NCBI RefSeq assembly: GCF_037996645.1
Contig: NZ_JBBMXV010000002.1
Span: forward strand, 62,001 to 126,000
DNA: 64,000 nt
DNA from: Halalkalicoccus tibetensis
GTDB taxonomy: Archaea; Halobacteriota; Halobacteria; Halobacteriales; Halalkalicoccaceae
Reading direction: 5' to 3'
Shown here piece by piece: positions 1 to 64,000 of the stretch (position 1 is the stretch's first letter; the number at the start of each line of letters is the position of its first letter). The notes beneath the pieces were generated by a model that saw nothing but the letters and a program-made list of their open reading frames with translations, was not told the DNA's origin and did not search any database. The position numbers were made by a program, and so were the translations under genes.

Positions 1-393
1 GAGCTGACCCACGACTTCGAGAGCGTGGATCCCGCGGAGTACGACGCGCTCGTCGTGCCGGGCGGACGCGCGCCCGAGTACCTCCGGACCTACGACGGGG
101 TGCTCGAGATCGTCCGACACTTCTTCGAGGCCGACAAGCCCGTCGCGTCGCTCTGTCACGGCCTGCAGGTGCTCGCGGCCGCCGACGTCCTCGACGGGCG
201 GACCTGCACCGCCTACCCGGCGCTCGAACCCGAGGTCCGCGCGGCCGGGGCCGAGTGGACCGACGAGGTGACCCGCGAGGGAAACCTCGTGACCGCCCAG
301 GCCTGGCCCGACCACCCCGCGTGGCTCGCGGAGTTCCTCGACCTGCTCGGGACCGACGTCGAGCACGCCGAGCCCGCGCCCGCGGACGACTGA
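1..393 (+). CDS. DJ-1/PfpI family protein (5' truncated by window)
   Basis: The reading frame is open from base 1, so the N-terminus lies outside the window; 130 residues remain. The family covers glyoxalase III/deglycase-type and amidotransferase-like enzymes with a nucleophilic Cys in a 'nucleophile elbow'. Here that motif is SLCHG, with Cys52 in window numbering, preceded by a [11 protein letters not shown] loop that helps bind substrate in this fold. The length left after the nucleophile fits the usual 170-230 residue family size. It is followed by a 44-nt gap and an unrelated downstream gene on the same strand. The family is secure, but the substrate cannot be told from sequence. Confidence 0.85.
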
Positions 394-437
394 GACGAGA
401 CCGAGCACGTATTTTTCGCCGCCCACGAAGGGGCGGC

Positions 438-1142
438 ATGGACACCATCGGGGAGCTGGTCGCCCGGGAGCGACGCACCCGCGAGCCGGCGCTTCGCGCA
501 CGGACCGGCGTCAACCTCCGGTACGACTACTACCAGTTCTGTACGACCGCCCACAAGGCGGGCAACTTCTTCAGCCACCGCGGGGTGCGGGCGGGCTCGC
601 TCGTCGGGATCGTGGGGGAGGAGAGCGGCGCGCCGCTGCTGTCGCTGTTCGGGGCGGCGCTGCTCGGCGCCCGCGTTCGCTTCGATCCCCCGCGGGAGAT
701 CGACGCGCGCCTGCTCGTCGCCCCCGGAGAGCGCATCGAGGGCTACGACCTGCCGGCGGGCGCGAGCCACCTCGCCTACGACGGCGAAGCGGGAGGGGGA
801 GTCGAGGCGTTCGGCGAGAGCGTCTGGAGCGAGAACCCCGCCTGTCCCGTCCCTCCGGAGGTCGGCCCGGACACCCCGATGCTCGAAACCGACGACGGCG
901 AGCACACCCACGGCGAGCTGCTCGCGGCCACCGAGCGGATCGTCGCCGAGTCGGGTCTCGACGCCGGCGACGAGGTGGCGATCCGCGCGCCGCTCGCCCA
1001 CCCCGGGACGGTCGTCGCGGGCGTGCTCGCGCCCCTCGCGGCGGGCGGCGTGATCGTCCTCCCCGGCCCCGACGAGGTGGCGGACGTCGCCGTCGGTAAC
1101 GGTCCGGAACCCGAGGCGATCGACCCTACCGACGCCCTGTAA
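438..1142 (+). CDS. Short AMP-binding (acyl-CoA synthetase N-domain-like) protein, possibly interrupted
   Basis: This is a 234-residue protein starting at ATG 438. It resembles the first part of an acyl-CoA/acetyl-CoA synthetase N-terminal domain (FSHRGVRAGSLVGIVGEESGAPLL, then GDEVAIRAPLAHPGTVVAGVLAPLAAGGVIVLPG, like the repeated substrate-entry folds). It lacks the P-loop (SSGTTGxPKG), the adenylation motifs and the catalytic C-terminal Lys, so it is unlikely to be a working ligase. The same reading frame stays open with strong coding bias after the TAA at 1140-1142, which suggests an in-frame stop in a longer gene. It lies head-to-tail with the DJ-1 gene and convergent with acs. Confidence 0.55.
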   Translation: MDTIGELVARERRTREPALRARTGVNLRYDYYQFCTTAHKAGNFFSHRGVRAGSLVGIVGEESGAPLLSLFGAALLGARVRFDPPREIDARLLVAPGERIEGYDLPAGASHLAYDGEAGGGVEAFGESVWSENPACPVPPEVGPDTPMLETDDGEHTHGELLAATERIVAESGLDAGDEVAIRAPLAHPGTVVAGVLAPLAAGGVIVLPGPDEVADVAVGNGPEPEAIDPTDAL

Positions 1143-1316
1143 GGATTCATCGCGGGCATCGATCCGATCCTCGACCGACTGCGCACGATGACCAACGTCA
1201 CCGGCGACCTGGCGGTGGCGACGCTGGTCGGCCACTGGAACGGCGCGGTCGACTTCGACGGCGGCGTCTGGGCGAGCGGCGACGGGGCCCCGGCGGTCGC
1301 GCCGAGCGACGACTGA
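1143..1316 (+). other. In-frame coding-like extension after the TAA stop at 1140-1142
   Basis: Directly after the TAA the same frame stays open for 57 codons to TGA 1314-1316, with nearly all third positions G or C, as in real genes here. The only ATG is at 1188, which would give a 42-residue peptide. The segment is either the C-terminus of the preceding gene, cut off by a nonsense mutation or read through, or a separate small gene. I cannot tell which from sequence. Confidence 0.4.
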
Positions 1317-1318
1317 TT

Positions 1319-3280
1319 CTATCGCGCTTCCTCGAGCCCCTCCAGCGCCTCGGGGTTCTCGATCGAGCCCGTGTCGCCGAGCTCCTCGCCGGTGTAGGCG
1401 GCCTGGATCGCACGGCGGACGACCTTCCCGCTCTGGGTCTTCGGGAACTCCGCGACGAACAGCACCTCGCGGGGACGGAACGGTTTTCCGAGCTCCTCGC
1501 CGACCTGCCCGCGCAGCTCCTCGCGCAGCTCGTCGCCCTCCTCGACGCCCTCCTCGAGGACGACGTAGGTGACGACCGCCGTGCCAGTCGTGTCGTCGGG
1601 GACGCCCACCGCGGCGGCCTGGTTGACCGCCTCGTGGTCCATCAGCGCGCCCTCGACTTCGGCGGGTCCGACCTTTCGGCCGGCGACGTTCAGCGCGTCA
1701 TCCGCGCGGCCGTGGAGGAACCAGAAGCCGTCCTCGTCCTTCTGGGCCCAGTCGCCGTGGTCCCACAGCGGCGGGTCCTCGAAGGAGCTCCAGTACTCCT
1801 GGAGATACCGCTCGTCGCCCTCCCAGAGCGACTTCGTCATGCTCGGACACGAATCGCGCGCGACCAGAAAGCCTCGCTCGCCCTCGTCGGCGACCGACTC
1901 GCCCTGGGAGTTCACGATGTCGATGTCCATTCCCAGGCCAGGACCGCCGAGGGTACAGGGTTTGAGCGGCTGGTTGGGCATCGGCATCAGGAAACAGCCA
2001 CAGATCTCCGTCCCGCCGGAGATGTTGATGATCGGCGCCTCGCTTCCCCCCACCTTCTCGTAGAACCACTGCCAGGACTCGGGGTCCCAGGGCTCGCCGG
2101 TCGAGCCCAGGATGCGCAGGCTCGAGAGGTCGTGCCCCTCGAGGGGTTCGTCGCCGTACTTGCGCAGCGCGCGGATCGCCGTCGGGCTGATCCCGAACTG
2201 CGTGATCGAGTGGCGGTCGATCATCTCCCAGAACCGATCCGGTTGGGGATGGTCGGGCGAGCCCTCGTACATCACCATCGTCCCGCCGAACGTGTGGGTC
2301 CCGATCATCGTCCAGGGGCCCATCATCCAGCCGACGTCGCTCACCCAGAAGAAGCGGTCGGCGGGCTTGAGATCCATCCCGAAGTGGACCTCCTTGGGGC
2401 ACTGGACCCCGACCCCGGCGTGGGTGTGAACGATCCCCTTCGGCTTGCCGGTGGTGCCCGAGGAGTACAGCAGCATCGACTCCTGATCGGAGGGCAGTGA
2501 CTTCGTCTCGTACTCGTCGGACTGGCTCCCGATCGCCTCCACCCACGTTTCATCGCGCTCCTGGCGCTCGTAGTCGCTCTCGAGCCGTTCGTAGACGATC
2601 GTGTGCTCGACGTGGCCCGCCTCCGAGATGGCCTCGTCGGCCGATTCCTTGAGGCGTACCTCGCTGCCCCGCCGGTAGAAGCCGTCGCCGGTGAAGAGGA
2701 CGGAGGGCTCCGAGTCGGCGATCCGGGTGGCGGTGGCGTCGGTGCCGAAGCCCGAGAAGATCGGCACGGCGATCGCGCCGACCTTGAAACAGCCATACAG
2801 GATCGCGATCACCTCGGGGACCATCGGCATGTACAGCCCGACCGTGTCGCCCGTCCCGACCCCCCGCTCCTCGAGGGCGTTCGCGACCTGATTGGCCTGC
2901 CGGTGGAGGTCGTGATACGTGACCTGTCTGACCTCGCCGGGCTCGCCCTCCCAGATGCAGGCGACCTCGTTTCGGGTCTCGCTACCGGGGGCGGCGTGGC
3001 GATCGACGGTGTTGTGCGCGACGTTGAGCTCGCCGCCGGGGTACCAGTCGGTGAACTGCGGGCCCTCGCTGTCGTCGCGAACGCGATCGTAGTCCTCGTA
3101 GAACTCGATCCCTAAGTAGTCGACCAGTTCGTCCCAGAACCACTCGAGGTCCGTGCAGGTCCGGTCGATCAGCTCCCCGTAGTCCGCGAGGTCGTGTCTG
3201 TCCATGAACGCCGCGACGTTCGTGTTCGCGGCGAACTCCGGGGACGGCTCGTGAACGACCTCCCCGTCGATCGAGTCCAT
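1319..3280 (-). CDS. acs: Acetyl-CoA synthetase-like AMP-forming acyl-CoA ligase
   Basis: The 653-residue protein activates a short-chain carboxylate (acetate or propionate by family) to an acyl-AMP and then acyl-CoA in the cytoplasm. It has the ANL-superfamily core motif SSGTTGKPKG near residue 275, the WVSDVGWMMG and GSTGEPWD segments of acetyl-CoA synthetases, the hinge region GDWAQKDEDGFWFLHGR, and a C-terminal PKTQSGKVVRR stretch holding the catalytic Lys. ATG 3280 is preferred over the longer open frame because the family-typical N-terminus begins there and an AT-rich TATA region lies about 45-70 nt upstream. The gene converges on the 438-1316 frame with only 2 nt between stops. Confidence 0.9.
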   Translation of the reverse strand: MDSIDGEVVHEPSPEFAANTNVAAFMDRHDLADYGELIDRTCTDLEWFWDELVDYLGIEFYEDYDRVRDDSEGPQFTDWYPGGELNVAHNTVDRHAAPGSETRNEVACIWEGEPGEVRQVTYHDLHRQANQVANALEERGVGTGDTVGLYMPMVPEVIAILYGCFKVGAIAVPIFSGFGTDATATRIADSEPSVLFTGDGFYRRGSEVRLKESADEAISEAGHVEHTIVYERLESDYERQERDETWVEAIGSQSDEYETKSLPSDQESMLLYSSGTTGKPKGIVHTHAGVGVQCPKEVHFGMDLKPADRFFWVSDVGWMMGPWTMIGTHTFGGTMVMYEGSPDHPQPDRFWEMIDRHSITQFGISPTAIRALRKYGDEPLEGHDLSSLRILGSTGEPWDPESWQWFYEKVGGSEAPIINISGGTEICGCFLMPMPNQPLKPCTLGGPGLGMDIDIVNSQGESVADEGERGFLVARDSCPSMTKSLWEGDERYLQEYWSSFEDPPLWDHGDWAQKDEDGFWFLHGRADDALNVAGRKVGPAEVEGALMDHEAVNQAAAVGVPDDTTGTAVVTYVVLEEGVEEGDELREELRGQVGEELGKPFRPREVLFVAEFPKTQSGKVVRRAIQAAYTGEELGDTGSIENPEALEGLEEAR

Positions 3281-3779
3281 ACCCGACGATCCACAGGAGG
3301 GACAAAGAGGTTTTTCACAGATTGTTTCAATATTATACATATACAATTTTACTCCCATCGATCCGTGGAAGGCGTATGGGCCGGCCTTTCGGAGGCCCAG
3401 AACGGCCAAAACGAGAATGCCAGTCCCCGCCCCCGTCGGTGCGGGGCGGTCGTGGTCGCCCGCCGAGCCCGTCACCGGTGCAGATCGTTCGAGAGAGAAA
3501 AGTAGGGCCGAATTTGGGTATGATTTATGTCCGATTGCCGCAAAATGCCTTTAGTTGTGGCGGCTGTACTTGTTATCGACGGGATTGGTCACCCGTCGTA
3601 TGCACGCGACGCGAGTAGCACGGAGTCGTCGTGTGTTCGATCCACGCACCCCACCCCGGCAGCGGGCCGAGGGACACGGGGACTGCGCTCTTCGTGCGGG
3701 AACAGAAATCCACTAATAGGTGCCCCATCCACAGAGAGATGAAGCTGTCCCGAGGCCGAAACGAGGGTGGGCTGACTGA
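3281..3779. other. 500-nt divergent intergenic region
   Basis: This region separates acs (minus) from the HTH gene (plus). An AT-rich tract at 3321-3353 is the likely acs promoter. A second low-GC stretch (3500-3585) and the motif CACTAATAGG at 3711-3720 could serve the plus-strand gene. A GC-rich 6-bp stem (CCCCGC/GCGGGG) lies near 3426-3447. Short open frames exist but lack the local codon bias, so I call no gene here. Confidence 0.5.
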
Positions 3780-4058
3780 ATGGAACGGATCCTCTACTAT
3801 CTACTCACGGGAATGCGGGGCGGGACGAACAGGATCCGCATCATTCGCTCGCTGCTCGACCGGCCGAAGAACGCGAACCAGCTCGCGGAGGAGCTGGACT
3901 TGAACTACAAGACGGTTCGACACCACCTCGACATGCTCGAAGAACACGACATCGTTCTGACGTACGGGGACACGTACGGGGAGATGTACTTCCTCACCGA
4001 CGAGTTCGACGCACACAGGGAGACGTTCGATCGGATCGCGGAGGGGGAGAACGGATGA
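3780..4058 (+). CDS. Winged helix-turn-helix transcriptional regulator (ArsR-like)
   Basis: This is a 92-residue DNA-binding protein made of a single winged-helix domain. The region RPKNANQLAEELDLNYKTVRHHLDMLEEHDIV (residues about 28-60) has the ArsR/Lrp-type recognition helix pattern, followed by a two-strand wing (VLTYGDTYGEMYFLT). There is no effector or metal-binding domain. Its last four bases overlap the start of the next gene (ATGA), so the two are translationally coupled and presumably act together. The regulated target is unknown; the long upstream region may hold its own operator. Confidence 0.85.
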   Translation: MERILYYLLTGMRGGTNRIRIIRSLLDRPKNANQLAEELDLNYKTVRHHLDMLEEHDIVLTYGDTYGEMYFLTDEFDAHRETFDRIAEGENG

Positions 4059-4342
4059 GCCTCTGGATGTACGGCGCCACGGCGTTCGCGGGCCTCAACG
4101 TCCTGTTGTTGCTCTGTCTGACCTACGTCTGGGTCACGAACTACCGGCGGTTCCGGACGGCGATGACGCTCGGCTTCCTCTGTTTCGGGGTCGTGCTGCT
4201 CGTCGAGAACCTGCTCGCGGTCTACTTCTTCGTCGGCATGGTCGGCTTCTACACCACCACCGCCGCCCAGCAGATGGTCTTCGTGTTGCGTGCCCTCGAG
4301 TTCGTCGCGCTGTGCTGTCTGACGTGGGTCATCGTCCGATGA
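4055..4342 (+). CDS. Small membrane protein, partner of the upstream HTH regulator
   Basis: This 95-residue protein has three hydrophobic helices (about residues 7-30, 38-60 and 72-94) with a short basic loop (NYRRFR) after the first. I recognise no catalytic motif. Small three-helix proteins coupled to ArsR-like genes recur in haloarchaea (DUF7521-like, from memory and not verified). The ATGA overlap with the regulator suggests a membrane-anchored sensor or anti-regulator role, which is inference. Its 3' end overlaps the convergent polX gene by 14 nt. Confidence 0.7.
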   Translation: MSLWMYGATAFAGLNVLLLLCLTYVWVTNYRRFRTAMTLGFLCFGVVLLVENLLAVYFFVGMVGFYTTTAAQQMVFVLRALEFVALCCLTWVIVR

Positions 4343-6077
4343 ACTCGGCGACTTCCGCGGGGCCCCACGCGTTGAGGACGTCCGCCGGCTCCGCCCAGCC
4401 CCGTCGTGCGGTGTAAACCCCGTATCTGACGTTGTCGAACTCCGCGACGCTGTGGGCGTCGGTGTCGATCGCGATCGTCGCGCCCGCCTCGACGCCGACC
4501 TTCACCGCCCGGCCCCAGAGGTCCAGCCGCGAGGGGTTGGCGTTTACCTCCAGAGCCACGCCGTGCTCTGCGGCGGCCTCCGCGACCGCCTCCAGGTCGG
4601 GGTCGAGGCCGGGACGCCGGCCCAGCATCCGCCCCGTCGGGTGGCCGAGCACGTCCGTCGCGGGGTGTTCGATCGTCCCCACGAGCCGGTCGGTCGCCGC
4701 CTCGGGCGCCATGTCGAGCGCGCTGTGTGGCGAGGCGACGACGAGGTCGAGCTCGTCGAGAACGTCCTCGGAAACGCTCAGACCGCCCTCCTCGTCGACG
4801 TTCGCCTCCACGCCGGCGAACACCTCGATCCTCGCGTCCTCGGCGGCCGCCCGGATCTCCTCGGCCTGTTCCAGTAGCTCCTCGTCCGAGAGGCCGACCC
4901 CGCCGACCATCCCCGGACCGGTGGCGTGATCCGAGATGCAGAGGTACTCGTGGCCGAACTCCTCGGCGGCGGTTATCCAGTCGGCGATCGACTCGGTGCC
5001 GTCCGACCAGTCGGTGTGGGTGTGCAGGTCCCCCCGGAGGTCGCCCTCCCCGATCAGATCGGGCAGCTCGTCCGCCGCGGCCGCGTCGATCTCGCCGGTG
5101 TCCTCGCGCAGTTCGGGCGGGATCCACGCGAGGTCGAGGACGTCGTACATCCCTTCTTCAGTTTCCCCGTCGACCCGCTCGCCGGCGCGCTGGCCGCTCG
5201 TGTCGTCGACTCCCGATATGTCGAACACGCCGTACTCGTTGACCTTCAGGTCCCGATCCAGCGCGCGGTTGCGAAACCGGATGTTGTGGGCCTTGCTGCC
5301 CGTGAAGTACTGCAGCGCGCTGCCGAACTCCTCGGGGACGACGACCCGGAGATCGACCCGGATCCCGTCGACGACGACGCTCGCCTTGTTCCCGCCGGCC
5401 TCCATGACCCGTTCGACGCGCTCCCAGTCGGTGAGCGTTTCGACGACGTCCTCCAGATCGTCGCTCGCGGCGAGCACGTCGACGTCGCCGCTGGTCTCTC
5501 GCCACCGGCGGATCGAACCCGCGACCTCGGCCGCCTCGACGATCTCGTGATCGCGCAGGTAGTCGAGCAGGTCGTCGGCGAGCGGGCGGGTGTCGCCGAG
5601 CCGCTCGCGCTCGCTCGCCTTCCGGGCGAACTCCAACCCACTGAGGATGTTCTCCTCGGTCTTCGGCCCGAACCCCTTGATCTCCCGGATCTCGCCGCCG
5701 CTGGCGGCCTTCTCCAGATCGGCGAGGTCCTCGACGCCGAGCTCCTCGTAGAGCGTTCCCACCGTCTTCGGCCCGACGCCCTCGACGCTCGTGAGCTCGC
5801 CCATCGCCACCGGGAGCCGGGCGCGCTCCTCCTCCAGCTCCTCGATCTCGCCGGTCGCGATGTACTCGAGCACCTTCGAGGAGATGGCGTCGCCCACCCC
5901 GTCGATTTCCTCGACGGCGTCCTGACCCTCGCTCGCCAACGCCTCGATCGCCGTCGGGTGCTCGCGGATGCTGTCTGCGGCCCGTCGGTAGGTGTTGGGC
6001 TTGTACTCGACGTCCCGGGCCTCGAGCAGGTCGGCGTACTCCTCGAGGAGGGCGGCGACCTCGGCGTTGCGGCTCAT
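4329..6077 (-). CDS. polX: DNA polymerase/3'-5' exonuclease PolX
   Basis: The 582-residue protein is a family X repair polymerase fused to a PHP-type nuclease. The N-terminal half has helix-hairpin-helix motifs (EEIDGVGDAISSK, TSVEGVGPKTVGTLY, REIKGFGPKTEENI) and the nucleotidyltransferase core GSIRRWRETSGDVDVL, whose paired Asp residues bind metal. The PHP domain begins near residue 348 with DLHTHTDWSDG and continues through SDHA, GVEAN, SPHS and DTDAH. It likely acts in base-excision gap filling. I chose ATG 6077 (MSRNAEVAALLEEYADLL) because family members start this way; an ATG at 6095 overlaps the upstream stop and is an alternative. Confidence 0.93.
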   Translation of the reverse strand: MSRNAEVAALLEEYADLLEARDVEYKPNTYRRAADSIREHPTAIEALASEGQDAVEEIDGVGDAISSKVLEYIATGEIEELEEERARLPVAMGELTSVEGVGPKTVGTLYEELGVEDLADLEKAASGGEIREIKGFGPKTEENILSGLEFARKASERERLGDTRPLADDLLDYLRDHEIVEAAEVAGSIRRWRETSGDVDVLAASDDLEDVVETLTDWERVERVMEAGGNKASVVVDGIRVDLRVVVPEEFGSALQYFTGSKAHNIRFRNRALDRDLKVNEYGVFDISGVDDTSGQRAGERVDGETEEGMYDVLDLAWIPPELREDTGEIDAAAADELPDLIGEGDLRGDLHTHTDWSDGTESIADWITAAEEFGHEYLCISDHATGPGMVGGVGLSDEELLEQAEEIRAAAEDARIEVFAGVEANVDEEGGLSVSEDVLDELDLVVASPHSALDMAPEAATDRLVGTIEHPATDVLGHPTGRMLGRRPGLDPDLEAVAEAAAEHGVALEVNANPSRLDLWGRAVKVGVEAGATIAIDTDAHSVAEFDNVRYGVYTARRGWAEPADVLNAWGPAEVAEFIGR

Positions 6078-6091
6078 ACCCTCCCTTCGGC

Positions 6092-6529
6092 TCATCGCCT
6101 GTTAGGTGTACTGTCCTCGTCGAGCCCGAGCGCCTGGCGCATGAAGCGCGTCCAGCGTTTCTTGTCCGCGACCTCCTGGGCCCTTACCTCGTTCTCGAGG
6201 TCTGCCGGCCCGAGCTGCTGGAGGCCCTCCAGCGCGCGGTCGATCCCGATGATCGACTCGGCGAGGCGCTCGCCCTCCTCCCGACTGATCTCGCCCTCCT
6301 CGATCAGCTCCAGGCGTTCGAGACGCTCCTTTCGGAGGTTTCGCTTCGCCCGCTCGACGCGGTCGCGCTCGCCCTCGGGGATCGTCTCGCGGCGCTTGAT
6401 CTCGAAGACGAAGTCGCGAAGCTCGACGCGCTCGCCCTGGACGTCGATCTCCTCGGGGATGGAGGCGCCGATGGTCGCACCCTCCTTGTTGACGCGTTCG
6501 AGCAGCTGTTTTCGCTCGTACTCCTGCAC
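6092..6529 (-). CDS. Conserved haloarchaeal protein (DUF5788-like), Arg/Glu-rich helical
   Basis: This 145-residue, highly charged protein begins at GTG 6529 (VQEYERKQLLERVNKEGATIGASIPEEI). It is mostly helical, with a middle section (EIKRRETIPEGERDRVERAKRNLRKERLERLELIEEG) typical of DUF5788 as I remember it. It has no catalytic motif or membrane segment. It lies just upstream of polX on the same strand, 14 nt from the chosen polX ATG or overlapping the alternative one, so the two are probably co-transcribed and a nucleic-acid role is possible. The frame is open further upstream, but that part has poor conservation character and would run into the divergent promoter. Confidence 0.7.
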   Translation of the reverse strand: MQEYERKQLLERVNKEGATIGASIPEEIDVQGERVELRDFVFEIKRRETIPEGERDRVERAKRNLRKERLERLELIEEGEISREEGERLAESIIGIDRALEGLQQLGPADLENEVRAQEVADKKRWTRFMRQALGLDEDSTPNRR

Positions 6530-6656
6530 GTCCCGACGTCGGTGGTCGAGGGCCAAAAACCCCGCTCGTCGCGTGCCGGCGGTCGTGGCCCGTACGAGAG
6601 CGTGCGGCCGCTCCCGATCCCAACCCCTTTTGTCACCCCGCCGCGAATCGCGGGTA

Positions 6657-7589
6657 ATGGCGCAGTGTGATCGGTGTGGCTCACACGAGAACATGCCCTA
6701 TCGCTGTGGGCGCTGCGGGGGCGTGTACTGTGGTCAACACCGGCTGCCGGAGAACCACGACTGTCCCGGCCTCCAGGAGTGGCGCGACCCCGACGGGGTC
6801 TTCGACAGCGGCTTCGACGACAGCGTGAACAACCCCGGCGGGCAGAGCGCGGGAGCGAGCGTTAGCGACCGGATCCCGATCAACACCGGCACCGGCGGGC
6901 CGCTCGGGTATTTCCGCAACAACATGACCTACGTCTTCCTCTCGCTGATGTGGGTCACCTTCCTGTTGCAGCTGCTCACGGGGGTCAACAGCCCGCTCAC
7001 GTTCTACCTGTTCGTCCTCGACTCGGCGAACGTCTCGCACGTCTGGACGTGGTTCACCTCGATCTTCGCCCACGGCAGCTTCGGCCACATCGTGATGAAC
7101 AGCATCGTCCTCTACTTCTTCGGGCCGATCGTCGAGCGGAAGGTCGGCAGCCGGAACTTCACGATACTGTTCCTCGCCAGCGGCGCGCTCGCGGGGCTCT
7201 CGCAGGTGAGCGTCTCGGTCCTGCTCGGGGAGTTCAGCGCCGTCCTCGGCGCCAGCGGCGCGATCATGGCGATCATGGGCGTGCTCACCGTTCTGAACCC
7301 CCAGCTCCGGGTGCTGCTGTTCTTCTTCATCCCGATGCCGCTGTGGCTGCTCACCCTCGGGTTCGCCGGGGTCTCGGTGGCCGTCGTCGGCTTCGGCGGG
7401 CTGGGCGCCGGCGGGATCGCCCACCTCGCACACCTCGCGGGCCTGTTCGTCGGCCTCGCCTACGGCGAGAAGCTCCGCCGCGAGGGCGAGCGCGCGCCCG
7501 ACCAGCTCCAGTTCGGCGGCGGTCCCGGCGGCCCGGGCGGTCCCGGTGGGCCGGGTGGCCCCGGCGGCCCCGGTCGAGGGCGGTTCTAG
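6657..7589 (+). CDS. AN1-type zinc finger plus rhomboid intramembrane serine protease
   Basis: This 310-residue fusion has an AN1 zinc finger at residues 4-36 (CDRCG, CGRCGGVYCGQH, HDC), a flexible linker, and a six-helix rhomboid core. The protease dyad is visible as Ser in GASGAIMAIMG and His in HLAHLAGLFVG; the HGSFGHIVMNS stretch matches the conserved helix-2 His/Asn region. It should cleave membrane proteins within the bilayer. The C-terminus ends in GGP tripeptide repeats followed by GRGRF. The start at 6657 follows directly on the zinc finger. It abuts the endonuclease V gene, whose ATG follows the stop immediately. Confidence 0.9.
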   Translation: MAQCDRCGSHENMPYRCGRCGGVYCGQHRLPENHDCPGLQEWRDPDGVFDSGFDDSVNNPGGQSAGASVSDRIPINTGTGGPLGYFRNNMTYVFLSLMWVTFLLQLLTGVNSPLTFYLFVLDSANVSHVWTWFTSIFAHGSFGHIVMNSIVLYFFGPIVERKVGSRNFTILFLASGALAGLSQVSVSVLLGEFSAVLGASGAIMAIMGVLTVLNPQLRVLLFFFIPMPLWLLTLGFAGVSVAVVGFGGLGAGGIAHLAHLAGLFVGLAYGEKLRREGERAPDQLQFGGGPGGPGGPGGPGGPGGPGRGRF

Positions 7590-8318
7590 ATGGAGGTCGT
7601 CTATCCGAAGTTCCGGCCCGACCCCGGCCTCTCGCGGGCGGAGATGGAGGAGCTCCAGCGCGAGATCGCCCGCGAGGCTGTCTTCGAGGGTCGGTTCGAG
7701 TGCGACTCGCCCGTGGTCGTCGGCGTCGACCAGGCCTTTCCCGACGAGCAGGCGGTCAGCGCGATCGTCGCGATGCGCGACGGCGAGGTGATCGAGCGCG
7801 CCTCCGCCGTCACCGAGCTCTCGATCCCGTATATCCCCGGCCTGCTCTCCTTCCGGGAGGGCGAGTCGATCCTCGCGGCGTTCGAGGAGCTGGAGTGCGA
7901 GCCGGATCTCGCGCTGTTCGACGGCAGCGGCCGGATCCACTACCGGCAGGCCGGGCTCGCGACCCACATGGGCGTGGCGCTCGACCTCCCCAGCGTGGGC
8001 GTCGCGAAGAGCCTGCTCTGTGGCCGCCTGAGCAACCCGCCCGAGGAGCCCTTCTCAGAGGGCACGCGGGTGCCGATCCTCGCGGACGACCGGGTCGAGG
8101 TCGAGGAGGGCACCGTACTGGGATACGCGGTCCAGACCCGCCAGTACGAGGGGGGGTCGCGCTACATCAACCCGCTGTACGTGAGCCCGGGCCACCGGGT
8201 CGACCCCGAGACCGCCGCGTCGCTCGCACAGGCCCACTGCGAGGGTTATAAGCTCCCCGAGCCGGTCCGCCGGGCCGACTCCTATGCGGGCGAGCTTGCC
8301 GACGAGGCGCGTCAGTAA
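7590..8318 (+). CDS. nfi: Endonuclease V (deoxyinosine 3' endonuclease)
   Basis: The 242-residue protein cuts the second phosphodiester bond 3' to deoxyinosine in deaminated DNA. The catalytic acidic residues can be placed at Asp47 (VVGVDQAF), Glu90 (LLSFREGE) and Asp111 (ALFDGSGRIH), matching the RNase H-like core. The LPSVGVAKSLLCG segment is the family lesion-recognition/wedge region. ATG 7590 starts on the base after the rhomboid stop codon, so the two genes are co-transcribed. It converges on the 8319 gene with no spacer. Confidence 0.93.
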   Translation: MEVVYPKFRPDPGLSRAEMEELQREIAREAVFEGRFECDSPVVVGVDQAFPDEQAVSAIVAMRDGEVIERASAVTELSIPYIPGLLSFREGESILAAFEELECEPDLALFDGSGRIHYRQAGLATHMGVALDLPSVGVAKSLLCGRLSNPPEEPFSEGTRVPILADDRVEVEEGTVLGYAVQTRQYEGGSRYINPLYVSPGHRVDPETAASLAQAHCEGYKLPEPVRRADSYAGELADEARQ

Positions 8319-8756
8319 TCAGTAACGGTCGGTCGCGCGCTCGCGGCCCTGTCCTCGGTCCCGGCTCCCGCGCTGGCGCTCGCCACCGCCCGCGTTCCGG
8401 TGGGGATCGGTTCCGAGCAGTCGCTCGACCCGGTGGTCGAACTCCTCGTCGGAGATCTCCCCGCGCGCGTAGCGCTGTCGGAGCACCGTCAGCGCGTCGG
8501 CGTCGGGGTCGGGATCGTCGAAACAGTCGTCCTCCGTCAACAGCTTCGTCGGGGAGTTGAGGTAGGCGTAGACGGCGTACAGGAGGTTTCCGATCCCGAA
8601 GGTGAACCAGACGGTGGTCACGGCGATCAGCGCGTGGATCCAGACCGAGCCGTAGTCGGGCTTGCGAAGGACCACGCGGGTCCCGCCGTCGCGCGCGACC
8701 CGCCAGCCGTCGGCGTACTCCTCGTCGAGCCGCCGTTGGAATCGTTCGGTCCTCAT
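8319..8756 (-). CDS. Membrane protein with SHOCT domain
   Basis: This 145-residue protein starts at ATG 8756. An N-terminal cytosolic part (MRTERFQRRLDEEYADGWRV) is followed by two hydrophobic helices (about residues 38-75) and a C-terminal SHOCT-type helix (DADALTVLRQRYARGEISDEEFDHRVERLLG). It ends in a charged, disordered Arg/Gly-rich tail. SHOCT segments are oligomerisation elements found in many small membrane proteins of unknown role. No enzymatic motif is visible. It shares a roughly 107-nt divergent promoter region with the SDR gene. Confidence 0.8.
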   Translation of the reverse strand: MRTERFQRRLDEEYADGWRVARDGGTRVVLRKPDYGSVWIHALIAVTTVWFTFGIGNLLYAVYAYLNSPTKLLTEDDCFDDPDPDADALTVLRQRYARGEISDEEFDHRVERLLGTDPHRNAGGGERQRGSRDRGQGRERATDRY

Positions 8757-8863
8757 TCGGGGGCGAGTAGGCGCGAGACGGGCAAAAGCGTTCCCCGAGG
8801 CCGGGTCGGCGGGGCGAGGATCATGGTACAACAATTAACTCCCCCGCGACCGACGGGTGGATC

Positions 8864-9688
8864 ATGGAGAAGACCGTTTGTATCACGGGCTGTTCGTCGG
8901 GGATCGGTCGCGAGACGGCGCGGCAGTTCCGAGAGGAGGAGTGGACGGTGTACGCGACGGCCCGGGACACGGCCGACATCGCGGATCTCGAGTCGATCGG
9001 CTGTGAGACCCTCGAGCTCGACGTCACCAACGACGCCCGGGTACAGGCGGTCGTCGAGCGGATCATAGAGGAGACCGGCCGGATCGACTGTCTGGTCAAC
9101 AACGCGGGCTACGGCCAGCTCGGCCCCGTCGAGGACGTTCCAGTCAGGGACGTCGAGAAACAGTTCGACACCAACGTCTACGGTCCCCACCGCTTGGTTC
9201 GGGAGGTCCTCCCGTACATGCGCGAGCAGGGAGACGGCACGATCGTCAACGTCTCCAGCCTGGCGGGGCGCGTCGCGTTCCCCGGCGGCGGGGTCTACTG
9301 CGGGTCGAAGGCCGCCCTCGAGTCGATGACCGACTCCCTGCGGGTGGAGGCGAGCCGCTTCGGCGTCGACGTCGTGCTGGTCGAGCCCGGCCCGGTGAAG
9401 TCGAACTTCTCGAACCGGGCGACCGACTCCGCGGACGACGTTCCGCGCTCCGAGGAGTACAGCGACATCTACGGCGTGATCGACGACACGAGCGCGATCG
9501 GCGGGGACGGCCCCGGCGCGATCGAGCCCGGCGAGGTCGCCGACTGGATCGTCCACGCCGCGAGCGCGACCCGCCCCAACGCCCGCTACCCCGTCGGGAA
9601 GGTCGCGAAGGTCGGCTCGCTCGCCCGCCTGCTGCCCGACTCGCTTCGGGACACGGCGTTCAAGCTCGCGCTGAAGATCGTCGGATGA
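8864..9688 (+). CDS. Short-chain dehydrogenase/reductase
   Basis: This 274-residue classical SDR has the Rossmann motif TGCSSGIG (residues 8-15), NNAG (79-82), the catalytic Ser in NVSSLAG (131-132) and the YCGSK box (Tyr145, Lys149). It oxidises or reduces a hydroxyl/keto group with NAD(P)(H). TARD after strand 2 hints at NADP(H) through its Arg, but this is not decisive. The C-terminal extension resembles retinol/steroid-type SDRs. Its final ATGA overlaps the start of the glycerate kinase gene, implying one transcript. Confidence 0.9.
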   Translation: MEKTVCITGCSSGIGRETARQFREEEWTVYATARDTADIADLESIGCETLELDVTNDARVQAVVERIIEETGRIDCLVNNAGYGQLGPVEDVPVRDVEKQFDTNVYGPHRLVREVLPYMREQGDGTIVNVSSLAGRVAFPGGGVYCGSKAALESMTDSLRVEASRFGVDVVLVEPGPVKSNFSNRATDSADDVPRSEEYSDIYGVIDDTSAIGGDGPGAIEPGEVADWIVHAASATRPNARYPVGKVAKVGSLARLLPDSLRDTAFKLALKIVG

Positions 9689-11022
9689 TCCGCGGGCGCG
9701 AGGAGCTGGGGGGAACGCCCGAACGCGAGCTCGCGCTCGACTGCGTCGAGGCCGGGATCGAGGCCGCGGACCCCGAGCGGGCGATCGCCGAGAGCGTCTC
9801 GCTCGACGGCGATCGTCTGAGCATCGGCGAGGCGAGCTACGATCTCTCGACCTACGAGGAGCTGGTCGTCCTCGGCGGCGGCAACGCGGGCGGCCGGATG
9901 GCGAGCGCGATCGAGGGGGTTCTCGGCGAGCGGATCGCGAAGGGCCGGGTCGTTACCGACGCGCCCGAGGAGACGGGGGCGATCGAGGTGCTGCCGGGCG
10001 ATCACCCCGTCCCCTCCGAGCGCGGCGTCGAGTCGACCCGCGCGATGCTCGAACTCGCGGACGAGGCGGGCGAGGGGACGCTCGCGATCGTGTTGATCTC
10101 CGGGGGCGGCAGCGCGCTCATGCCCGCGCCCGCCGAGGGCGTCTCGCTTTCCGCGCTCCAGGAGGCCACCGAGGCGCTGCTCGCGAGCGGGGCCGAGATA
10201 GGCGAGATCAACGCCGTCCGCAAGCACTGCTCGGCGTTCAAGGGCGGGGGACTGGCACGCCGGGCCGCTCCCGCCACCGTCGTCTCGCTGATCGTCAGCG
10301 ACGTGATCGGCAACGACCTCAGCACGATCGCGAGCGGCCCGACCGCCCCCGACGCGACGACCTTTGCCGAGGCCAGCGAGGTGCTCTCGCGCTACGGGAT
10401 CGACCCGCCCGAAGAAATCGCAGAGCGGCTCGAACGCGGCGCGAACGGGGATGTCGCGGAGACGCCCGACGCCGACGATCCGGCCTTCGATCGGGTGGAC
10501 AACCACGTGGTCGCCGACGGCTTCACCGCGCTCGAGGCCGTCCGCGATCTCTCGCGCGAGCGGGGCTACGAACCGCTGATCCTCTCCTCCAGCGTGCGCG
10601 GCGAGGCCCGCGAGGCCGCGAAGACCCACGTCGCGGTCACCGAGGAGGTGCGGAGATCGGGCAACCCGGTCGAACCCCCGGCGGTGATCTGCTCGGGCGG
10701 CGAGACGACCGTCACCCTTCGAGGGGACGGCACCGGCGGCCCGAACCAGGAGTTCGCGCTCTCGGCGGCGCTAGAGCTCGATTCCCACACTGCGCTCGCC
10801 AGCGTCGACACCGACGGGATCGACGGCGCGAGCGATGCGGCGGGCGCGGTGGTCGATAGCGAAACGGTCCCGGATCCCGAGCCCGCGCGGGCCGCCCTCG
10901 CCGAGAACGACGTCTATCCCTATCTCGACGAGCAGGGAGCGATCATCGAGACCGGGCCGACGGGGACGAACGTCAACGACCTGCGGGTGCTCGTCGTCAC
11001 GGGCCCCGGTTCGAGTCGTTGA
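9685..11022 (+). CDS. Glycerate kinase, MOFRL/DUF4147 type
   Basis: This 445-residue protein belongs to the GckA/glycerate 2-kinase family, which phosphorylates D-glycerate. The N-terminal DUF4147 domain carries VVLGGGNAGGRMASAIE and the Gly/Ser-rich loop SGGGSALMPAP; the C-terminal MOFRL domain carries SGGETTVTLRGDGTGGPNQEFALSAAL and DTDGIDGASDAAGAVVD. Haloarchaea commonly use such a kinase in sugar-acid (semi-phosphorylative Entner-Doudoroff) or serine/glycerate metabolism. It is translationally coupled to the SDR, which might supply the glycerate or act on a related sugar acid. It overlaps the convergent M24 peptidase gene by 26 nt. Confidence 0.9.
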   Translation: MIRGREELGGTPERELALDCVEAGIEAADPERAIAESVSLDGDRLSIGEASYDLSTYEELVVLGGGNAGGRMASAIEGVLGERIAKGRVVTDAPEETGAIEVLPGDHPVPSERGVESTRAMLELADEAGEGTLAIVLISGGGSALMPAPAEGVSLSALQEATEALLASGAEIGEINAVRKHCSAFKGGGLARRAAPATVVSLIVSDVIGNDLSTIASGPTAPDATTFAEASEVLSRYGIDPPEEIAERLERGANGDVAETPDADDPAFDRVDNHVVADGFTALEAVRDLSRERGYEPLILSSSVRGEAREAAKTHVAVTEEVRRSGNPVEPPAVICSGGETTVTLRGDGTGGPNQEFALSAALELDSHTALASVDTDGIDGASDAAGAVVDSETVPDPEPARAALAENDVYPYLDEQGAIIETGPTGTNVNDLRVLVVTGPGSSR

Positions 11023-12076
11023 GCCGTTCACAGCCCGTTTCGGTGACGACCACCAGGTCCTCGATCCGCACGCCGAACTCGCCCTCCAGATAGATTCCCG
11101 GCTCGACGCTGAAGACCATCCCCTCCTCGAGCTCTCGAGTGTTCCCGGCGACGATGTACGGCGGCTCGTGGACCTCGATGCCGACCCCGTGGCCCGTTCT
11201 GTGCGTGAACCGCTCGCCGTAGCCCGCGTCTTCGATCACGTCCCTTGCAGCGCGGTCGACCGCTTCCGCCGGAACGCCGGGTTCGACCCGCTCGACGGCC
11301 GCCCCCTGGGCCTCGCGGACGACCTCGTGAATCTCCTCGAACCCCTCGGACGGCTCGCCCCCGAAAACGATAGTTCGGGTCTGGTCGCTCGGATACCCAT
11401 CGAAGCGGGTCCCGAAGTCGAGCACCACGGGGTCGCCAGTCCCGATCTCCCGGTCGCCGTGGCGGTGGTGCGGGCGCGCGCCGTTCTCCCCGGCGGCGAC
11501 GATCGTCTCGAAGGACGGCCCTTCGCCGCCCAGATCGGCCAATCGGGAATCGATCTCGCGGGCGAGCTCGCGTTCGGTCATTCCGACCGCGTCGAGCCCT
11601 CTGACCTCCTCGCTCACCCGGTCGGCCAGCGCGCTCGCCTCTCGGATGGCGTCGATCTCCGCCCCGTCCTTCTTCACTCGAAGGTCCGCCAGCACCTCGC
11701 TCGCCAGCCCGAACTCGGCGTCCGTCACAGCCTGAAGGTCCTGGGTGAAGCGCGCCCACAGCCGGTCATCGACGAGCAGTCGGTCGGGGTCGATCCTTCC
11801 GAGAATCTCGCCGATATACGCGCGTGGGTCCTCGCCGTCGTCCCAGAGCCGAACGTCCGAGACGTGGGTGTCGGCGAGCTGGTCGTCGTACATCGTCGGC
11901 GCGAGGAAGACGGGCTCGCCCTCGCGGGGAACGAACAACAGGAGGTGGCGCTCCATCGGCTCGTCGCGGAATCCGGTGAGATACTGGAGGTTCGGCCCCG
12001 GGAAGAGCACGAGACACTCGCCCTCGGAGAGGGCTTCCTGGCAGGTCCGGGTTCGCCCCTCGTGATCGGCGTCCAT
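10997..12076 (-). CDS. Xaa-Pro aminopeptidase, M24 family
   Basis: The 359-residue metallopeptidase has an N-terminal creatinase-like domain and a C-terminal pita-bread fold. All five metal ligands are visible: both Asp residues in LDFGTRFDGYPSDQTRT, His in GHGVGIEVHEPPYI, Glu in SVEPGIY and Glu in VRIEDLV. It should remove N-terminal residues preceding proline in the cytoplasm, or act as a proline dipeptidase. Its 3' end overlaps the convergent glycerate kinase gene. It serves as a useful intact comparison for the second M24 protein at 45297, which has lost ligands. Confidence 0.92.
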   Translation of the reverse strand: MDADHEGRTRTCQEALSEGECLVLFPGPNLQYLTGFRDEPMERHLLLFVPREGEPVFLAPTMYDDQLADTHVSDVRLWDDGEDPRAYIGEILGRIDPDRLLVDDRLWARFTQDLQAVTDAEFGLASEVLADLRVKKDGAEIDAIREASALADRVSEEVRGLDAVGMTERELAREIDSRLADLGGEGPSFETIVAAGENGARPHHRHGDREIGTGDPVVLDFGTRFDGYPSDQTRTIVFGGEPSEGFEEIHEVVREAQGAAVERVEPGVPAEAVDRAARDVIEDAGYGERFTHRTGHGVGIEVHEPPYIVAGNTRELEEGMVFSVEPGIYLEGEFGVRIEDLVVVTETGCERLNDSNRGP

Positions 12077-12106
12077 GTCGGGGGATCGGCCGGGGATGGG
12101 ATAAAG

Positions 12107-13180
12107 TCAGTCGAGACAGGCCGCGACGAGCTCGAGCATCCGTTCGCCCCGGACCTCGTCGGCAAAGAGCGGCACGCGTTTGACGTCGTGGCCGTGAAAG
12201 ACCTCCTGCGAGCGGGTCAGCGCGCCCTGCTGGACCTTCCAGCGCCGTTTGCAGAACTCGCAGTTCTCGACGTCCGGCGAGACGAAGTCCTCGGGGTCGC
12301 CGCCGGCGACCTGTGCGAAGTCCTCCATCACCCGGTTGACGACCACCGTGGAAACGGGGATCTCGAACCCCTCGAGCCGGGCGATCAGCCGCTTGGACTC
12401 GACGACGCTCATCTCCTCGGGGACCATCACGACTCGGAAGTCGGTCTTTTCGGGATCACGGAGGGTCGCCCGCAGGTGCTCGATCTTCTCCCGGAGCTCG
12501 TCGAGGTCCGCGTGCCCCCCTTCGACGGGGTCCTCGCCGCCGAACATCCCCTTCATCCCCTCGGCCATGCCCTGCATCCGCTGGCGGAACTGCATGAGCC
12601 GCCCGAGCATCGAGTCCATGACTTCCGGTAGCTCGAGCAGCCGGAGGGTGTGGCCCGTCGGCGCGGTGTCGATCACGACCCGGTCGAAGCGGTCGTCGTC
12701 GAGATACTGGAGCAGCTGGCGCATCGCGGCGGCCTCGTCGGCGCCGGGCATCGACCCGCCCGACAACAGGTCGCCCAGCCCGCCCTCGCCGTCCCCCGGG
12801 CCGCCACCCGCTCCGCCCGCGCCGCCGAACATCCCCTCGAGCCCGCCAAGCGGGTTCTCGCCGCCGAGCATCCCCTCGTCCATCGCCTCGTCGGGATCGA
12901 TCTCGGCGGCGAACAGCGGGAACCCCTCGCGGATCCGCGTCGGCTCGCCCGGTATCTCCGTCTCGAGGGTGTCCGAGAGCGAGTGGGCGGGGTCGGTCGA
13001 GACCACCAGGGTAGGAGTGCCGTCGCGCGCGCTCGCGAGCGCGGTCGCGGCGGCCATCGTCGTCTTCCCCACGCCGCCCTTCCCGCCGTACAGAACGTAC
13101 TCCGGGGCGTCGACGCCCGAGGGAACCGAGACGTCCACGTCCTCGATCTCCTCGACGGGTTCGACGTCTACTTCGGCCAT
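12107..13180 (-). CDS. get3: Get3/ArsA-family ATPase
   Basis: This 357-residue SIMIBI ATPase has the deviant Walker A GKGGVGKTT (residues 33-41), switch I DPAHS and switch II DTAPTGHTLR. A CEFC pair near the C-terminus matches the zinc-bridged dimer site of Get3. Archaeal members are thought to target tail-anchored membrane proteins; ArsA (arsenite pump ATPase) is the alternative, but there is no arsenic gene nearby and only one ATPase domain. A Gly-rich segment (about residues 112-135, GGAGGAGGGPGDGEGG) interrupts the helical client-binding region. ATG 13180 gives an acidic 25-residue leader before the nucleotide-binding fold. Confidence 0.88.
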   Translation of the reverse strand: MAEVDVEPVEEIEDVDVSVPSGVDAPEYVLYGGKGGVGKTTMAAATALASARDGTPTLVVSTDPAHSLSDTLETEIPGEPTRIREGFPLFAAEIDPDEAMDEGMLGGENPLGGLEGMFGGAGGAGGGPGDGEGGLGDLLSGGSMPGADEAAAMRQLLQYLDDDRFDRVVIDTAPTGHTLRLLELPEVMDSMLGRLMQFRQRMQGMAEGMKGMFGGEDPVEGGHADLDELREKIEHLRATLRDPEKTDFRVVMVPEEMSVVESKRLIARLEGFEIPVSTVVVNRVMEDFAQVAGGDPEDFVSPDVENCEFCKRRWKVQQGALTRSQEVFHGHDVKRVPLFADEVRGERMLELVAACLD

Positions 13181-13259
13181 ACGTCGATGTGCTCGCCGAA
13201 CCCCGTGTACCCGTCGGTCCTGCCCGACGATCCCCCGACCGGGTCTCGTCGAGGCCGCC

Positions 13260-14078
13260 TCAGCCCGTCAGCCATATCACTGGGAGCATGAGTGCCACCC
13301 CCAAGAGGATCCCGGCGAGCAGCTCACTCCGACCACCGTCGACGAGGCCGGCGCCGTGGCCGTGTTCGAGCGCGTCCGGGAAGAGGTCGTGCAGGACGAG
13401 GTAGATCATCGCGCCCGCGGCGAGGCCGAAGCCGAAGGGGAGGAACTCGCGTGCCCGGGTGACGAACACGTACGCGACCGCGGCGCCCAGCGGCTGTGGG
13501 AGGCTCGAGAAGACGGCCCACCCGAAGATCCGCCGGTTCGGCACGCCGAAGGTCTTGAGCGGGATCGCGACCGCCAGCCCCTCGGGAACGTTCTGGGCGG
13601 AGACCGCGACGGTGATGAACACCGCCAGTGCCGGGACGGCGAGCCCGCCGATCACGAGGTCGCCGTCGACGCCGAGGTCGGCGAACGCCACGCCGAGGGC
13701 GACCCCCTCCGGGAAGCTGTGGACGGTGAGGACGCCGACGATGAGGACGAGCTTCCCGAAATCGGCCTCCGCCATCTCGCGCGGGGCGAACTCGTGGCCG
13801 GCGATCAGGCGACCCGCCACGACGACCAGGAGCACGCCGACGAGCAGCCCCGCGCCCACCTCCGCGAGCGTGCCCTCGGCGAGCCCCTCGAAGACGAACC
13901 CGAACACGGAGGCGAACAGCATCACGCCGCCGGCGAACCCCCACGCGACGACCGTGAGGCGGTCGCTGATCTCGTCGACGAAGAAGAACGGCAGCGTCCC
14001 GAGGCCACAGACGAGCGCCGTGAACACCCCCGCGGCCACCACGAAACCGAGCTCCACGCCGACCATCAGGACCCACAA
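13260..14078 (-). CDS. ZIP family divalent metal transporter
   Basis: This 272-residue protein has eight predicted membrane helices. The metal-binding signatures HSFPEGVALG (fourth helix) and QNVPEGLAVA (fifth helix) are characteristic of ZIP importers of zinc and related divalent cations. A His-containing HDLFPDALEHGHG segment lies in the late loop. ATG 14078 (MWVLMVGVEL) is used; a second ATG four codons in is possible. Its role is uptake of Zn2+/Mn2+/Fe2+ across the cytoplasmic membrane; specificity cannot be read. Confidence 0.9.
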   Translation of the reverse strand: MWVLMVGVELGFVVAAGVFTALVCGLGTLPFFFVDEISDRLTVVAWGFAGGVMLFASVFGFVFEGLAEGTLAEVGAGLLVGVLLVVVAGRLIAGHEFAPREMAEADFGKLVLIVGVLTVHSFPEGVALGVAFADLGVDGDLVIGGLAVPALAVFITVAVSAQNVPEGLAVAIPLKTFGVPNRRIFGWAVFSSLPQPLGAAVAYVFVTRAREFLPFGFGLAAGAMIYLVLHDLFPDALEHGHGAGLVDGGRSELLAGILLGVALMLPVIWLTG

Positions 14079-14147
14079 CCACTCACGGCCGCAAAAAGCC
14101 TGTCCTCAAACCGCTGGCGGGCCACTCGACGGCGCTCGCTCCGGCGC

Positions 14148-15248
14148 TCAGTTGAAAAAGCTCGCGAGCCTGTCCGCGGCCTCCTGTGCACGCGGCGTGA
14201 CCAGCGCGAAGCGCAGCCAGTCCTCCCGCGACTCGCCGAAGGCGTCGCCGGGCATCCCCGCGACGCCGGCCTCGTCGATCAGGCGCTCGACGTTCTCCAT
14301 GGTGCCCGGGAAGCCGTCGAACCGCGCCAGCACGTAGAACGCGCCGTCCGGGCGGGTGTACTCGGCGCCCGCGGCGTCGAGCGCGTCGGTGAAGGCGTCG
14401 ATCCGTTCTTCGAGCATCGCCCTGTTAGCCTCGTAGTAGTCGGGATCGGTCTCGCGGAGCGCCCTCAGAACCGCGTGCTGGGCGGGCCGCGAGCCGGCGA
14501 CGTTGACGAGCATGTGACGGGTCCGGGCGGGCTCGGCGAGCTCCGGCGGGAGCACCGTATAGCCGACCCGGAGGCCCGTGATCGCCATCGACTTCGAGAA
14601 GCCCGTCGTGACCGCCCGGTGCTCTGAGTCCACCGAGAGCGCGCTCGCGAAGCGCCCCGAGTGATCGAAGTGGTCGTAGACCTCGTCGCTGACGAGGATC
14701 GCGTCGCACTCCTCGGCGATCTCGACGAGCGCTTCTACCGTGTCCTCGCCGTAGACCGCCCCCGTCGGGTTGTTCGGCGAGTTGACGACGATCGCGGCGG
14801 TGTCCTCGTTCGCGCGCTCGCGGACGGCGTCGGGATCGAGCCGGCCGTCCTCTTCGACGGGGGCGTAGACCGGCTCGCCGCCGAGCATCCCGGTCTTGCC
14901 GGGGTAGTAGGGGTAGACCGGGTCCGTGAGAACCACCTCCTCGCCCGCGTCGCGGTCGAGGGCCGCGGCCATCGCGAGGTAGTTCGCCTCGCCGGTGCCG
15001 TTGGTGACGATCACCGACTCGATCGGTACGTTCCGCCGGGACGCGATCTCCTCGCGGAGCTCACGAAGCCCGTCGCTCGGGGGGTACTGGTACTCGGAGA
15101 CCGGGAGGTCGGCGTACTCGCGCAGCCCCTCGCGGAGCGCCTCGGGGGGCTCCCAGTCGGGGTTGCCGCTGACCATGTCGATCACGTCCCGATCGGCCCG
15201 CTCGGCGTACTGCATCACCCGGAAGAAGAGCGGCTTCTCGTAGTCCAT
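14148..15248 (-). CDS. Pyridoxal-phosphate aminotransferase, class I/II
   Basis: This 366-residue fold-type I enzyme has the PLP lysine in TGFSKSMAITGLRVGY, the substrate/cofactor motif SPNNPTGAVYGEDT and the Asp-Tyr pair in LVSDEVYDHF. The N-terminus (VIDMVSGNPDWEPPE) is aspartate-aminotransferase-like. The likely reaction is amino group transfer between an amino acid and 2-oxoglutarate; the acceptor is not clear. It is divergent from the SnoaL-like gene, with TATA-like sequence at 15303-15314 between them. Confidence 0.9.
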   Translation of the reverse strand: MDYEKPLFFRVMQYAERADRDVIDMVSGNPDWEPPEALREGLREYADLPVSEYQYPPSDGLRELREEIASRRNVPIESVIVTNGTGEANYLAMAAALDRDAGEEVVLTDPVYPYYPGKTGMLGGEPVYAPVEEDGRLDPDAVRERANEDTAAIVVNSPNNPTGAVYGEDTVEALVEIAEECDAILVSDEVYDHFDHSGRFASALSVDSEHRAVTTGFSKSMAITGLRVGYTVLPPELAEPARTRHMLVNVAGSRPAQHAVLRALRETDPDYYEANRAMLEERIDAFTDALDAAGAEYTRPDGAFYVLARFDGFPGTMENVERLIDEAGVAGMPGDAFGESREDWLRFALVTPRAQEAADRLASFFN

Positions 15249-15331
15249 ACTCCCCCTCGGAAGCGACCTCCCCTCCCTCTTTCGGAGTCGGCGGGGCCGA
15301 CCATTATGGTATACGGGCGACTACCCCGACC

Positions 15332-15685
15332 ATGAGCGCGAACGAGGAGGCGATCCGCGACTACTACGAGTACGTCGACAGCGAGGCCTACGAGGAGCTG
15401 TTCGAGCTCTTCTCCGAGGACGTCGTCTACCACCGACCCGGCCAGGAGCCCATCGAGGGGATGAACGACTTCGAGGAGTTCTACCGCGAGATACGGGCGA
15501 TCGAGCGGGGTACCCACACCGTCCTCGATCTCACCATCGACGACGACACGATCGCGGTACGGGGCCGCTTTACGGGCGTCCTGGAGGGCCAGCAGGTCGA
15601 CTTCGGCTTCGCCGACGTCCACCGGTTCGACGACGAGGGACTGATCGAGGAGCGCTGGACCTACACCGACACGGGGCGGGTATGA
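15332..15685 (+). CDS. SnoaL-like/NTF2-fold protein
   Basis: This 117-residue protein is a cone-shaped alpha+beta barrel of the SnoaL/nuclear-transport-factor-2 type (IRDYYEYVDSEAYEELFELFSEDVVYHRPGQEPIEGMNDFEEFYRE, then the C-terminal strands). Such proteins bind small hydrophobic ligands or act as cyclases/isomerases, but no catalytic set is certain here. TATA-like sequence at 15303-15314 lies about 25 nt before the ATG, pointing to a leaderless transcript. ATGA overlap couples it to pncC downstream. Confidence 0.8.
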   Translation: MSANEEAIRDYYEYVDSEAYEELFELFSEDVVYHRPGQEPIEGMNDFEEFYREIRAIERGTHTVLDLTIDDDTIAVRGRFTGVLEGQQVDFGFADVHRFDDEGLIEERWTYTDTGRV

Positions 15686-16176
15686 GCGACCCGATCGAGG
15701 AGCGCGTCGGGGAGGCGTTGCGCGAGGGCGGAGCGACGGTCGCGACCGCCGAGTCCTGTACCGGCGGGCTGATCTGCTCGCTGCTGACCGACGTCCCCGG
15801 ATCGAGCGACTACGTCGATCGGGGGCTGGTCACCTACGCCTACGACGCCAAACGCGAGGTGCTCGGGGTCTCGCGGGAGGCGCTCGACGAACACGGCGCG
15901 GTCAGCGAGCCCGTCGCCCGCGAGATGGCCCGCGGGGCGCGCGACACGGCCGACGTCACCTGGGGGCTCGCCACGACGGGGATCGCCGGCCCCACCGGCG
16001 GCAGCGAGGAGAACCCCGTCGGAACCGTTTATATAGGCATTGCCCACGCCGCGCCCTGGGGTTCCGGGGACTCCTACGCGACCGTCTCGCGCTACGAGTT
16101 CGACGGCTCCCGAACCGAGATCAAGGGAAGGATCGCCCGGCAGGCGCTCAAGGACCTCCACGACGCGATCGTCTGA
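15682..16176 (+). CDS. pncC: CinA-family nicotinamide-nucleotide amidohydrolase (PncC)
   Basis: This 164-residue stand-alone CinA C-terminal domain deamidates nicotinamide mononucleotide to nicotinic acid mononucleotide for NAD recycling. The nucleotide loop ATAESCTGGLICSLLTDVPGSS (early residues) and the VTYAYDAKREVLGV and TTGIAGPTGGSEENPVGTVYIG segments are diagnostic, including the catalytic Ser and Lys positions. It lacks the N-terminal MoaB-like domain of full CinA. It is translationally coupled to the SnoaL-like gene. Confidence 0.9.
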   Translation: MSDPIEERVGEALREGGATVATAESCTGGLICSLLTDVPGSSDYVDRGLVTYAYDAKREVLGVSREALDEHGAVSEPVAREMARGARDTADVTWGLATTGIAGPTGGSEENPVGTVYIGIAHAAPWGSGDSYATVSRYEFDGSRTEIKGRIARQALKDLHDAIV

Positions 16177-16214
16177 CGCAACCGTTATTTGCGTGCCGCG
16201 TTTATATCAGATGG

Positions 16215-16703
16215 GTGAACAAACGCGGGCACGTGCTGAACGCGGCGCTGCTGGCGATCGGGCTGGGGGTGTTGGTCCGGCCCGTCCCCGACGTCGGGAC
16301 GGCCCTGATCGTCGCCGAGCTGTTCGTCCCGATCGTTCTCGGGGCGCTCTTTCCCGACGTCGACACCGCGTTCGGGCGCCATCGCAAGACGCTGCACAAC
16401 CTGCCCGTTCTGGCCGTCTTTCTCGCCTACCCGATCCACTTCGGGAACCTCCAGTGGGTCTGGATCGGCGTGCTCAGCCACTATCTGCTCGACGTCTTCG
16501 GGAGCCGACGCGGGATCGCACTGTTCTACCCCCTCTGGAGCCGGGAGTTCGGCTTTCCCTTCGGGGTCCCCGTCAGGAGCCGGTGGTCCCCGGTCGTGAC
16601 CCTCCTCGTGACCGCCGTCGAGCTCGCGGCCGCCGCCGCCGTGATCTACTGGCTCCCGCCGACGATGGCGGAAAGCGCGTTGGCGCTGCTGGGTGCTCGC
16701 TGA
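16215..16703 (+). CDS. Membrane-bound metal-dependent hydrolase-like protein (YdjM/DUF457-like)
   Basis: This 162-residue protein starts at GTG 16215 and has four to five membrane helices. It shows the family pattern of an N-terminal HVLNAALL His, then GALFPDVDTAFGRHRKTLHNLP and a later LSHYLLDVFG. These His/Asp residues are predicted to bind a metal near the membrane. The substrate is unknown. TTATTT at 16186-16191 is a plausible TATA box for a leaderless start at 16215; TTTATAT at 16200-16206 would instead suit a start at GTG 16233. A related gene occurs at 42908. Confidence 0.75.
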   Translation: MNKRGHVLNAALLAIGLGVLVRPVPDVGTALIVAELFVPIVLGALFPDVDTAFGRHRKTLHNLPVLAVFLAYPIHFGNLQWVWIGVLSHYLLDVFGSRRGIALFYPLWSREFGFPFGVPVRSRWSPVVTLLVTAVELAAAAAVIYWLPPTMAESALALLGAR

Positions 16704-16722
16704 TCCGAACGACCTTATCGAT

Positions 16723-17475
16723 TCAGTAGACCGCGCCGTCGTCGAACCGCCCCCCGTAGGCCGGGTGGCGCGGATGGGTGTCCTCCGTTCCCGAGAGGAC
16801 GAGGCGATCGACCTTCTCGACGGAGTTCTCCCAGAACAGGTGGGCGAACTCCGTCCGACGGCGCAGTTCGTGGGTCCACCCCGAGCGGTGGAACACCCGT
16901 CGGGGCGCGCCGGAGCGAAGCGCCCCGTGGAGCTCGCCCGCCGAGTCGACGCTCCCCTCGAACTCCGTCCAGACCTCGCCGACGGTCGGCGCGAGGTGAG
17001 CGTACGAGGAACCGAACGCCGGGAGGCCGGTCCCGCGGGCGACCTCACGGGCGCGGCGGTTGTGTTTCCCGAGGTGTTTGGGGTTGTAGACCTCGACGCC
17101 GTCGAACAGTTCGGGACGGCGGTTGAGGTCGACGACGTCGAGGCTCACGCTCGCGAACTCGGGGTGGGGCGCGAGGACGACCGCGTCCTGGCGGTCGAGC
17201 TCCGAGAGGGTGGCCTCGAGGGTGAGGAAGTCGGGAACCGGTTCGTCGAGGTCGAGCGCGAGGACGTGCTTTCGGTTCCTCCAGGAACCGGTGAACAGCT
17301 CGCGAGCCGGGACCACGAGGAGGTCGTCGTCGCTGAAGCGCGCCGCGCGCTCGCGGATCTCCGGCAGCCGGGTGAAATGCGGGGCGTAGACGAGGACGTC
17401 GATGCCGCGTTCCTTCGCCCGGCGGGCGACCTGCTCGTCGAGGATCTTCACGTGAGGATCGACGCGGGTCGACAT
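16723..17475 (-). CDS. PHP-domain metal-dependent phosphoesterase
   Basis: This 250-residue protein has PHP-type motifs: DPHVK near the N-terminus (in place of DxHxH), VLVYAPHFTRL, the VVPARELFTG Glu, and APHPEF, followed by GVEVYNP and a C-terminal GSSYAH. It resembles the nuclease/phosphoesterase domain of PolX and histidinol phosphatase. The divergent first motif suggests one metal ligand is altered. The substrate is unknown; trinucleotide or nucleic-acid 3' phosphates are possibilities by family. It lies downstream of secE-spt5 on the same strand, separated by the palindromic region at 17583-17629. Confidence 0.72.
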   Translation of the reverse strand: MSTRVDPHVKILDEQVARRAKERGIDVLVYAPHFTRLPEIRERAARFSDDDLLVVPARELFTGSWRNRKHVLALDLDEPVPDFLTLEATLSELDRQDAVVLAPHPEFASVSLDVVDLNRRPELFDGVEVYNPKHLGKHNRRAREVARGTGLPAFGSSYAHLAPTVGEVWTEFEGSVDSAGELHGALRSGAPRRVFHRSGWTHELRRRTEFAHLFWENSVEKVDRLVLSGTEDTHPRHPAYGGRFDDGAVY

Positions 17476-17582
17476 GGTGGGAGCTTCGCGGAGGGCGGGT
17501 TTGCGAGTTGTGGTTCGCGTGAACGGCCCCGTATGCGGTCTCGTAACTACGGCACTCGCGCGTTCTTCGGAGTTCCCTCACG

Positions 17583-17629
17583 GCGGCGAAGCCGCTGCTC
17601 GCATGGTCCGAGGAACGCTGTCAGCGTTC
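17583..17629. repeat. Paired short palindromes at the spt5 3' end
   Basis: Two perfect hairpins lie here: GCGGC-GAA-GCCGC (17583-17595) and GAACGCTG-T-CAGCGTTC (17613-17629). The second covers the last codons and the stop of spt5. It shares the CGAGGAAC lead-in with a palindrome inside ncsA at 34336. It could act as the secE-spt5 terminator or belong to a dispersed short palindromic family. Confidence 0.65.
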
Positions 17630-18058
17630 GTCGCTATCGAGCACGCGGATCTGGTCGCCCCGAACGGTCACCGGGATCGGGACGGTCGCCTCGTAGAGCT
17701 CGACGGTGACCTGGTCCTTGCCCTCGTCGATGCGTTGGACCTGGGCCTTCTCGCCCTTGAACGGGCCGGCGATCAGCTCGACGATGTCGCCCTCGGCGAT
17801 CCCCTCGACGTCCGGTTTCGGGCTGAGGAAGTGCTCGACCTCGGTGATCGAGCTCTCGCCGGGGACGATCGAGCGGGCGTGGGGGATCTCGTCGAGGACG
17901 CGCTCGATGATCGCGTGGTCGTCGGCCTCGACCATCACGTAGCTGGTCAGCGAGTCGGGCGCCAGCGCCGCGTGGATCTCGGGCTCCTCGCGGTTCATGA
18001 TCATGTCGGCGACGGTGCGCTCCTGGCTCGCCGTGGTCTTGACGGCGTAGATCGACAT
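17621..18058 (-). CDS. spt5: Transcription elongation factor Spt5 (NusG homologue)
   Basis: This 145-residue protein has an NGN domain ([20 protein letters not shown] through [19 protein letters not shown]) followed by one KOW domain ([23 protein letters not shown]). It binds the RNA polymerase clamp to aid processivity and link transcription to translation. It starts one nucleotide after the secE stop. The secE-spt5 pair, often next to ftsZ, is a long-standing euryarchaeal arrangement. Confidence 0.95.
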
Positions 18059-18059
18059 C

Positions 18060-18233
18060 TCAGAGACCCCCGGGGAGGTAGCTCATGATCACGAACATGA
18101 AGAAGCCGAGCATACCCACGAGGAAGACCCCCGCACCGGCGATCAGCGCGACGCGGGAGAACTCCTCCCATTCTGGTGTGGTGGCGAACTTCAGGACCCG
18201 GACGTAGGAGTTGAGATCGGTCGGGATGTTCAT
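18060..18233 (-). CDS. secE: Protein translocase SecE/Sec61-gamma subunit
   Basis: This 57-residue protein has an amphipathic N-terminal helix ([22 protein letters not shown]) and one membrane helix ([23 protein letters not shown]), the standard archaeal SecE layout. It clamps SecY in the translocation channel. It is co-directional with spt5 with a 1-nt gap. The start ATG 18233 lies about 30 nt from a TATA-like AATAGATAGAAAA (minus strand) that forms one arm of the inverted repeat at 18256-18304. Confidence 0.93.
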
Positions 18234-18255
18234 AGGTGCCGGCGATAGGGGAGGT

Positions 18256-18304
18256 GGGGTTTTCTATCTATTGGTCAGGGGCTGAGCGATAGGTAGAGAA
18301 CCCC
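18256..18304. promoter_or_regulatory. Mirror-image divergent core promoters (inverted repeat)
   Basis: Left arm GGGGTTTTCTATCTAT (18256-18271) and right arm ATAGGTAGAGAACCCC (18289-18304) match as reverse complements at 14 of 16 positions, around a 17-nt spacer. The repeat sits almost centrally between the secE ATG (18233) and the 18324 ATG. Each arm therefore places the same ATAGrTAGArAACCCC sequence 20-38 nt before a start codon, pointing outward. This fits paired TATA elements and/or a shared operator. Confidence 0.65.
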
Positions 18305-18323
18305 CCGGGACCCACGTCCGACA

Positions 18324-19715
18324 ATGAACGGACGGAGGCGTGGGCTGGCGATCGCCGCGTTCGCGGCGGCGCTTCTGCTGATCGCATCCGACACCGTCGC
18401 CGCGAGCAACGTCGCGACCGGCCTCCAGGACGAGGGCCGGGACCTTCAGGTGCCGACGTGGCTGTATCTCTTCACCGGCGGCGCCGCCGTCGGCGCCTCG
18501 GGCCTGCTCGCGATGTTCGTCACCGACCGCCGGCTGATCGAGTCCCTCCACGCCTGGCGGCGCTCGGCGGCCGTCGGCGAGCCCATCACACGGCCGCTCG
18601 GCTACGTCATCGGGGCGCTCACGGTTGTCGGCCTCGTGTTCGTCGTCTACGTCGGGTTCACGGGCCCGAGCGTCGCGAACGCCAACCTCGCCGTCCTCGC
18701 CGTCTTCGTCGGCGGGCGGGCCGGCCTCGTCATGGTTTCGTACCTGCTGGTGAACCCCTGGCCCGCCGTCGATCCGTGGCGCGCTCTCTCTCGAGTCCTC
18801 CCGTCGGGCTTTCTCGAGTACCGCGACCGATGGGGCGTCTGGCCCGCCGTCTGTGGCCTGCTGGCGATCATCTGGGTCGAGATCGTCTTCCCCGTCAACA
18901 CCGCCCCCCGGACCCTGGCGGTCGCGGTCCTCGCCTACAGCGCCTCCACGCTCGCGGGCGCGGTCCTGTTCTCCCCCTCGACCTGGTTTCGCTATGGCGA
19001 TCCGCTGGGCGTGCTCTTTCGGTACTACGGGGCGGTCGCGCCGATCCAGCGCACCGACGAGGGGGTCGAGCTCGTCCTTCCGGGCGCGAAGCTCCGCGAA
19101 TCCGACGCCATCGACGGGCTGAGTGGGGTGGCGTTCGTCGTCCTGCTGGTCTGGGAGCTCACCTACAGCGGTTTCATCGTCGTCCCCGCCGGGATCGCGA
19201 CCGTCGAGTTCGTCGTCGGCTTCGGGGTCCCGCCGCTCGCGACCTACGCGCTGTTGTTGCTCGCGGGTTACGGCCTCTTCGTCGGGGGCTACTGGCTCGC
19301 GACCCGTTACGCGAAACGCCTCGCGGAGACGTACGTCACCGACGAGCACCTCGCGATCCGCTTCGCGCCGCCGCTGCTGGGGATCGCCGCGGGCTACCAT
19401 CTCGCCCACTACTTCACGTTCTTCGTCTCCCTGCTCCCCTCGTTCGTGCTGACCCTCGGCTCCCCGCTCTCGCCGCCGCTGCCGCCGCTGACGCTCGTGC
19501 TGCCGGGCTGGTTCGGCTATCTCGACGTGACCTTCATCCTCGTGGGTCACCTGCTCGCGATCTGGGCGGCCCACGCCGCGTCCTTCGCGATCTTCCCGAG
19601 CCGGCTGCAGGCGATCCGCAGCCAGTACCCCTTCGTGATCGTGATGATCCTCTATACGATGATCAGCCTCTGGATCATCTCGCTTCCCACCGCGGAACCC
19701 GTCTTCGTGAGCTGA
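18324..19715 (+). CDS. Polytopic membrane protein of unknown function
   Basis: This 463-residue protein has roughly ten to twelve membrane helices and starts with an N-terminal RRRGLAIAAFAAALLLIA segment. I recognise no family motif with certainty. Notable pieces are a cytosolic/extracellular loop around residues 225-270 (STWFRYGDPLGVLFRYYGAVAPIQR), an aromatic-rich YHLAHYFTFFVSLLPSF with two His residues near the late helices, and GHLLAIWAAHAASFAIFP. Intramembrane His residues could bind metal or heme, which is inference. It is followed after 38 nt by a Tat lipoprotein gene on the same strand, so the two are probably one operon and one machine. Confidence 0.75.
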   Translation: MNGRRRGLAIAAFAAALLLIASDTVAASNVATGLQDEGRDLQVPTWLYLFTGGAAVGASGLLAMFVTDRRLIESLHAWRRSAAVGEPITRPLGYVIGALTVVGLVFVVYVGFTGPSVANANLAVLAVFVGGRAGLVMVSYLLVNPWPAVDPWRALSRVLPSGFLEYRDRWGVWPAVCGLLAIIWVEIVFPVNTAPRTLAVAVLAYSASTLAGAVLFSPSTWFRYGDPLGVLFRYYGAVAPIQRTDEGVELVLPGAKLRESDAIDGLSGVAFVVLLVWELTYSGFIVVPAGIATVEFVVGFGVPPLATYALLLLAGYGLFVGGYWLATRYAKRLAETYVTDEHLAIRFAPPLLGIAAGYHLAHYFTFFVSLLPSFVLTLGSPLSPPLPPLTLVLPGWFGYLDVTFILVGHLLAIWAAHAASFAIFPSRLQAIRSQYPFVIVMILYTMISLWIISLPTAEPVFVS

Positions 19716-19753
19716 ACCAGAAGCCGTAATAACGCGACTCCCCGAGGGCCGAC

Positions 19754-20872
19754 ATGCACCGTCGCGGCTTTCTGCAGGCCGGCGCCCTCCTCGCGTCCGC
19801 CGGACTGGCGGGCTGTACCGGCGTCTTCGAGACCCAGTCGGCCTGGCGCGACCCGCCGATCGTCGAGGACCGCCCCGAGGCCGCCTACATCCCCGCCTCG
19901 ATCGAGGAGATGGGGATGTATGGGGTCAGGGAGGTCGAGGAATACGCCGTCGCGCTCTCCTACACCTACCCACACCGGTTCTGGACGATCACCGGCACCG
20001 AGACCAACATGGTCGACATCGCGGACGACGACTCGCTGCACCTGATGGCGAGCGTCTGGGAGACCGAATCGGAGACGGTCGTCCCCGCCGACGTCCACAT
20101 GACCGTCGAGGGCGAGGGCGAGACCCCCTACGCGCGCCAGCTCTGGCCGATGCTCTCGCAGCGAATGGGGTTTCACTACGGCGACAACCTCGCGATGCCG
20201 GGGGAGGGCGAGTACACCGCGACCCTTCGGATCAACCCCGCTGACGCCCGCACCGCCGGGGAGTTCGAGGGACTGTTCGAGGAGCCACGCACCGTCGAGT
20301 TCGACTTTGCGTTCGACACCGACACGGTCTACGACCTCGGGTTCGACCTCATCGACGAGGACGAGCGGGGTCGGCGCGGCGAGCTCGACCTCATGGAGCA
20401 CGACGAGATGGTCCATCACGGCGGCGAGGGCGGCGACCACGACGACCACGACGATCACGACCACGGGGACCACGGCCACATGCCCCATCCGACGGTCCCG
20501 TCCGCCGAGGAGCTCCCCGGGGAGGTCGTCGGGACCGACAGGAGCGGCGACGCCGAGGTCGTCGTCGCCGCGCTCGAGGAGGAGCGCTTCGATGGGGAGT
20601 ACCTCGCCGTCTCGCCGCGGACGCCCTACAACAGCGTCATGCTGCCGCTGATGGCGCTGTCGGCGACCGTTACGCGCGACGGCGAGACGGTCTTCGAGGA
20701 CTCGCTCGCGGGGACGCTCGACCCGGAGCTGGGGTTTCACTACGGCGCGGCGATCGGGCTGGAGGAGGGCGACGAGCTGCGGGTAGAAGTCGAGTCGGTG
20801 CCACAGATCTCGCGCCACGACGGCTACGAGACGGCGTTCATGGAGATGCCCGCCCTCGAGTTCGAGTACTGA
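19754..20872 (+). CDS. Tat-exported lipoprotein, His-rich, metal/iron-binding-like (Tp34/P19-like)
   Basis: This 372-residue protein begins with a twin-arginine signal and lipobox (HRRGFLQAGALLASAGLAGC), predicting anchoring outside the membrane at Cys21. The mature part has two similar beta-sandwich halves: MGFHYGDNLAMPGEGEYTATLRI in the first and LGFHYGAAIGLEEGDELRVEVES in the second. They are joined by a His/Asp-rich linker (about residues 215-243, with HDDHDDHDHGDHGH). The first half resembles the Fe2+ transport-associated Tp34/P19 fold (DUF7350-like from memory). It probably binds a divalent or copper-type metal for the adjacent membrane protein. Confidence 0.78.
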   Translation: MHRRGFLQAGALLASAGLAGCTGVFETQSAWRDPPIVEDRPEAAYIPASIEEMGMYGVREVEEYAVALSYTYPHRFWTITGTETNMVDIADDDSLHLMASVWETESETVVPADVHMTVEGEGETPYARQLWPMLSQRMGFHYGDNLAMPGEGEYTATLRINPADARTAGEFEGLFEEPRTVEFDFAFDTDTVYDLGFDLIDEDERGRRGELDLMEHDEMVHHGGEGGDHDDHDDHDHGDHGHMPHPTVPSAEELPGEVVGTDRSGDAEVVVAALEEERFDGEYLAVSPRTPYNSVMLPLMALSATVTRDGETVFEDSLAGTLDPELGFHYGAAIGLEEGDELRVEVESVPQISRHDGYETAFMEMPALEFEY

Positions 20873-22030
20873 TTACTCGACGTAGTCGATGTCCTGGAGC
20901 TGGCCACTGGAGGACGTCTCCTTCTGGTCCTCCTCGCGGCCGTAGATCTGCGGGGAGTCGACGCCCGTGACGACGATCATCGTCCGCATCGAGCCCTCGA
21001 GCTCCTCGTCGACGGAGGTCCCCCAGATGATGCGTGCATCGGGGTCGATCCGCTCGTAGATCTCCTCGACGACGCCCTCGGCCTCCTCGATGCTCATGTC
21101 GTTGCCGCCGGTGACGTTGACCAGCGCGGAGTTCGCCCCCGAGATGTCGACGTCGAGCAGGGGGGAGCGAAGCGCCGACTTCACCGAGTCCTTGGCCTTC
21201 GACTCGGAATCGCTCTCGCCCAGGCCGATCATGGCGACGCCGCCCTTCTCCATGACGGTACGAACGTCCGCGAAGTCGAGGTTCACTAGACCAGGTTTGG
21301 TGATCAGCTCGGTGATGCCCTTGACCGAGCGCATGAGCACCTCGTCGGCGACCTTGAACGCCTGGCGCACGGGCAGCTTGCCGACGGCGTCGAGCAGGCG
21401 GTCGTTGGGGACGACGATCACGGTGTCGGCGACGTCACGGAGCCGTTCGAGGCCGGCCTCGGCGTTCGTTCTCCTGACTTCGCCCTCCGCGGTGAACGGC
21501 GTGGTGACGATGGCGATGGTGAGCGCGCCCGACTCGCGGGCGGCCTTCGCGACCACCGGCGCGGAGCCGGTGCCGGTGCCGCCGCCCAGGCCCGCGGTCA
21601 CGAACACCATGTCCGAGCCCTGGATCGCGTCGTTGACCTCGTCCTCGCTTTCCAGCGCCGCCTCCTCGCCGACTTGCGGGAGCGAGCCCGCCCCGCGGCC
21701 GCGGGTCTTCTGCTCGCCCAGCAGGATCTTGGTGTCGGCCTCGATCTCCACGAGGTGCTGGACGTCGGTGTTCGCGGCGACCAGCTTCGCGCCGTGGATA
21801 CCCTCCTCCTCCATCCGGTTGACCGTGTTGCCGCCGGCACCGCCACAACCGACCACCGTGATGTTGGTCTGGAGGTCCTCCAGGACGTCGCGCAGCTCCT
21901 CGTCGGTCATCTGCCCCGACTGGCTGACCTCGGGAGCGACGCCGTCGTCGTCACCGCCGCCGTCGTCCGGTCCTGCCGCCGCCTGCTCCTCCTCGTCGTC
22001 TTCGACGGCGTTCTGAATGATCGAATCCAT
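20873..22030 (-). CDS. ftsZ1: Cell division protein FtsZ1
   Basis: This 385-residue tubulin-like GTPase has the nucleotide motifs [13 protein letters not shown], the tubulin signature [10 protein letters not shown] and the T7 synergy loop ([15 protein letters not shown]). The [16 protein letters not shown] start matches FtsZ1 of haloarchaea. TATA-like GGTATATTACGG (minus strand, about 22044-22055) lies 14-25 nt before ATG 22030, so the longer frame to 22087 is unlikely to be used. The acidic N-terminal tail and C-terminal IDYVE tail flank the GTPase. In haloarchaea FtsZ1 assembles first and stabilises the division ring. Two unrelated plus-strand genes now separate it from secE. Confidence 0.94.
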
Positions 22031-22043
22031 GTCTTGCGGATCC

Positions 22044-22055
22044 GTAATATACCCA
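22044..22055 (-). promoter_or_regulatory. ftsZ1 TATA box
   Basis: The minus strand reads GGTATATTACGG here, 14-25 nt before ATG 22030. This supports a leaderless or nearly leaderless ftsZ1 transcript and decides the start codon. Confidence 0.6.
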
Positions 22056-22100
22056 TGGTAATCATTGTTCCCTTTGACGTCCGACACGCGTCCGACCGGT

Positions 22101-23426
22101 TCAGGAAGAATATGACAACGTCCTGATTTCCTCGGAGGTCACGGCCTCGGGCTCGATGGTCCGGCCGTCGACCTCGACGCTTTCGCCCGACGCGAGCCTG
22201 CCGAACGCCGGCCCCTCTGGCACCCCGAGGATCGCCGCTTTCTCGGGGTCGAACGCCCGCTCGTGGATCCGAACACCCGCAGCGTTCCGCTCGATCTCGT
22301 ACTCCCGTTCGAGGACCGCCACGAGGTCGTCGATCAGCGCCTCCCGATCGGCCCCGTCCACGAAGGCCGCCCGCTCGCCGATCTCCGTTCCTCCCTCCGT
22401 TGTCCTGAAGGCGAGCGTGTGGCGCTCGACGGCGTCGCGGACCGCGTCGGGATCGACCGCGCGGGCCGTCTCGATCACCTCGGTCGGCAGCGGGCGGGGC
22501 TCGAACCCCTCTCCCTCGTCGCGTTCGCCGAACCGCAGCCCCTCATCGACCGATCCCAGCTCGGCTTCGAGCCGGGAGACGAGGTCGAGCTCCCGGTCGC
22601 CGACCTCCCGGAGCCACGTCTCGCTCACGACGCGGTGGCCGAGCTCCTCGATGACCGACTCGAGTTCGGGGTGCTCGCCGTCGATCACCGCCAGTTCGGC
22701 GCGGCTCTCCTCGAAGGCCGAGCCGATCACGTCGGGGTCGAGCGGCCCCATCGAATCGAGACACCAGTCGGCGCCGATGTGCCCGACCGCCCACGGCGTC
22801 TCTCTCACTACGCGCTCGGGCCGCGGGACGTAGTGACCCCCGCCGAAGGCGACGAGCTGTTTTTCCTGATGAGCGATCCCGTCGAGCCCGAGGATCGACC
22901 GGGCGACCGCGCGGGCGCCGGCGTCGTCGGCCCACTCCTCTTCGTCGCTTCCGAGCTCCGCGAACAGCGAGGGCGCGCCCACCGAACTCGGCCCGTGGTG
23001 GGTACACTCCATGCCGACCTCGTAGCCCTCCGGTGCGTGCTCGCGGAACCCTTCGAGGAGGCGCTTGTGGGCTGCTGGACAGGCTTCGGCGAGATCGCCG
23101 TCCTCGCCGCCGAACTCCGCCTCGCCGAAATTGCCGGTGAAATGCGCCGTGAGGAGCGGGCCGGTCTCGCCCGAATGGCGCGAGGCGAAGATCACGAGGT
23201 CGGGGCCGGAGAAGGCGTCGGCGACCCCTTCGAGCTCGAGGTGCCACTCCTCGAACGTGCGCAGTTCGAAGCTCGCCGCGTCGGTATCGAGCGTGTAGTA
23301 GGTCCCGCCGCCCTCGTCGTCGGGTCGGTCCGGGTCCTCCTTCGGGCGCCAGTCGGCGAGTTCGACCAGCTGCTCGCCGATCAGTACGGAGGCCGAGTCG
23401 GCGCGGCTGACGACGATTCCGATCAC
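22101..23426 (-). CDS. dtdA: D-aminoacyl-tRNA deacylase (archaeal DTD2 type)
   Basis: This 441-residue protein hydrolyses D-amino acids from mischarged tRNAs. It has the DTD2 core: [17 protein letters not shown] at the N-terminus, [47 protein letters not shown] and [10 protein letters not shown], with the clustered His residues of this metal-dependent family. A C-terminal extension (about residues 300-441) is haloarchaeal. GTG 23426 is chosen because it starts the conserved N-terminus; the open frame upstream is antisense to the aroE promoter. It lies upstream of ftsZ1 on the same strand. Confidence 0.9.
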
Positions 23427-23544
23427 GCCCGCAGTTCCCACGCTCGGCGAATAAGCGCGTCGCTCCGCGTCAAATACGCTCGTGGGCGGGAGAGACGGTT
23501 CAGTCGGCAGTGGTGTTATGTCGCCCCCGCCGGATACACCGTGC

Positions 23545-24369
23545 ATGGACGTCTACGGACTCCTGGGGAATCCGGTGGGGCACTCACTATCGCCGTCGAT
23601 GCACGAGGCGGCCTACCGGGAGCTGGGGATGGATGCTCGGTACGTCATCTTCGAACCCGAAGCCGAGTCGCTTAGGGCGGCGCTCCAGGGGGCGAGTGCG
23701 CTGGGGATCAAGGGGCTGAACGTGACTATCCCCTTCAAACAGGAGGTGCTCACGATGGTCGAGCTCGACGAGCTGGCCGACCGGATCGGCGCGGTCAACA
23801 CGATCGACCTCACGGGCGATCGCCCGACCGGCCACAACACCGACGCCGTCGGCGCTCGTCGCGCGCTGACGGACCACGCCGTCGACGTCGACGGCGCGCG
23901 CGCGGTCGTGGTCGGCGCCGGCGGGGCCGCCCGGGCGATCGCCTTCGTGCTCGCGGACGCCGGCGCGACGATCCACATCGCGAACCGAACGAAGGAACGC
24001 GCAGAGGAGCTCGCGACGGCGGTGCCCAAGTCGACGGGCCACGGGCTCGGGGACCTCCCCGAACTGCTCGAGAACGCCGACGTGTTGATCAACGCCACCA
24101 GCGTCGGAATGGAGGAAGACGAGTCACCGGTGCCGGCAGGGGCGCTGAACAGGCATTTGACGGTGATGGACATCGTCTACAGGCCCCTCGAGACCCGGCT
24201 GCTACGGGACGCCGAGGAGGCGGGCGCGGCGACGATCGACGGGGCGTGGATGCTGCTCTACCAGGGGGTCGCGGCCCTCGAACGCTGGACCGGCCAGGAC
24301 GCCCCGGTCGAGGCGATGAACGAGACGCTGCGGGCCGAACTGGCCGGGGAGTCGGGCGCTTTTAAGTAG
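23545..24369 (+). CDS. aroE: Shikimate 5-dehydrogenase
   Basis: This 274-residue enzyme reduces 3-dehydroshikimate to shikimate with NADPH in aromatic amino acid synthesis. Substrate-binding NPVGHSLSPSMHEAAY, the catalytic Lys/Asp set (NVTIPFKQEV; GHNTDAVGA) and the Rossmann motif VVGAGGAARAIAF with NRTKERAEEL (NADP-preferring Arg) are all visible. ATG 23545 (MDVYGLLGNPV) is the conserved start. It is followed after 22 nt by the HhH gene on the same strand. Confidence 0.94.
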   Translation: MDVYGLLGNPVGHSLSPSMHEAAYRELGMDARYVIFEPEAESLRAALQGASALGIKGLNVTIPFKQEVLTMVELDELADRIGAVNTIDLTGDRPTGHNTDAVGARRALTDHAVDVDGARAVVVGAGGAARAIAFVLADAGATIHIANRTKERAEELATAVPKSTGHGLGDLPELLENADVLINATSVGMEEDESPVPAGALNRHLTVMDIVYRPLETRLLRDAEEAGAATIDGAWMLLYQGVAALERWTGQDAPVEAMNETLRAELAGESGAFK

Positions 24370-24391
24370 GTCGGCACGCATAATCCCCCTA

Positions 24392-25009
24392 ATGGCACTG
24401 CTGGACAAGCTGAAATCGTTGCTCGGACTCGACGACGGGCGGTCGGGGAGCGATCGGCAGGGCACCGACGAGGCCGGCGTCACGGTCGAACGCGAGCCCG
24501 GAACGGCCGAGCCGGCCGAGGAGGACGCCCCGCCGGCGTCGCCCGCCCCCGGTTCCGGGGCCGCAAAGCCCGAGCCGGCCGCCGAGAGCGAACCCGACGC
24601 CGGGACCGACCCCGACCCCGATCCGGATCCGGACGTCGATCCGGAGGTCGAACCGCCCGCCGCCGATGACACGGTCGACGAGTCGACCGACGAGCTCGAC
24701 GGCCGGGGCTCGACCGACGAGGCGGGGACGGAACCGCTATCCGGACCCGAACCCGACGAGGGAGGGGAGTCGGCTGCCCAGCCCGAGTCCGAACCCCTGG
24801 AGACGGTCGAGCCCGAGCCGGAGGACGAAGCCGACGAGGACCTCCGCGACATCAAGGGGATCGGGCCGTCCTACGAGACGAAGCTCTCCGAGGCGGGCGT
24901 CGACTCGACGGCCGACCTCGCCGCGGCCGACGCCGGCGAGCTCTCGGCGGAGACCGGCCTCTCCGAGAAGCGCATCCAGGGCTGGATCGACCGCGCACAA
25001 GCCCGATAA
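24392..25009 (+). CDS. Acidic linker protein with C-terminal helix-hairpin-helix domain
   Basis: This 205-residue protein begins with a short amphipathic helix (MALLDKLKSLLGLDD), then about 130 residues of Asp/Glu/Pro/Thr-rich disordered sequence. It ends with a roughly 50-residue HhH_5-like domain (LRDIKGIGPSYETKLSEAGVDSTADLAAADAGELSAETGLSEKRIQGWIDRA). The domain resembles the DNA- or protein-binding tandem HhH of RNA polymerase alpha/L21-like fusions. The overall design (tether plus binding module) suggests recruitment, but no function is known to me. Confidence 0.75.
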   Translation: MALLDKLKSLLGLDDGRSGSDRQGTDEAGVTVEREPGTAEPAEEDAPPASPAPGSGAAKPEPAAESEPDAGTDPDPDPDPDVDPEVEPPAADDTVDESTDELDGRGSTDEAGTEPLSGPEPDEGGESAAQPESEPLETVEPEPEDEADEDLRDIKGIGPSYETKLSEAGVDSTADLAAADAGELSAETGLSEKRIQGWIDRAQAR

Positions 25010-25058
25010 CGGCCGGAGCCGACGCCGATCTTTCGGGAGTCCCGGGCGCCGCGACCCG

Positions 25059-25352
25059 TTATTCGAGGACGAACGCGGGCTCCTCGATCGATTCCGCCTT
25101 ACAGGAGGGACACCGTGAGGGCACGTTCAGCGGGTCGTCGAACTCCGAGAACCCGCAGTCGCGACACTCCGGCGGGGCGACCAGCAGCTGCTCGTCGTCG
25201 CCCGCCTCGACCGACCGGGAGACGTGTTCGACGTGCGAGAGGGCGCTGCCGGTCGTGATCGCGAACTCCTCGGCGAGCCCGCTCGGCGTCGCGGGCCCCT
25301 CGCGGAGGCGGTCGGCGATCCGTTCGCGGGTGGTGGCGCTCGAATCGGACAT
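25059..25352 (-). CDS. HTH plus zinc-ribbon transcriptional regulator (COG3357-like)
   Basis: This 97-residue protein starts at ATG 25352. Residues 8-45 form a winged helix (TTRERIADRLREGPATPSGLAEEFAITTGSALSHVEHVSRSV), and a C-terminal zinc ribbon has CRDCG and CPSC pairs. This exact HTH-ribbon fusion is a known archaeal regulator family. The target is unknown. It is divergent from the nucleotidyltransferase gene at 25447. Confidence 0.85.
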   Translation of the reverse strand: MSDSSATTRERIADRLREGPATPSGLAEEFAITTGSALSHVEHVSRSVEAGDDEQLLVAPPECRDCGFSEFDDPLNVPSRCPSCKAESIEEPAFVLE

Positions 25353-25417
25353 GTCCGCTCGAGACGTCGGGGGTACAAAACGGTTCGCGAGAACCGCCCC
25401 CTGGCACACGGGAAAAC

Positions 25418-25425
25418 CACTTAAT
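25418..25425 (+). promoter_or_regulatory. TATA box for the 25447 gene
   Basis: CACTTAAT sits 22-29 nt before ATG 25447, following AAAACC. The spacing fits a leaderless transcript for the sugar nucleotidyltransferase. Confidence 0.5.
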
Positions 25426-25446
25426 CAAGGGCGATGATGGTCGACC

Positions 25447-26415
25447 ATGGACGCCATCGTGTTGGCGGGCGGGTACGCGACCCGGTTGTGGCCGATCACG
25501 AAACACCGGCCGAAGATGTTCCTCCCGATCGGCGAGGAGACCGTCATCGACCAGGTCTTCGCCGGCCTCGAGGCCGACGACCGGATCGACGACGTCTACG
25601 TCAGCACCAACGAGCGCTTCGCCGAGGAGTTCGAGGAGCACATCGCCGCGAGCGAGTTCGAGAAGCCCCGCGTCTCCGTCGAGGAGACCCGCGACGAGGG
25701 CGAGAAGTTCGGCGTCGTCGGCGCGCTCGCCCAGCTCGTCGAGCGCGAGGGGCTCGACGACGACACCCTCGTCATCGCCGGCGACAACCTGATCAGCTTC
25801 GACATCGGCGAGTTCGTCGACTTCTTCGAGTCGAAGGGCGAGCCGGTGCTCGCGGCCTACGACGTCGGCTCGTACGACCAGGCCAGCCAGTACGGAATCG
25901 TCGACATGGAGGGCGACCGGGTCGTCGGCTTCCAGGAGAAGCCCGACGAGCCCGCGAGCACGCTCGCCTCGATCGCCTGCTACGGCTTCCCGGCCGAGGC
26001 ACTCGGGCGCCTGGAGGAGTACCTCGCCGACGACAACAACCCCGACGAGCCGGGCTGGTTCATCCAGTGGCTCGTCGAGCAGGGCGAGGTCTACGCGTTC
26101 GCGTTCGACGACGCCTGGTACGACATCGGGACCCCCGAGAGCTATCTCGAAGCGGTCGCGTGGCACCTCGGCGGCGACTCCCGTATCCATCCCGAGGCGA
26201 CCGTCGAGGACTGCGATATCGGCGCGAACGTCCACGTCATGGCCGGAGCACACCTCGAAAGCGTTGCCGCCGAGGACTCGGTGATCTTCCCCGACGTCAC
26301 CGTGAAGGACTGCGAGCTGCGGGGGACGATCATCGACGAAGCCACTCACGTCGAGGGGATCAACCTCGCGGGCGCGCTGATCGGCGCCCACACGCGGATC
26401 AACGGCGAGGAGTAG
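25447..26415 (+). CDS. Sugar-1-phosphate nucleotidyltransferase with beta-helix tail
   Basis: This 322-residue enzyme makes NDP-sugars from NTP and sugar-1-phosphate for glycan synthesis. The nucleotidyltransferase signature MDAIVLAGGYATRLWPITKHRPKMFLPIG starts the protein. VIAGDNLISFD holds the metal-binding Asp, and WYDIGTPESYLEA closes the active site. Residues about 240-320 form a left-handed beta-helix with hexapeptide-like turns. The base and sugar cannot be decided; glucose-1-phosphate thymidylyl/uridylyltransferase is most likely. Confidence 0.88.
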   Translation: MDAIVLAGGYATRLWPITKHRPKMFLPIGEETVIDQVFAGLEADDRIDDVYVSTNERFAEEFEEHIAASEFEKPRVSVEETRDEGEKFGVVGALAQLVEREGLDDDTLVIAGDNLISFDIGEFVDFFESKGEPVLAAYDVGSYDQASQYGIVDMEGDRVVGFQEKPDEPASTLASIACYGFPAEALGRLEEYLADDNNPDEPGWFIQWLVEQGEVYAFAFDDAWYDIGTPESYLEAVAWHLGGDSRIHPEATVEDCDIGANVHVMAGAHLESVAAEDSVIFPDVTVKDCELRGTIIDEATHVEGINLAGALIGAHTRINGEE

Positions 26416-26428
26416 AGGGGTAGGTCGG

Positions 26429-27133
26429 CTACCCGAGCCGCGCGTCGGTGATCGTCAGGCTTCCGCGGCCTTCTCCCCATTCGGTCTCGTACTCGATCTC
26501 GATCGGCCGGTCCATATGGGGACCATCGGTGACCAATGTCTCGAACTCGCCGCCTTCGCCGAGCACGTGGACGCCGTATCGTTTGTTGAGCTCGACGAGC
26601 TCCGAGAGCGCCGCCCGGTCGAGGCTCCGTCCGAGCCACGACTCGTCGAGGCCCGCGGCGGCGACCTGGACGATCCGAATCTCGAAGCCCGCCTCGAGCA
26701 TCGCCTCGGCGAGCGAGACGGGATCGCGCTCCCACAGCGGGGTGAACGTCTCTGCGCCGAGGCGTTCGGCCATCGCGGCGATCCGGCTGGTCTGGTACTC
26801 GCTCTCGACCGCGCCGGCGATCAGGCCGTCGACGCCGATCTCGCGGTCGAGCTCCGAGAGCGCCCGTTCGAGCGGTTCGAGCTCCTCGTCGCCCTGCCGG
26901 CCCGAATCGGCGACGTCCACCGTATCGACGCCGGAGTCGACCTCCAGGAGCTCGATCCCGACGCTCTCGGCCGCGAGGCGCGCGAGCTCCGTCGCGGGGA
27001 CGTGATACATGTACGAGTCTGCGGCGGGGTGGACGGTGACTAGCCGCGAGACGGGCAGTCCCTCCTCGAGCGCGCGATAGAGCGCCCACGAGGAGTCCTT
27101 GCCGCCCGAGAACAGCGCGATCCAGTTCGTCAT
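26429..27133 (-). CDS. Diphthine--ammonia ligase-like ATP pyrophosphatase (Dph6)
   Basis: The 234-residue protein has the PP-loop SGGKDS at residues 9-14 and the family tail motif GEGGEFETLVTDGP. Dph6 amidates diphthine on elongation factor 2 in the last step of diphthamide formation. The CESEYQTSRI-equivalent segment here is VESEYQTSRIAAM, as expected. It converges on the nucleotidyltransferase gene with a 13-nt gap. No other diphthamide gene is in the window. Confidence 0.87.
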   Translation of the reverse strand: MTNWIALFSGGKDSSWALYRALEEGLPVSRLVTVHPAADSYMYHVPATELARLAAESVGIELLEVDSGVDTVDVADSGRQGDEELEPLERALSELDREIGVDGLIAGAVESEYQTSRIAAMAERLGAETFTPLWERDPVSLAEAMLEAGFEIRIVQVAAAGLDESWLGRSLDRAALSELVELNKRYGVHVLGEGGEFETLVTDGPHMDRPIEIEYETEWGEGRGSLTITDARLG

Positions 27134-27170
27134 ACCGGGGGGTGCGCCTCGATCGACATAGGTGGGTCGA

Positions 27171-28304
27171 TCAGTCCGTCGGCGTCGCCTCCGGCGTGGC
27201 GCCCCCGAAGCGCGTCGCCACGCGAACGCCGACGAGGCTGACGACGACGCCGGCGACGACGAAGGCGGCGAGTCGCTGGAGCGGCGAGAGCGCGAACCCC
27301 TCGACGGAGACGACGCCGACGTCGATCGGCGGGACCGCCGTCGGCGCCAGCGCGTCGCTTCGCTGGAGGAAGTACGCCGAGAACCCCCGGACGACGAGCC
27401 CGAGCGCGATCACGCCGAAGGGGAGGTTGAGCGAGGAGCTCGCCAGGGGCTCGTCGCGCATCGCCTCGTCGAGCAGCCGGCCCGCGCTCGCGGCCAGCGC
27501 GGCCATCGCGAGCCAGGGGACGCTGTCGAAGGTAAAGCGCATCGCGGGGACGAAGACGCCGCCCCCGTCGTGCCCCGAGACGCCCAGCAGGCCGACGAAG
27601 ACGCCGATCAGCGCGAGACCGGCGCCGACGGCGTAGGTCACCACCGAGACCTGCCCCGAGTAGAGCGCGTCCCGGACGCCGGCGGCGATCCGCGAGAGAT
27701 ACGCGTCGATCCCCAGCCCCTTGTAGATGAGGAAGAGCCCGAAGACGGCCGTGATCGAGGCGACGGCGATCACCGGCCCCATGAAGGTGAGCAGGACGGG
27801 GAAGACGAGCAGCGCCAGCCCGAGCGGGACGAGCGTCGTCTGGCGCAGCTCCTCGTCGCCGAGGAACTGCTTGAGCAGGTAGTAGGTCGACTCGATGTCG
27901 CGGGCCTGGCGCACGACGACCCGGTCGACCGAGTCGACCGACAGCCGGCTCTCGATCACGGGAACGAACCGCTCGTCGTCGGCGCTGTCGGTGACGATGA
28001 CCGCCGAGTCGACGTCGTGATCCGAACGCAGCGCCTCGATCTGGGCGGCGATCGACCGGCCCGCCCCGACCGAGTCGGTCTCCCCGGAGACGACCGCGAC
28101 GGTCACCCGTTCGTCGCCGTCGCGGAGCTCGCGGGCCACACGGAGGGTCTCGAGCAGACAGTTAACCCGCGAGTCCTCCGGGTCCGCGAGGCCGACGTCG
28201 ATCACGAGCGAGCGCACCGCCTCCCAGCCGACGACCGGCGGGGCGACGCCCGCGGCCTCCGTGATCCTGCCCGACCGGTCGAGACACACCACCAACGTAC
28301 TCAC
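27171..28304 (-). CDS. DUF373 family membrane protein
   Basis: This 377-residue protein starts at GTG 28304 (MSTLVVCLDRSGRITEAAGV). The N-terminal 140 residues form a soluble alpha/beta domain with conserved VCLDR, DVGLADPEDSRVN and AVIVTDSADDERFVPVIESR; the rest holds about eight membrane helices. The family is widespread in archaea without a known function. It lies 34 nt after the sppA-like gene on the same strand, so the two likely form an operon concerned with membrane protein quality or signalling. Confidence 0.85.
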   Translation of the reverse strand: MSTLVVCLDRSGRITEAAGVAPPVVGWEAVRSLVIDVGLADPEDSRVNCLLETLRVARELRDGDERVTVAVVSGETDSVGAGRSIAAQIEALRSDHDVDSAVIVTDSADDERFVPVIESRLSVDSVDRVVVRQARDIESTYYLLKQFLGDEELRQTTLVPLGLALLVFPVLLTFMGPVIAVASITAVFGLFLIYKGLGIDAYLSRIAAGVRDALYSGQVSVVTYAVGAGLALIGVFVGLLGVSGHDGGGVFVPAMRFTFDSVPWLAMAALAASAGRLLDEAMRDEPLASSSLNLPFGVIALGLVVRGFSAYFLQRSDALAPTAVPPIDVGVVSVEGFALSPLQRLAAFVVAGVVVSLVGVRVATRFGGATPEATPTD

Positions 28305-28338
28305 GATGTGCGCACACAAACGCCGGCCGGGTAAAAAC

Positions 28339-29334
28339 CTACAGGCGCACGTCGATCTCGCGGTCCGACTCGCCGACGACGCTCGCGACCCCCGCGCCGA
28401 AGGCGTAGGCGATCGTCGCACCGCCGCCCGAGAGTCGGGCCATCATCCCGCGCTCGGGTTCGAACTCGCGGACCTCGGGCTCGACGTCGAGGAGCTCGCC
28501 GAGGCGGTCCTCGGCGTCCTCGCGCGTGCCGAGCGCGTCGACCAGTCCCAGATCCAGCGCCTCCTCGCCGACGTAGACACGGGCCTCGGTCGCGCGGACC
28601 TCCTCCTCGCTCAGCTCCCGTCCTTCGGCGACGCGTTCGACGAACTGGCTGTAGAAGTCGTCGATCAGCCCCTGGAGGTAGGCGCGTTCGTGCTCCTCCA
28701 TCTCCTTCAGCGGGACGCCGGCGTCCTTGTACTCGCCGGCCGCCAGTCGCTCGTACGAGAGGCCCACCCGATCGGCGAGCTCGGTCGCGTTGACCCGCGA
28801 GCCGATCACGCCGATGCTCCCGACCAGACTGGCCTCGCGGGCCAGCAGCTCGTCGCAGCCGCTCGCGATCCAGTAGCCGCCGCTGCCACAGACGTCGGTC
28901 GTGTAGGCGATCGCGGGCCCGTCGAACTCGACGACCGCCCGCCGGATGTCGTCGCTCGGGACGACCTCGCCGCCGGGGGTGTTGAGCTTCACAAGCAGCC
29001 CCTCGACGCTGTCGTCCTCGTCCGCGGCCTCGATCTGCTCGACGACGTCGTCGGTCGGCGTCGTCTGTGGTCCGCTCGGGAACCGCCCGCCGCCGCCGTC
29101 GCGGCTGATGGGCCCCTCGACCGCCACCTGTGCGACGTTGTAGGTGCTGAAGGCGTCCTCGCCGATCCGGCCCGCGATCCGCAGGCCGAGCAGCCCCGTG
29201 GCGATCACCAACAGGACCCCGACGAGTTCGACGCCCGTCGTCGGCAGTTCGAAGAACAGCACGTAGCCGACGGCGGCGGCGAGCACCGCGCCGAGCACCG
29301 AAACGGCCAGCCGTCCGATCCCGCTCGCGTTCAT
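28339..29334 (-). CDS. sppA: Signal peptide peptidase SppA-like serine protease
   Basis: This 331-residue ClpP-fold protease has two N-terminal membrane helices. The catalytic Ser is in VCGSGGYWIASGCDE and the Lys in AGEYKDAGVPL, with the KLNTPGGEV substrate groove. It degrades signal peptides left in the membrane. A Shine-Dalgarno GGAGGT sits 4 nt before ATG 29334, and a TATA-like CCTTTAATC (minus strand, about 29376-29384) lies 42-50 nt upstream, so this gene has a short leader. DUF373 follows. Confidence 0.9.
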   Translation of the reverse strand: MNASGIGRLAVSVLGAVLAAAVGYVLFFELPTTGVELVGVLLVIATGLLGLRIAGRIGEDAFSTYNVAQVAVEGPISRDGGGGRFPSGPQTTPTDDVVEQIEAADEDDSVEGLLVKLNTPGGEVVPSDDIRRAVVEFDGPAIAYTTDVCGSGGYWIASGCDELLAREASLVGSIGVIGSRVNATELADRVGLSYERLAAGEYKDAGVPLKEMEEHERAYLQGLIDDFYSQFVERVAEGRELSEEEVRATEARVYVGEEALDLGLVDALGTREDAEDRLGELLDVEPEVREFEPERGMMARLSGGGATIAYAFGAGVASVVGESDREIDVRL

Positions 29335-29463
29335 ACGGACCTCCGGGTCATACCCGTCGATCGGGCCGGAGGCTGATTAAAGGTTGAGAACGGGACGCGG
29401 CCGGTCGCTGCCGGCGACGTCCCTGTCGGCGCGAAAGTAGGGTCGCAGAAAGGTCGATCCGTC

Positions 29464-30345
29464 CTAGAGCAGGCCGGACTTCTGGAGCTTCATCAGGTCC
29501 TCGGTGTCGAGCGTCTCGCCCTCCTTGAACTTCTGATAGATCTCCTCGGCCTCCTCCTTTGCCTCCTCGCGCTCCTGTTCGCGGTTGGACTTGCGGGCTT
29601 CCTCCTCCTTCTTGTCCAGCTCGCGCAGGCGCTTCTGAACGCGGACGAAGTCCTCGTGGTGCTGGTCGGCGGCCTCCTGAACCTCGACGAACGCCTCGTG
29701 CATCTCGTCGGCGTCGTCACGGATGTCGTCGGCCTCGCGGTAGGCCTCGATCATCTGGTTGTGGTGCTCCTGGGCCTGGTCGGCGAGCTCCGTGACCTTC
29801 TGGTGGTGCTGTGAGGCCTCCGAGCGGACCTCTTCGGCCTCATCGACGAGACCCTCGAGGTCGTCGTTGCCCTCGAGCTTCTCCTGGCGCTCGCGGTACT
29901 CCTCGCGCTTGTTCTCGATCTTCTCGATGAGCTCGCGCTCGTCCTCGGTCGAGAGGACCTCGGTCTGCTGTTTGAACTCGAGCTGCTCGATCTCCTCCTC
30001 GAGCTCCTCGAGGCCCTTGCCGTCATCGAGCTCGAGGTCCGACTTGCGGCCCTCGACCTCGTCGAACAGCTCGTTTGCCTCCGCGTTGAGCTCGTTGCGT
30101 TTCTGTTTGTGTTCCTGGACCTGCTCGTTGAGCTCGTCGCGCTTCTCGCGGTGTTCCTGGGCCTCGTCGACCTTCTCGCGCGTCTTGGCGTTCAGGTCGT
30201 CGCGCTTGGAGGCGCGCTCCGAGGCCATCTGGTTGAGGTCGTTTCGTCGGTCCCGAAGCTTGCCGGCGAGTTTGATGAGCTGTCCTTTCGAGTCGCTTTC
30301 GAGGTCGGAGTCGCTGACCTCGATGTTCTTGCTTTCGTCTACCAT
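29464..30345 (-). CDS. Long coiled-coil protein (COG1340 type)
   Basis: This 293-residue protein is almost entirely alpha-helical heptad sequence rich in Glu, Lys, Arg and Gln (for example EEEIEQLEFKQQTEVLSTEDERELIEKIENKREEY). It ends with a short globular tail FKEGETLDTEDLMKLQKSGLL. It has no membrane segment or catalytic motif. COG1340 proteins are conserved in archaea; structural or chromosome/cytoskeleton-related roles have been proposed but not shown. It is preceded by a 290-nt intergenic stretch and is probably monocistronic. Confidence 0.85.
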   Translation of the reverse strand: MVDESKNIEVSDSDLESDSKGQLIKLAGKLRDRRNDLNQMASERASKRDDLNAKTREKVDEAQEHREKRDELNEQVQEHKQKRNELNAEANELFDEVEGRKSDLELDDGKGLEELEEEIEQLEFKQQTEVLSTEDERELIEKIENKREEYRERQEKLEGNDDLEGLVDEAEEVRSEASQHHQKVTELADQAQEHHNQMIEAYREADDIRDDADEMHEAFVEVQEAADQHHEDFVRVQKRLRELDKKEEEARKSNREQEREEAKEEAEEIYQKFKEGETLDTEDLMKLQKSGLL

Positions 30346-30637
30346 GCGTAGTTAATCCGTTCCCATCCCTCCACCGAAACCCGGCAGTGTACACTCGTCA
30401 TCGCAACCAGCCGTGTACAAGGATGCCCTCTCATTTTTCGAGCGATACTGCCGCCACACCGGTGGCGTTCTGGTATCCCCTAGTACTGGGACTGACAATT
30501 TAACTGTTGCGGTCGTGAGTCCCTGTAAAACGGTACCAAGGACCCCGGATTCGGCGTTTGCGGCCCGCGGCCGTTCACCTTCACTTCCGCTCCCCCCTTG
30601 GCTCGGGTTGACGGCGCTCCGACGCCTCGATACGGGT
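30346..30637. other. 292-nt intergenic region with paired GTGTACA motifs
   Basis: I see no gene here. GTGTACAC at 30387-30394 and GTGTACA at 30413-30419 lie about 45-75 nt before the coiled-coil ATG on the minus strand and could be operator half-sites. GGGACT/AGTCCC flank an AT-rich AATTTAAC near 30497. Open frames across the region lack codon bias. Confidence 0.45.
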
Positions 30638-30787
30638 ATGCTCGAACGCCTCGCGTGTCGCTGTGAGGGCTGTGATCGGCGGCTGAACGACGAGCGGCGC
30701 ATGCTGAGCTTCGAACGGGGCGGGCACGTCCGCAACGCCTACGAGTGTCCGTGTGGCGCAGTGACGATCACGGTCACGCGCGGCTGA
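30638..30787 (+). CDS. Small zinc-binding microprotein (two CxxC-type knuckles)
   Basis: This is a 49-residue protein with CRCEGC near residue 8 and ECPCG near residue 38, the paired Cys knuckles typical of haloarchaeal CPxCG-type zinc microproteins. It is basic in the middle ([20 protein letters not shown]). Such proteins often act in regulation or protein-protein contacts. It is encoded 37 nt before nfo on the same strand. Confidence 0.75.
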
Positions 30788-30824
30788 TCGAAGCCCCTAT
30801 CCTCCCCGGCCGGCTCCCCCCTGC

Positions 30825-31652
30825 ATGCACGTCGGAGCACACGTCTCGATCGCCGGCGGCGTCGACAACGCCGTTTCCCGCCAGCTCGACGTCGGCGGCA
30901 ACTGCGGACAGATCTTCACCACCTCCCCGCAGGTCTGGGCCCGGCCCGACATCGCCGAGGAGGAGGCAGAGCGCTTCCGCGAGGAAACGGAAGGGGAGCT
31001 CGACGGTCCGTGGGTGATCCATTCCTCCTATCTCGTGAACCTCTGTACGCCCAAGGAGGACCTCCGCGAGAAGTCGGTCGCGAGCATGCAGGCCGAACTC
31101 GACGCCGCCGAACAGTTGGACATCGAGTTCGTCAACGTCCATCTCGGCGCCCATACCGGCGCGGGCGTCGAGGGCGGGCTCGAGAACGCCGCGAGCGCGC
31201 TCGACGCGCTCGACGTTCCCGACGGGGTAACGATCCTGATCGAGAGCGACGCCGGCTCGGGAACGAAACTCGGCGGGGAGTTCGAGCATCTCGCCGAGGT
31301 ACTCGAAGCCAGCGAGCAGGAGCTCGACGTCTGTATCGACACCGCCCACGCCTTCGCCGCGGGCTACGACCTTTCCACTACGGAGGGAGTCCGTGAGACC
31401 GTCGAGGAGTTCGACGAGGTCGTGGGACTGGAGAACCTGCGGTGTATCCACCTCAACGACTCGAAGCACGCCTGCGGGACGAACAAGGACGAGCACGCCC
31501 ACGTCGGCGAGGGCCTGATCGGCATCGAGGGAATGGCGGCGGTCATCAACCACCCCGATCTCGCCGAGGTCCCGCTGGTGCTCGAGACGCCCACGGAGGA
31601 CGGCAAGAGCTACGAGTGGAACATCGACCGGGTTCGGGAGCTCCGGGAGTAG
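30825..31652 (+). CDS. nfo: Endonuclease IV (AP endonuclease)
   Basis: This 275-residue TIM-barrel nuclease cuts 5' to abasic sites. The metal-binding residues appear in [69 protein letters not shown] and LETPTEDG, the three-zinc set of the family. It complements endonuclease V and PolX elsewhere in the window. A methyltransferase gene starts on the next base. Confidence 0.95.
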
Positions 31653-32450
31653 ATGCGCCGGTTCGACGCCGACTATCTCGAATCGACCCGCCGGGGGATG
31701 TGGGAGGAGGTCGGGGCGCTCGCGGACCTCGAACTGGATAGTAGAACGCGGATCGCGGACGTCGGCTGTGGGACCGGCGAGCTGACGCGCGTGCTCGACC
31801 GCGAGAGCCCTGCCGCCGTGGTCGGGATCGACGCCGACCGAGACCTCTTGAAGACGGTCCGCGAGCACGTCCCGACCCTGGCGGGCGACGCGACCCGCCT
31901 GCCCCTGATCGATGGCGCGGTCGACCTCGTGACCTGCCAGGCCCTGCTGATCAACCTTTCCGAGCCCCGCTTAGCGGTCGAGGAGTTCGTCCGCGTCTCC
32001 GCCGACCTCGTCTGTGCGATCGAACCCGACAACGGCGGGGTGGAGGTCGAGTCGACGGTGGAAGGGGAGGCGGCGCTCGCGCGGCGCGCGCGCGAGCGGT
32101 ACATCGAGGGCGTCGGGACGGACGTCACGCTCGGGGCCGATGGGAAGGAGCTGTTCGAGGCGGCCGGACTGTCGGACGTTCGGACCCGGCGGTACGACCA
32201 CGAGAAGACGGTGAAGGCGCCCTACGACGAGGCGGCCCTCGAGGGCGCGAAGCGCAAGGCGACGGGCGCGGGGATCGAGAGCGACCGGGAGACGATGCTT
32301 GCGGGGGACCTCGGATCCACGGGGTTCGACGAGCTGCGCGCCGAGTGGCGCGAGATGGGCCGCGAGGCGATCGAGCAGATGCAGACCGGCGAGTACGAGC
32401 GCGTCGAGCGGGTGCCCTTCTACGTGACCGTCGGCCGGGTCGATCCGTAG
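31653..32450 (+). CDS. Class I SAM-dependent methyltransferase
   Basis: This 265-residue Rossmann-fold enzyme binds SAM through VGCGTGELTRVL, the acidic GIDADRDLL after strand 2, and GDATRLPL. The post-IV segment (VTCQALLINLSEPRLAVEEFVRV) fits small-molecule methyltransferases of the UbiE-like type. The acceptor is unknown. ATG 31653 follows the nfo stop without a spacer, so the two are co-transcribed. It converges on the thioesterase-like gene. Confidence 0.85.
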   Translation: MRRFDADYLESTRRGMWEEVGALADLELDSRTRIADVGCGTGELTRVLDRESPAAVVGIDADRDLLKTVREHVPTLAGDATRLPLIDGAVDLVTCQALLINLSEPRLAVEEFVRVSADLVCAIEPDNGGVEVESTVEGEAALARRARERYIEGVGTDVTLGADGKELFEAAGLSDVRTRRYDHEKTVKAPYDEAALEGAKRKATGAGIESDRETMLAGDLGSTGFDELRAEWREMGREAIEQMQTGEYERVERVPFYVTVGRVDP

Positions 32451-32452
32451 GC

Positions 32453-32920
32453 TCAGGCCGCCTTCCCCTGATCGGTCGTGACGTGGAGCGTCTTGCGGAC
32501 CGTCGCGTGGGTAACACCCTCCTCGTCGACGAGGTCGACGCTGTAGACGCGGTCGGTCGAGTCGGTCCGTTCGAGCGCCGCGCGGATGGCGTCGAGCTCC
32601 TCGTCGGGGAGCCGGAAGGTGGCGTACAGCGTGTCCCGCCCCGGCTTCTTGAAGCGGATCTCGGCCTCCTTGTCCCAGACGACGTACTCCTCGCCGAGGG
32701 TGCGGATCAGCATCATCATGTAGACCGGATCGACCGCGCCGTACATGCTGCCGCCGTAGGTGGTGCCGACGTAGTTCTTCGTCCGCCAGTTCAGCGGGAG
32801 CTCGATCCAGACCTCCTGCCAGTCGGGGGCGATGTGGGTGATCCGGCCGCCGGTGCCCCAATAGGCCGGAAACCAGTTGAAGACGTGTCGGGAGATCCGC
32901 GCGCGGAGGGCGTCGAACAT
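32453..32920 (-). CDS. DUF4442/hotdog-fold thioesterase-like protein
   Basis: This 155-residue protein is a single hotdog fold (WFPAYWGTGGRITHIAPDWQEVWIELPLNWRTKNYVGTTYGGSMYGAVDPVYMMML). The YGGSMYGAVDP helix start matches the substrate-binding turn of PaaI-like acyl-CoA thioesterases, although DUF4442 members are mostly uncharacterised. It probably binds or hydrolyses an acyl-CoA. A 69-nt gap separates it from the next gene upstream. Confidence 0.8.
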   Translation of the reverse strand: MFDALRARISRHVFNWFPAYWGTGGRITHIAPDWQEVWIELPLNWRTKNYVGTTYGGSMYGAVDPVYMMMLIRTLGEEYVVWDKEAEIRFKKPGRDTLYATFRLPDEELDAIRAALERTDSTDRVYSVDLVDEEGVTHATVRKTLHVTTDQGKAA

Positions 32921-32989
32921 GGCGGGGAATGGCGGGAATCTACAAAATGGGTTGTCAAACGGGACGCGAGGGACGCGGGGTTTTCCGGC

Positions 32990-33643
32990 TCAGACCACGT
33001 CGCCCCGGACGGTCGCGCCCTCCTGGCGCTCGCGGTAGGCCTGCAACGTCTCGGCGGCCTCGCGGGCCTCGCCCTCGTCCATCCCGAGCATCCCGAGAGC
33101 GTCGGGGAGCGTCGGGAGGACGAGCTCGCCCGAGCGCAGCTTCCCGAAGGCCTCCTCGCTTCGCTGGCCGTCGACCCACAGACAGACCCCGCGCGGATCG
33201 AGGATCTGCTCGTAGTTCTCGCGGGTCATCGCCCCCTGCAGGCGCTGGGTGACGTTGTCCTCGAAGCTCGCGTTACAGACCTCGAGGTGGATCGGCTCGT
33301 CGTCCCCGATGAGATGGGCCGCGAGACACTTCTCGGGGGCGGCGTAGCCGTTGTCGTTCGCCCGGACGTGCTCGGGGAACGCCTCGGCCCACTCGCCCCG
33401 CACAGTCTGCCCGATCCCCTTCACGCCGTATCGCTCCTCGAACTCCCCGCTTCGGTCGCCATCGCTCCCGTCGCCGCCAAGCAGGATGTCCTTCGTCAGG
33501 TAGACGTCGAGCCGTTCGATCGGGTCGAGCCCCAGCGAGACCTCGCCGTAGACCCAGATCTCGCGAACGGGGACGGGCATGGGGTCGGACTCGACCGTCT
33601 CGACCAGACGTTCGACCCGCTCGACCGCTGCGCTTCGGTCCAT
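32990..33643 (-). CDS. Conserved haloarchaeal protein (DUF7095-like)
   Basis: This 217-residue soluble protein starts at ATG 33643. The N-terminal part (PVPVREIWVYGEVSLGLDPIERLDVYLTKDILLGG) has the look of a nucleotidyltransferase-like fold with Asp residues in a GxVxxGLDxxxxLDVY pattern. I am not aware of a tested function, and the DUF number is from memory. It is divergent from ncsA, which may share its promoter region. Confidence 0.65.
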   Translation of the reverse strand: MDRSAAVERVERLVETVESDPMPVPVREIWVYGEVSLGLDPIERLDVYLTKDILLGGDGSDGDRSGEFEERYGVKGIGQTVRGEWAEAFPEHVRANDNGYAAPEKCLAAHLIGDDEPIHLEVCNASFEDNVTQRLQGAMTRENYEQILDPRGVCLWVDGQRSEEAFGKLRSGELVLPTLPDALGMLGMDEGEAREAAETLQAYRERQEGATVRGDVV

Positions 33644-33721
33644 TGAGTGCCTTTGTTCGCGGGAGGCCAAAACCCCCTCGGAGCGAAACCGTCATACGCC
33701 GAGGTGGGCAAGGGTCGGGCG

Positions 33722-34732
33722 ATGGAGTGTACGAAGTGCGACCGCGAGGCGGTCATGCACGCGGCGTACTCCGGGGCCCACCTCTGTGAGGCCCACTTCC
33801 TCGAGTCGGTCGACCGCCGGGTGCGAAAGCGGGTCCGCGAGGACTCGCTGCTCTCGGACGGCGCGACCCCCGAGGAGCCCGAGACCTGGGTGATCGGCCT
33901 CTCGGGGGGGAAGGACAGCGTCGTGCTGACCCAGATCCTCCACGAGACGTTCGCGAAGGACCCCCGCGTCGAGATCGTCGGCCTGACGATCCACGAGGGG
34001 ATCGAGGGCTACCGCGACGAGAGCCTGGAAGCCTGCGAGGAGCTCGCCGAGGAGATCGGGATCCGCCACGAGGTCGTTACCTACGAGGACGAGTTCGGCG
34101 TTCGGATGGACGACGTCGTCGAGGACGACCCCGAGAACATGGCCGCCTGCGCCTACTGCGGCGTGTTCCGCCGGGACGTCCTCTCACGATACGCCGAGGA
34201 GCTGGGCGCCGACAAGCTACTGACGGGCCATAACCTCGACGACGAGGCCCAGACCGCCCTGATGAACTTCCTCGAGGGCGACGTCGCCCAGATCGCGAAG
34301 CACTTCGACGCCTCGCTGGGCGGGTTCGAGGAGCGCGAGGAACGGAGTTCCTCGAACGGGAGCGGGCGGAGTCCGCGAACACGGACTGAGGGCGACGAGT
34401 TCGTCCCGCGCGCGAAGCCCTTGCGAGACGTCCCCGAGAAGGAGGTCGCGCTGTACGCCCACCTCGCCGACCTGCCGGCCCACATCACCGAGTGCCCGCA
34501 TTCGAGCGAGGCGTATCGCGGCGAGATCCAGCGCCTGCTCTACGATCTCGAGGAGAACCACCCGGGAACGCGCCACTCGATCATGGCCGGCTACGAGGAG
34601 TTAGGAGGAATCGTCTCGGAGGAGCTCGACGAGCGGAGCGCCGATCTGCGGGAGTGCGAGCGGTGTGGCTCGACCACCACGAGGGAGGTCTGTCGGAAGT
34701 GCTCGCTTCTGGAAGCGATCGAGGCGGTGTAG
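33722..34732 (+). CDS. ncsA: tRNA 2-thiolation enzyme NcsA/TtuA-type
   Basis: This 336-residue protein adds sulfur to uridine 34 of tRNAs using ATP. It has an N-terminal zinc finger (MECTKCDREA, LCEAHF), the PP-loop SGGKDS (residues 61-66), the catalytic CAYCGVFRR Cys pair, ECPHS, and a C-terminal zinc ribbon (CERCG, CRKC). It requires the ubiquitin-like SAMP2 system in haloarchaea. ATG 33722 begins at the zinc finger. Residues about 205-224 are an Arg/Ser-rich insertion encoded by short palindromes, which family members usually lack. Confidence 0.9.
   Translation: MECTKCDREAVMHAAYSGAHLCEAHFLESVDRRVRKRVREDSLLSDGATPEEPETWVIGLSGGKDSVVLTQILHETFAKDPRVEIVGLTIHEGIEGYRDESLEACEELAEEIGIRHEVVTYEDEFGVRMDDVVEDDPENMAACAYCGVFRRDVLSRYAEELGADKLLTGHNLDDEAQTALMNFLEGDVAQIAKHFDASLGGFEEREERSSSNGSGRSPRTRTEGDEFVPRAKPLRDVPEKEVALYAHLADLPAHITECPHSSEAYRGEIQRLLYDLEENHPGTRHSIMAGYEELGGIVSEELDERSADLRECERCGSTTTREVCRKCSLLEAIEAV
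34336..34387. repeat. Short palindromes inserted in ncsA coding sequence
   Basis: Three perfect inverted repeats lie in a row: CGAGGAAC-GGA-GTTCCTCG (34336-34354), GCGGA-G-TCCGC (34366-34376) and AGTCCG-CGAACA-CGGACT (34370-34387). They encode SSSNGSGRSPRTRT, which is poorly matched to the acidic protein. The reading frame is kept. Confidence 0.65.
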
Positions 34733-34768
34733 GCGAAGCTACAAGCGCCTGGCGTCGATGGTCGAGGT

Positions 34769-35752
34769 ATGCGACAGCGCCCGCTCGGACGCACCGGCTG
34801 GACCGTCTCGGAGATCGGCCTCGGAACCTGGCAGGTCGGCTCGGATTGGGGCGACGTCTCCGACGAGGAGGGAAAACGGGCGATCCGCGCCGCGCTCGAC
34901 GCCGGCGTCGACTTCATCGACACGGCCGACGTCTACGGCGACGGCCGCAGCGAGCGCCACATCGCGGCCGTCCTCGAGGAGCGTGAGGAGGAGCCGGTCG
35001 TCGCCACCAAGGCCGGCCGCCGGCTCTCGCCCCACGAGGTCGAGGGCTACACCGAGGAAAGCCTGAGAACCTTCGTCGACCGGAGCCGGGAGAATCTCGC
35101 GACCGAGACGATCGACCTGCTTCAACTGCACTGCCCGCCCACGGAGGCCTACTACCGACCCGAAGTCTTCGACGCGCTCGAGGGCCTCGTCTCGGAGGGC
35201 CGGATCGAGGAGTACGGCGTCAGCGTCGAGACGGTCGAGGAGGGACTGAAGGCCATCGAGTATCCCGGCGTGCAGACGGTGCAGATGATCTTCAACCCGT
35301 TCCGCCAGCGCCCCGCGGAGCTGTTCTTCCGCGAGGCCAAACGCCGCGACGTCGGCGTGATCGTGCGCGTGCCACTGGCCTCGGGCCTGCTGACGGGAGC
35401 CATCGACGCCGATGACGAGTTCCCGGAGGACGACCACCGAAACTACAACCGCGAGGGCGAGGCGTTCGACCGCGGCGAGACGTTCGCGGGCGTCCCCCTC
35501 GAGGCGGGCGTCGCGGCCGTCGAGGAGCTCCGCCCGATCGTCCCCGAGGACGCGACGATGGCGCAGTTCGCGCTGCGCTGGATCCTGAGCTTCGACGCCG
35601 TCAGCACGGTGATCCCCGGCTCGACGAACCCCGAGCACATCGAACAGAACGTCGCGGCCGCCGACCTCCCGGCGCCGGACGACGCACAGCACCGGGCAGT
35701 GCGGGACGTCTACGACCGCCACGTCGCGCCGGCGGTCCACCACCGCTGGTAG
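34769..35752 (+). CDS. Aldo/keto reductase (YajO/Tas-like)
   Basis: This 327-residue TIM-barrel oxidoreductase has the catalytic tetrad Asp (FIDTADVYGDGRSE), Tyr (VYGDG), Lys (VATKAGRR) and His (LLQLHCPPTE). The cofactor region VIPGSTNPEHIEQN fits NADP(H). It reduces carbonyls or oxidises alcohols; the substrate is open. It lies 36 nt after ncsA on the same strand. A shorter aldo/keto reductase of another subgroup lies at 62650. Confidence 0.88.
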   Translation: MRQRPLGRTGWTVSEIGLGTWQVGSDWGDVSDEEGKRAIRAALDAGVDFIDTADVYGDGRSERHIAAVLEEREEEPVVATKAGRRLSPHEVEGYTEESLRTFVDRSRENLATETIDLLQLHCPPTEAYYRPEVFDALEGLVSEGRIEEYGVSVETVEEGLKAIEYPGVQTVQMIFNPFRQRPAELFFREAKRRDVGVIVRVPLASGLLTGAIDADDEFPEDDHRNYNREGEAFDRGETFAGVPLEAGVAAVEELRPIVPEDATMAQFALRWILSFDAVSTVIPGSTNPEHIEQNVAAADLPAPDDAQHRAVRDVYDRHVAPAVHHRW

Positions 35753-35785
35753 GACAGTAGAGACCGAAAGCGCTCGCGACGGCGC

Positions 35786-36499
35786 TCACTCCCCCGCGAA
35801 ACGCCGCCGCGCTTCGTCGAGATCCGCCGGGGTGTTGACGTTCAGATGCCAGCCGTCGGGTTCGACGCCGACGTACCGCCCCTGTTCGACGAGCGAGGCG
35901 AGCGCCTCGGTCAGCTCGTACTCGTCGTTCTTCGAGCGCTCGACCGACCGGCAGGCGTCGAGCAGCGCCGTCCCGTCATGTGTCTGGGCGCCGGCGGCGA
36001 TGTAGCCCGCCTCGGGCGCCTCGCCGACGGCGGTCTCGATCCCGCGGATCGTGCCGTCCTCCGCGAGGTCACAGCGCGCGGTCGCCTCGGCCTCGTTGCG
36101 CTCGACCCGATCGAGCAGGACGGTCCCGTCGACGCCGGGCTCGTGATGACGGTCGACGAGTCCGGAGAGGTCGCCCTCGAAGACGTTGTCGCCGTTGATC
36201 GTCAGCACGTCGCCCTCGACGTACTCTTCGGCCGCGAGCACAGCGTGGGCCAGCCCCTCGCGGCTCTCCTGGCGGGCGTACTCGATCGGGATTCCGGAGA
36301 ACTCGTCGCCGAATCGCGCCTCGATTTCCGCGTCCCGGTAGCCGACGACTAAGACGATTCGGTCGACGTAGTCGACGGCCGCGCGCAGACAGTGCGCGAG
36401 CAGGGGCTCGCCGGCCACCTGTAGCAGGGGTTTCGGTACGTCGTCGGTGTGGGGTCGGAGCCGCGTGCCGCGGCCCGCGGCGAAGACGAGCGCGTCCAT
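35786..36499 (-). CDS. Sugar-phosphate nucleotidyltransferase
   Basis: This 237-residue protein is a minimal nucleotidyltransferase domain: MDALVFAAGRGTRLRPHTDDVPKPLLQVAGEP at the N-terminus, TINGDNVFEGD with the metal Asp, and WHLNVNTPADL near the end. It lacks the beta-helix seen in the 25447 enzyme. It likely forms an NDP-sugar for glycosylation or lipid synthesis. ATG 36499 is used because the signature starts there; an ATG four codons upstream is possible. Confidence 0.85.
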   Translation of the reverse strand: MDALVFAAGRGTRLRPHTDDVPKPLLQVAGEPLLAHCLRAAVDYVDRIVLVVGYRDAEIEARFGDEFSGIPIEYARQESREGLAHAVLAAEEYVEGDVLTINGDNVFEGDLSGLVDRHHEPGVDGTVLLDRVERNEAEATARCDLAEDGTIRGIETAVGEAPEAGYIAAGAQTHDGTALLDACRSVERSKNDEYELTEALASLVEQGRYVGVEPDGWHLNVNTPADLDEARRRFAGE

Positions 36500-36601
36500 G
36501 CCGGGAGACACGCGTCCGACGGGCCATAGGCGTTCGCCATCGGGGCGAGCCGCCGGCTGGCCGTCGAAAAGGGAGGGCGGGAAGAGAGGAGGGCCGTCGC
36601 G

Positions 36602-37747
<1,146 letters not shown>

Positions 37748-37750
37748 CGA

Positions 37751-37930
37751 TCACACCTTCGCCCATGTCCGTTCGGACCCTTGGGCGTCCTGGCTCACGC
37801 CCCGTTCGTCGAGCATCTCCCGAACCGCGGCGCGGATCGCCTCGCTGCGGTTGGGGAACTGCCCCGTCTCGACCATCTGTTCTACCTCTTCTATCTGCTG
37901 TTCCGGGATTCGCAGTGTCACACGTTCCAT
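37751..37930 (-). CDS. cdrS: CdrS, short ribbon-helix-helix cell division regulator
   Basis: This 59-residue MetJ/Arc-type DNA-binding protein has the strand [23 protein letters not shown] and helices [18 protein letters not shown]. In Halobacterium CdrS is co-transcribed with ftsZ2 and controls cell-division genes. The same order and 3-nt spacing occur here. The ATG at 37930 is preceded by a roughly 115-nt stretch rich in GTAAGAC repeats. Confidence 0.92.
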
Positions 37931-37945
37931 GGTATCTTCCCCTGG

Positions 37946-38080
37946 CGTAAGACGAGGACCGGATCGGCGGCCATCGTGTCTTACACAGCAGCCAGACCCG
38001 CCCCATCCGTGACGAGTGAGTGGCTGGTGCGTAAGACGTGTCTTACATGGCAACAGGGTGACCCCGTAAACTATTAAAAC
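37946..38080 (-). promoter_or_regulatory. cdrS-ftsZ2 promoter with GTAAGAC inverted-repeat operators
   Basis: On the minus strand, TTTTAATA (38071-38078) is a TATA box, predicting transcription start near 38047. A perfect 16-bp palindrome, GTAAGACGTGTCTTAC (38031-38046), covers that start. Further copies are GTAAGACG at 37946-37953 (plus strand) and CGTGTCTTAC at 37975-37984, in inverted orientation with each other. Inverted short repeats are what dimeric RHH proteins bind, so CdrL and/or CdrS probably act here. Confidence 0.75.
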
Positions 38081-38099
38081 TACCGGCCGATGTACGACG

Positions 38100-38582
38100 T
38101 CACCGGTCGAGGACGTCCGCCGCGGGCGTCCGACGCCCGCAGGACGGACAGAACGCCCAGTCGGTACGCAGCTCGACACCACACTCACAGAGGGCCGGCT
38201 CGTCGGCCTTCTCGCCGCAGTTCGGGCAGTAGACGTGATCGTCGTCGAGCGTCTCGCCACACTGGGCGCAGCTGTGCTCTCGGGCGGGGGCGGAAACGGG
38301 GGTGTCGTCGGCCGGTGGCCCCGGGTCGGCCGTCCGTATCCGGTCGTCCTCGACCGAGACGGTGATGTTTACGTCCGTTCCGTTCCCGAGCCGTTCGTCG
38401 ATCCGCTCGTCGATCCGGTCGGTGATGAGCGTGTCCAGCGACCCCGACCCCGTCGGCGCCCCGACGGAGTCGGAGCCGAAGTACGCGCGGAGGGCCTCGC
38501 GCATGACCTCGCTCTTCGAGGCGTCCATCGCCTCGATGCGGGCGACGAGGTCGTCGTCCGCGCGGAAGGTGATCTTGCTCAT
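38100..38582 (-). CDS. cdrL: CdrL, RHH regulator with double zinc ribbon
   Basis: This 160-residue protein has an N-terminal RHH domain ([35 protein letters not shown]), a linker, and a C-terminal double zinc ribbon with four Cys pairs (CAQC, CPNC, CECG, CPSC). Its place directly upstream of cdrS-ftsZ2 matches the long partner CdrL described in Halobacterium. ATG 38582 follows ATTATAG and CAAATACTC AT-rich elements. It probably represses or activates cdrS through the GTAAGAC palindromes. Confidence 0.88.
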
Positions 38583-38724
38583 CGACTATAATTCCATAGC
38601 GAGCCCGAGTATTTGAACGTTTAGGCTCCGCGTCGGACGGGCGTCGGTCGCGGGTCGAACGCGGCAGTGGCGTCGGGCGAATAACAACCCTTAAGTCCGA
38701 AACCGCATGACCAGTAGGTGCTGC

Positions 38725-38798
38725 CCGCCCTTAGCTCAGACTGGTAGAGCAGCCGACTGTAGATCGGCTTGCCCCCCGTTCAAATCGGGGAGGGCGGA
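38725..38798 (+). tRNA. tRNA-Tyr (GTA)
   Basis: This 74-nt gene folds as a complete cloverleaf: acceptor CCGCCCT/AGGGCGG, D-stem GCTC/GAGC, anticodon stem GCCGA/TCGGC with loop CTGTAGA (anticodon GTA), T-stem CCCCG/CGGGG with TTCAAAT, and discriminator A. There is no intron and CCA is not encoded. TATA-like CTTAAG lies about 30 nt upstream, and TTTTA follows at 38812. Confidence 0.95.
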
Positions 38799-38866
38799 CT
38801 ACCGTTGCGACCTTTTACGGCCGTCGGACCTCCAGCGACCGCCACCCGATAGGCATGATCGTCGGC

Positions 38867-40144
38867 TCAGTCCCCGAACCGCTGTAGTCTGCTGGCGAGC
38901 GAGGAGTCAGCGGGCTTCGATGGCGCCGGTGGGAGGAGCCGCCACGCCGCCTCGTAGACGGCCTCCGAGCGGTTTTCGTCCGTATGACAGAACCGCTCGC
39001 GTACCCGCGCCCGTTCGTCGGCGTACGGATCGGCGCCGGCGAGGACCCGCTCGATCGAACGGAGGAACGCTGGCGAGCTCCGTGCGACGGGTCCCGGCGT
39101 GACGTCCTCGTACTCGAAGTAGAACCCCCGCTCGTCCCGGTACTCCTCGAGGTCGTGGGCGTAGAACACCACGGGACGATCGAGCAGCAGGTAGTCGAAG
39201 ACCACCGACGAGTAGTCGGAGATCAGCGCGTCGGCGTACGGGAGCAGCAGGTGGCTGTCGGCCGTCTCCGGGAGAGGGACGACGCGCTCCGACGGGACGG
39301 CGTCGGGGTCGATGGCCTCGTTGGGGTGGCTCTTGACGAGGAGGTACGCGTCGTGGCGCTCGAGCAACCCTCCGAGCGCGGGGAGGTCAAGCACGTCGAG
39401 CGCGGTCGACTCCGAGGAATCGCGGAACGTCGGGAGATACAGGAGGACGGTGTGCTCCGCCGCGAGCCGCTCGACCCGACGGTGAACGGACTGATCGATC
39501 CCGATCTCGGCGCCCGGCGTCGGCTCGAAGAGCGCGTCGTTGCGCGGATAGCCCGTGGCGACGATCCTCGCCGGGTCGATCCGGAACGCGGAGGCGAACA
39601 CCGGCACCATCGATTCCGCGGTGACGGTGACGAGATCGAGCGTCCGATGGGTGTAGCCGTGGGCCAGCCGAACCGGCAGCGGCTCGTCGGGGAAATGGGC
39701 GTCCCACGAGACGTGTTTGAGGGCCGTCCCGTGCCACAGCATGACCGCCTTCGCCCCGCCCGAGCACCACAGGTTGACGTCCCGGAGCCCGTGTGTGACG
39801 AGGACGGCGCCGGCCCGGAGGTTGAGATACACCCCTCGCGGCGAGTGGACGTGGTGGGCCTCGTAGCCCCGTTCCCGGAGGTCGCGGACGGCCGCTCGGT
39901 CCTTCGAGAGCCAGACGGGCCGGATCTCGGGATGGGTGGACGCGACGTGCAGATACAGGTATTTCGCGTTGTCAGCGAACGCCTCACCGGAGCGCGCACC
40001 GAACACCCACAGCGACGGGTCACGACCCCACAGTTCCGAGAGCCGTGCGACGACCCAGTGGAGGAGACAGCCGATGACGAGGAGGGCGTGACTCAGATGC
40101 GTCCGAAGGGAGGCGTTCCTCAACGGGTTGCTGAACGGCCCCAT
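38867..40144 (-). CDS. CDP-glycerol glycerophosphotransferase-like (TagB/TagF family)
   Basis: This 425-residue GT-B protein has the TagB/F motifs WHGTALKHVSWD, YLPTFRDS, VKSHPNEAID and DYSSVVFDYLLLDRPVVFY. An N-terminal hydrophobic segment (HALLVIGCLLHWVVARL) probably binds the membrane. In bacteria the family transfers glycerol-phosphate or ribitol-phosphate to build teichoic acids; in archaea it may modify glycolipids or S-layer glycans with polyol phosphate. A metallophosphoesterase gene lies 4 nt upstream in the same operon. Confidence 0.85.
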   Translation of the reverse strand: MGPFSNPLRNASLRTHLSHALLVIGCLLHWVVARLSELWGRDPSLWVFGARSGEAFADNAKYLYLHVASTHPEIRPVWLSKDRAAVRDLRERGYEAHHVHSPRGVYLNLRAGAVLVTHGLRDVNLWCSGGAKAVMLWHGTALKHVSWDAHFPDEPLPVRLAHGYTHRTLDLVTVTAESMVPVFASAFRIDPARIVATGYPRNDALFEPTPGAEIGIDQSVHRRVERLAAEHTVLLYLPTFRDSSESTALDVLDLPALGGLLERHDAYLLVKSHPNEAIDPDAVPSERVVPLPETADSHLLLPYADALISDYSSVVFDYLLLDRPVVFYAHDLEEYRDERGFYFEYEDVTPGPVARSSPAFLRSIERVLAGADPYADERARVRERFCHTDENRSEAVYEAAWRLLPPAPSKPADSSLASRLQRFGD

Positions 40145-40148
40145 CTGT

Positions 40149-41132
40149 TCAGGGCTGTGCGTAACTGCCGGCCGGTTCGAGGGACGGCTGCGAGGGTTCG
40201 TCGACGACCGGCGCGGTCTCGATGGTCGCCCCGACCAGGCTCCTGAAGACGCGCCGAAGCTCGTTTGCCTGCATCGCCTCGTACGCTTCGAGCTGCTGGT
40301 CCCGGTCCGCGTGCGGGATCATCCGTACCGTCGTTCCCGACGGGTCGATCTCCAGCAGGAGGTGTGCCTGCGGGTACGCGCAGGCCGCGGGCGCGATGAG
40401 CTGCGTGATCCCGGACCGGCGGGCGAGTGACGGGACGTGATGATGGCCGGAGATCACCAGGGGGACGTCGTACCGAGCCAGGAGGGAGCTGACGGCCTCC
40501 CGGTTCCGGAGGGTGAACGTCCGCCAGGGCGGGCGGTTCGCGAGGGCGCTTCCCATCACGGGAACGACGTTGTGATGTATCGCGACGACCGGGTTCGACA
40601 GCCTCGGAAGCGTCTCCTCGAGCCAGGACAGTTGCTCCCCGGAGACCTCCCCCTCGTGGGTGTCGGACAGCGAGCCGTCGGGGAGGGACGCGCTGTTGCA
40701 GACCACCAGATCGATACCGCCGACACGTTCGACGAGGGGGAGCGACCCCGGCGTATACCGGCGTTCGAAGGCCGCTACCGCCGGCGTCCGGTGTTCGTCG
40801 GACGACTTCGGGACGTCGTGGTTGCCCGGCGTCACGACGTGGGGCGGATCGAGCGCCGCGACCAGCTCGTCGAACCGGTCGAAGTTCCACGGCTCGCCGT
40901 CCTTCGTGAGGTCGCCACAGAACAACACGAGATCCGGCTCCGAGCGGTTGAGGCGGTCGACGGCGGTCGCGAGCCGGTCCTCCGTCCGATGGAACAGCCG
41001 GTCCGTACCCTCCGCCTCGGTGGCGATGTGAACGTCCGAGAGGACCGCGAGGCGGGTCGTCTCCGACGAAATCGGTGCTGGTAACCGGGCGAGGACGAGC
41101 CCGTCCGGGTCGAGCGTCGGTGGAGCCCCCAT
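40149..41132 (-). CDS. Calcineurin-like metallophosphoesterase
   Basis: This 327-residue protein has all dimetal phosphoesterase blocks: SDVHIATE, FCGDLTKDG, TPGNHDVPK, AIHHNVVPV and SGHHHVPSL. It has no signal peptide or membrane segment. It may hydrolyse a phosphodiester made or used by the adjacent glycerophosphotransferase; this is inference from the 4-nt spacing. Its promoter lies in the AT-rich part of the 41133-41487 region. Confidence 0.88.
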   Translation of the reverse strand: MGAPPTLDPDGLVLARLPAPISSETTRLAVLSDVHIATEAEGTDRLFHRTEDRLATAVDRLNRSEPDLVLFCGDLTKDGEPWNFDRFDELVAALDPPHVVTPGNHDVPKSSDEHRTPAVAAFERRYTPGSLPLVERVGGIDLVVCNSASLPDGSLSDTHEGEVSGEQLSWLEETLPRLSNPVVAIHHNVVPVMGSALANRPPWRTFTLRNREAVSSLLARYDVPLVISGHHHVPSLARRSGITQLIAPAACAYPQAHLLLEIDPSGTTVRMIPHADRDQQLEAYEAMQANELRRVFRSLVGATIETAPVVDEPSQPSLEPAGSYAQP

Positions 41133-41487
41133 TACCGTTCGATACGACGCTCGTTGCTAAATACATTCCGTATTAAATATATATTCTACTCCATACCGAC
41201 AATAGTAGTATGGAGAGGGGCTGTAGTTCCGGTTCACGGCTCGGACGGTATACCCCGAGGGGAGCCGAGAGACGGCCACGGGCGGATACGGGTGGGGAAC
41301 GTTCGGCGGCAGCGCGCCATCGACTACCGTCGTCACGCGATCGTTACTGTCCGACGATGTAGAGCGATCGGGATCGACGATCGTTCGTCGATCCCTATCG
41401 ACCGATCGCCGTGACACGGGTCGAGGGCCGGGATCCCGGGCGGCGTCGACCGGCAACGTATATCACGACGGGGCGTAACGCATCGGT
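41133..41487. other. 355-nt divergent intergenic region
   Basis: AT-rich sequence at 41155-41215 (TATTAAATATATATTC) is the likely minus-strand promoter for the phosphoesterase. The rest is GC-rich and repetitive in GATCG words, holding the long palindrome at 41365-41400. I see no gene here. Confidence 0.5.
41365..41400. repeat. 36-nt near-perfect hairpin
   Basis: Arms CGATCGGGATCGACGA and TCGTCGATCCCTATCG pair at 15 of 16 positions around the loop TCGT. The inner ten pairs (41371-41394) are perfect. It lies about 90 nt before the 41488 start codon, so it may be an operator or a leader structure of the MBL lipoprotein gene. Confidence 0.6.
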
Positions 41488-42642
41488 ATGAGCGGCCAGC
41501 GGAAGCCAACGATGCGACGGGTGCTGATGATCCTCGGCGTCTCGCTGATGGTCGTCGTCGCGGGCTGTGGCGGCATGGGAGCCGGCGGCGCCGACAGCGA
41601 CGACGAGGCGGGGCCCAACGACGCGGAAACGATGGGCGAGGACGCCGAAACGGACGGCACTGACGACGAGGACGACGATCAATCCGAAACGGACGTCGGG
41701 ACTGACGACGCCGGCGGCACCCTCGAGATCCACGCGATCGACGTCGGACAGGCCGACGCGACCCTGCTCGTCGGGCCCGAGGAGACGATGCTGATCGACA
41801 GCGGCGACTGGCGTGACGACGGGGATCGGGTGATCGACTACCTCGACGAACAGGGCGTCGATCGGATCGACTACCTCGTGAGCACGCACGCACACGCGGA
41901 CCACATCGGCGGGCACGCGGCCGTCATCGAGCACTACGAGACCGAGCGCGACGGCGTCGGACAGGTGTGGGATCCCGGCGTCGCCCATACGAGTCAGACC
42001 TACGAGAACTACCTCGACGCCGTCGACGAGCACGGCGTCGACCTGATCGAGGCACAAGCCGGCGACGAGATCGCCCTCGCCGACGGGGCGACGGTCCTCA
42101 ACCCGCCCGCCGACCGCGAGTCCGACGACCTCCACGACAACAGCCTCGCGCTCCGGGTGAGCCACGGCGAGAGCTCCTTCCTCGCGACCGGCGACGCCGA
42201 GGAGGGCGCCGAGCAGCGCATGGTCGAGGAGTACGGCGACGAGCTCGCGAGCGACGTCTATCACGCCGGCCACCACGGCAGCTCGACGAGCTCGACGCCC
42301 GCGTTCCTCGACCGGGTCGACCCCGAGCTCGCCCTGATCTCGAGCGCGTACGACTCCCAGTACGGCCATCCCCACGACGAGGTCCTCGAGTCGTTCGCCG
42401 AGCGCGGCATCGAGACCTACTGGACCGCGGTCCACGGCTCGGTCGTGCTCGAATCCGACGGAGAGGAGTTCACGATCGAGTCCGGGACGGACGCCACGAC
42501 CGACCCCGCGGGGATCGAGGACGAGCCGCCCGCCGAGGACGGGGCGGTCGAGTCGGTCCGTCCGATGGCGACGGGTATGACGAGTGCGGCGAGTGCAGTG
42601 AGTGTGCCGAGCGAAGTGGAAGCGACGGGGGCGATCGCATGA
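41488..42642 (+). CDS. Secreted metallo-beta-lactamase-fold lipoprotein (ComEC hydrolase-like)
   Basis: This 384-residue protein has a signal with lipobox (MILGVSLMVVVAGC), an acidic linker, and a metallo-beta-lactamase domain (IHAIDVGQADATLLVGPEETMLIDSGD, STHAHADHIGGHAAVI, FLATGDAEEGAE, DVYHAGHHGSSTS). It matches the stand-alone ComEC/Rec2 hydrolase domain, which degrades DNA or nucleotides outside the cell. The last 25 residues, rich in Ala/Ser/Thr, come from GAGTG-type DNA repeats. The next gene, DUF3006, overlaps by ATGA and is a common partner. Confidence 0.87.
   Translation: MSGQRKPTMRRVLMILGVSLMVVVAGCGGMGAGGADSDDEAGPNDAETMGEDAETDGTDDEDDDQSETDVGTDDAGGTLEIHAIDVGQADATLLVGPEETMLIDSGDWRDDGDRVIDYLDEQGVDRIDYLVSTHAHADHIGGHAAVIEHYETERDGVGQVWDPGVAHTSQTYENYLDAVDEHGVDLIEAQAGDEIALADGATVLNPPADRESDDLHDNSLALRVSHGESSFLATGDAEEGAEQRMVEEYGDELASDVYHAGHHGSSTSSTPAFLDRVDPELALISSAYDSQYGHPHDEVLESFAERGIETYWTAVHGSVVLESDGEEFTIESGTDATTDPAGIEDEPPAEDGAVESVRPMATGMTSAASAVSVPSEVEATGAIA
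42575..42625. repeat. GAGTG/GAGCG short direct repeats at the MBL gene end
   Basis: The motif (C/T)GAGTGC and its variants GAGTGT and GAGCGAAGTG recur five times over 50 nt. They encode an uncharged C-terminal tail unlike the acidic remainder of the protein. Words of this kind occur near gene ends in other haloarchaeal genomes (from memory). Confidence 0.5.
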
Positions 42643-42911
42643 GTGACGGGACCTACACTGCGACGGTTGACCGGATCGAGGAGGGGATCGCGGTCTGCCT
42701 GCTCGAATCGGAGGGCGAGGTGATCGACGAGCGCCGCCTCGACGCCGGGGAGCTCCCCGACGACTGTGGCGAGGGGACCGTCCTCGAGATCGAGCTGCGA
42801 AACGACGAGGTCGTCGCGCTGACCCCGGATCGGGGGGAGAGCGAGCGCCGCCGCGAGCGCGCCCAGTCGCGCTTCGACCGGCTCTCGCGGCGGCCCGACG
42901 AGGAGCGCTAA
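42639..42911 (+). CDS. DUF3006 family protein
   Basis: This 90-residue beta-rich protein (TYTATVDRIEEGIAVCLLESEGEVIDERRLDAGELPDDCGEGTVLEIEL) matches DUF3006, a small OB-like family often encoded after extracellular MBL/ComEC proteins. The C-terminus is basic and helical (ESERRRERAQSRFDRLSRR). It is translationally coupled to the lipoprotein gene by ATGA, and its stop shares bases with the convergent gene (CTAA). Confidence 0.82.
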   Translation: MSDGTYTATVDRIEEGIAVCLLESEGEVIDERRLDAGELPDDCGEGTVLEIELRNDEVVALTPDRGESERRRERAQSRFDRLSRRPDEER

Positions 42912-43435
42912 TCGCCCAGTCGCTCCTTCACTACTCCCGCCCCTGGCGTCCCGTCGGCGACCCACAGCGCCACCCCGCAAACCAGGATCACCGCCTCGAT
43001 CCACAGCGTCGTCACCTCGACGCCCGCGAGAGTTCCGAGGGTCGCCGTTCCCGTGTACTCGGGCATGTGGGTGACCGGCCAGAGGAGGAAGCCGAGCTCG
43101 TGGTACTCGCCCGAGACCAGGTGCCAGGGGACGTCGGTCGCGATATGCGAGAGGATCCCCACGGCGAAGGCGACGCCGAGTTCCCGCTCGCCCGCCCGCC
43201 GGGCGAGGACCCAGACGAGCGCGACCAGCGGGAGGGCCAACAGCAGCGAGTGGCCGATCGTGCGCCCGACGGGGACGACCCCCAGCCAGTGGATCGGCTT
43301 GTCGATCAGGTCGGGCAGCGCCGCGCCCAGCAGGGCGGCGAGGGTCGCCCGTTCGGCCGGCGCACCATGCCCACGGAAGCGGACGAGCGCGGCGTAACAG
43401 AGATAGCCGACCGCGAGGTGTACCGGCGGGAGCAT
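42908..43435 (-). CDS. Membrane-bound metal-dependent hydrolase-like protein (DUF457/YdjM-like)
   Basis: This 175-residue protein has about four membrane helices with the family His/Asp pattern: MLPPVHLAVGYL, AALPDLIDKPIHW, GHSLLLALP and GILSHIATDVPWHL. The function is unknown; a metal-dependent membrane hydrolase is predicted. ATG 43435 is used. It lies 8 nt after the HTH gene on the same strand. Confidence 0.82.
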   Translation of the reverse strand: MLPPVHLAVGYLCYAALVRFRGHGAPAERATLAALLGAALPDLIDKPIHWLGVVPVGRTIGHSLLLALPLVALVWVLARRAGERELGVAFAVGILSHIATDVPWHLVSGEYHELGFLLWPVTHMPEYTGTATLGTLAGVEVTTLWIEAVILVCGVALWVADGTPGAGVVKERLGD

Positions 43436-43443
43436 CGTAGCGG

Positions 43444-43761
43444 TCAGTCCTCGTCGTCGGCCAGCTCCTCGGGCTCGACCTCGCCCGCGAGGAACCCCCG
43501 CCCGCGCTCGGAGAGGCGGTACTCCCCGTCGCCCTCGGCCGCGAGCAAGTCGCGGATCGCGAGCTGGCGACACCGGTCGGCGACGTACTCCTCGCTCTTC
43601 TCGAGGGACGCGGCGATCGCCCCGGGCCCCGACGACCCGCGCTCGTCGAGGTGCTCCATGATCCGCTCGTCGGTGTGGGTCATCCAGTCGATCCGCAGGC
43701 GGGGCTCCTGTTCGCGAAAGCCGCCCCGCATCAGCCGCGTGAGGAGTCCGTCGTCGCTCAT
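43444..43761 (-). CDS. PhiH1-repressor-like winged helix protein
   Basis: This 105-residue regulator has a winged helix in the middle (WMTHTDERIMEHLDERGSSGPGAIAASLEKSEEYVADRCRQLAIRDLLAAEGDGEYRLSERG), like the haloarchaeal PhiH1 repressor group. Its N-terminal arm (LLTRLMRGGFREQEP) may mediate dimerisation. It probably controls the downstream membrane hydrolase gene 8 nt away. Confidence 0.82.
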   Translation of the reverse strand: MSDDGLLTRLMRGGFREQEPRLRIDWMTHTDERIMEHLDERGSSGPGAIAASLEKSEEYVADRCRQLAIRDLLAAEGDGEYRLSERGRGFLAGEVEPEELADDED

Positions 43762-43798
43762 GGCGGCGTTTCGGCCCCCGGAGCCTTAGTCCCGCCGC

Positions 43799-45214
43799 CT
43801 ACTCCATCGAGACGTCGCTCCAGTCTGGTGCCGTCGAGAGGAGCGGGTCGGCCAGCTCGTCGAACGCGCCAAGCACGGCCTCGTTCATGGCGGGGTGAAC
43901 GTGGATCGACTCGGCGACCTCCTCGACGGTGCCCTCGCCGACCCGCCCGGCGACCGAGACCTCGTGGATCAACGTCGCGGCCTCGGGCCCGGCGACGTGA
44001 CAGCCCAACACAGTTCCGTCGGGATCGGCGAGGACCTTCACGAACCCCTCTTCCTTCCCGACCGTGCCCATCGGGGTCGCGCCGTACTCGAAGCGCGCGC
44101 TCTCGTACTCCCTGCCTTCCTCCTCGAGCTCGCCCTCCGTCTGCCCGCAGCTCGCGACCTGGGGCTCGGTGAAGACGGCGTGGGCCATCCCCGAGTAGTC
44201 GATCGCTTCTTCCCGATCCATGACGGCGTTCGCCGCGACTACCTTCGCCTCGTGGTCCGCGGCGTGCTTGAACAGCGGCGCGCCGACGACGTCGCCGAGC
44301 GCCCAGACGCCCTCGGCGCTCGTTGCGAGTTCGTCATCGACCTCGATGAACCCCGCGTCGTCGGTCTCGACGCCGCCCTCCCCGGGCGCGAGCTCCTCGG
44401 TGGCGGGCTCCCGTCCGGCGGCGACCAGCAGCTCGTCGGCCTCGATCGAGATCTCCTCCCCGTCGCCCTCCGCGCGGAGCTCGATCCGGTCGTCGCGCTC
44501 CTCGACCCCGGTGGCCTCACAGCCGAGGTGGAGGGTGCAGCGCTCGCGGGCCTCGAAGGCCTCCGTGACCGCCTCGCGGGCGTCTGGGTCCTCGCGGGGG
44601 ACCAGCGAGTCGCCGCGCTGGACGATCGTCACCTCGCTTCCGATCGCCGCGTAGAAGTGACCCAGCTCGGCGGCGATGTACCCCCCGCCGAGGATCGCGA
44701 GCTCGTCGGGCCGCTCCTCGAGGTAGAGGGCGTCGTCGCTGGTGAGGAACTCGACCTCCTCGAGGCCGTCGACGGGCGGGACCGTCGGGCTCGTCCCGGT
44801 CGCGACGACGACCCGCTCGCCGCGGACCCGCTCGTCGTGGCCCTCGACCTCGACGGTCCGGTCGTCGACGAACCGCGCCTTCCCGTCGTAGAGGGTGTGG
44901 TCGTCCGACCCGCGGAGGCTTTCGGCCTGGTTCTCGGCCTTCTCGTAGACGGTCTCGCGGACCGCCCCGGTGATCGCGCCCAGGTCCACGTCGCCGACCT
45001 CGCAGTCGAGACCCAGCCGATCGGCGTCCCGACACTGCCGGAGGAGGTCCGCGCGGCGGATCAGCGCCTTCGAGGGGACACAGCCCCGCGTGATGCAGGC
45101 CCCGCCGAGCGGCCCCGGCTCGCACACCGCGACGCTCATCCCCCGTTCGGCCGCGAGCGACCCCACCTGCGTCCCCGATCCCCCGCCGACGATCAACAGA
45201 TCGAACTCCTGCAT
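43799..45214 (-). CDS. lpdA: Dihydrolipoyl dehydrogenase-type flavoprotein
   Basis: This 471-residue enzyme has the FAD motif GGGSGTQVGSLAAE, the redox disulfide ACITRGCVPSK (Cys40, Cys45), the NAD motif ILGGGYIAAELGHFYA, the second FAD contact GVWALGDV and the C-terminal HPAMNEA His-Glu pair. It reoxidises dihydrolipoamide of 2-oxoacid dehydrogenase or glycine cleavage complexes using NAD+. No E1/E2 genes are nearby, so its partner complex is elsewhere. Mercuric reductase is the main alternative, but the terminal Cys pair is absent. Confidence 0.88.
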   Translation of the reverse strand: MQEFDLLIVGGGSGTQVGSLAAERGMSVAVCEPGPLGGACITRGCVPSKALIRRADLLRQCRDADRLGLDCEVGDVDLGAITGAVRETVYEKAENQAESLRGSDDHTLYDGKARFVDDRTVEVEGHDERVRGERVVVATGTSPTVPPVDGLEEVEFLTSDDALYLEERPDELAILGGGYIAAELGHFYAAIGSEVTIVQRGDSLVPREDPDAREAVTEAFEARERCTLHLGCEATGVEERDDRIELRAEGDGEEISIEADELLVAAGREPATEELAPGEGGVETDDAGFIEVDDELATSAEGVWALGDVVGAPLFKHAADHEAKVVAANAVMDREEAIDYSGMAHAVFTEPQVASCGQTEGELEEEGREYESARFEYGATPMGTVGKEEGFVKVLADPDGTVLGCHVAGPEAATLIHEVSVAGRVGEGTVEEVAESIHVHPAMNEAVLGAFDELADPLLSTAPDWSDVSME

Positions 45215-45296
45215 ACGGGAGGGACGGCGGAGGGACACGTAAACGCTGGGCCGGCGGGGCGGGGAGCTTAAGCGAGGACTCGCCGAACCCAGTGGT

Positions 45297-46508
45297 ATGC
45301 CGACACGCCTCCCCGACGGCGAGTTCGAGACGCGCCTCGCCGACGTCCGTGATCGGATCGCCGAAAGCGACCACGACGCCGGCGTCTGGTTCGACGCGAC
45401 CAGCATCGAGTACCTCTCGGGCTTCGCCCACGTCCAGACCGAGCGGCCCGTCGTCCTCGGGGTCACCCCCGACGAGTGTGGGATCGTCGTCCCTCGCTTG
45501 GAGGTCGAACGGGTCGAAGGGAACCCGCGGATCGGCCGCGTCCACAGCTACTTCGACTACCCCGGGGGCGACCCGATCGAGACGGTAGTGGAGATGCTTC
45601 GGGGGTTGGGCGCCGAGTCCGTCCTCGCGGACGCCGACGGCGCGCCCGGCGTGATGGGCTACGAGGGCCCCGCGCTCTCGGGCTTCGTCGACGTCGAAAC
45701 CCAGTCGTGGGTCCCGCGGATGCGATGGGAGAAGTCGGAGGCCGAGGTCGACCTCGTTCGGGAGTCGGCGAAGTGGGCGAACCTCGGGCATCGCTATCTC
45801 GCCGACTTCACCGAGCCCGGCGCCCACCCCGCGACCGTGAGCCAGCGGGCCTCGATGGAGGCCTCCAGAGCGATGCTCGACACCCTCGGCGACCGGTTCG
45901 TCGAGCGGGTGCGCGCGAGCGGCCCCGTCCACGCGGGCTACATCAGCGCCCATGAGACGGCCCTGCCCCACGGCCACACGCCCAATCAGCGTCTACGGGA
46001 GGGCGACGTTCTCATTACTGGTGCGACCGCGAACGTCGACGGCTATCGCTCCGAGCTCGAACGGACGATGTTCGTCGGCGACTACACCGACGAACAGGCC
46101 CACTACTTCGAGCTGATGCTCGAGGCCCAGACGATCGCCATCGAGGCGCTCGGGCCGGGGGTGCCCGTCGCCGACGTCGACGAGGCAGTGTGGGGCTACT
46201 TCGAGGAGCAGGGGATCGCGGATCTGGCCCGCCACCACGTCGGCCACAACATCGGGCTGGGCGGCCACGAGCCGCCGTACATCGACCGGGGATGGGCCGA
46301 GCACTGTGAGAACGAGGCGACGAGCTACGACGCGGGCGACGCCGTGATGCGGCCGGGACAGATCTACACGATCGAGCCGGGGATCTACACCGAGACGGAG
46401 GGCTATCGCCACTCGGACACGATCGCGATCACCGAGGAGGGTATCGAGCCCCTCACCTACTACCCGCGCGACCTGGAGGCGAACGTGATCCGCTCACCGA
46501 GCGATTGA
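45297..46508 (+). CDS. Creatinase-like M24 family protein with altered metal site
   Basis: This 403-residue protein has the creatinase/prolidase N-domain and pita-bread C-domain. Aligned with aminopeptidase P, the first Asp ligand is Gly242 (LITGATANVDGYRS), the second is Glu253 (SELERT) and the last Glu is replaced (GYRHSDTIAI), while His (GHNIGLGGHEPP) and Glu (TIEPGIY) remain. The ELERT motif resembles creatinase, which works without metal. It is therefore more likely a C-N hydrolase than a peptidase. TATA is not obvious; the start is ATG 45297. Confidence 0.82.
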   Translation: MPTRLPDGEFETRLADVRDRIAESDHDAGVWFDATSIEYLSGFAHVQTERPVVLGVTPDECGIVVPRLEVERVEGNPRIGRVHSYFDYPGGDPIETVVEMLRGLGAESVLADADGAPGVMGYEGPALSGFVDVETQSWVPRMRWEKSEAEVDLVRESAKWANLGHRYLADFTEPGAHPATVSQRASMEASRAMLDTLGDRFVERVRASGPVHAGYISAHETALPHGHTPNQRLREGDVLITGATANVDGYRSELERTMFVGDYTDEQAHYFELMLEAQTIAIEALGPGVPVADVDEAVWGYFEEQGIADLARHHVGHNIGLGGHEPPYIDRGWAEHCENEATSYDAGDAVMRPGQIYTIEPGIYTETEGYRHSDTIAITEEGIEPLTYYPRDLEANVIRSPSD

Positions 46509-46534
46509 AGTCCGCTTTCGCCAACCACACGGTA

Positions 46535-47152
46535 GTGGCAGTCTCGTTCGACCTCTTCGGGACGCTCGTCGACGCGCCCAAGCCCGACGACCCCGCCCGC
46601 GCGATCGCCGCGGAGCTCGAGGCCCGCGGCGTCGACGTTCCCGCCGACTGGGACGAGGCCTATCGAACCCCCTACATCGACGCGCCCGAGGGCGCGGAGG
46701 TGCCGCTTCACGCCCACGTCTCGCGGGCGCTCGCCTCCCGCGGGGTTGCGGTCCCCGAGAACGCGGCCCGGCGGGCCGTGATCGCGGCGTTCGATCCCGA
46801 GGTCGAGCGCCGGAAGGGTGCTCGCGAGGCGATCGAGGCGGCCCGCGAGGGCGGCCCCGTCGGCCTGCTCTCCAACTGTAGCGTGCCGGAACTGGTCCGA
46901 CGGACGCTGATCCGCGCGGAGCTCCCGGGCGAGTTCGACGCGGTCGTCTCGAGCGTGGCGTGTGGCTGGCGAAAGCCCCACCCGAAGGCGTTCGGGGCGA
47001 TCGCCGTCGAACTCGGTACCCCCGTCGAGGGCCTCACCCACGTCGGGGACTCGCCCGAGGCCGACGGCGGGATCGAGGCGTGTGGGGGCCGGGCGATCCT
47101 CCTCGACGGGACGAGTTTGACGGGGGTGCCCGAGCTGCTCGGGGAACGATGA
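46535..47152 (+). CDS. HAD-superfamily hydrolase in cobamide operon
   Basis: This 205-residue phosphatase starts at GTG 46535 (MAVSFDLFGTLVDAP). HAD motifs are DLFGT (nucleophile Asp6), LLSNCS, WRKPHPKAFG and THVGDSPEADGGIEA; an alpha-helical cap separates motifs I and II. Its stop overlaps the cbiB start (ATGA), so it belongs to the cobamide operon. It is a candidate for the phosphatase that completes adenosylcobalamin 5'-phosphate, a step otherwise missing here. TTG 46505 is a weaker alternative start. Confidence 0.82.
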   Translation: MAVSFDLFGTLVDAPKPDDPARAIAAELEARGVDVPADWDEAYRTPYIDAPEGAEVPLHAHVSRALASRGVAVPENAARRAVIAAFDPEVERRKGAREAIEAAREGGPVGLLSNCSVPELVRRTLIRAELPGEFDAVVSSVACGWRKPHPKAFGAIAVELGTPVEGLTHVGDSPEADGGIEACGGRAILLDGTSLTGVPELLGER

Positions 47153-48048
47153 GCGCCGGGCTCGCCGCGCTCGCGCTCGCGGTCGGCCTCGAGCTCTCGC
47201 TGGGCGAACCCCCGCGACGGGCCCACCCCGTCGCGTGGTTCGGCCGGCTCGTCGGCCCCATGGATCGCGAGTGGAGCCGACCCCGCGTGGCGGGGCTGGC
47301 CGTCGCCCTCCTCCTTCCCGCGCTGGCCGCCGGAGCCGTGATCGGGCTCGTCGCGCTCGCGGGCCGCCTCGATCCCCTCCTGGGGATCCTCCTCGCCGGC
47401 CTCGCGCTGTTCGCCTCGACCAGCCTCCGAATGCTGTTGGACGTGGCTCGCGACGTGATCGCCGCGAGCGAGCGCGACCTCGCGGGCGCGCGCGAAGCGG
47501 TGCCCGCGCTCGCCGGGCGCAACCCCGAGGCGCTCTCGGCGGGCGAGCTCAGGAGCGCCGCCGTCGAGAGCAGCGCCGAGAACCTCGCCGACGGGCTGGT
47601 CGCGCCGCTTCTCGCCTTCGCTCTGCTCGCGCCGCTCTCGCTTTCGCTCGCGGCCGGCGGGGCGGCGTGGATCAAGGCGGTCAACACCCTCGATTCGACG
47701 CTGGGCTACCCCGAGAAAACGCACGGAACCGCGAGCGCCCGCCTCGACGACCTGATCATGTGGGTGCCCGCACGCGCGAGCGCCGTCCTGCTCGCGCTCG
47801 CCGCCCGGAACCCGGGGGCGCTCGCCCGGGCCCGCGAGTGGGCCGGCGCGCCGCCCTCGCCCAACTCCGGCTGGCCGATGGCGACGCTCGCGGCGGCGCT
47901 CGACGTCCGACTGGAGAAGCCCGGGGTCTACGTCCTGAACGGCCTCGGGGAGCTGCCGACGGTCGACGAGGCGCGCCACGGAGTACGGATCGTCGCGCTC
48001 GCCGGCGCGCTTTCCTACCTGCTCGCGGGGGTGATCGCGTGGTCCTAG
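47149..48048 (+). CDS. cbiB: Adenosylcobinamide-phosphate synthase CbiB
   Basis: This 299-residue membrane enzyme joins (R)-1-aminopropan-2-ol phosphate, the product of CobD, to adenosylcobyric acid. Family motifs are EPPRRAHPVAWFGRLV, ESSAENLADGLVAPLL, KAVNTLDSTLGYP and PSPNSGWPMATLA. It has five or so membrane helices. The gene overlaps the HAD gene upstream and cobS downstream by 10 nt. Confidence 0.93.
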   Translation: MSAGLAALALAVGLELSLGEPPRRAHPVAWFGRLVGPMDREWSRPRVAGLAVALLLPALAAGAVIGLVALAGRLDPLLGILLAGLALFASTSLRMLLDVARDVIAASERDLAGAREAVPALAGRNPEALSAGELRSAAVESSAENLADGLVAPLLAFALLAPLSLSLAAGGAAWIKAVNTLDSTLGYPEKTHGTASARLDDLIMWVPARASAVLLALAARNPGALARAREWAGAPPSPNSGWPMATLAAALDVRLEKPGVYVLNGLGELPTVDEARHGVRIVALAGALSYLLAGVIAWS

Positions 48049-48773
48049 ACGCGCTACGGGGCGCGCTCGGCTTCCTGACCCGGCTTCCCGTCGGCCGCGA
48101 CGAGCGCGCCTGGGAGGCCTTTCGCCGGACGCCGGCCGCGTTCCCGCTCGCCGGTTACGCCGTGGGCGCGCTGCTCACGGTGCCGTTCCTGCTCCCGGGG
48201 CCGGCCCCGACGATCGCGCTCGCCTTCCTCCTCTCGATATACCTCGTTACCGGGATCAACCACGCCGACGGCGTCGCGGACCTGGGCGACGCGGCGGTCG
48301 TCCACGGCACCCCCGAGGAACGCCGCGAGGTCATGCGCGACACGACGGTCGGCGTCGGTGCGCTCCTCGCGCTCGGCGTCGTGCTCGTGGGGCTGGCGCT
48401 CGCGGGCCTCTCGCTGGCCGCGCTGCCGCTCGCGGCGGCCGCCGCGGTCGTCCTCGCCGCGGAGGTCGGCGCGAAGCTCTCGATGGCGTTCCTGATCTGT
48501 CTCGGCGAGCCGGCCCACGAGGGGATGGGCTCGCGGTTCGTCGGTCGGGGACGGCGGGCCCTCGTCTGGCCCCTCCTCGTCGCCTTTCCCATAACTCTCC
48601 TCTCGCTGCCGGCGCTGGCGGCCGTCGCGGGCGCGGCGCTATCGGGCGCTCTCCTCCGATCCTGGGCGTCCCATCGACTGGGCGGCGTGAGCGGCGACGT
48701 GCTGGGCGCCGCAAACGAGGTCGGCCGGGTCGTCGCGCTCCACGCGGGGGTGGTCGTGTGGACGCTCTCGTGA
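48039..48773 (+). CDS. cobS: Adenosylcobinamide-GDP ribazoletransferase CobS
   Basis: This 244-residue polytopic enzyme attaches alpha-ribazole (phosphate) to adenosylcobinamide-GDP, the last assembly step. The motif GINHADGVADLGDAA is the diagnostic Asp-rich active site, preceded by RTPAAFPLAGYAVGALL. GTG 48039 overlaps the cbiB stop, and the 3' end overlaps cobY by 16 nt. Confidence 0.92.
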   Translation: MVLDALRGALGFLTRLPVGRDERAWEAFRRTPAAFPLAGYAVGALLTVPFLLPGPAPTIALAFLLSIYLVTGINHADGVADLGDAAVVHGTPEERREVMRDTTVGVGALLALGVVLVGLALAGLSLAALPLAAAAAVVLAAEVGAKLSMAFLICLGEPAHEGMGSRFVGRGRRALVWPLLVAFPITLLSLPALAAVAGAALSGALLRSWASHRLGGVSGDVLGAANEVGRVVALHAGVVVWTLS

Positions 48774-49318
48774 TGTGCGGGGGCCGGGGCACCCGCCTCG
48801 GGATGGGCGAGAAGCCGCTGGTCGAGGCCGGCGGGCGGGCGATGGTCGACCGGGTGCTTTCCGCCGTCGCGCCGGCCGTCGAGGACGTGTACGCCGCTCC
48901 CTCGCCGCACACCCCCGAAACCCGGGCGCACCTCGAGGGACGGGTCCCGATCGTCGAGACGCCCGGCGAGGGCTACGTCGCGGACCTCTCGTACGCGCTC
49001 GAACGCGTCGGTCGGCCCGTTCTGACCGTCACGGCCGACCTTCCCTGCCTTCGCTCGGCCGATATCCGGGCTGCGCTCGGGGCGTGGGAGGCGGGGTCGC
49101 TGACGGCCTGTGTCCCGGTCGAACGCAAGCGCGAACTCGGCGTCAGCGTCGATACGAGCTTCGAGCATGACGGGCGCGAGGTCGCGCCGACCGGTCTGAA
49201 CGTGGTCGGGGAGGGCTCGGATCAGGTTTGGGTGAGCGAGCGGACGGGGCTCGCGGTCAACGTCAACCGGTTACGTGACCTGGAAGTCGCTTCGATTGTC
49301 ACGTCCGAACGTTTCTAG
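48758..49318 (+). CDS. cobY: Adenosylcobinamide-phosphate guanylyltransferase CobY
   Basis: This 186-residue archaeal nucleotidyltransferase replaces bacterial CobU. MDALVMCGGRGTRLGMGEKPLVEAGG is the GTP-binding loop, TADLPCLRSADI the metal/substrate region, and LAVNVNRLRDLE the end of the fold. It activates adenosylcobinamide phosphate with GTP for CobS. It starts at GTG 48758 inside the end of cobS. Confidence 0.92.
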   Translation: MDALVMCGGRGTRLGMGEKPLVEAGGRAMVDRVLSAVAPAVEDVYAAPSPHTPETRAHLEGRVPIVETPGEGYVADLSYALERVGRPVLTVTADLPCLRSADIRAALGAWEAGSLTACVPVERKRELGVSVDTSFEHDGREVAPTGLNVVGEGSDQVWVSERTGLAVNVNRLRDLEVASIVTSERF

Positions 49319-49341
49319 TCCCCCCGCGTTCAGGGTAGTGT

Positions 49342-50352
49342 ATGCATCCGGAGTCAACCAGGGGGGTCGATCGAGTCCCACACGGGGGCTGTTCCGACCC
49401 GTCCATCACCGACTTCAGCGCGAACGTCAACCCGCGGACGCCGCCGGGGGTCGCCGGCGTCTACGAGGGGGCGCTCGCCCAGTCGAAGCGCTACCCGGCC
49501 GACGACTACGCGCGCTACCGGAACGCCGCCGGCGAGTACGTCGGCTGCCCGCCCGGGGAGGTCGTTCCGACGCCCGGCGGCCTCGCGGGGATCCGGCTCG
49601 CGATCGAGACCGTCGTCGATCGGGGGGACTCGGTGCTCGTCCCCTACCCGAGCTTCGGCGAGTACGCACGCGAGGTGCGACTCCAGGGCGCCGAGGTCGA
49701 GTTCGTCCCCCACGACGGGCTGTTGGACTGCGACCCGGGAGAGCACGCGATGGCGGTCGTCTGCAATCCGAACAACCCGACCGGGACGATTTATGAGGCG
49801 GACGACCTGCTTGAGTTCCTCGCGCGCTGTCGGCGGGCCGACACCGTCCTGCTGGTCGACGAGGCGTTCCTCGGATTCACCGACCGGCCCTCGATGGCGG
49901 GCCAGGCCGGCGCGGTCGTCGCCCGCTCGCTCACCAAGCTCTTCGGCCTGCCCGGGCTGCGCGCGGGCTTTCTCGTCGCGACCGGCGACCTCGGCGAACG
50001 CCTCGAGCTCGGCCGACAGGCCTGGAACCTCGGGACCCCCGCCGCCGAGGTCGGCGCCCACTGCATGGGTCAACGCGAGTTCGTCGAGGCGACCCGCGAA
50101 CGGGTCCGCACGGAACGCGCGCGGATGGCGGAACGCCTGGAGGGTCACTACGATGTCACCCCCTCCAGGGCGCCGTTCCTGCTGCTCGACACCGGCGCGC
50201 GCTCCGTCGACCGGGTGCTCGACCGGGTCCACGAGGAGGAGCTCACGATCAGGGACGCCCGCTCGTTCCGCGGGCTCGATTCGCACGTCAGGGTCGCGGT
50301 GCGAGCTCGTAGGGAAAACGACCGGCTGCTCGACGTCCTGTGCGATGTTTGA
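49342..50352 (+). CDS. cobD: L-threonine-O-3-phosphate decarboxylase CobD
   Basis: This 336-residue PLP enzyme makes (R)-1-amino-2-propanol phosphate for CbiB. It has DFSANVNPRTPP, NPNNPTGTIY and the PLP-binding Lys199 in SLTKLFGLPGLRAG. It resembles histidinol-phosphate aminotransferase, but the cluster context supports CobD. No threonine kinase (PduX) gene is visible. It overlaps cbiZ by 8 nt. Confidence 0.92.
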   Translation: MHPESTRGVDRVPHGGCSDPSITDFSANVNPRTPPGVAGVYEGALAQSKRYPADDYARYRNAAGEYVGCPPGEVVPTPGGLAGIRLAIETVVDRGDSVLVPYPSFGEYAREVRLQGAEVEFVPHDGLLDCDPGEHAMAVVCNPNNPTGTIYEADDLLEFLARCRRADTVLLVDEAFLGFTDRPSMAGQAGAVVARSLTKLFGLPGLRAGFLVATGDLGERLELGRQAWNLGTPAAEVGAHCMGQREFVEATRERVRTERARMAERLEGHYDVTPSRAPFLLLDTGARSVDRVLDRVHEEELTIRDARSFRGLDSHVRVAVRARRENDRLLDVLCDV

Positions 50353-51067
50353 GACGCGGGTCAGCGAGGGGGTGCTGCGGGTCGAGCGCGAGGGGACCCG
50401 CTGGCTCAGCACCGGCTGGGACGGCGGGGGATCGGAGGGCCCGGTGGCGTACAACGTCTCGGTGCCCGAGGGCTGGGGGCGCACCGATCTCACGACCTAC
50501 GTCGCCGCCCGACGCGAGCGCGCGGGGTTCAACCGGCCGGGTCCGACGCTGCTGACCGGCGTCTCGCTCGAACACGCCCGGGGCGCGCGCTACGGCCCCG
50601 TGGAAGCGATCGTCACCGCGGGGGTCTCGAACCCGGCGGCGCTGCCGATGGAGCCCTCCGGAAAGCGGAGCGTCCCCGAGGGCGAGCCGGGCCCGGGCAC
50701 GGTCAACGTGATCGTCGGGACGACCCGGGACTGTCGGGACGGCGCGCTCGCGAATCTCCTGGCCGTGGCCGCGGAGGCGAAGGCCGCGACCCTCGTGGAC
50801 CGGGCAGGGGTGCCGGGGACGACCACCGACGCCGTGATCGCGGCCTGTGACCCCGCGGGCGAGCCCGTCGAGTTCACCGGCAGCGCCACGCCCGCGGGAA
50901 GCGCGGCCCGCGCCTGCGTCCGGGAGGCGGTGCGCGCGAGCCTCGATTCGCGGTATCCCGAGGGGGATCCACCCACCCTTTCCGAGGCCGAGTACGGGAT
51001 CGAGACGACCGAACGCGCCGAGGTCTATCGGGTGGGGGACCGAACCGGAGAAGTGGGTCCGCGATAA
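50345..51067 (+). CDS. cbiZ: Adenosylcobinamide amidohydrolase CbiZ
   Basis: This 240-residue enzyme removes the aminopropanol side chain from imported adenosylcobinamide to give adenosylcobyric acid, the archaeal salvage route. Motifs include TGVSLEHARGARYGPVEAIVTAGVSNPAALP and GTVNVIVGTTRDCRDGALANLLAVAAEAKAATL. The C-terminus TDAVIAACDP...SATPAGSAARACVREAV is typical. It shows that this organism salvages incomplete corrinoids. Confidence 0.92.
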   Translation: MFETRVSEGVLRVEREGTRWLSTGWDGGGSEGPVAYNVSVPEGWGRTDLTTYVAARRERAGFNRPGPTLLTGVSLEHARGARYGPVEAIVTAGVSNPAALPMEPSGKRSVPEGEPGPGTVNVIVGTTRDCRDGALANLLAVAAEAKAATLVDRAGVPGTTTDAVIAACDPAGEPVEFTGSATPAGSAARACVREAVRASLDSRYPEGDPPTLSEAEYGIETTERAEVYRVGDRTGEVGPR

Positions 51068-51070
51068 CGG

Positions 51071-51742
51071 ATGGGTATGACCCTCGAGAACACCCCCGGA
51101 AAGGGAAAGACCCCCGGAGCTCGCGAGATCGAACCGAGCGCGCCCGCGGAGTTCGGACGCGTCCAGCTCTGGTGGGGCGACGGCAAGGGGAAAACGACCG
51201 CGGCGATGGGGATGGGATTCCGCGCCGCGGGCCACGGGTTTCGTGTGCACATGCTCCAGTTCATGAAGGGCGGTGCCTCGAGCGTCGAGGACGTCCGCGG
51301 CGAGTACAACGCCGTTCGAGCCATGCCGGGCTTCTCCTACGAGAACGCGGGCCACTACGGCTGGCACGGAATGGCCGACGGCAGCGAGGACACGGACCAC
51401 GAGAGCGAGGCCGACGCGGGCTTCGAACGCGCGACGGAGCTGATCGAGGCGGCGCGGGACGCGGACCTCTCGGAACCGCTCGATCCCGACGGCGAGCCCG
51501 AGGCGGGGATGCACATGCTGATCCTCGACGAGGTCGTCTACGCCGCCAACAGGGGGCTGGTCGATCCCGACGAGCTGGTCGGGCTGATCGAGGACAAACC
51601 CACCGACCTCGAACTCGTTCTAACGGGCGGCCACGAGAAGCCGGAGTACCTCTACGACGGCGCGGACCTGGTGACTCATGTAAAGAAAGAGAAACACCAG
51701 TTCGAAGAGGGAGCGCGCGCCCGGAAGGGCACCGAGTACTAG
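51071..51742 (+). CDS. Cob(I)alamin adenosyltransferase (CobA/CobO type)
   Basis: This 223-residue P-loop protein carries GDGKGKTTAAMGMGFRA, the ATP site of the CobA/BtuR family, and LDEVVYAANRGLVD near the centre. It transfers the 5'-deoxyadenosyl group to cob(I)inamide or cob(I)alamin. A 28-residue N-terminal extension precedes the P-loop. It ends the plus-strand operon and shares the CTAG stop bases with the convergent flavoprotein gene. Confidence 0.92.
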   Translation: MGMTLENTPGKGKTPGAREIEPSAPAEFGRVQLWWGDGKGKTTAAMGMGFRAAGHGFRVHMLQFMKGGASSVEDVRGEYNAVRAMPGFSYENAGHYGWHGMADGSEDTDHESEADAGFERATELIEAARDADLSEPLDPDGEPEAGMHMLILDEVVYAANRGLVDPDELVGLIEDKPTDLELVLTGGHEKPEYLYDGADLVTHVKKEKHQFEEGARARKGTEY

Positions 51743-52962
51743 TCGGCCAGGATCGGCTCCGCGGAGCGCCGCCCGTGGACCTCGACTAGCCGGTCCGCGC
51801 CCCGGCGGGCGCCGGCGATCGTCCCCGCCAGCGGGCCGAACGTGAGCGCGCCGAGCGCACCGGTCACGAAGACTCCCGATCCCTCGGAGTCCTCGACGGT
51901 GCGCCATTCAAGACTCCGGTCGTCGAGCACCGCCAGTCCGTCCACACCGGTCTCCAGGCCGAGCGAGGCCGCCACCCTCTCGACCAGCGGGTGATCGGAG
52001 GCGCGGTCGAAGCCGGTCGCACAGATCGCCCGCCGGAAGCGATCGACCGAGCCGTCCGTCAGCCGGAGGACGACCTCCTCCCCGCCCGCGTGCGCGGCCT
52101 CGACCTCGCCGCGGCGGACCCGGAGCTTGCCCCGCTCGCCCGCCGCCTCGACCTCCCGGAGAAGCGACGGGGGGATCGAGCCCGTGTTGTGCGCGCGTCG
52201 CACGCGCTCGAGGCGGGTCTCCGAGCCCGGTGGGAGGGGGTGCAGGCGTCTCTCCATCCGGCGCCAGTTGATCCAGGGGGGATCGGCCTCGACCCCCGCC
52301 GCCCGCAGTTCGTGGCGCGCGAGCAGCGTGACGGGGGCCCGCTCCGCGAGGTTCACGGCGAGATGGGCGGCCGTGACCCCGCCGCCGACGACGCAGACCC
52401 GGCCGGCGGGCTCGCGCTCGTCGATCGGGACCGACTCGTCCCAGACGTGCGAGAGCGGGGCGTCCTCGGAAAGCCCGCGCGCCCAGTCGGGCTGCCGGGG
52501 TGGGCCCTGGCCGACCGCGAGCACGCAGCGCTCGGCACGGATCGGCCCCTCCTCGGTGTCGATCCGGAGCCGATTGCCCTCTCGGTCGATCCCCGTTGCG
52601 GCCGCCTCGATCACCAACGCGTCGATCCCGCTCCGCTCGATCGCGTGGCGGGCGTGATCGAGAAAGAGGGAGAGCGACGGCCGGCGCGGGTGGTCGGGCG
52701 CCGGGCGCAGCTCCTCCTCCCGATCCCGCGCCTCCGCGAAGTCCCGCAGGTCGAACGGCTCGACCCCGAGATGGTGGACGAACGGCGAGCGGAGCGTCCC
52801 CATCCCGCAGGCGCGGGCCTTCTCGCGGAACGACGCAAGCAGCTCGCCGCGCGGTTCGAGGATCGCGAGATCCTGAGGTTCGAGATCGGTCTCGCTGACG
52901 AGTCGATGGGCGACGTGGGTGCCGTGGATTCCGCCGCCGACGACGACGTACCCGTAGCTCAT
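51739..52962 (-). CDS. FAD/NAD(P)-binding oxidoreductase
   Basis: This 407-residue flavoprotein has an FAD motif YVVVGGGIHGTHVAHRL, an NAD(P) motif CVVGGGVTAAHLAVNLAE and a terminal GVFVTGALGALTFGPLAGTIAGA. It resembles N-hydroxylating monooxygenase/lysine-oxygenase-like families, but the substrate is unclear. It faces the cobamide operon and shares its divergent region with cbiP, so a role as a corrin reductase is possible but unproven. A GCTCCGCGGAGC palindrome lies near its stop. Confidence 0.78.
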   Translation of the reverse strand: MSYGYVVVGGGIHGTHVAHRLVSETDLEPQDLAILEPRGELLASFREKARACGMGTLRSPFVHHLGVEPFDLRDFAEARDREEELRPAPDHPRRPSLSLFLDHARHAIERSGIDALVIEAAATGIDREGNRLRIDTEEGPIRAERCVLAVGQGPPRQPDWARGLSEDAPLSHVWDESVPIDEREPAGRVCVVGGGVTAAHLAVNLAERAPVTLLARHELRAAGVEADPPWINWRRMERRLHPLPPGSETRLERVRRAHNTGSIPPSLLREVEAAGERGKLRVRRGEVEAAHAGGEEVVLRLTDGSVDRFRRAICATGFDRASDHPLVERVAASLGLETGVDGLAVLDDRSLEWRTVEDSEGSGVFVTGALGALTFGPLAGTIAGARRGADRLVEVHGRRSAEPILAD

Positions 52963-53197
52963 CGCCCGACTCCCGCCCCCATCCCTGGCATTCTCGATCG
53001 GGGGAGCGTCGTCCCGAGCCGGTCGTCAGGGGCAAGCACACGGTCGGTATCGGTCGGTCCCCACTGGGGACGTGGAGCTGCCTTCGTCGTCATAGTAATA
53101 ACTACACTCTATTATTTAATAAGAATTGCTAACTAGAGGGTTCGATATGGCAAATAGGAGACGAAACGCCCAGTAGGCATAGGAGCGGAGGTCGGAC
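52963..53197. promoter_or_regulatory. Divergent promoter region for the flavoprotein gene and cbiP
   Basis: TTATTTAATAAG (53110-53121) is a TATA box for cbiP, giving a leader of about 55 nt, with a Shine-Dalgarno GGAGGT at 53187-53192 five nt before the GTG. Minus-strand TTATTACTATG (53093-53103) could serve the flavoprotein, with a leader near 110 nt. No cobalamin riboswitch is recognisable. Confidence 0.55.
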
Positions 53198-54694
53198 GTG
53201 ACGCGAACCCTCCTGGTGGCCGGGACCGCGAGCCACGTCGGCAAGAGCACGGTCGCCGCGGGGCTATGTCGCCACCTGGCCGATCGGGGGATTTCGGTCG
53301 CGCCATATAAGGCCCAGAACATGTCGAACAACGCCCGCGCGGTCCCGCGGGCCGACGATTCGGCAAAGGCCGGCGAGGTCGGCGTCTCCCAGTACGTCCA
53401 GGCGCGGGCCGCCCGCATCGGGGCGACCACCGATATGAACCCCGTGCTGCTCAAGCCGCGCGGCGACGGCGAGAGCCAGCTCGTGATCGACGGCGAGGCC
53501 GTCGGCAACGTCGGGGCCGGCGAGTACTACGAGACCGGCTGGGAGCGCGCCCGCGAGGCGGCCCGGGCGGCCCACGCGCGCCTCGCCGCGGAGTACGACG
53601 TGGTGATCGCCGAGGGCGCGGGCTCGATCGCCGAGATCAACCTTTCGGATCGCGACCTCGCGAACGTCGAGACGGCCCGCTTTGCCGACGCGGAGGTCCT
53701 GCTTCTGGTGGACATCGAGCGCGGCGGGGCCTTCGCGAGCCTGTATGGCACCCTCGAGCTGATGCCCGCGGACTGCCGCGAGCGGGTGGTCGGCGCGCTG
53801 ATAACGAAGTTCCGGGGCGATCCCGAGCTCCTGGAGCCGGGGATCGAGGAGATCGAGGAGCGAACCGGCGTTCCGATACTGGGAGTGCTCCCCTACGACG
53901 ACCCCGGCCTCCCCGAGGAGGACAGCGTCTCGCTCCCTGCGGCGGGCGAGACGGCCGTCCACGGCGACCCCGACGGGGTTCGGATCGCGGTGCCCCGGCT
54001 CACGCGGATCTCGAACTTCACCGACCTCGAGCCCCTCGCCCGCGAGCCCGGCGTCGGCGTCGCCTACGGCCCGCCCGAGTCGGTCCTCGAGGGCGCCCAC
54101 GCGGTCGTGCTCCCGGGGACCAAAAACACCGTCGACGACCTGCTCGAACTCCACGAGGCGGACTTCGGCGAGCGCCTCCGCGACTTTTCGGGGCCGGTCG
54201 TCGGGCTCTGCGGCGGGTACCAGATGCTCGGCGAGCGGATCACGAACGCCGCGGTCGAGGGGACCGACGGTGAGGACATCGTCGAGGGGTTCGGACTGCT
54301 GCCCGTCGAGACGCGCTTCTCGAACCGGAAGCGCATCGAGCGCGTCGAGCGCGAACTCGTCGGGAGCGGGCCGCTCGCCGGCGCACGCGGTCCGGTATCG
54401 GGCTACGAGATCCACATGGGCGAGAGCCGGCCCACGGGACCCGTCGAGCGGCCGTTCGAGGGCGAGGGTGCTGCGACCGCCGACGCGTTCGGGACCTACC
54501 TCCACGGCCTCTTCGGGAACCGGGTCGCGAGGGACGCGTTCCTCGATCGGGTCTTCGAGAACGCGGGGGCTGAGCGGCCGAGCCCGGCCAGGAACGAGTC
54601 GCCCTACGACCGGGCCGCGGCGTTAGTGGCTGAAAACGTCGACCTCGAAGCCCTCGAATTTGATCGCCTGCCCCGGATCCGATCGGACGGATAG
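53198..54694 (+). CDS. cbiP: Cobyric acid synthase CbiP/CobQ
   Basis: This 498-residue amidotransferase amidates four side chains of adenosylcobyrinic acid diamide. The N-terminal dethiobiotin-synthetase-like domain has [20 protein letters not shown] and [12 protein letters not shown]. The glutaminase domain has Cys338 in [12 protein letters not shown] and a HGLF His. The start is GTG 53198, fixed by a Shine-Dalgarno GGAGGT 5 nt upstream. It completes the cluster's ring-amidation step. Confidence 0.94.
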
Positions 54695-54724
54695 TATAAC
54701 GTATCTGATCTACTCGATCCGGCC

Positions 54725-54743
54725 ACAGTGTGATACTCACTGT
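54725..54743. repeat. ACAGTG inverted repeat after cbiP
   Basis: ACAGTG (54725-54730) and CACTGT (54738-54743) form a perfect inverted repeat around TGATACT. It lies between the cbiP stop and the tRNA-Ser promoter, so it could be a terminator-like hairpin or an operator. Confidence 0.4.
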
Positions 54744-54794
54744 CACAAATGAAAGCGAAACAACTAAAATACTACCCCGTCTACTGGGAAACGA

Positions 54795-54879
54795 GCCGAG
54801 GTAGCCTAGCCCGGCCAAGGCGGCAGATTCGAAATCTGCTGTCCTCACGGACACGAGAGTTCAAATCTCTCCCTCGGCG
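54795..54879 (+). tRNA. tRNA-Ser (CGA)
   Basis: This 85-nt type II tRNA has acceptor GCCGAGG/CCTCGGC, anticodon stem CAGAT/ATCTG with anticodon CGA, a long variable arm (TGTCCTCACGGACAC), T-stem GAGAG/CTCTC with TTCAAAT, and discriminator G. TATA-like CTAAAATA (54764-54771) lies about 27 nt upstream. CCA is not encoded. Confidence 0.95.
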
Positions 54880-55175
54880 TTATCCTCCGACCGCTACCGC
54901 TCGTAGCGACGGGTGACCGGCGGACACCGGTCGGATCTCCCGGTCGACCCGCCTCCCGTATCCCGCCCGCATCGTTCCGGCCGCGATAGATATCCGATTT
55001 CGGATAGGACAGTATTTACATATGTGATCGAATAGAGAGGCGTACAACGTCGTCTAATGGCACTTGGAGCGAAATTCATTCGGTTCCGTTCGTTAGTGAT
55101 AAGCGATAATATATTTATGCATGGGCTATAATGATCGAACAGAACATGGCCGTAACCGACGAGGACTGATACTGG
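54880..55175. other. 296-nt region before HalOD1 gene, with promoter and short leader ORF
   Basis: ATATATTTATGC (55110-55121) is a likely TATA box. A tiny ORF, ATG 55131 to TGA 55169 (MIEQNMAVTDED), lies between it and the HalOD1 ATG, with a 6-nt gap. It could be a translated leader peptide. The remainder is AT-rich without coding bias. Confidence 0.45.
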
Positions 55176-55496
55176 ATGGCTGGTGAAGACGAGAGGGCGG
55201 ACGGCGCCGTCGTCGCCGAGGACGAACCGGGCGTCTATCGGGCGACCCACGATTTCGAGGGGCGCCACGAGCTCAGCACGTCCGTCATCGAGGCGATCGA
55301 GGAGGCCGCCGACGTCGAGGGCCCCTCCTCGCGGGTCCTCGCCGATGTGATCGATCCGGACTGTCTCGACGGGCTGTTCAGGCCCGTCCGCCATCGGACC
55401 GAGCGCGAGAACGGGAAGGTGCAGTTCCCGCTCGGGGGCTACCGGATCGCCGTCTACGCCACCGGCGAGATCGTGCTCCGGCCGATCGGGGATTAG
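55176..55496 (+). CDS. HalOD1 output-domain protein
   Basis: This 106-residue protein is a single haloarchaeal output domain 1 (LSTSVIEAIEEAADVEGPSSRVLADVIDPDCLDGLF, then the beta strands VQFPLGGYRIAVYATGEIVL). HalOD1 occurs at the ends of haloarchaeal response regulators and as stand-alone proteins thought to relay signals. It has no receiver domain here. Its stop overlaps the convergent leuA/cimA stop. Confidence 0.87.
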   Translation: MAGEDERADGAVVAEDEPGVYRATHDFEGRHELSTSVIEAIEEAADVEGPSSRVLADVIDPDCLDGLFRPVRHRTERENGKVQFPLGGYRIAVYATGEIVLRPIGD

Positions 55497-56983
55497 TCGT
55501 CGGCCGGCGCCGGCCGTTGGCCGCGCACGAGCAGCCGATCGAGCGCGTCGACCATCGCCACCACGCTCGCGCGTGTGATGTCCGCGTCGCTGCGCGCGAC
55601 CGTCACGGTCCGATCCGCGCGCGACATGACGACCTCGACGGTCACCACGGCGTCGGTCCCGCCGGTGATCGCGTCGACGTGATAGGAGTCGAGCTGTGCG
55701 TCGGCGGCCGATCCCAGCGCCTCCCGCACGGCCGAGACGGCCGCGTCGACGGGGCCGCTGCCGAGGCCGCTCGCGACCCGCTCCTCGTCGTCGACCCGCA
55801 GTCGGACGCTCGCGGTAGGGGTGTCGCCGCCGCTCGCCGCGGTCAGGTCGAGCAGTTCGACCCGGCGGTCGCGTTCGCGCCCGCGGACGTCCTCGGCGAT
55901 CGCGAGCAGGTCGGCGTCCGTGACGCGCTTGCCCCGGTCGGCGAGCTCCTTGACCCGCGGGACGATCTCCGCGAGGTCCTCGTCGCTGACCTCGACGTCG
56001 TGTTCCTCCAGTGCGGCGCGCGCGCCCGCCCGCCCGGTGTGTTTCCCGAGCACGAGCCGGCGCTCGCGGCCCACCCGCTCGGGCGGATAGGGCTCGTACA
56101 TCCGCTCGTCCTTCAGCGTGCCGTCCGTGTGGATCCCGCTCTCGTGGGCGAAGGCGTTCTCGCCGACGACGGCCTTGTTCGGGGGCAGGGGAACGCCCGT
56201 ATAGCGCGAGACCACGCCCGCGAGCTCGTAGAGCTGAACGGTGTCGACCGTCCGGATCCCGTAGCAGTGATCCAGCGCGATCGCCACCTCCTCGAGGGCG
56301 ACGTTGCCCGCGCGCTCGCCGACGCCGTTGACCGTGGCGTGGACGAGGTCCGCGCCCGCGGCGACGCTCGCCAGCGCGTTGGCCATCCCCAGCCCGAGGT
56401 CGTCGTGGGTGTGGGTGCTGGTCGGCCCTAACCGGGAGAGCCGGGAGACGGCCTCGTGGACCCTGTCGGGACCCGCGTGACCGACGGTGTCGGCGTAACA
56501 GACCCGGTCGGCGCCCGCCTCGAGCGCGCTTCCGAGCAGCTCGACCAGATAGTCGAGCTCCGCACGGGAGCCGTCCTCGCCGATGACCTCGACCCAGAGG
56601 CCGTGGTCCTTCGCGTAGTCGACCAGCTCGACCGTGCGCTCGAGGACGTCGCCGCGGGTGGTGCCGACCTTCCCCTCGATGTGGCGGTCGCTGGCGGGCA
56701 CCACGAGGTTGACGCCGTCGACGCCACAGTCCAGCGCGAGGTCGACGTCGCTCTGCACGCCGCGGGCGAAGCTCGTGATCGTCGCGTCGAGCCCGAGGTC
56801 CGTCACCCGCGAGATGGTGCGGCGCTCGCCCTCGCCGGTGCAGGCGCTGCCGGCCTCGATGTAGGGCACCGCGGCGGCATCGAGCGTGCGGGCGATCTCG
56901 GCCTTCTCCTCGGGCGAGAGCGAGACACCCGGCGCTTGCTCGCCGTCGCGCAGCGTGGTATCCAGAAGCTCGACCGAGTCCAT
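55493..56983 (-). CDS. Citramalate/2-isopropylmalate synthase (LeuA/CimA family)
   Basis: This 496-residue TIM-barrel enzyme condenses acetyl-CoA with pyruvate (citramalate) or 2-ketoisovalerate (isopropylmalate). The catalytic start LLDTTLRDGEQAPGVSL, the HTHDDLGLGMANALA metal His pair, NGVGERAGN and the HESGIHTDG motif are present, with a C-terminal allosteric domain (about residues 370-496). It feeds isoleucine or leucine synthesis. Which one cannot be settled by eye; CimA is slightly favoured. The start ATG 56983 opens the conserved barrel. Confidence 0.88.
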   Translation of the reverse strand: MDSVELLDTTLRDGEQAPGVSLSPEEKAEIARTLDAAAVPYIEAGSACTGEGERRTISRVTDLGLDATITSFARGVQSDVDLALDCGVDGVNLVVPASDRHIEGKVGTTRGDVLERTVELVDYAKDHGLWVEVIGEDGSRAELDYLVELLGSALEAGADRVCYADTVGHAGPDRVHEAVSRLSRLGPTSTHTHDDLGLGMANALASVAAGADLVHATVNGVGERAGNVALEEVAIALDHCYGIRTVDTVQLYELAGVVSRYTGVPLPPNKAVVGENAFAHESGIHTDGTLKDERMYEPYPPERVGRERRLVLGKHTGRAGARAALEEHDVEVSDEDLAEIVPRVKELADRGKRVTDADLLAIAEDVRGRERDRRVELLDLTAASGGDTPTASVRLRVDDEERVASGLGSGPVDAAVSAVREALGSAADAQLDSYHVDAITGGTDAVVTVEVVMSRADRTVTVARSDADITRASVVAMVDALDRLLVRGQRPAPADD

Positions 56984-57165
56984 CGATTCCAACCGCTCGT
57001 CGAAAAGTGGATTAGGGTTACCTTCGGGGGAGAATTTCGCATCCAGCCGGGTCGCCCCGACTTCCTCTATCCTCCGAGTCCGAATGGTGAGGGTTGCTCT
57101 CCATTGTACTTCCACGGAGGGGGACACCGTATATCAAGGTGGTGGTTCGCGTCGGCCGGGTCGGA
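56984..57165 (-). promoter_or_regulatory. LeuA/CimA upstream region with long leader
   Basis: A TATA-like CTTGATATACGG (minus strand, about 57125-57136) predicts a leader of more than 110 nt before ATG 56983. The leader holds a 28-codon ORF (starting MESNPHHS) and lower GC than coding sequence. It may control synthesis post-initiation, or simply be untranslated. Confidence 0.4.
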
Positions 57166-57507
57166 TCACCCCTGGAGGACGACCCGATCGCCCTCGCGGA
57201 CCCCTTCGGCCGCGCCCGCCGGGAGCTCGACGATCGTGTCGGCCCGCCCGCGCCCGAAGCCGGTCCAGGCGTCGAGGTGTGCGGTACGGGTTACTTCGCC
57301 GTCGACCAGCCAGAGGGCGTCGATCGGGAACGGGACACAGAGCATATGCAGCGACCGGGTGACGGGCTCGCCGAACTCGAAGACCAGCGCGTAGTCCTCG
57401 GGGATCGACCGGCGGAACATCAGCCCGCGGGCCCGGGCGAGAAACGAGTCGGCGACCTCGACGTCGCCCGCGATGACGATGTCGAGGTCGCGATGGACGA
57501 GGCGCAC
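57166..57507 (-). CDS. DUF192 family protein
   Basis: This 113-residue beta-rich domain matches DUF192 (ADSFLARARGLMFRRSIPEDYALVFEFGEPVTRSLHMLCVPFPIDALWLVDGEVTRTAHLDAWTG). The function is unknown; many homologues are secreted, but this one has no signal peptide. GTG 57507 is selected because it starts the domain. It is divergent from the zinc/HNH-like gene at 57591. Confidence 0.85.
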   Translation of the reverse strand: MRLVHRDLDIVIAGDVEVADSFLARARGLMFRRSIPEDYALVFEFGEPVTRSLHMLCVPFPIDALWLVDGEVTRTAHLDAWTGFGRGRADTIVELPAGAAEGVREGDRVVLQG

Positions 57508-57590
57508 GGAGGGACTCGGTAAACCGTCGGCATGAGCCTTGTGGCCCGCACGCAACCCTTTTGGCTCGATCGTCCGAAGGGACCGATCGC

Positions 57591-58136
57591 ATGGAGCGAA
57601 CACCCACCGGAACCCCGGTCGGCGTCGACGACCCCTACGAGCACGTCGGGCGCTGTGACCACCTGGCCGACGACGGCCGGTGCCGGTTCGCGATCGAGCG
57701 TCCCGATCGGGACCCGGAGTTCGCCCGCGATCGGCAGCAGGCGGGGTACGCCTGCGTCGCGGGCGAGGAGGGCTGTGGGTGGCGCGACTGTCCGCACTTT
57801 CGCTCGCGGGCGACCGACCGCGAGTGTCGCCGCTGCGGGCTCGAGGAGCGCCGGATGGCCCACACGGGCGAACGCCCGCTGCTCGAGGAACACCACCTCT
57901 CGTACGCCGACGGAGCCCCGCCCGAACGGAAGGACGGTGATGAGGAGGGGGAGCCCGCCCACGAGATCACGGTCGTCCTCTGTCGGTGGTGTCACGCCAA
58001 GGTCCACGGCTCGTGGGCACGAATCGACGACGACGCCTCGCCCGACCCCGAGGCGCTGGCTGCCGCCGAGGGCCGCCGGAGCCGCGAGCTCGACGAGACG
58101 GGCTTCGAGACCGCGAGCGAGCGCTACGACCCATAG
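57591..58136 (+). CDS. Cys/His-rich HNH-like protein (DUF7097-like)
   Basis: This 181-residue protein has an N-terminal Cys/His cluster (CDHLADDGRCRF, CVAGEEGCGWRDCPHF), a CRRCG knuckle, and a C-terminal HNH-like block (EEHHLSYADG, then VLCRWCHAKVHG). HNH folds bind zinc and often cut nucleic acid. The family is haloarchaeal, and its number is recalled rather than verified. A DNA-repair or nuclease role is possible. Confidence 0.7.
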   Translation: MERTPTGTPVGVDDPYEHVGRCDHLADDGRCRFAIERPDRDPEFARDRQQAGYACVAGEEGCGWRDCPHFRSRATDRECRRCGLEERRMAHTGERPLLEEHHLSYADGAPPERKDGDEEGEPAHEITVVLCRWCHAKVHGSWARIDDDASPDPEALAAAEGRRSRELDETGFETASERYDP

Positions 58137-58182
58137 ACCATCCGAACGACTCTCCTAGAGAGCTGTTGTTAATTCCGTGAGT

Positions 58183-58262
58183 TCTGTTGGGAACAGATCG
58201 ATACGTACTACAACGGGGAGGGATGTTGACCATTATATCAATATTATAAGAGTTTATTTTAG
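58183..58262 (+). promoter_or_regulatory. Alkaline phosphatase promoter with inverted repeat
   Basis: TTATTTTAGAG (58252-58262) is a TATA box 23-33 nt before ATG 58285. Upstream, TCTGTT-GGG-AACAGA (58183-58197) is a perfect 6-bp inverted repeat and a candidate operator for phosphate-responsive control. Confidence 0.55.
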
Positions 58263-58284
58263 AGTTAGGCGTCTCCGAACATGG

Positions 58285-59817
58285 ATGTCGAAACCGAACA
58301 CCGGCGACGGACGGACCGAGGAGAGGGAGAGCCATCTCGCGGCGAGCCGGCGGTCGTTCCTGGCGGGCGTCGGGGCGCTCGCGGGTTCGGCCGCGCTCGG
58401 CGGCGGGGCGACGGCCGTGACGGGTGCGACCGAAGGGACCGCCGACGGCGAAGCCGACAGCGCGATCACGTTCATCACCGACGGGATGGGACACACGCAG
58501 ATCACCGGCGCGCGATATCTGAAGGCGTACCAGGCCGACTCGGAGGCGTTCCCGCTGAACGTCGACCCCGCGAAGACGGGCCTGCAGATGGACCGCCACG
58601 AGGCCCAGGGGACGATGACGGTGTTCCCGGACGACCCCGACGAGCTCGTCACGGACTCGGGGGCAGCCGCGACGGCCCTGTCGACGATCGGCACGGGGGA
58701 GAACGAGCACGCGTGTACCGACTGCGACGGCGTCACGGACTGTGCGGCCGCGGCGACCAGCATGAGCGGCGGCGTGAAGGCCTACAACGGCGCGATCGGT
58801 GGCGTCGCCGGCGAGGACGGCGAGTTCGTGCCCGTCGAGACGGTCCTCGAGGCCGCCCGCGACGCGGGGAAGTCGACCGGGCTGGTGACCAACACCCGGA
58901 TCACCCATGCGACCCCGGCGGCCTTCGGCGCTCACGTTCCGGAACGAGGGATGGAGGACGAGATCGCCCGCCAGTACATCGAGGAGACGGGCGTCGATGT
59001 CCTGTTGGGCGGCGGGAAGGCCTTCTTCGACCCCGAGGAGCGCGAGGACGGTGAGGACCTGCTCGCGACCGCCGAGGAGGAGGGCTACGAGCTCGTCGAG
59101 ACCGCAGACGAGCTCGACGGTGTGGACCAGACGCCGGTGCTCGGGCTGTTCACCGACGACGACAGCCACATGAACTACTACCTCGATCGCCTCCCGGAGG
59201 ACGGAACGGGCCAGCCGGGCCTCCCGGAGATGGTCGAGAAGGCGATCGAACTCCTCTCGGAGAACGAGGAGGGGTTCTTCCTGATGGTCGAGTCGGGCCG
59301 GGTCGACCACTGCGGACACGCGAACGACCCCGCGATCGCGGCCGAACAGCTGGAGGGCGACGAGGCCGTGGGTGCCTGCCTCGACTACGTCCAGGACGAC
59401 TCGAACCCGCCGACGACGATGGTCACGACAGCGGACCACGAGTGTGGCGGAATGTCGTTGGCCCGCGACGGACCGTACAACGTCAACTTCGACGTGCTCG
59501 ACGCGATGGGCGCGAGCGCGACCGAGGGGCTCGCGCCGCTGATCGAGGAGGCCGACTCCATCGAGGAGATCCGCGGGATCATGGACGATCACGCCGGGAT
59601 CGACGACATGGACGAGTACGACGTCGCGCGCGTCCAGCGCACCCCCGACGACGTCAAGGAGGTGCTCAACGAGCGTGCGCTCGTCGGCTGGACCTCCGAC
59701 GGCCACACCGCCGCGGACGTGCCGACGTTCGCCTCCGGGCCCAACGCCGAGTTCGTCAACGCCGCCCGTGACAACACCGACATGGCGGGGCTGATCACCG
59801 ACTCGCTCGGGCTGTAG
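58285..59817 (+). CDS. phoA: Tat-secreted alkaline phosphatase
   Basis: This 510-residue enzyme hydrolyses phosphomonoesters outside the cell. A Tat signal (SRRSFLAGVGALAGSAAL) follows a 22-residue charged leader. The metal and catalytic residues are visible: ITDGMGH, the nucleophile Ser125 in TDSGAAATA, ESGRVDHCGH, TTADHECGG and TSDGHTAAD. A CTDCDGVTDC disulfide-like segment is present near residue 145. ATG 58285 is supported by the TATA box 23-33 nt upstream. Confidence 0.92.
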   Translation: MSKPNTGDGRTEERESHLAASRRSFLAGVGALAGSAALGGGATAVTGATEGTADGEADSAITFITDGMGHTQITGARYLKAYQADSEAFPLNVDPAKTGLQMDRHEAQGTMTVFPDDPDELVTDSGAAATALSTIGTGENEHACTDCDGVTDCAAAATSMSGGVKAYNGAIGGVAGEDGEFVPVETVLEAARDAGKSTGLVTNTRITHATPAAFGAHVPERGMEDEIARQYIEETGVDVLLGGGKAFFDPEEREDGEDLLATAEEEGYELVETADELDGVDQTPVLGLFTDDDSHMNYYLDRLPEDGTGQPGLPEMVEKAIELLSENEEGFFLMVESGRVDHCGHANDPAIAAEQLEGDEAVGACLDYVQDDSNPPTTMVTTADHECGGMSLARDGPYNVNFDVLDAMGASATEGLAPLIEEADSIEEIRGIMDDHAGIDDMDEYDVARVQRTPDDVKEVLNERALVGWTSDGHTAADVPTFASGPNAEFVNAARDNTDMAGLITDSLGL

Positions 59818-59861
59818 CTCCACTCCGCGCATCTTTTGGCCCCCCACCGGCTACCGTCGGT

Positions 59862-60413
59862 ATGCGAATCGACGTGGTCGACAACCACGGCCAGTTCACT
59901 CACCTCGAGGGGCGCGCGCTCCGGGACATGAGCATCGACACCGAGACCATCGACAACGACACCCCGCCCGAGGAGATCGACGCCGACGGGCTCGTCATCT
60001 CGGGCGGCCCCGACATCGATCGGACGGGCAACTGCGGGGAGTATCTCGACCTGGACGTTCCCGTCCTGGGGATCTGTCTGGGGATGCAGGTGATCGCCGA
60101 CGAGCTCGGGGGCAGCGTTGCGGGCGGCGAGTACGGCGGCTACGCCGACGTCACCGTCGAGATAGTCGACGACGAGGACCCGCTGGTAGGGTCGCTCGCG
60201 CCCGAGACCCGCGTCTGGGCGTCTCATGGCGACGAAGTGAAGGAGCTCCCCGACGGGTTCGCCCTGACCGGGAGGAGCGACGTCTGCGGGATCGAGTCGA
60301 TGAGCGATCCCGATAGAGCGCTCTACGGGGTCCAGTGGCATCCGGAGGTCGCCCACACCGAGGAGGGCGAGGCGGTCTTCGAGAACTTCCGCGCGATCTG
60401 CGAGAACCGGTAG
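59862..60413 (+). CDS. guaAa: GMP synthase glutamine amidotransferase subunit (GuaA-A)
   Basis: This 183-residue class I glutaminase feeds ammonia to the separate synthetase subunit for XMP amination. Cys72 in GICLGMQVIADELGG and the His-Glu pair in QWHPEVAHTEEGE form the catalytic triad. The archaeal split GMP synthetase pattern explains the lack of an ATP-PPase domain. The synthetase half is not in this window. Confidence 0.93.
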   Translation: MRIDVVDNHGQFTHLEGRALRDMSIDTETIDNDTPPEEIDADGLVISGGPDIDRTGNCGEYLDLDVPVLGICLGMQVIADELGGSVAGGEYGGYADVTVEIVDDEDPLVGSLAPETRVWASHGDEVKELPDGFALTGRSDVCGIESMSDPDRALYGVQWHPEVAHTEEGEAVFENFRAICENR

Positions 60414-60414
60414 C

Positions 60415-60657
60415 TTACTCCTCTGCCTCGGCGAACAGCTCGTCGACGGCCGACTCGGCGGCCAGGACGGCGTCCTCCGCGACCTGCTCCGCCTCCTCGT
60501 CGTCGACGTTGAGGTAGACGTCGACCTCCAGAACCCCCTCCTCGAACGTCACGGCGACGTCCAGATCGTCGACCTCGGAGCGACGATACCGCGAGAAGAT
60601 CAGCCCCTCCGCGGCCTCGGCCGCCGTTCGAACGACCTCGTCGTCTGCGGGTTCCAT
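60415..60657 (-). CDS. DUF3194 family protein
   Basis: This 80-residue protein (EVVRTAAEAAEGLIFSRYRRSEVDDLDVAVTFEEGVLEVDVYLNVDDEEAEQVAEDAV) is a two-domain alpha/beta DUF3194 member. It starts on the base after the prefoldin stop, and this linkage is conserved in archaea. The function is unknown; a chaperone-linked role is guessed from context. Confidence 0.85.
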   Translation of the reverse strand: MEPADDEVVRTAAEAAEGLIFSRYRRSEVDDLDVAVTFEEGVLEVDVYLNVDDEEAEQVAEDAVLAAESAVDELFAEAEE

Positions 60658-61062
60658 CTACGCGCCGCCGGGACCGGGGCTCGGGCCCGCACCCGGGCCG
60701 GCCGGACCGCCGCCGCCCGCACCGCCGAGCATCTGCTGGAGCTCGCCCTGGAGCTCCTCGAACTGCGTCTGGACGCGCTCTTCCTGTTTCTTGAGCGTCT
60801 CGAGGCGGACTTCCAGGCTGTCGACCTTCTCCTCGAGTTCGTCCTCGGCGGTATCGAGGTCGGTCTCGATCATGAGCTCGCCGGCCTCGCGGTACATCGT
60901 GGTGCCCTCGTCGACCTCCTCGAGGGTTTCGAGTGCGTTCTGGGAGTCGGTGAGCGTCGTCTCGGCCTGGTTCTTCTGGGCGGCGACCTGCTGGGCCGTC
61001 TCCTGAAGGTCCTGTAGCTGCTCGAGCTTCTCCTGTGCTTCCGGCGGTAGGTTGCCCTGCAT
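60658..61062 (-). CDS. pfdB: Prefoldin beta subunit
   Basis: This 134-residue protein has two long coiled-coil helices ([34 protein letters not shown] and the C-terminal [37 protein letters not shown]) joined by a beta hairpin. It forms the jellyfish-shaped prefoldin hexamer that passes unfolded proteins to the thermosome. A Gly/Pro-rich tail (about 20 residues) follows. Confidence 0.93.
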
Positions 61063-61101
61063 ACCCCGACCGAGGTGGTCCGGACTGAAAAACCCCCGTC
61101 T

Positions 61102-61371
61102 TTACGTCTCGGCGCCGGTGCCGGCCTCCGCGGCCCGCTCGGCGACCTCGAGCAGCGTCAGCCAGGTGTTGGTCGCCGCGCGCAGCGCGACGAGGTCCTC
61201 GGCCTCGATACGCACCGACAGCGTCGCCTCTTCCCGGGAGATCGACGTCCGCGAGCGGTCGTCGGCCAGCCCTGCGAGCTCGGGGCGGACCGAGCGCTCG
61301 ACGTGGCGTGCGCGGCGCTCGCGGTCGTACTCGAACCGGAGAGAAGCATCGTGGGGCGGCTCCGACGTCAC
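61102..61371 (-). CDS. pcc1: KEOPS complex subunit Pcc1
   Basis: This 89-residue protein is the KEOPS dimerisation subunit for tRNA t6A synthesis ([70 protein letters not shown]). Its GTG start overlaps the Rpo12 stop (GTGA). Its place between Rpo12 and prefoldin is conserved in archaea. Confidence 0.92.
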
Positions 61372-61502
61372 TCGACGCCGACTTCCTTGACGTCGCGGCT
61401 GCGCTCCTTGAGCAGCACGCGGTGCCCGCAGTACGGACAGCGGACGCCGCCGTACTCGTCGAGCTCGACGTCGCGTTTACACCGCGAGCACTTGTAGCTC
61501 AT
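61368..61502 (-). CDS. rpo12: RNA polymerase subunit P (Rpo12)
   Basis: This 44-residue zinc-ribbon protein ([24 protein letters not shown], Cys5, Cys8, Cys22, Cys25) is the archaeal homologue of Rpb12. It helps hold the Rpo3-Rpo10-Rpo11 platform together. It overlaps the L37Ae gene by ATGA. Confidence 0.95.
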
Positions 61503-61771
61503 TCGTCGTCGGACTCGTCGAGGGCCGCGCGGATCGATCGCGAGACGGTGCGCCCGGCGGGCGTCTGGGGACGGTAGGCGCCGCCGGCGAAGGTCTCGCC
61601 GGTCTCCTCGTTCTTCCAGATGCCCGTGCCGACGCGGGTGACGTCGTCGCCGTCGACGGTCGCGTGCTCGGTGTCGTCCTCGATGTCGGCGACCCGGCGG
61701 CGGGCGACGCGCCCGTAGCGCGCGCCGAAGCGCCCCGCGCTGCCGACGCGGCCCGATTTTCTCTTAGCCAT
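61499..61771 (-). CDS. rpl37ae: Large-subunit ribosomal protein eL43 (L37Ae), zinc finger lost
   Basis: This 90-residue protein has the L37Ae basic N-terminus ([26 protein letters not shown]) and the conserved GTGIW and [24 protein letters not shown]. Where haloarchaeal relatives have CPxCG and CxxC zinc ligands, this sequence has [13 protein letters not shown] and KNEETGET, with no Cys residue at all. It should still bind the 23S rRNA platform, with the finger stabilised by another means. Translation is coupled to rpo12. Confidence 0.9.
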
Positions 61772-61846
61772 AGTGCCAGTATCTACCCGCAGGGCGCACA
61801 TAAGCCTGTCCTTCGCGACCGTCGCACGCCGCTCGCGACGGGTCGG

Positions 61847-62572
61847 TTAGTCCACCCCGTAGCCCTCCTCCTCGAGAAGCTCGTTCAAGTCCGCGCGCAC
61901 CCGCTCGCCGGTCTCGCGATCGGGGGCGGTCGTCACCACCCTGTTCTCCTGAACGCTCGAACCGTCCCGCAACAGCAAGCGAACGTTGCCGTTCGCGCCC
62001 GCGCGGGTCGCCTTCGCGCGCAGCCCCGAGCGCGAGCCGCTGCCGCCGGCGTCGATCGGCCCCGGGATCACCTTCTTGACGTGGGGATGGCCCGCGACGT
62101 GGTGGATGGCCTTCACCCCTCCCCGTCCCCCGATCAGCGTCGAGTGGCTCCCGCCGATCTTCTCCTTCGGGGGCGTGTCGACGACCGTGAGCGCTGGCTC
62201 GCCGATCCGGCCGCGCACGGCCTCGACGGGGTCGTCGTCGGAGACGCGATAGAAGTCGTAGTGCAGTTGTGCGCGGATCTCGCGAAGGACGTCCCGGTCG
62301 CCGGCGGCGTAGACCTCGTTGGGGCGTTTTCGCTGGATCTCGTCGGCCACCCGTCCCGCGAAGTTCCGGCGCTCGACGACCTCGGCGGGGTCGCCCGACT
62401 CGGGGACCGTCGTGATCGTCGTCTCGCCGAGCACCTCCTCGCCGTCGAGCATCGTCAGCGTGACCCGGTCCCGGGAGATCTCGCAGACCACGCCGTCGGT
62501 GTTCGCGGAACGACAGACCAGGCAGTAATCGCCCGGTTTGTCGAGCTCCGAGTGGCACTCGCGACACCGCAT
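61847..62572 (-). CDS. Zinc-ribbon protein with DUF2103 domain
   Basis: This 241-residue protein starts at ATG 62572 with a zinc ribbon (Cys3, Cys6, Cys17, Cys20; MRCRECHSELDKPGDYCLVC). The middle is alpha/beta, and the end (LIGGRGGVKAIHHVAGHPHVKKVIPGPIDAG) is the DUF2103 metal-binding region. The family is thought to bind nucleic acid or metal. It lies 75 nt upstream of L37Ae in the same operon. Confidence 0.8.
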   Translation of the reverse strand: MRCRECHSELDKPGDYCLVCRSANTDGVVCEISRDRVTLTMLDGEEVLGETTITTVPESGDPAEVVERRNFAGRVADEIQRKRPNEVYAAGDRDVLREIRAQLHYDFYRVSDDDPVEAVRGRIGEPALTVVDTPPKEKIGGSHSTLIGGRGGVKAIHHVAGHPHVKKVIPGPIDAGGSGSRSGLRAKATRAGANGNVRLLLRDGSSVQENRVVTTAPDRETGERVRADLNELLEEEGYGVD

Positions 62573-62649
62573 CGCTTTCCCTACCCCGCCGCGGAATAAA
62601 ACCCGACCGCTTCCGACAGCCATTCGGCATGGGACGTCGAGGGGGTGGT

Positions 62650-63417
62650 ATGGAACCGGAGCTCCCCCCGATCGGCCTCGGGACGATGGGCATCGAGGAC
62701 CCCGACACGGTCGCGCGGGCGATCGAGCTGGGCTATCGCCACCTCGACACCGCACAGATCTACGAGAACGAGGACGTGGTCGGCGAGGGGATCTCCCGCG
62801 CGGACGTGCCCCGCGAGGAGCTCACGGTGGCGACGAAGGTCTGGGCCGACAGCCTCGCGCCCGCGGACGTCCACCGGAGTACGGAGGAGAGCCTCGGCGA
62901 ACTGGGCCTCGACTCCGTAGAGCTGCTCTACGTCCACCGCCCGATCGAGGCCTACGACCCCGAGGAAACGCTGCCTGCGTTCGATTCGCTTCGTGAGGAC
63001 GGGCTGATCGAGCACGTCGGCCTGAGCAACTTCACTACTACCCAGCTCGAGAAGGCTCGTGGGATCCTCGAGGCGCCGATCGCCGCTCACCAGGTCGAGT
63101 ACCACCCGTTCTACTGGGAGGAGGAGCTCCTCGATTTCGCCCGCGAGGACGGCCACGCGCTCGTCGCGTACTCGCCGCTCGCTCAGGGAGAGGTGTTCGA
63201 CGACCCGGTCTTAGAGGAGATCGCCGCGGAGCACGGGGCCAGCGAGGCGCAGGTCGCCCTCGCGTGGCTCGCGGGGACGGAGGGCGTCGTCCCGATCCCG
63301 AAGGCGAGCAGCGAGGAGCACTTGAAGGCGAACCTCGCGGCCGCGGAGATCGAGCTCACCGAGGAGGAACGCGGGCGGATCGACGGGATCGAGGACGCGG
63401 AGAAGCTGTTCGAGTAA
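62650..63417 (+). CDS. Aldo/keto reductase (AKR, 2,5-diketogluconate reductase-like)
   Basis: This 255-residue barrel enzyme has the catalytic tetrad Asp (YRHLDTAQIYENED), Tyr (IYENE), Lys (VATKVW) and His (LLYVHRPIEAYD), with VPIPKASSEEHLKAN contacting NADPH. It is shorter than the 34769 enzyme and of the other AKR subgroup. ATG 62650 is chosen over the upstream frame, which adds only Gly/Arg residues. Confidence 0.88.
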   Translation: MEPELPPIGLGTMGIEDPDTVARAIELGYRHLDTAQIYENEDVVGEGISRADVPREELTVATKVWADSLAPADVHRSTEESLGELGLDSVELLYVHRPIEAYDPEETLPAFDSLREDGLIEHVGLSNFTTTQLEKARGILEAPIAAHQVEYHPFYWEEELLDFAREDGHALVAYSPLAQGEVFDDPVLEEIAAEHGASEAQVALAWLAGTEGVVPIPKASSEEHLKANLAAAEIELTEEERGRIDGIEDAEKLFE

Positions 63418-63454
63418 TAAAGCTTCAAACGGGCGCCGGGGGTAGTTCGGGAGA

Positions 63455-64000
63455 GTGGACGACGACGTGCGAGAGGGCGGGCTCCGGGCGCGGGTGTGGT
63501 CGGTCTGGCGGCGCGTCTTCGGCCTGTCGTGGCCGGTGATGGCCGAGCAGACGCTGCGGACGCTGATGCGGACGACCGACATCGTCGTCGCCGGCTTCTT
63601 CTCGCCGGCGGCGGTGGCCGCGGTCGGCCTGGCGGACGTCTACGCCCGCCTGCCGCTGTGGCTCGGGCTGGGCGTCGGCGACGGCGCGATCGCGCTGTCG
63701 AGCCAGGACACCGGCAGCGGCGCCGACGCCAACCGGGATCAGGCGGTCACCTGGGCGATCACGATCGGGATCGTCGTCGGCCTGCCGTTCGTGCTGTTCG
63801 GCCTGCTCTTTAGTTATACGGCGATCGAGGTGCTCGGCGCCGAAAGCGAGGTCGTGCGGATCGGCGGGCTGTATCTCGCGGTCGTGCTGATCAGCGCGCC
63901 GGCCTACCACCTCACGCTGATCGGCGCGCGCTCGATCCAGGGGACCGGCGACACCCGCACCCCGATGTACGTCAACGGGGCCGCGAACGTCCTGAACATC
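63455..64000 (+). CDS. MATE family efflux transporter (3' truncated by window)
   Basis: The frame runs off the window after 182 codons. GTG 63455 begins a short polar leader, then helices: VFGLSWPVMAEQTLRTLMRTTDIVVAG, WAITIGIVVGLPFVLFGLLF and IGGLYLAVVLISAPAYHLTLIG. The RSIQGTGDTRTPMYVNGAANVLNI segment is the MATE signature. It exports drugs or metabolites using Na+ or H+ gradients. Confidence 0.9.
   Translation, partial: MDDDVREGGLRARVWSVWRRVFGLSWPVMAEQTLRTLMRTTDIVVAGFFSPAAVAAVGLADVYARLPLWLGLGVGDGAIALSSQDTGSGADANRDQAVTWAITIGIVVGLPFVLFGLLFSYTAIEVLGAESEVVRIGGLYLAVVLISAPAYHLTLIGARSIQGTGDTRTPMYVNGAANVLNI

Follow-up and report, generated by a model that had tools for sequence, protein, structure and literature searches.

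A heptad array at the cdrS-ftsZ2 promoter as a strongly supported candidate operator for the control of FtsZ2 supply in haloarchaea

The control of FtsZ amounts in archaea is poorly known, and the cdrL-cdrS-ftsZ2 locus of Halalkalicoccus tibetensis raises the question of which DNA words, and which proteins reading them, could set the supply of FtsZ2. We studied this locus in a 64-kb window (the whole stretch of DNA that was analyzed) and in other archaeal genomes. The initial annotation had proposed that GTAAGAC repeats upstream of cdrS form the operator of cdrS-ftsZ2, next to two genes for ribbon-helix-helix (RHH) proteins, cdrL and cdrS. Both protein assignments are supported by profiles (RHH_1 and NF058555, respectively). 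CdrL combines an N-terminal RHH domain (RHH_1, 20.8 bits; cut-off 20.5) with a C-terminal double zinc ribbon (DZR, 31.9 bits; cut-off 27.3), and its gene lies immediately 5' of cdrS; CdrS passes the curated NF058555 cut-off, and the distance of 3 bp between the cdrS stop and the ftsZ2 start is compatible with cotranscription. The strand residues R3-T5-R7 are found in CdrS of 143/143 haloarchaea and also in other orders, and K3-T5-R7 is invariant in CdrL; in RHH proteins, these beta-strand residues are expected to contact DNA.

A stretch of 169 bp separates cdrL from cdrS and contains the TATA box, the operator and two leader heptads (Table 1). The operator had been described as a perfect 16-bp palindrome; it consists instead of two perfect 7-bp inverted arms around a non-palindromic 2-bp centre, GT/AC, and the cdrS-ftsZ2 strand reads GTAAGACACGTCTTAC, the reverse complement of GTAAGACGTGTCTTAC, at 38046-38031. 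Two further half-sites in the leader had also been claimed, and these are indeed present, the word GTAAGAC being read on the plus strand at 37947-37953 and on the minus strand at 37978-37984. An overlap with the transcription start agrees with the distance of 33 bp between the 5' end of the TATA box and the 5' end of the operator, but the start site itself is predicted only. It should be noted that the window contains four GTAAGAC words in all, counting the two operator arms, and that 17 of 100 shuffles reach this number, so the count in 64 kb is unremarkable. Window-only statistics cannot tell these motifs from chance; genome-wide and cross-genome results carry the argument.

Table 1. Features of the cdrS-ftsZ2 and ftsZ1 loci, in window coordinates.
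Feature	Positions	Strand	Description
Primary candidate operator, GTAAGACGTGTCTTAC on the plus strand	38031..38046	-	Arms GTAAGAC and GTCTTAC separated by 2 bp; on the predicted cdrS-ftsZ2 start site or immediately after it
Leader heptad GTAAGAC (third)	37978..37984	-	+62 from operator start; base of proposed inner RNA hairpin with operator right arm
Leader heptad GTCTTAC (fourth)	37947..37953	-	16 nt ahead of cdrS ATG
Weak heptad GTCGTAC, 1 mismatch	38092..38098	-	Upstream of TATA box
Predicted TATA box TTTTAATA of the cdrS-ftsZ2 promoter	38072..38079	-	
cdrS, 59-aa ribbon-helix-helix protein	37751..37930	-	NCBIfam NF058555, 114.6 bits (cut-off 100); Pfam RHH_1
ftsZ2, tubulin-like division protein	36602..37747	-	Profile matches
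cdrL, N-terminal ribbon-helix-helix and C-terminal double zinc ribbon	38100..38582	-	
Probable CdrS-type box GTCGGACgcgtGTCGGAC, minus strand	22079..22096	.	Before ftsZ1, 48 nt from ATG, upstream of TATA-like element
ftsZ1, probable CdrS-controlled division gene	20873..22030	-	Same window as cdrS-ftsZ2
Degenerate CdrS-type box, 1 mismatch	38632..38649	.	~67 bp before cdrL ATG, between cdrL and tRNA-Tyr gene (38725-38799)

No second match to the 16-mer, at two mismatches or fewer, was found anywhere in the 3.6-Mb genome. A scan of a contig collection with the same 16-mer returned matches that, among those listed, were mostly unrelated and largely bacterial, with one Halococcaceae contig among them. 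The general form GTAAGAC-N(2-6)-GTCTTAC was found exactly once per genome in 141/145 Halobacteriales genomes from 13 families, with every copy that we mapped lying ~33 bp past the cdrS TATA box; a control motif had one match each in two of the same 145 genomes. We extracted 143 haloarchaeal cdrS upstream regions, in which exact heptads number 574 compared to 5.3 in shuffles, although many of the genomes are related and the counts are not independent. The exact pair is present in 140 of these regions. The spacer of the best pair is 4 bp in 115, 5 bp in 19, 3 bp in three and 2 bp in six of all 143; the window's family has the 2-bp spacer, and most other families have 4 bp, i.e., an 11-bp register. 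In 93/140 genomes, the TATA box is preceded by an additional exact heptad. Four genomes are without the exact pair: one has cdrL and an operator with a degenerate right arm, two have one mismatch each in the pair, and the fourth is an 81% complete assembly in which cdrS was not found.

The GTAAGAC repeats before ftsZ2 are therefore conserved across the order, and the opposite outcome, a motif that is not conserved, is clearly contradicted. This inverted repeat is fixed in position and specific to the cdrS-ftsZ2 promoter. In Halobacterium salinarum, CdrL ChIP-seq yielded a single reproducible peak, which lies in the region upstream of cdrS-ftsZ2 (PMC7439475). The view of the motif as the cdrS-ftsZ2 operator is thus carried by its single copy per genome, its fixed promoter position, its order-wide conservation and the CdrL peak region; the part that did not find the same backing is CdrS binding, as the cdrS promoter is not among the 18 CdrS ChIP sites of Haloferax volcanii, which were obtained with a plasmid-expressed bait carrying an N-terminal FLAG (PMC8406309). 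Taken together, these comparisons strongly support the motif as real and as the best-supported candidate operator of cdrS-ftsZ2, and it is very probably the switch by which small DNA-binding proteins set FtsZ2 supply.

Related words are found outside haloarchaea. In cdrS leaders of 40/40 genomes from other orders of the phylum, we detected GTCNGAC words (83 sites versus 1.4 in shuffles), and adjacent heptads have a start-to-start distance that is a multiple of 11 bp in 50/55 cases. This is the whole-helical-turn spacing of RHH-type arrays, to be set beside the 4-bp spacer of most haloarchaea and the 2-bp spacer of the window's family. GTA-type words (GTATGAC/GTCATAC) already occur in some of the cdrS leaders outside haloarchaea. 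CdrL has been reported solely from Halobacteria and as universal there, and we follow this report in treating the 40 other genomes as lacking it (PMC7439475). Since GTCNGAC arrays are present at cdrS in orders from which CdrL has not been reported, the operator is apparently older than CdrL.

The element GTCNGAC-N4-GTCNGAC is the probable CdrS box. It is found in exact form in 30/46 haloarchaeal ftsZ1 promoters, 45-49 nt before the ATG, and the published position of the H. volcanii CdrS ChIP site at ftsZ1 is -50 (PMC8406309). The ChIP motif of that species is symmetric and lies upstream of ftsZ1, hisB and other genes (PMC8406309); the box inferred here was derived from comparison, and it agrees with the ChIP motif by position and targets, not letter by letter. 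Genome-wide, the box was detected in 58/59 genomes, with zero to seven copies per genome, compared to three control matches in total. There is no GTCNGAC-N4-GTCNGAC match in any of the 143 haloarchaeal cdrS promoters, and the GTAAGAC and GTCNGAC words are near-exclusive to cdrS and ftsZ1 promoters, respectively. The usual 7-4-7 geometry of the cdrS operator is that of the CdrS-type box, with outer triplets GTA instead of GTC; the operator has an invariant A at heptad position 4, whereas the ftsZ1 boxes are free there (A18, G15, C15, T12). At cdrL, a best CdrS-box match within one mismatch was found in 40/135 promoters, and the degenerate box suggests that CdrS may control cdrL as well. Because the boxes lie upstream of promoters, their position is the one expected of an activator, and CdrS would then activate cdrL.

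Several other occurrences of these words were recorded. A PAC2-family gene and a bactofilin/DUF5800 pair follow the other two exact boxes of the H. tibetensis genome (loci L385 and L386, positions 1501-1518 in each), and a PAN-like ATPase gene lies near the box in L386. The bactofilin neighbour could, as a guess, correspond to HVO_1611, a CdrS ChIP target. In another genome, an exact CdrS-type box is located ~130 bp before the frame start of hisB, which is a published CdrS ChIP target (PMC8406309). Leaders of one family (f7) have an additional CdrS-type heptad, GTCTGAC or GTCAGAC, between the two leader heptads.

Which protein reads the operator can be approached through genomes that have one regulator and not the other. 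Co-occurrence of the operator with CdrL is not strict: in seven genomes of five genera, neither tblastn nor a profile search nor inspection of the region ahead of cdrS revealed CdrL, and the primary operator pair is exact in 7/7 of them. Contrary to the reported universality (PMC7439475), cdrL appears to have been lost in these genomes. When CdrL-less genomes were set against CdrL-bearing relatives, heptads were fully kept in three of five pairings (28/28, 21/21 and 21/21), and other leader positions are 71%, 50% and 52% identical, respectively. In the remaining two, 17/21 and 22/28 heptad bases are identical; the primary pair is still exact there, so the differing bases belong to other words or stem from the alignment. 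No replacement RHH protein with a CdrL-type strand was seen among the best profile hits examined in the CdrL-less genomes. We consider it reasonably probable that the operator is shared, with CdrL as its usual occupant and reader, and CdrS as the ancestral and residual reader.

It is rather unlikely, on the same evidence, that the operator belongs to CdrL only, i.e., that the cdrS promoter was captured by a duplicated RHH regulator and that, with C changed to A in each heptad, it is shielded from CdrS, which retains GTCNGAC. The two ChIP data sets fit this reading, as CdrL is seen at the cdrS upstream region alone (PMC7439475) and CdrS is not listed there (PMC8406309); so do K3 in CdrL versus R3 in CdrS, the near-exclusive distribution of the two words, and the third heptad, which has the exact sequence in 102/133 CdrL-bearing genomes versus 1/7 of those lacking CdrL, the latter fraction being confounded by shared ancestry. 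However, a CdrL-only operator is difficult to reconcile with the intact primary pair in the seven CdrL-less genomes, or with GTA-type words that already exist in non-haloarchaeal leaders. Equally doubtful is autoregulation in which the haloarchaeal operator is read by CdrS, like its counterparts in other archaea, while CdrL competes with CdrS or depends on it for recruitment. Its attraction lies in the GTCNGAC arrays at cdrS in the 40 genomes of other orders, the survival of the operator after CdrL loss, the CdrS-type heptad embedded in f7 leaders and the common box geometry; nevertheless, the cdrS promoter is missing from the CdrS ChIP sites (PMC8406309), and the fixed A at position 4, free at ftsZ1, suggests another reader or a stricter demand.

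The leader was also analyzed as RNA. The cdrS leader folds better than shuffles (z = -3.4), and the flanks of the operator right arm and third heptad are complementary above permuted partners (0.605 versus 0.491, exceeded by none of 2000). With one genome per family, flank pairing is 0.625 versus 0.445 (median p 0.003); shifted and outer-side flank controls show no excess pairing, and the effect is not accounted for by a common flank preference. The inner hairpin is more stable than hairpins with shuffled loops (mean z -2.4). RNAalifold on a cross-family leader alignment, in which the leaders align poorly, paired only the two arms with each other, which is trivial, and no Rfam family was found in the leader. 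The covarying flanks are suggestive of two heptads pairing in the leader RNA, and a hint of post-transcriptional control of the cdrS-ftsZ2 operon has been published (PMC8303175). It is possible, if somewhat improbable, that the heptads double as a CdrL/CdrS DNA operator and as stems of a conserved leader hairpin, which would couple transcription of the division operon with its translation; the GTC-to-GTA switch would then record a new RHH regulator joining an ancestral, self-controlled division gene. That the heptads are mainly stems of a structured 5' leader controlling translation or stability of the cdrS-ftsZ2 mRNA would accord with the folding, covariation and hairpin results and the published hint, but it is very unlikely: the words themselves are invariant and do not covary, heptads upstream of the TATA box in 93/140 genomes are outside the transcript, the 11-bp periodicity in other orders and the related ftsZ1 boxes point to DNA, and the cross-family fold adds only arm pairing. 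A transcription factor unrelated to CdrL and CdrS would explain the persistence of the motif without CdrL and its absence from the CdrS ChIP list, but such a reader is highly improbable given the CdrL ChIP peak in the region (PMC7439475), the geometry and word in common with the CdrS-type box, and the profile hits examined in CdrL-less genomes, among which no RHH protein has the CdrL strand.

With a shared operator as the preferred reading, we propose the following model. The operator would be an array of 7-bp words bound by RHH dimers; the main pair lies on the predicted start site, other words follow in the leader and, in most genomes, others precede the TATA box. Its ancestor would be a GTCNGAC array, probably used by CdrS before the rise of haloarchaea to control the operon that encodes it; the haloarchaeal lineage would then have replaced GTC by GTA as the outer triplet of each word. 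In most species, CdrL, encoded just upstream, would be the usual occupant, and CdrS would be able to bind, too. With the main pair located over the predicted start site, a bound protein should hinder initiation and thereby limit both CdrS and FtsZ2. The GTCNGAC-N4-GTCNGAC boxes that precede the ftsZ1 and probably the cdrL promoters would be the sites of action of CdrS, which would close a feedback loop. Positions alone suggest the signs, negative for cdrS-ftsZ2 and positive for ftsZ1. Occupancy of the cdrS upstream region by CdrL (PMC7439475) and of ftsZ1 by CdrS (PMC8406309) is taken from the literature, and from the sequence comparisons we infer the assignment of proteins to heptads, the repression and the loop.

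The gain is a concrete, near-universal haloarchaeal operator together with a probable CdrS box, and a possible wiring in which CdrS acts on ftsZ1 and cdrL, and CdrL and/or CdrS act on cdrS-ftsZ2. The single-base difference between the words bears on how two related regulators stay separate. Bacterial RHH operators (NikR, MetJ, omega repressor) likewise consist of short repeated words read by beta-strand residues, but their half-site spacings differ from that of the cdrS operator; NikR is a weak sequence relative of CdrS. In Sulfolobales, aCcr1 and SegB are also RHH regulators of division or segregation genes; however, their targets differ (cdvA and segAB), CdrS and CdrL are only weakly similar to the aCcr1 family, well below its cut-off, and the SegB site is TCTAGA-S-TCTAGA (PMC12284271). 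The CdrL-cdrS-ftsZ2 locus of Hbt. salinarum has the same genes in the same order, with CdrL bound upstream of cdrS-ftsZ2 (PMC7439475); an operator sequence was not found in the text of that paper, and the present analysis adds the operator sequence, its array and its distribution.
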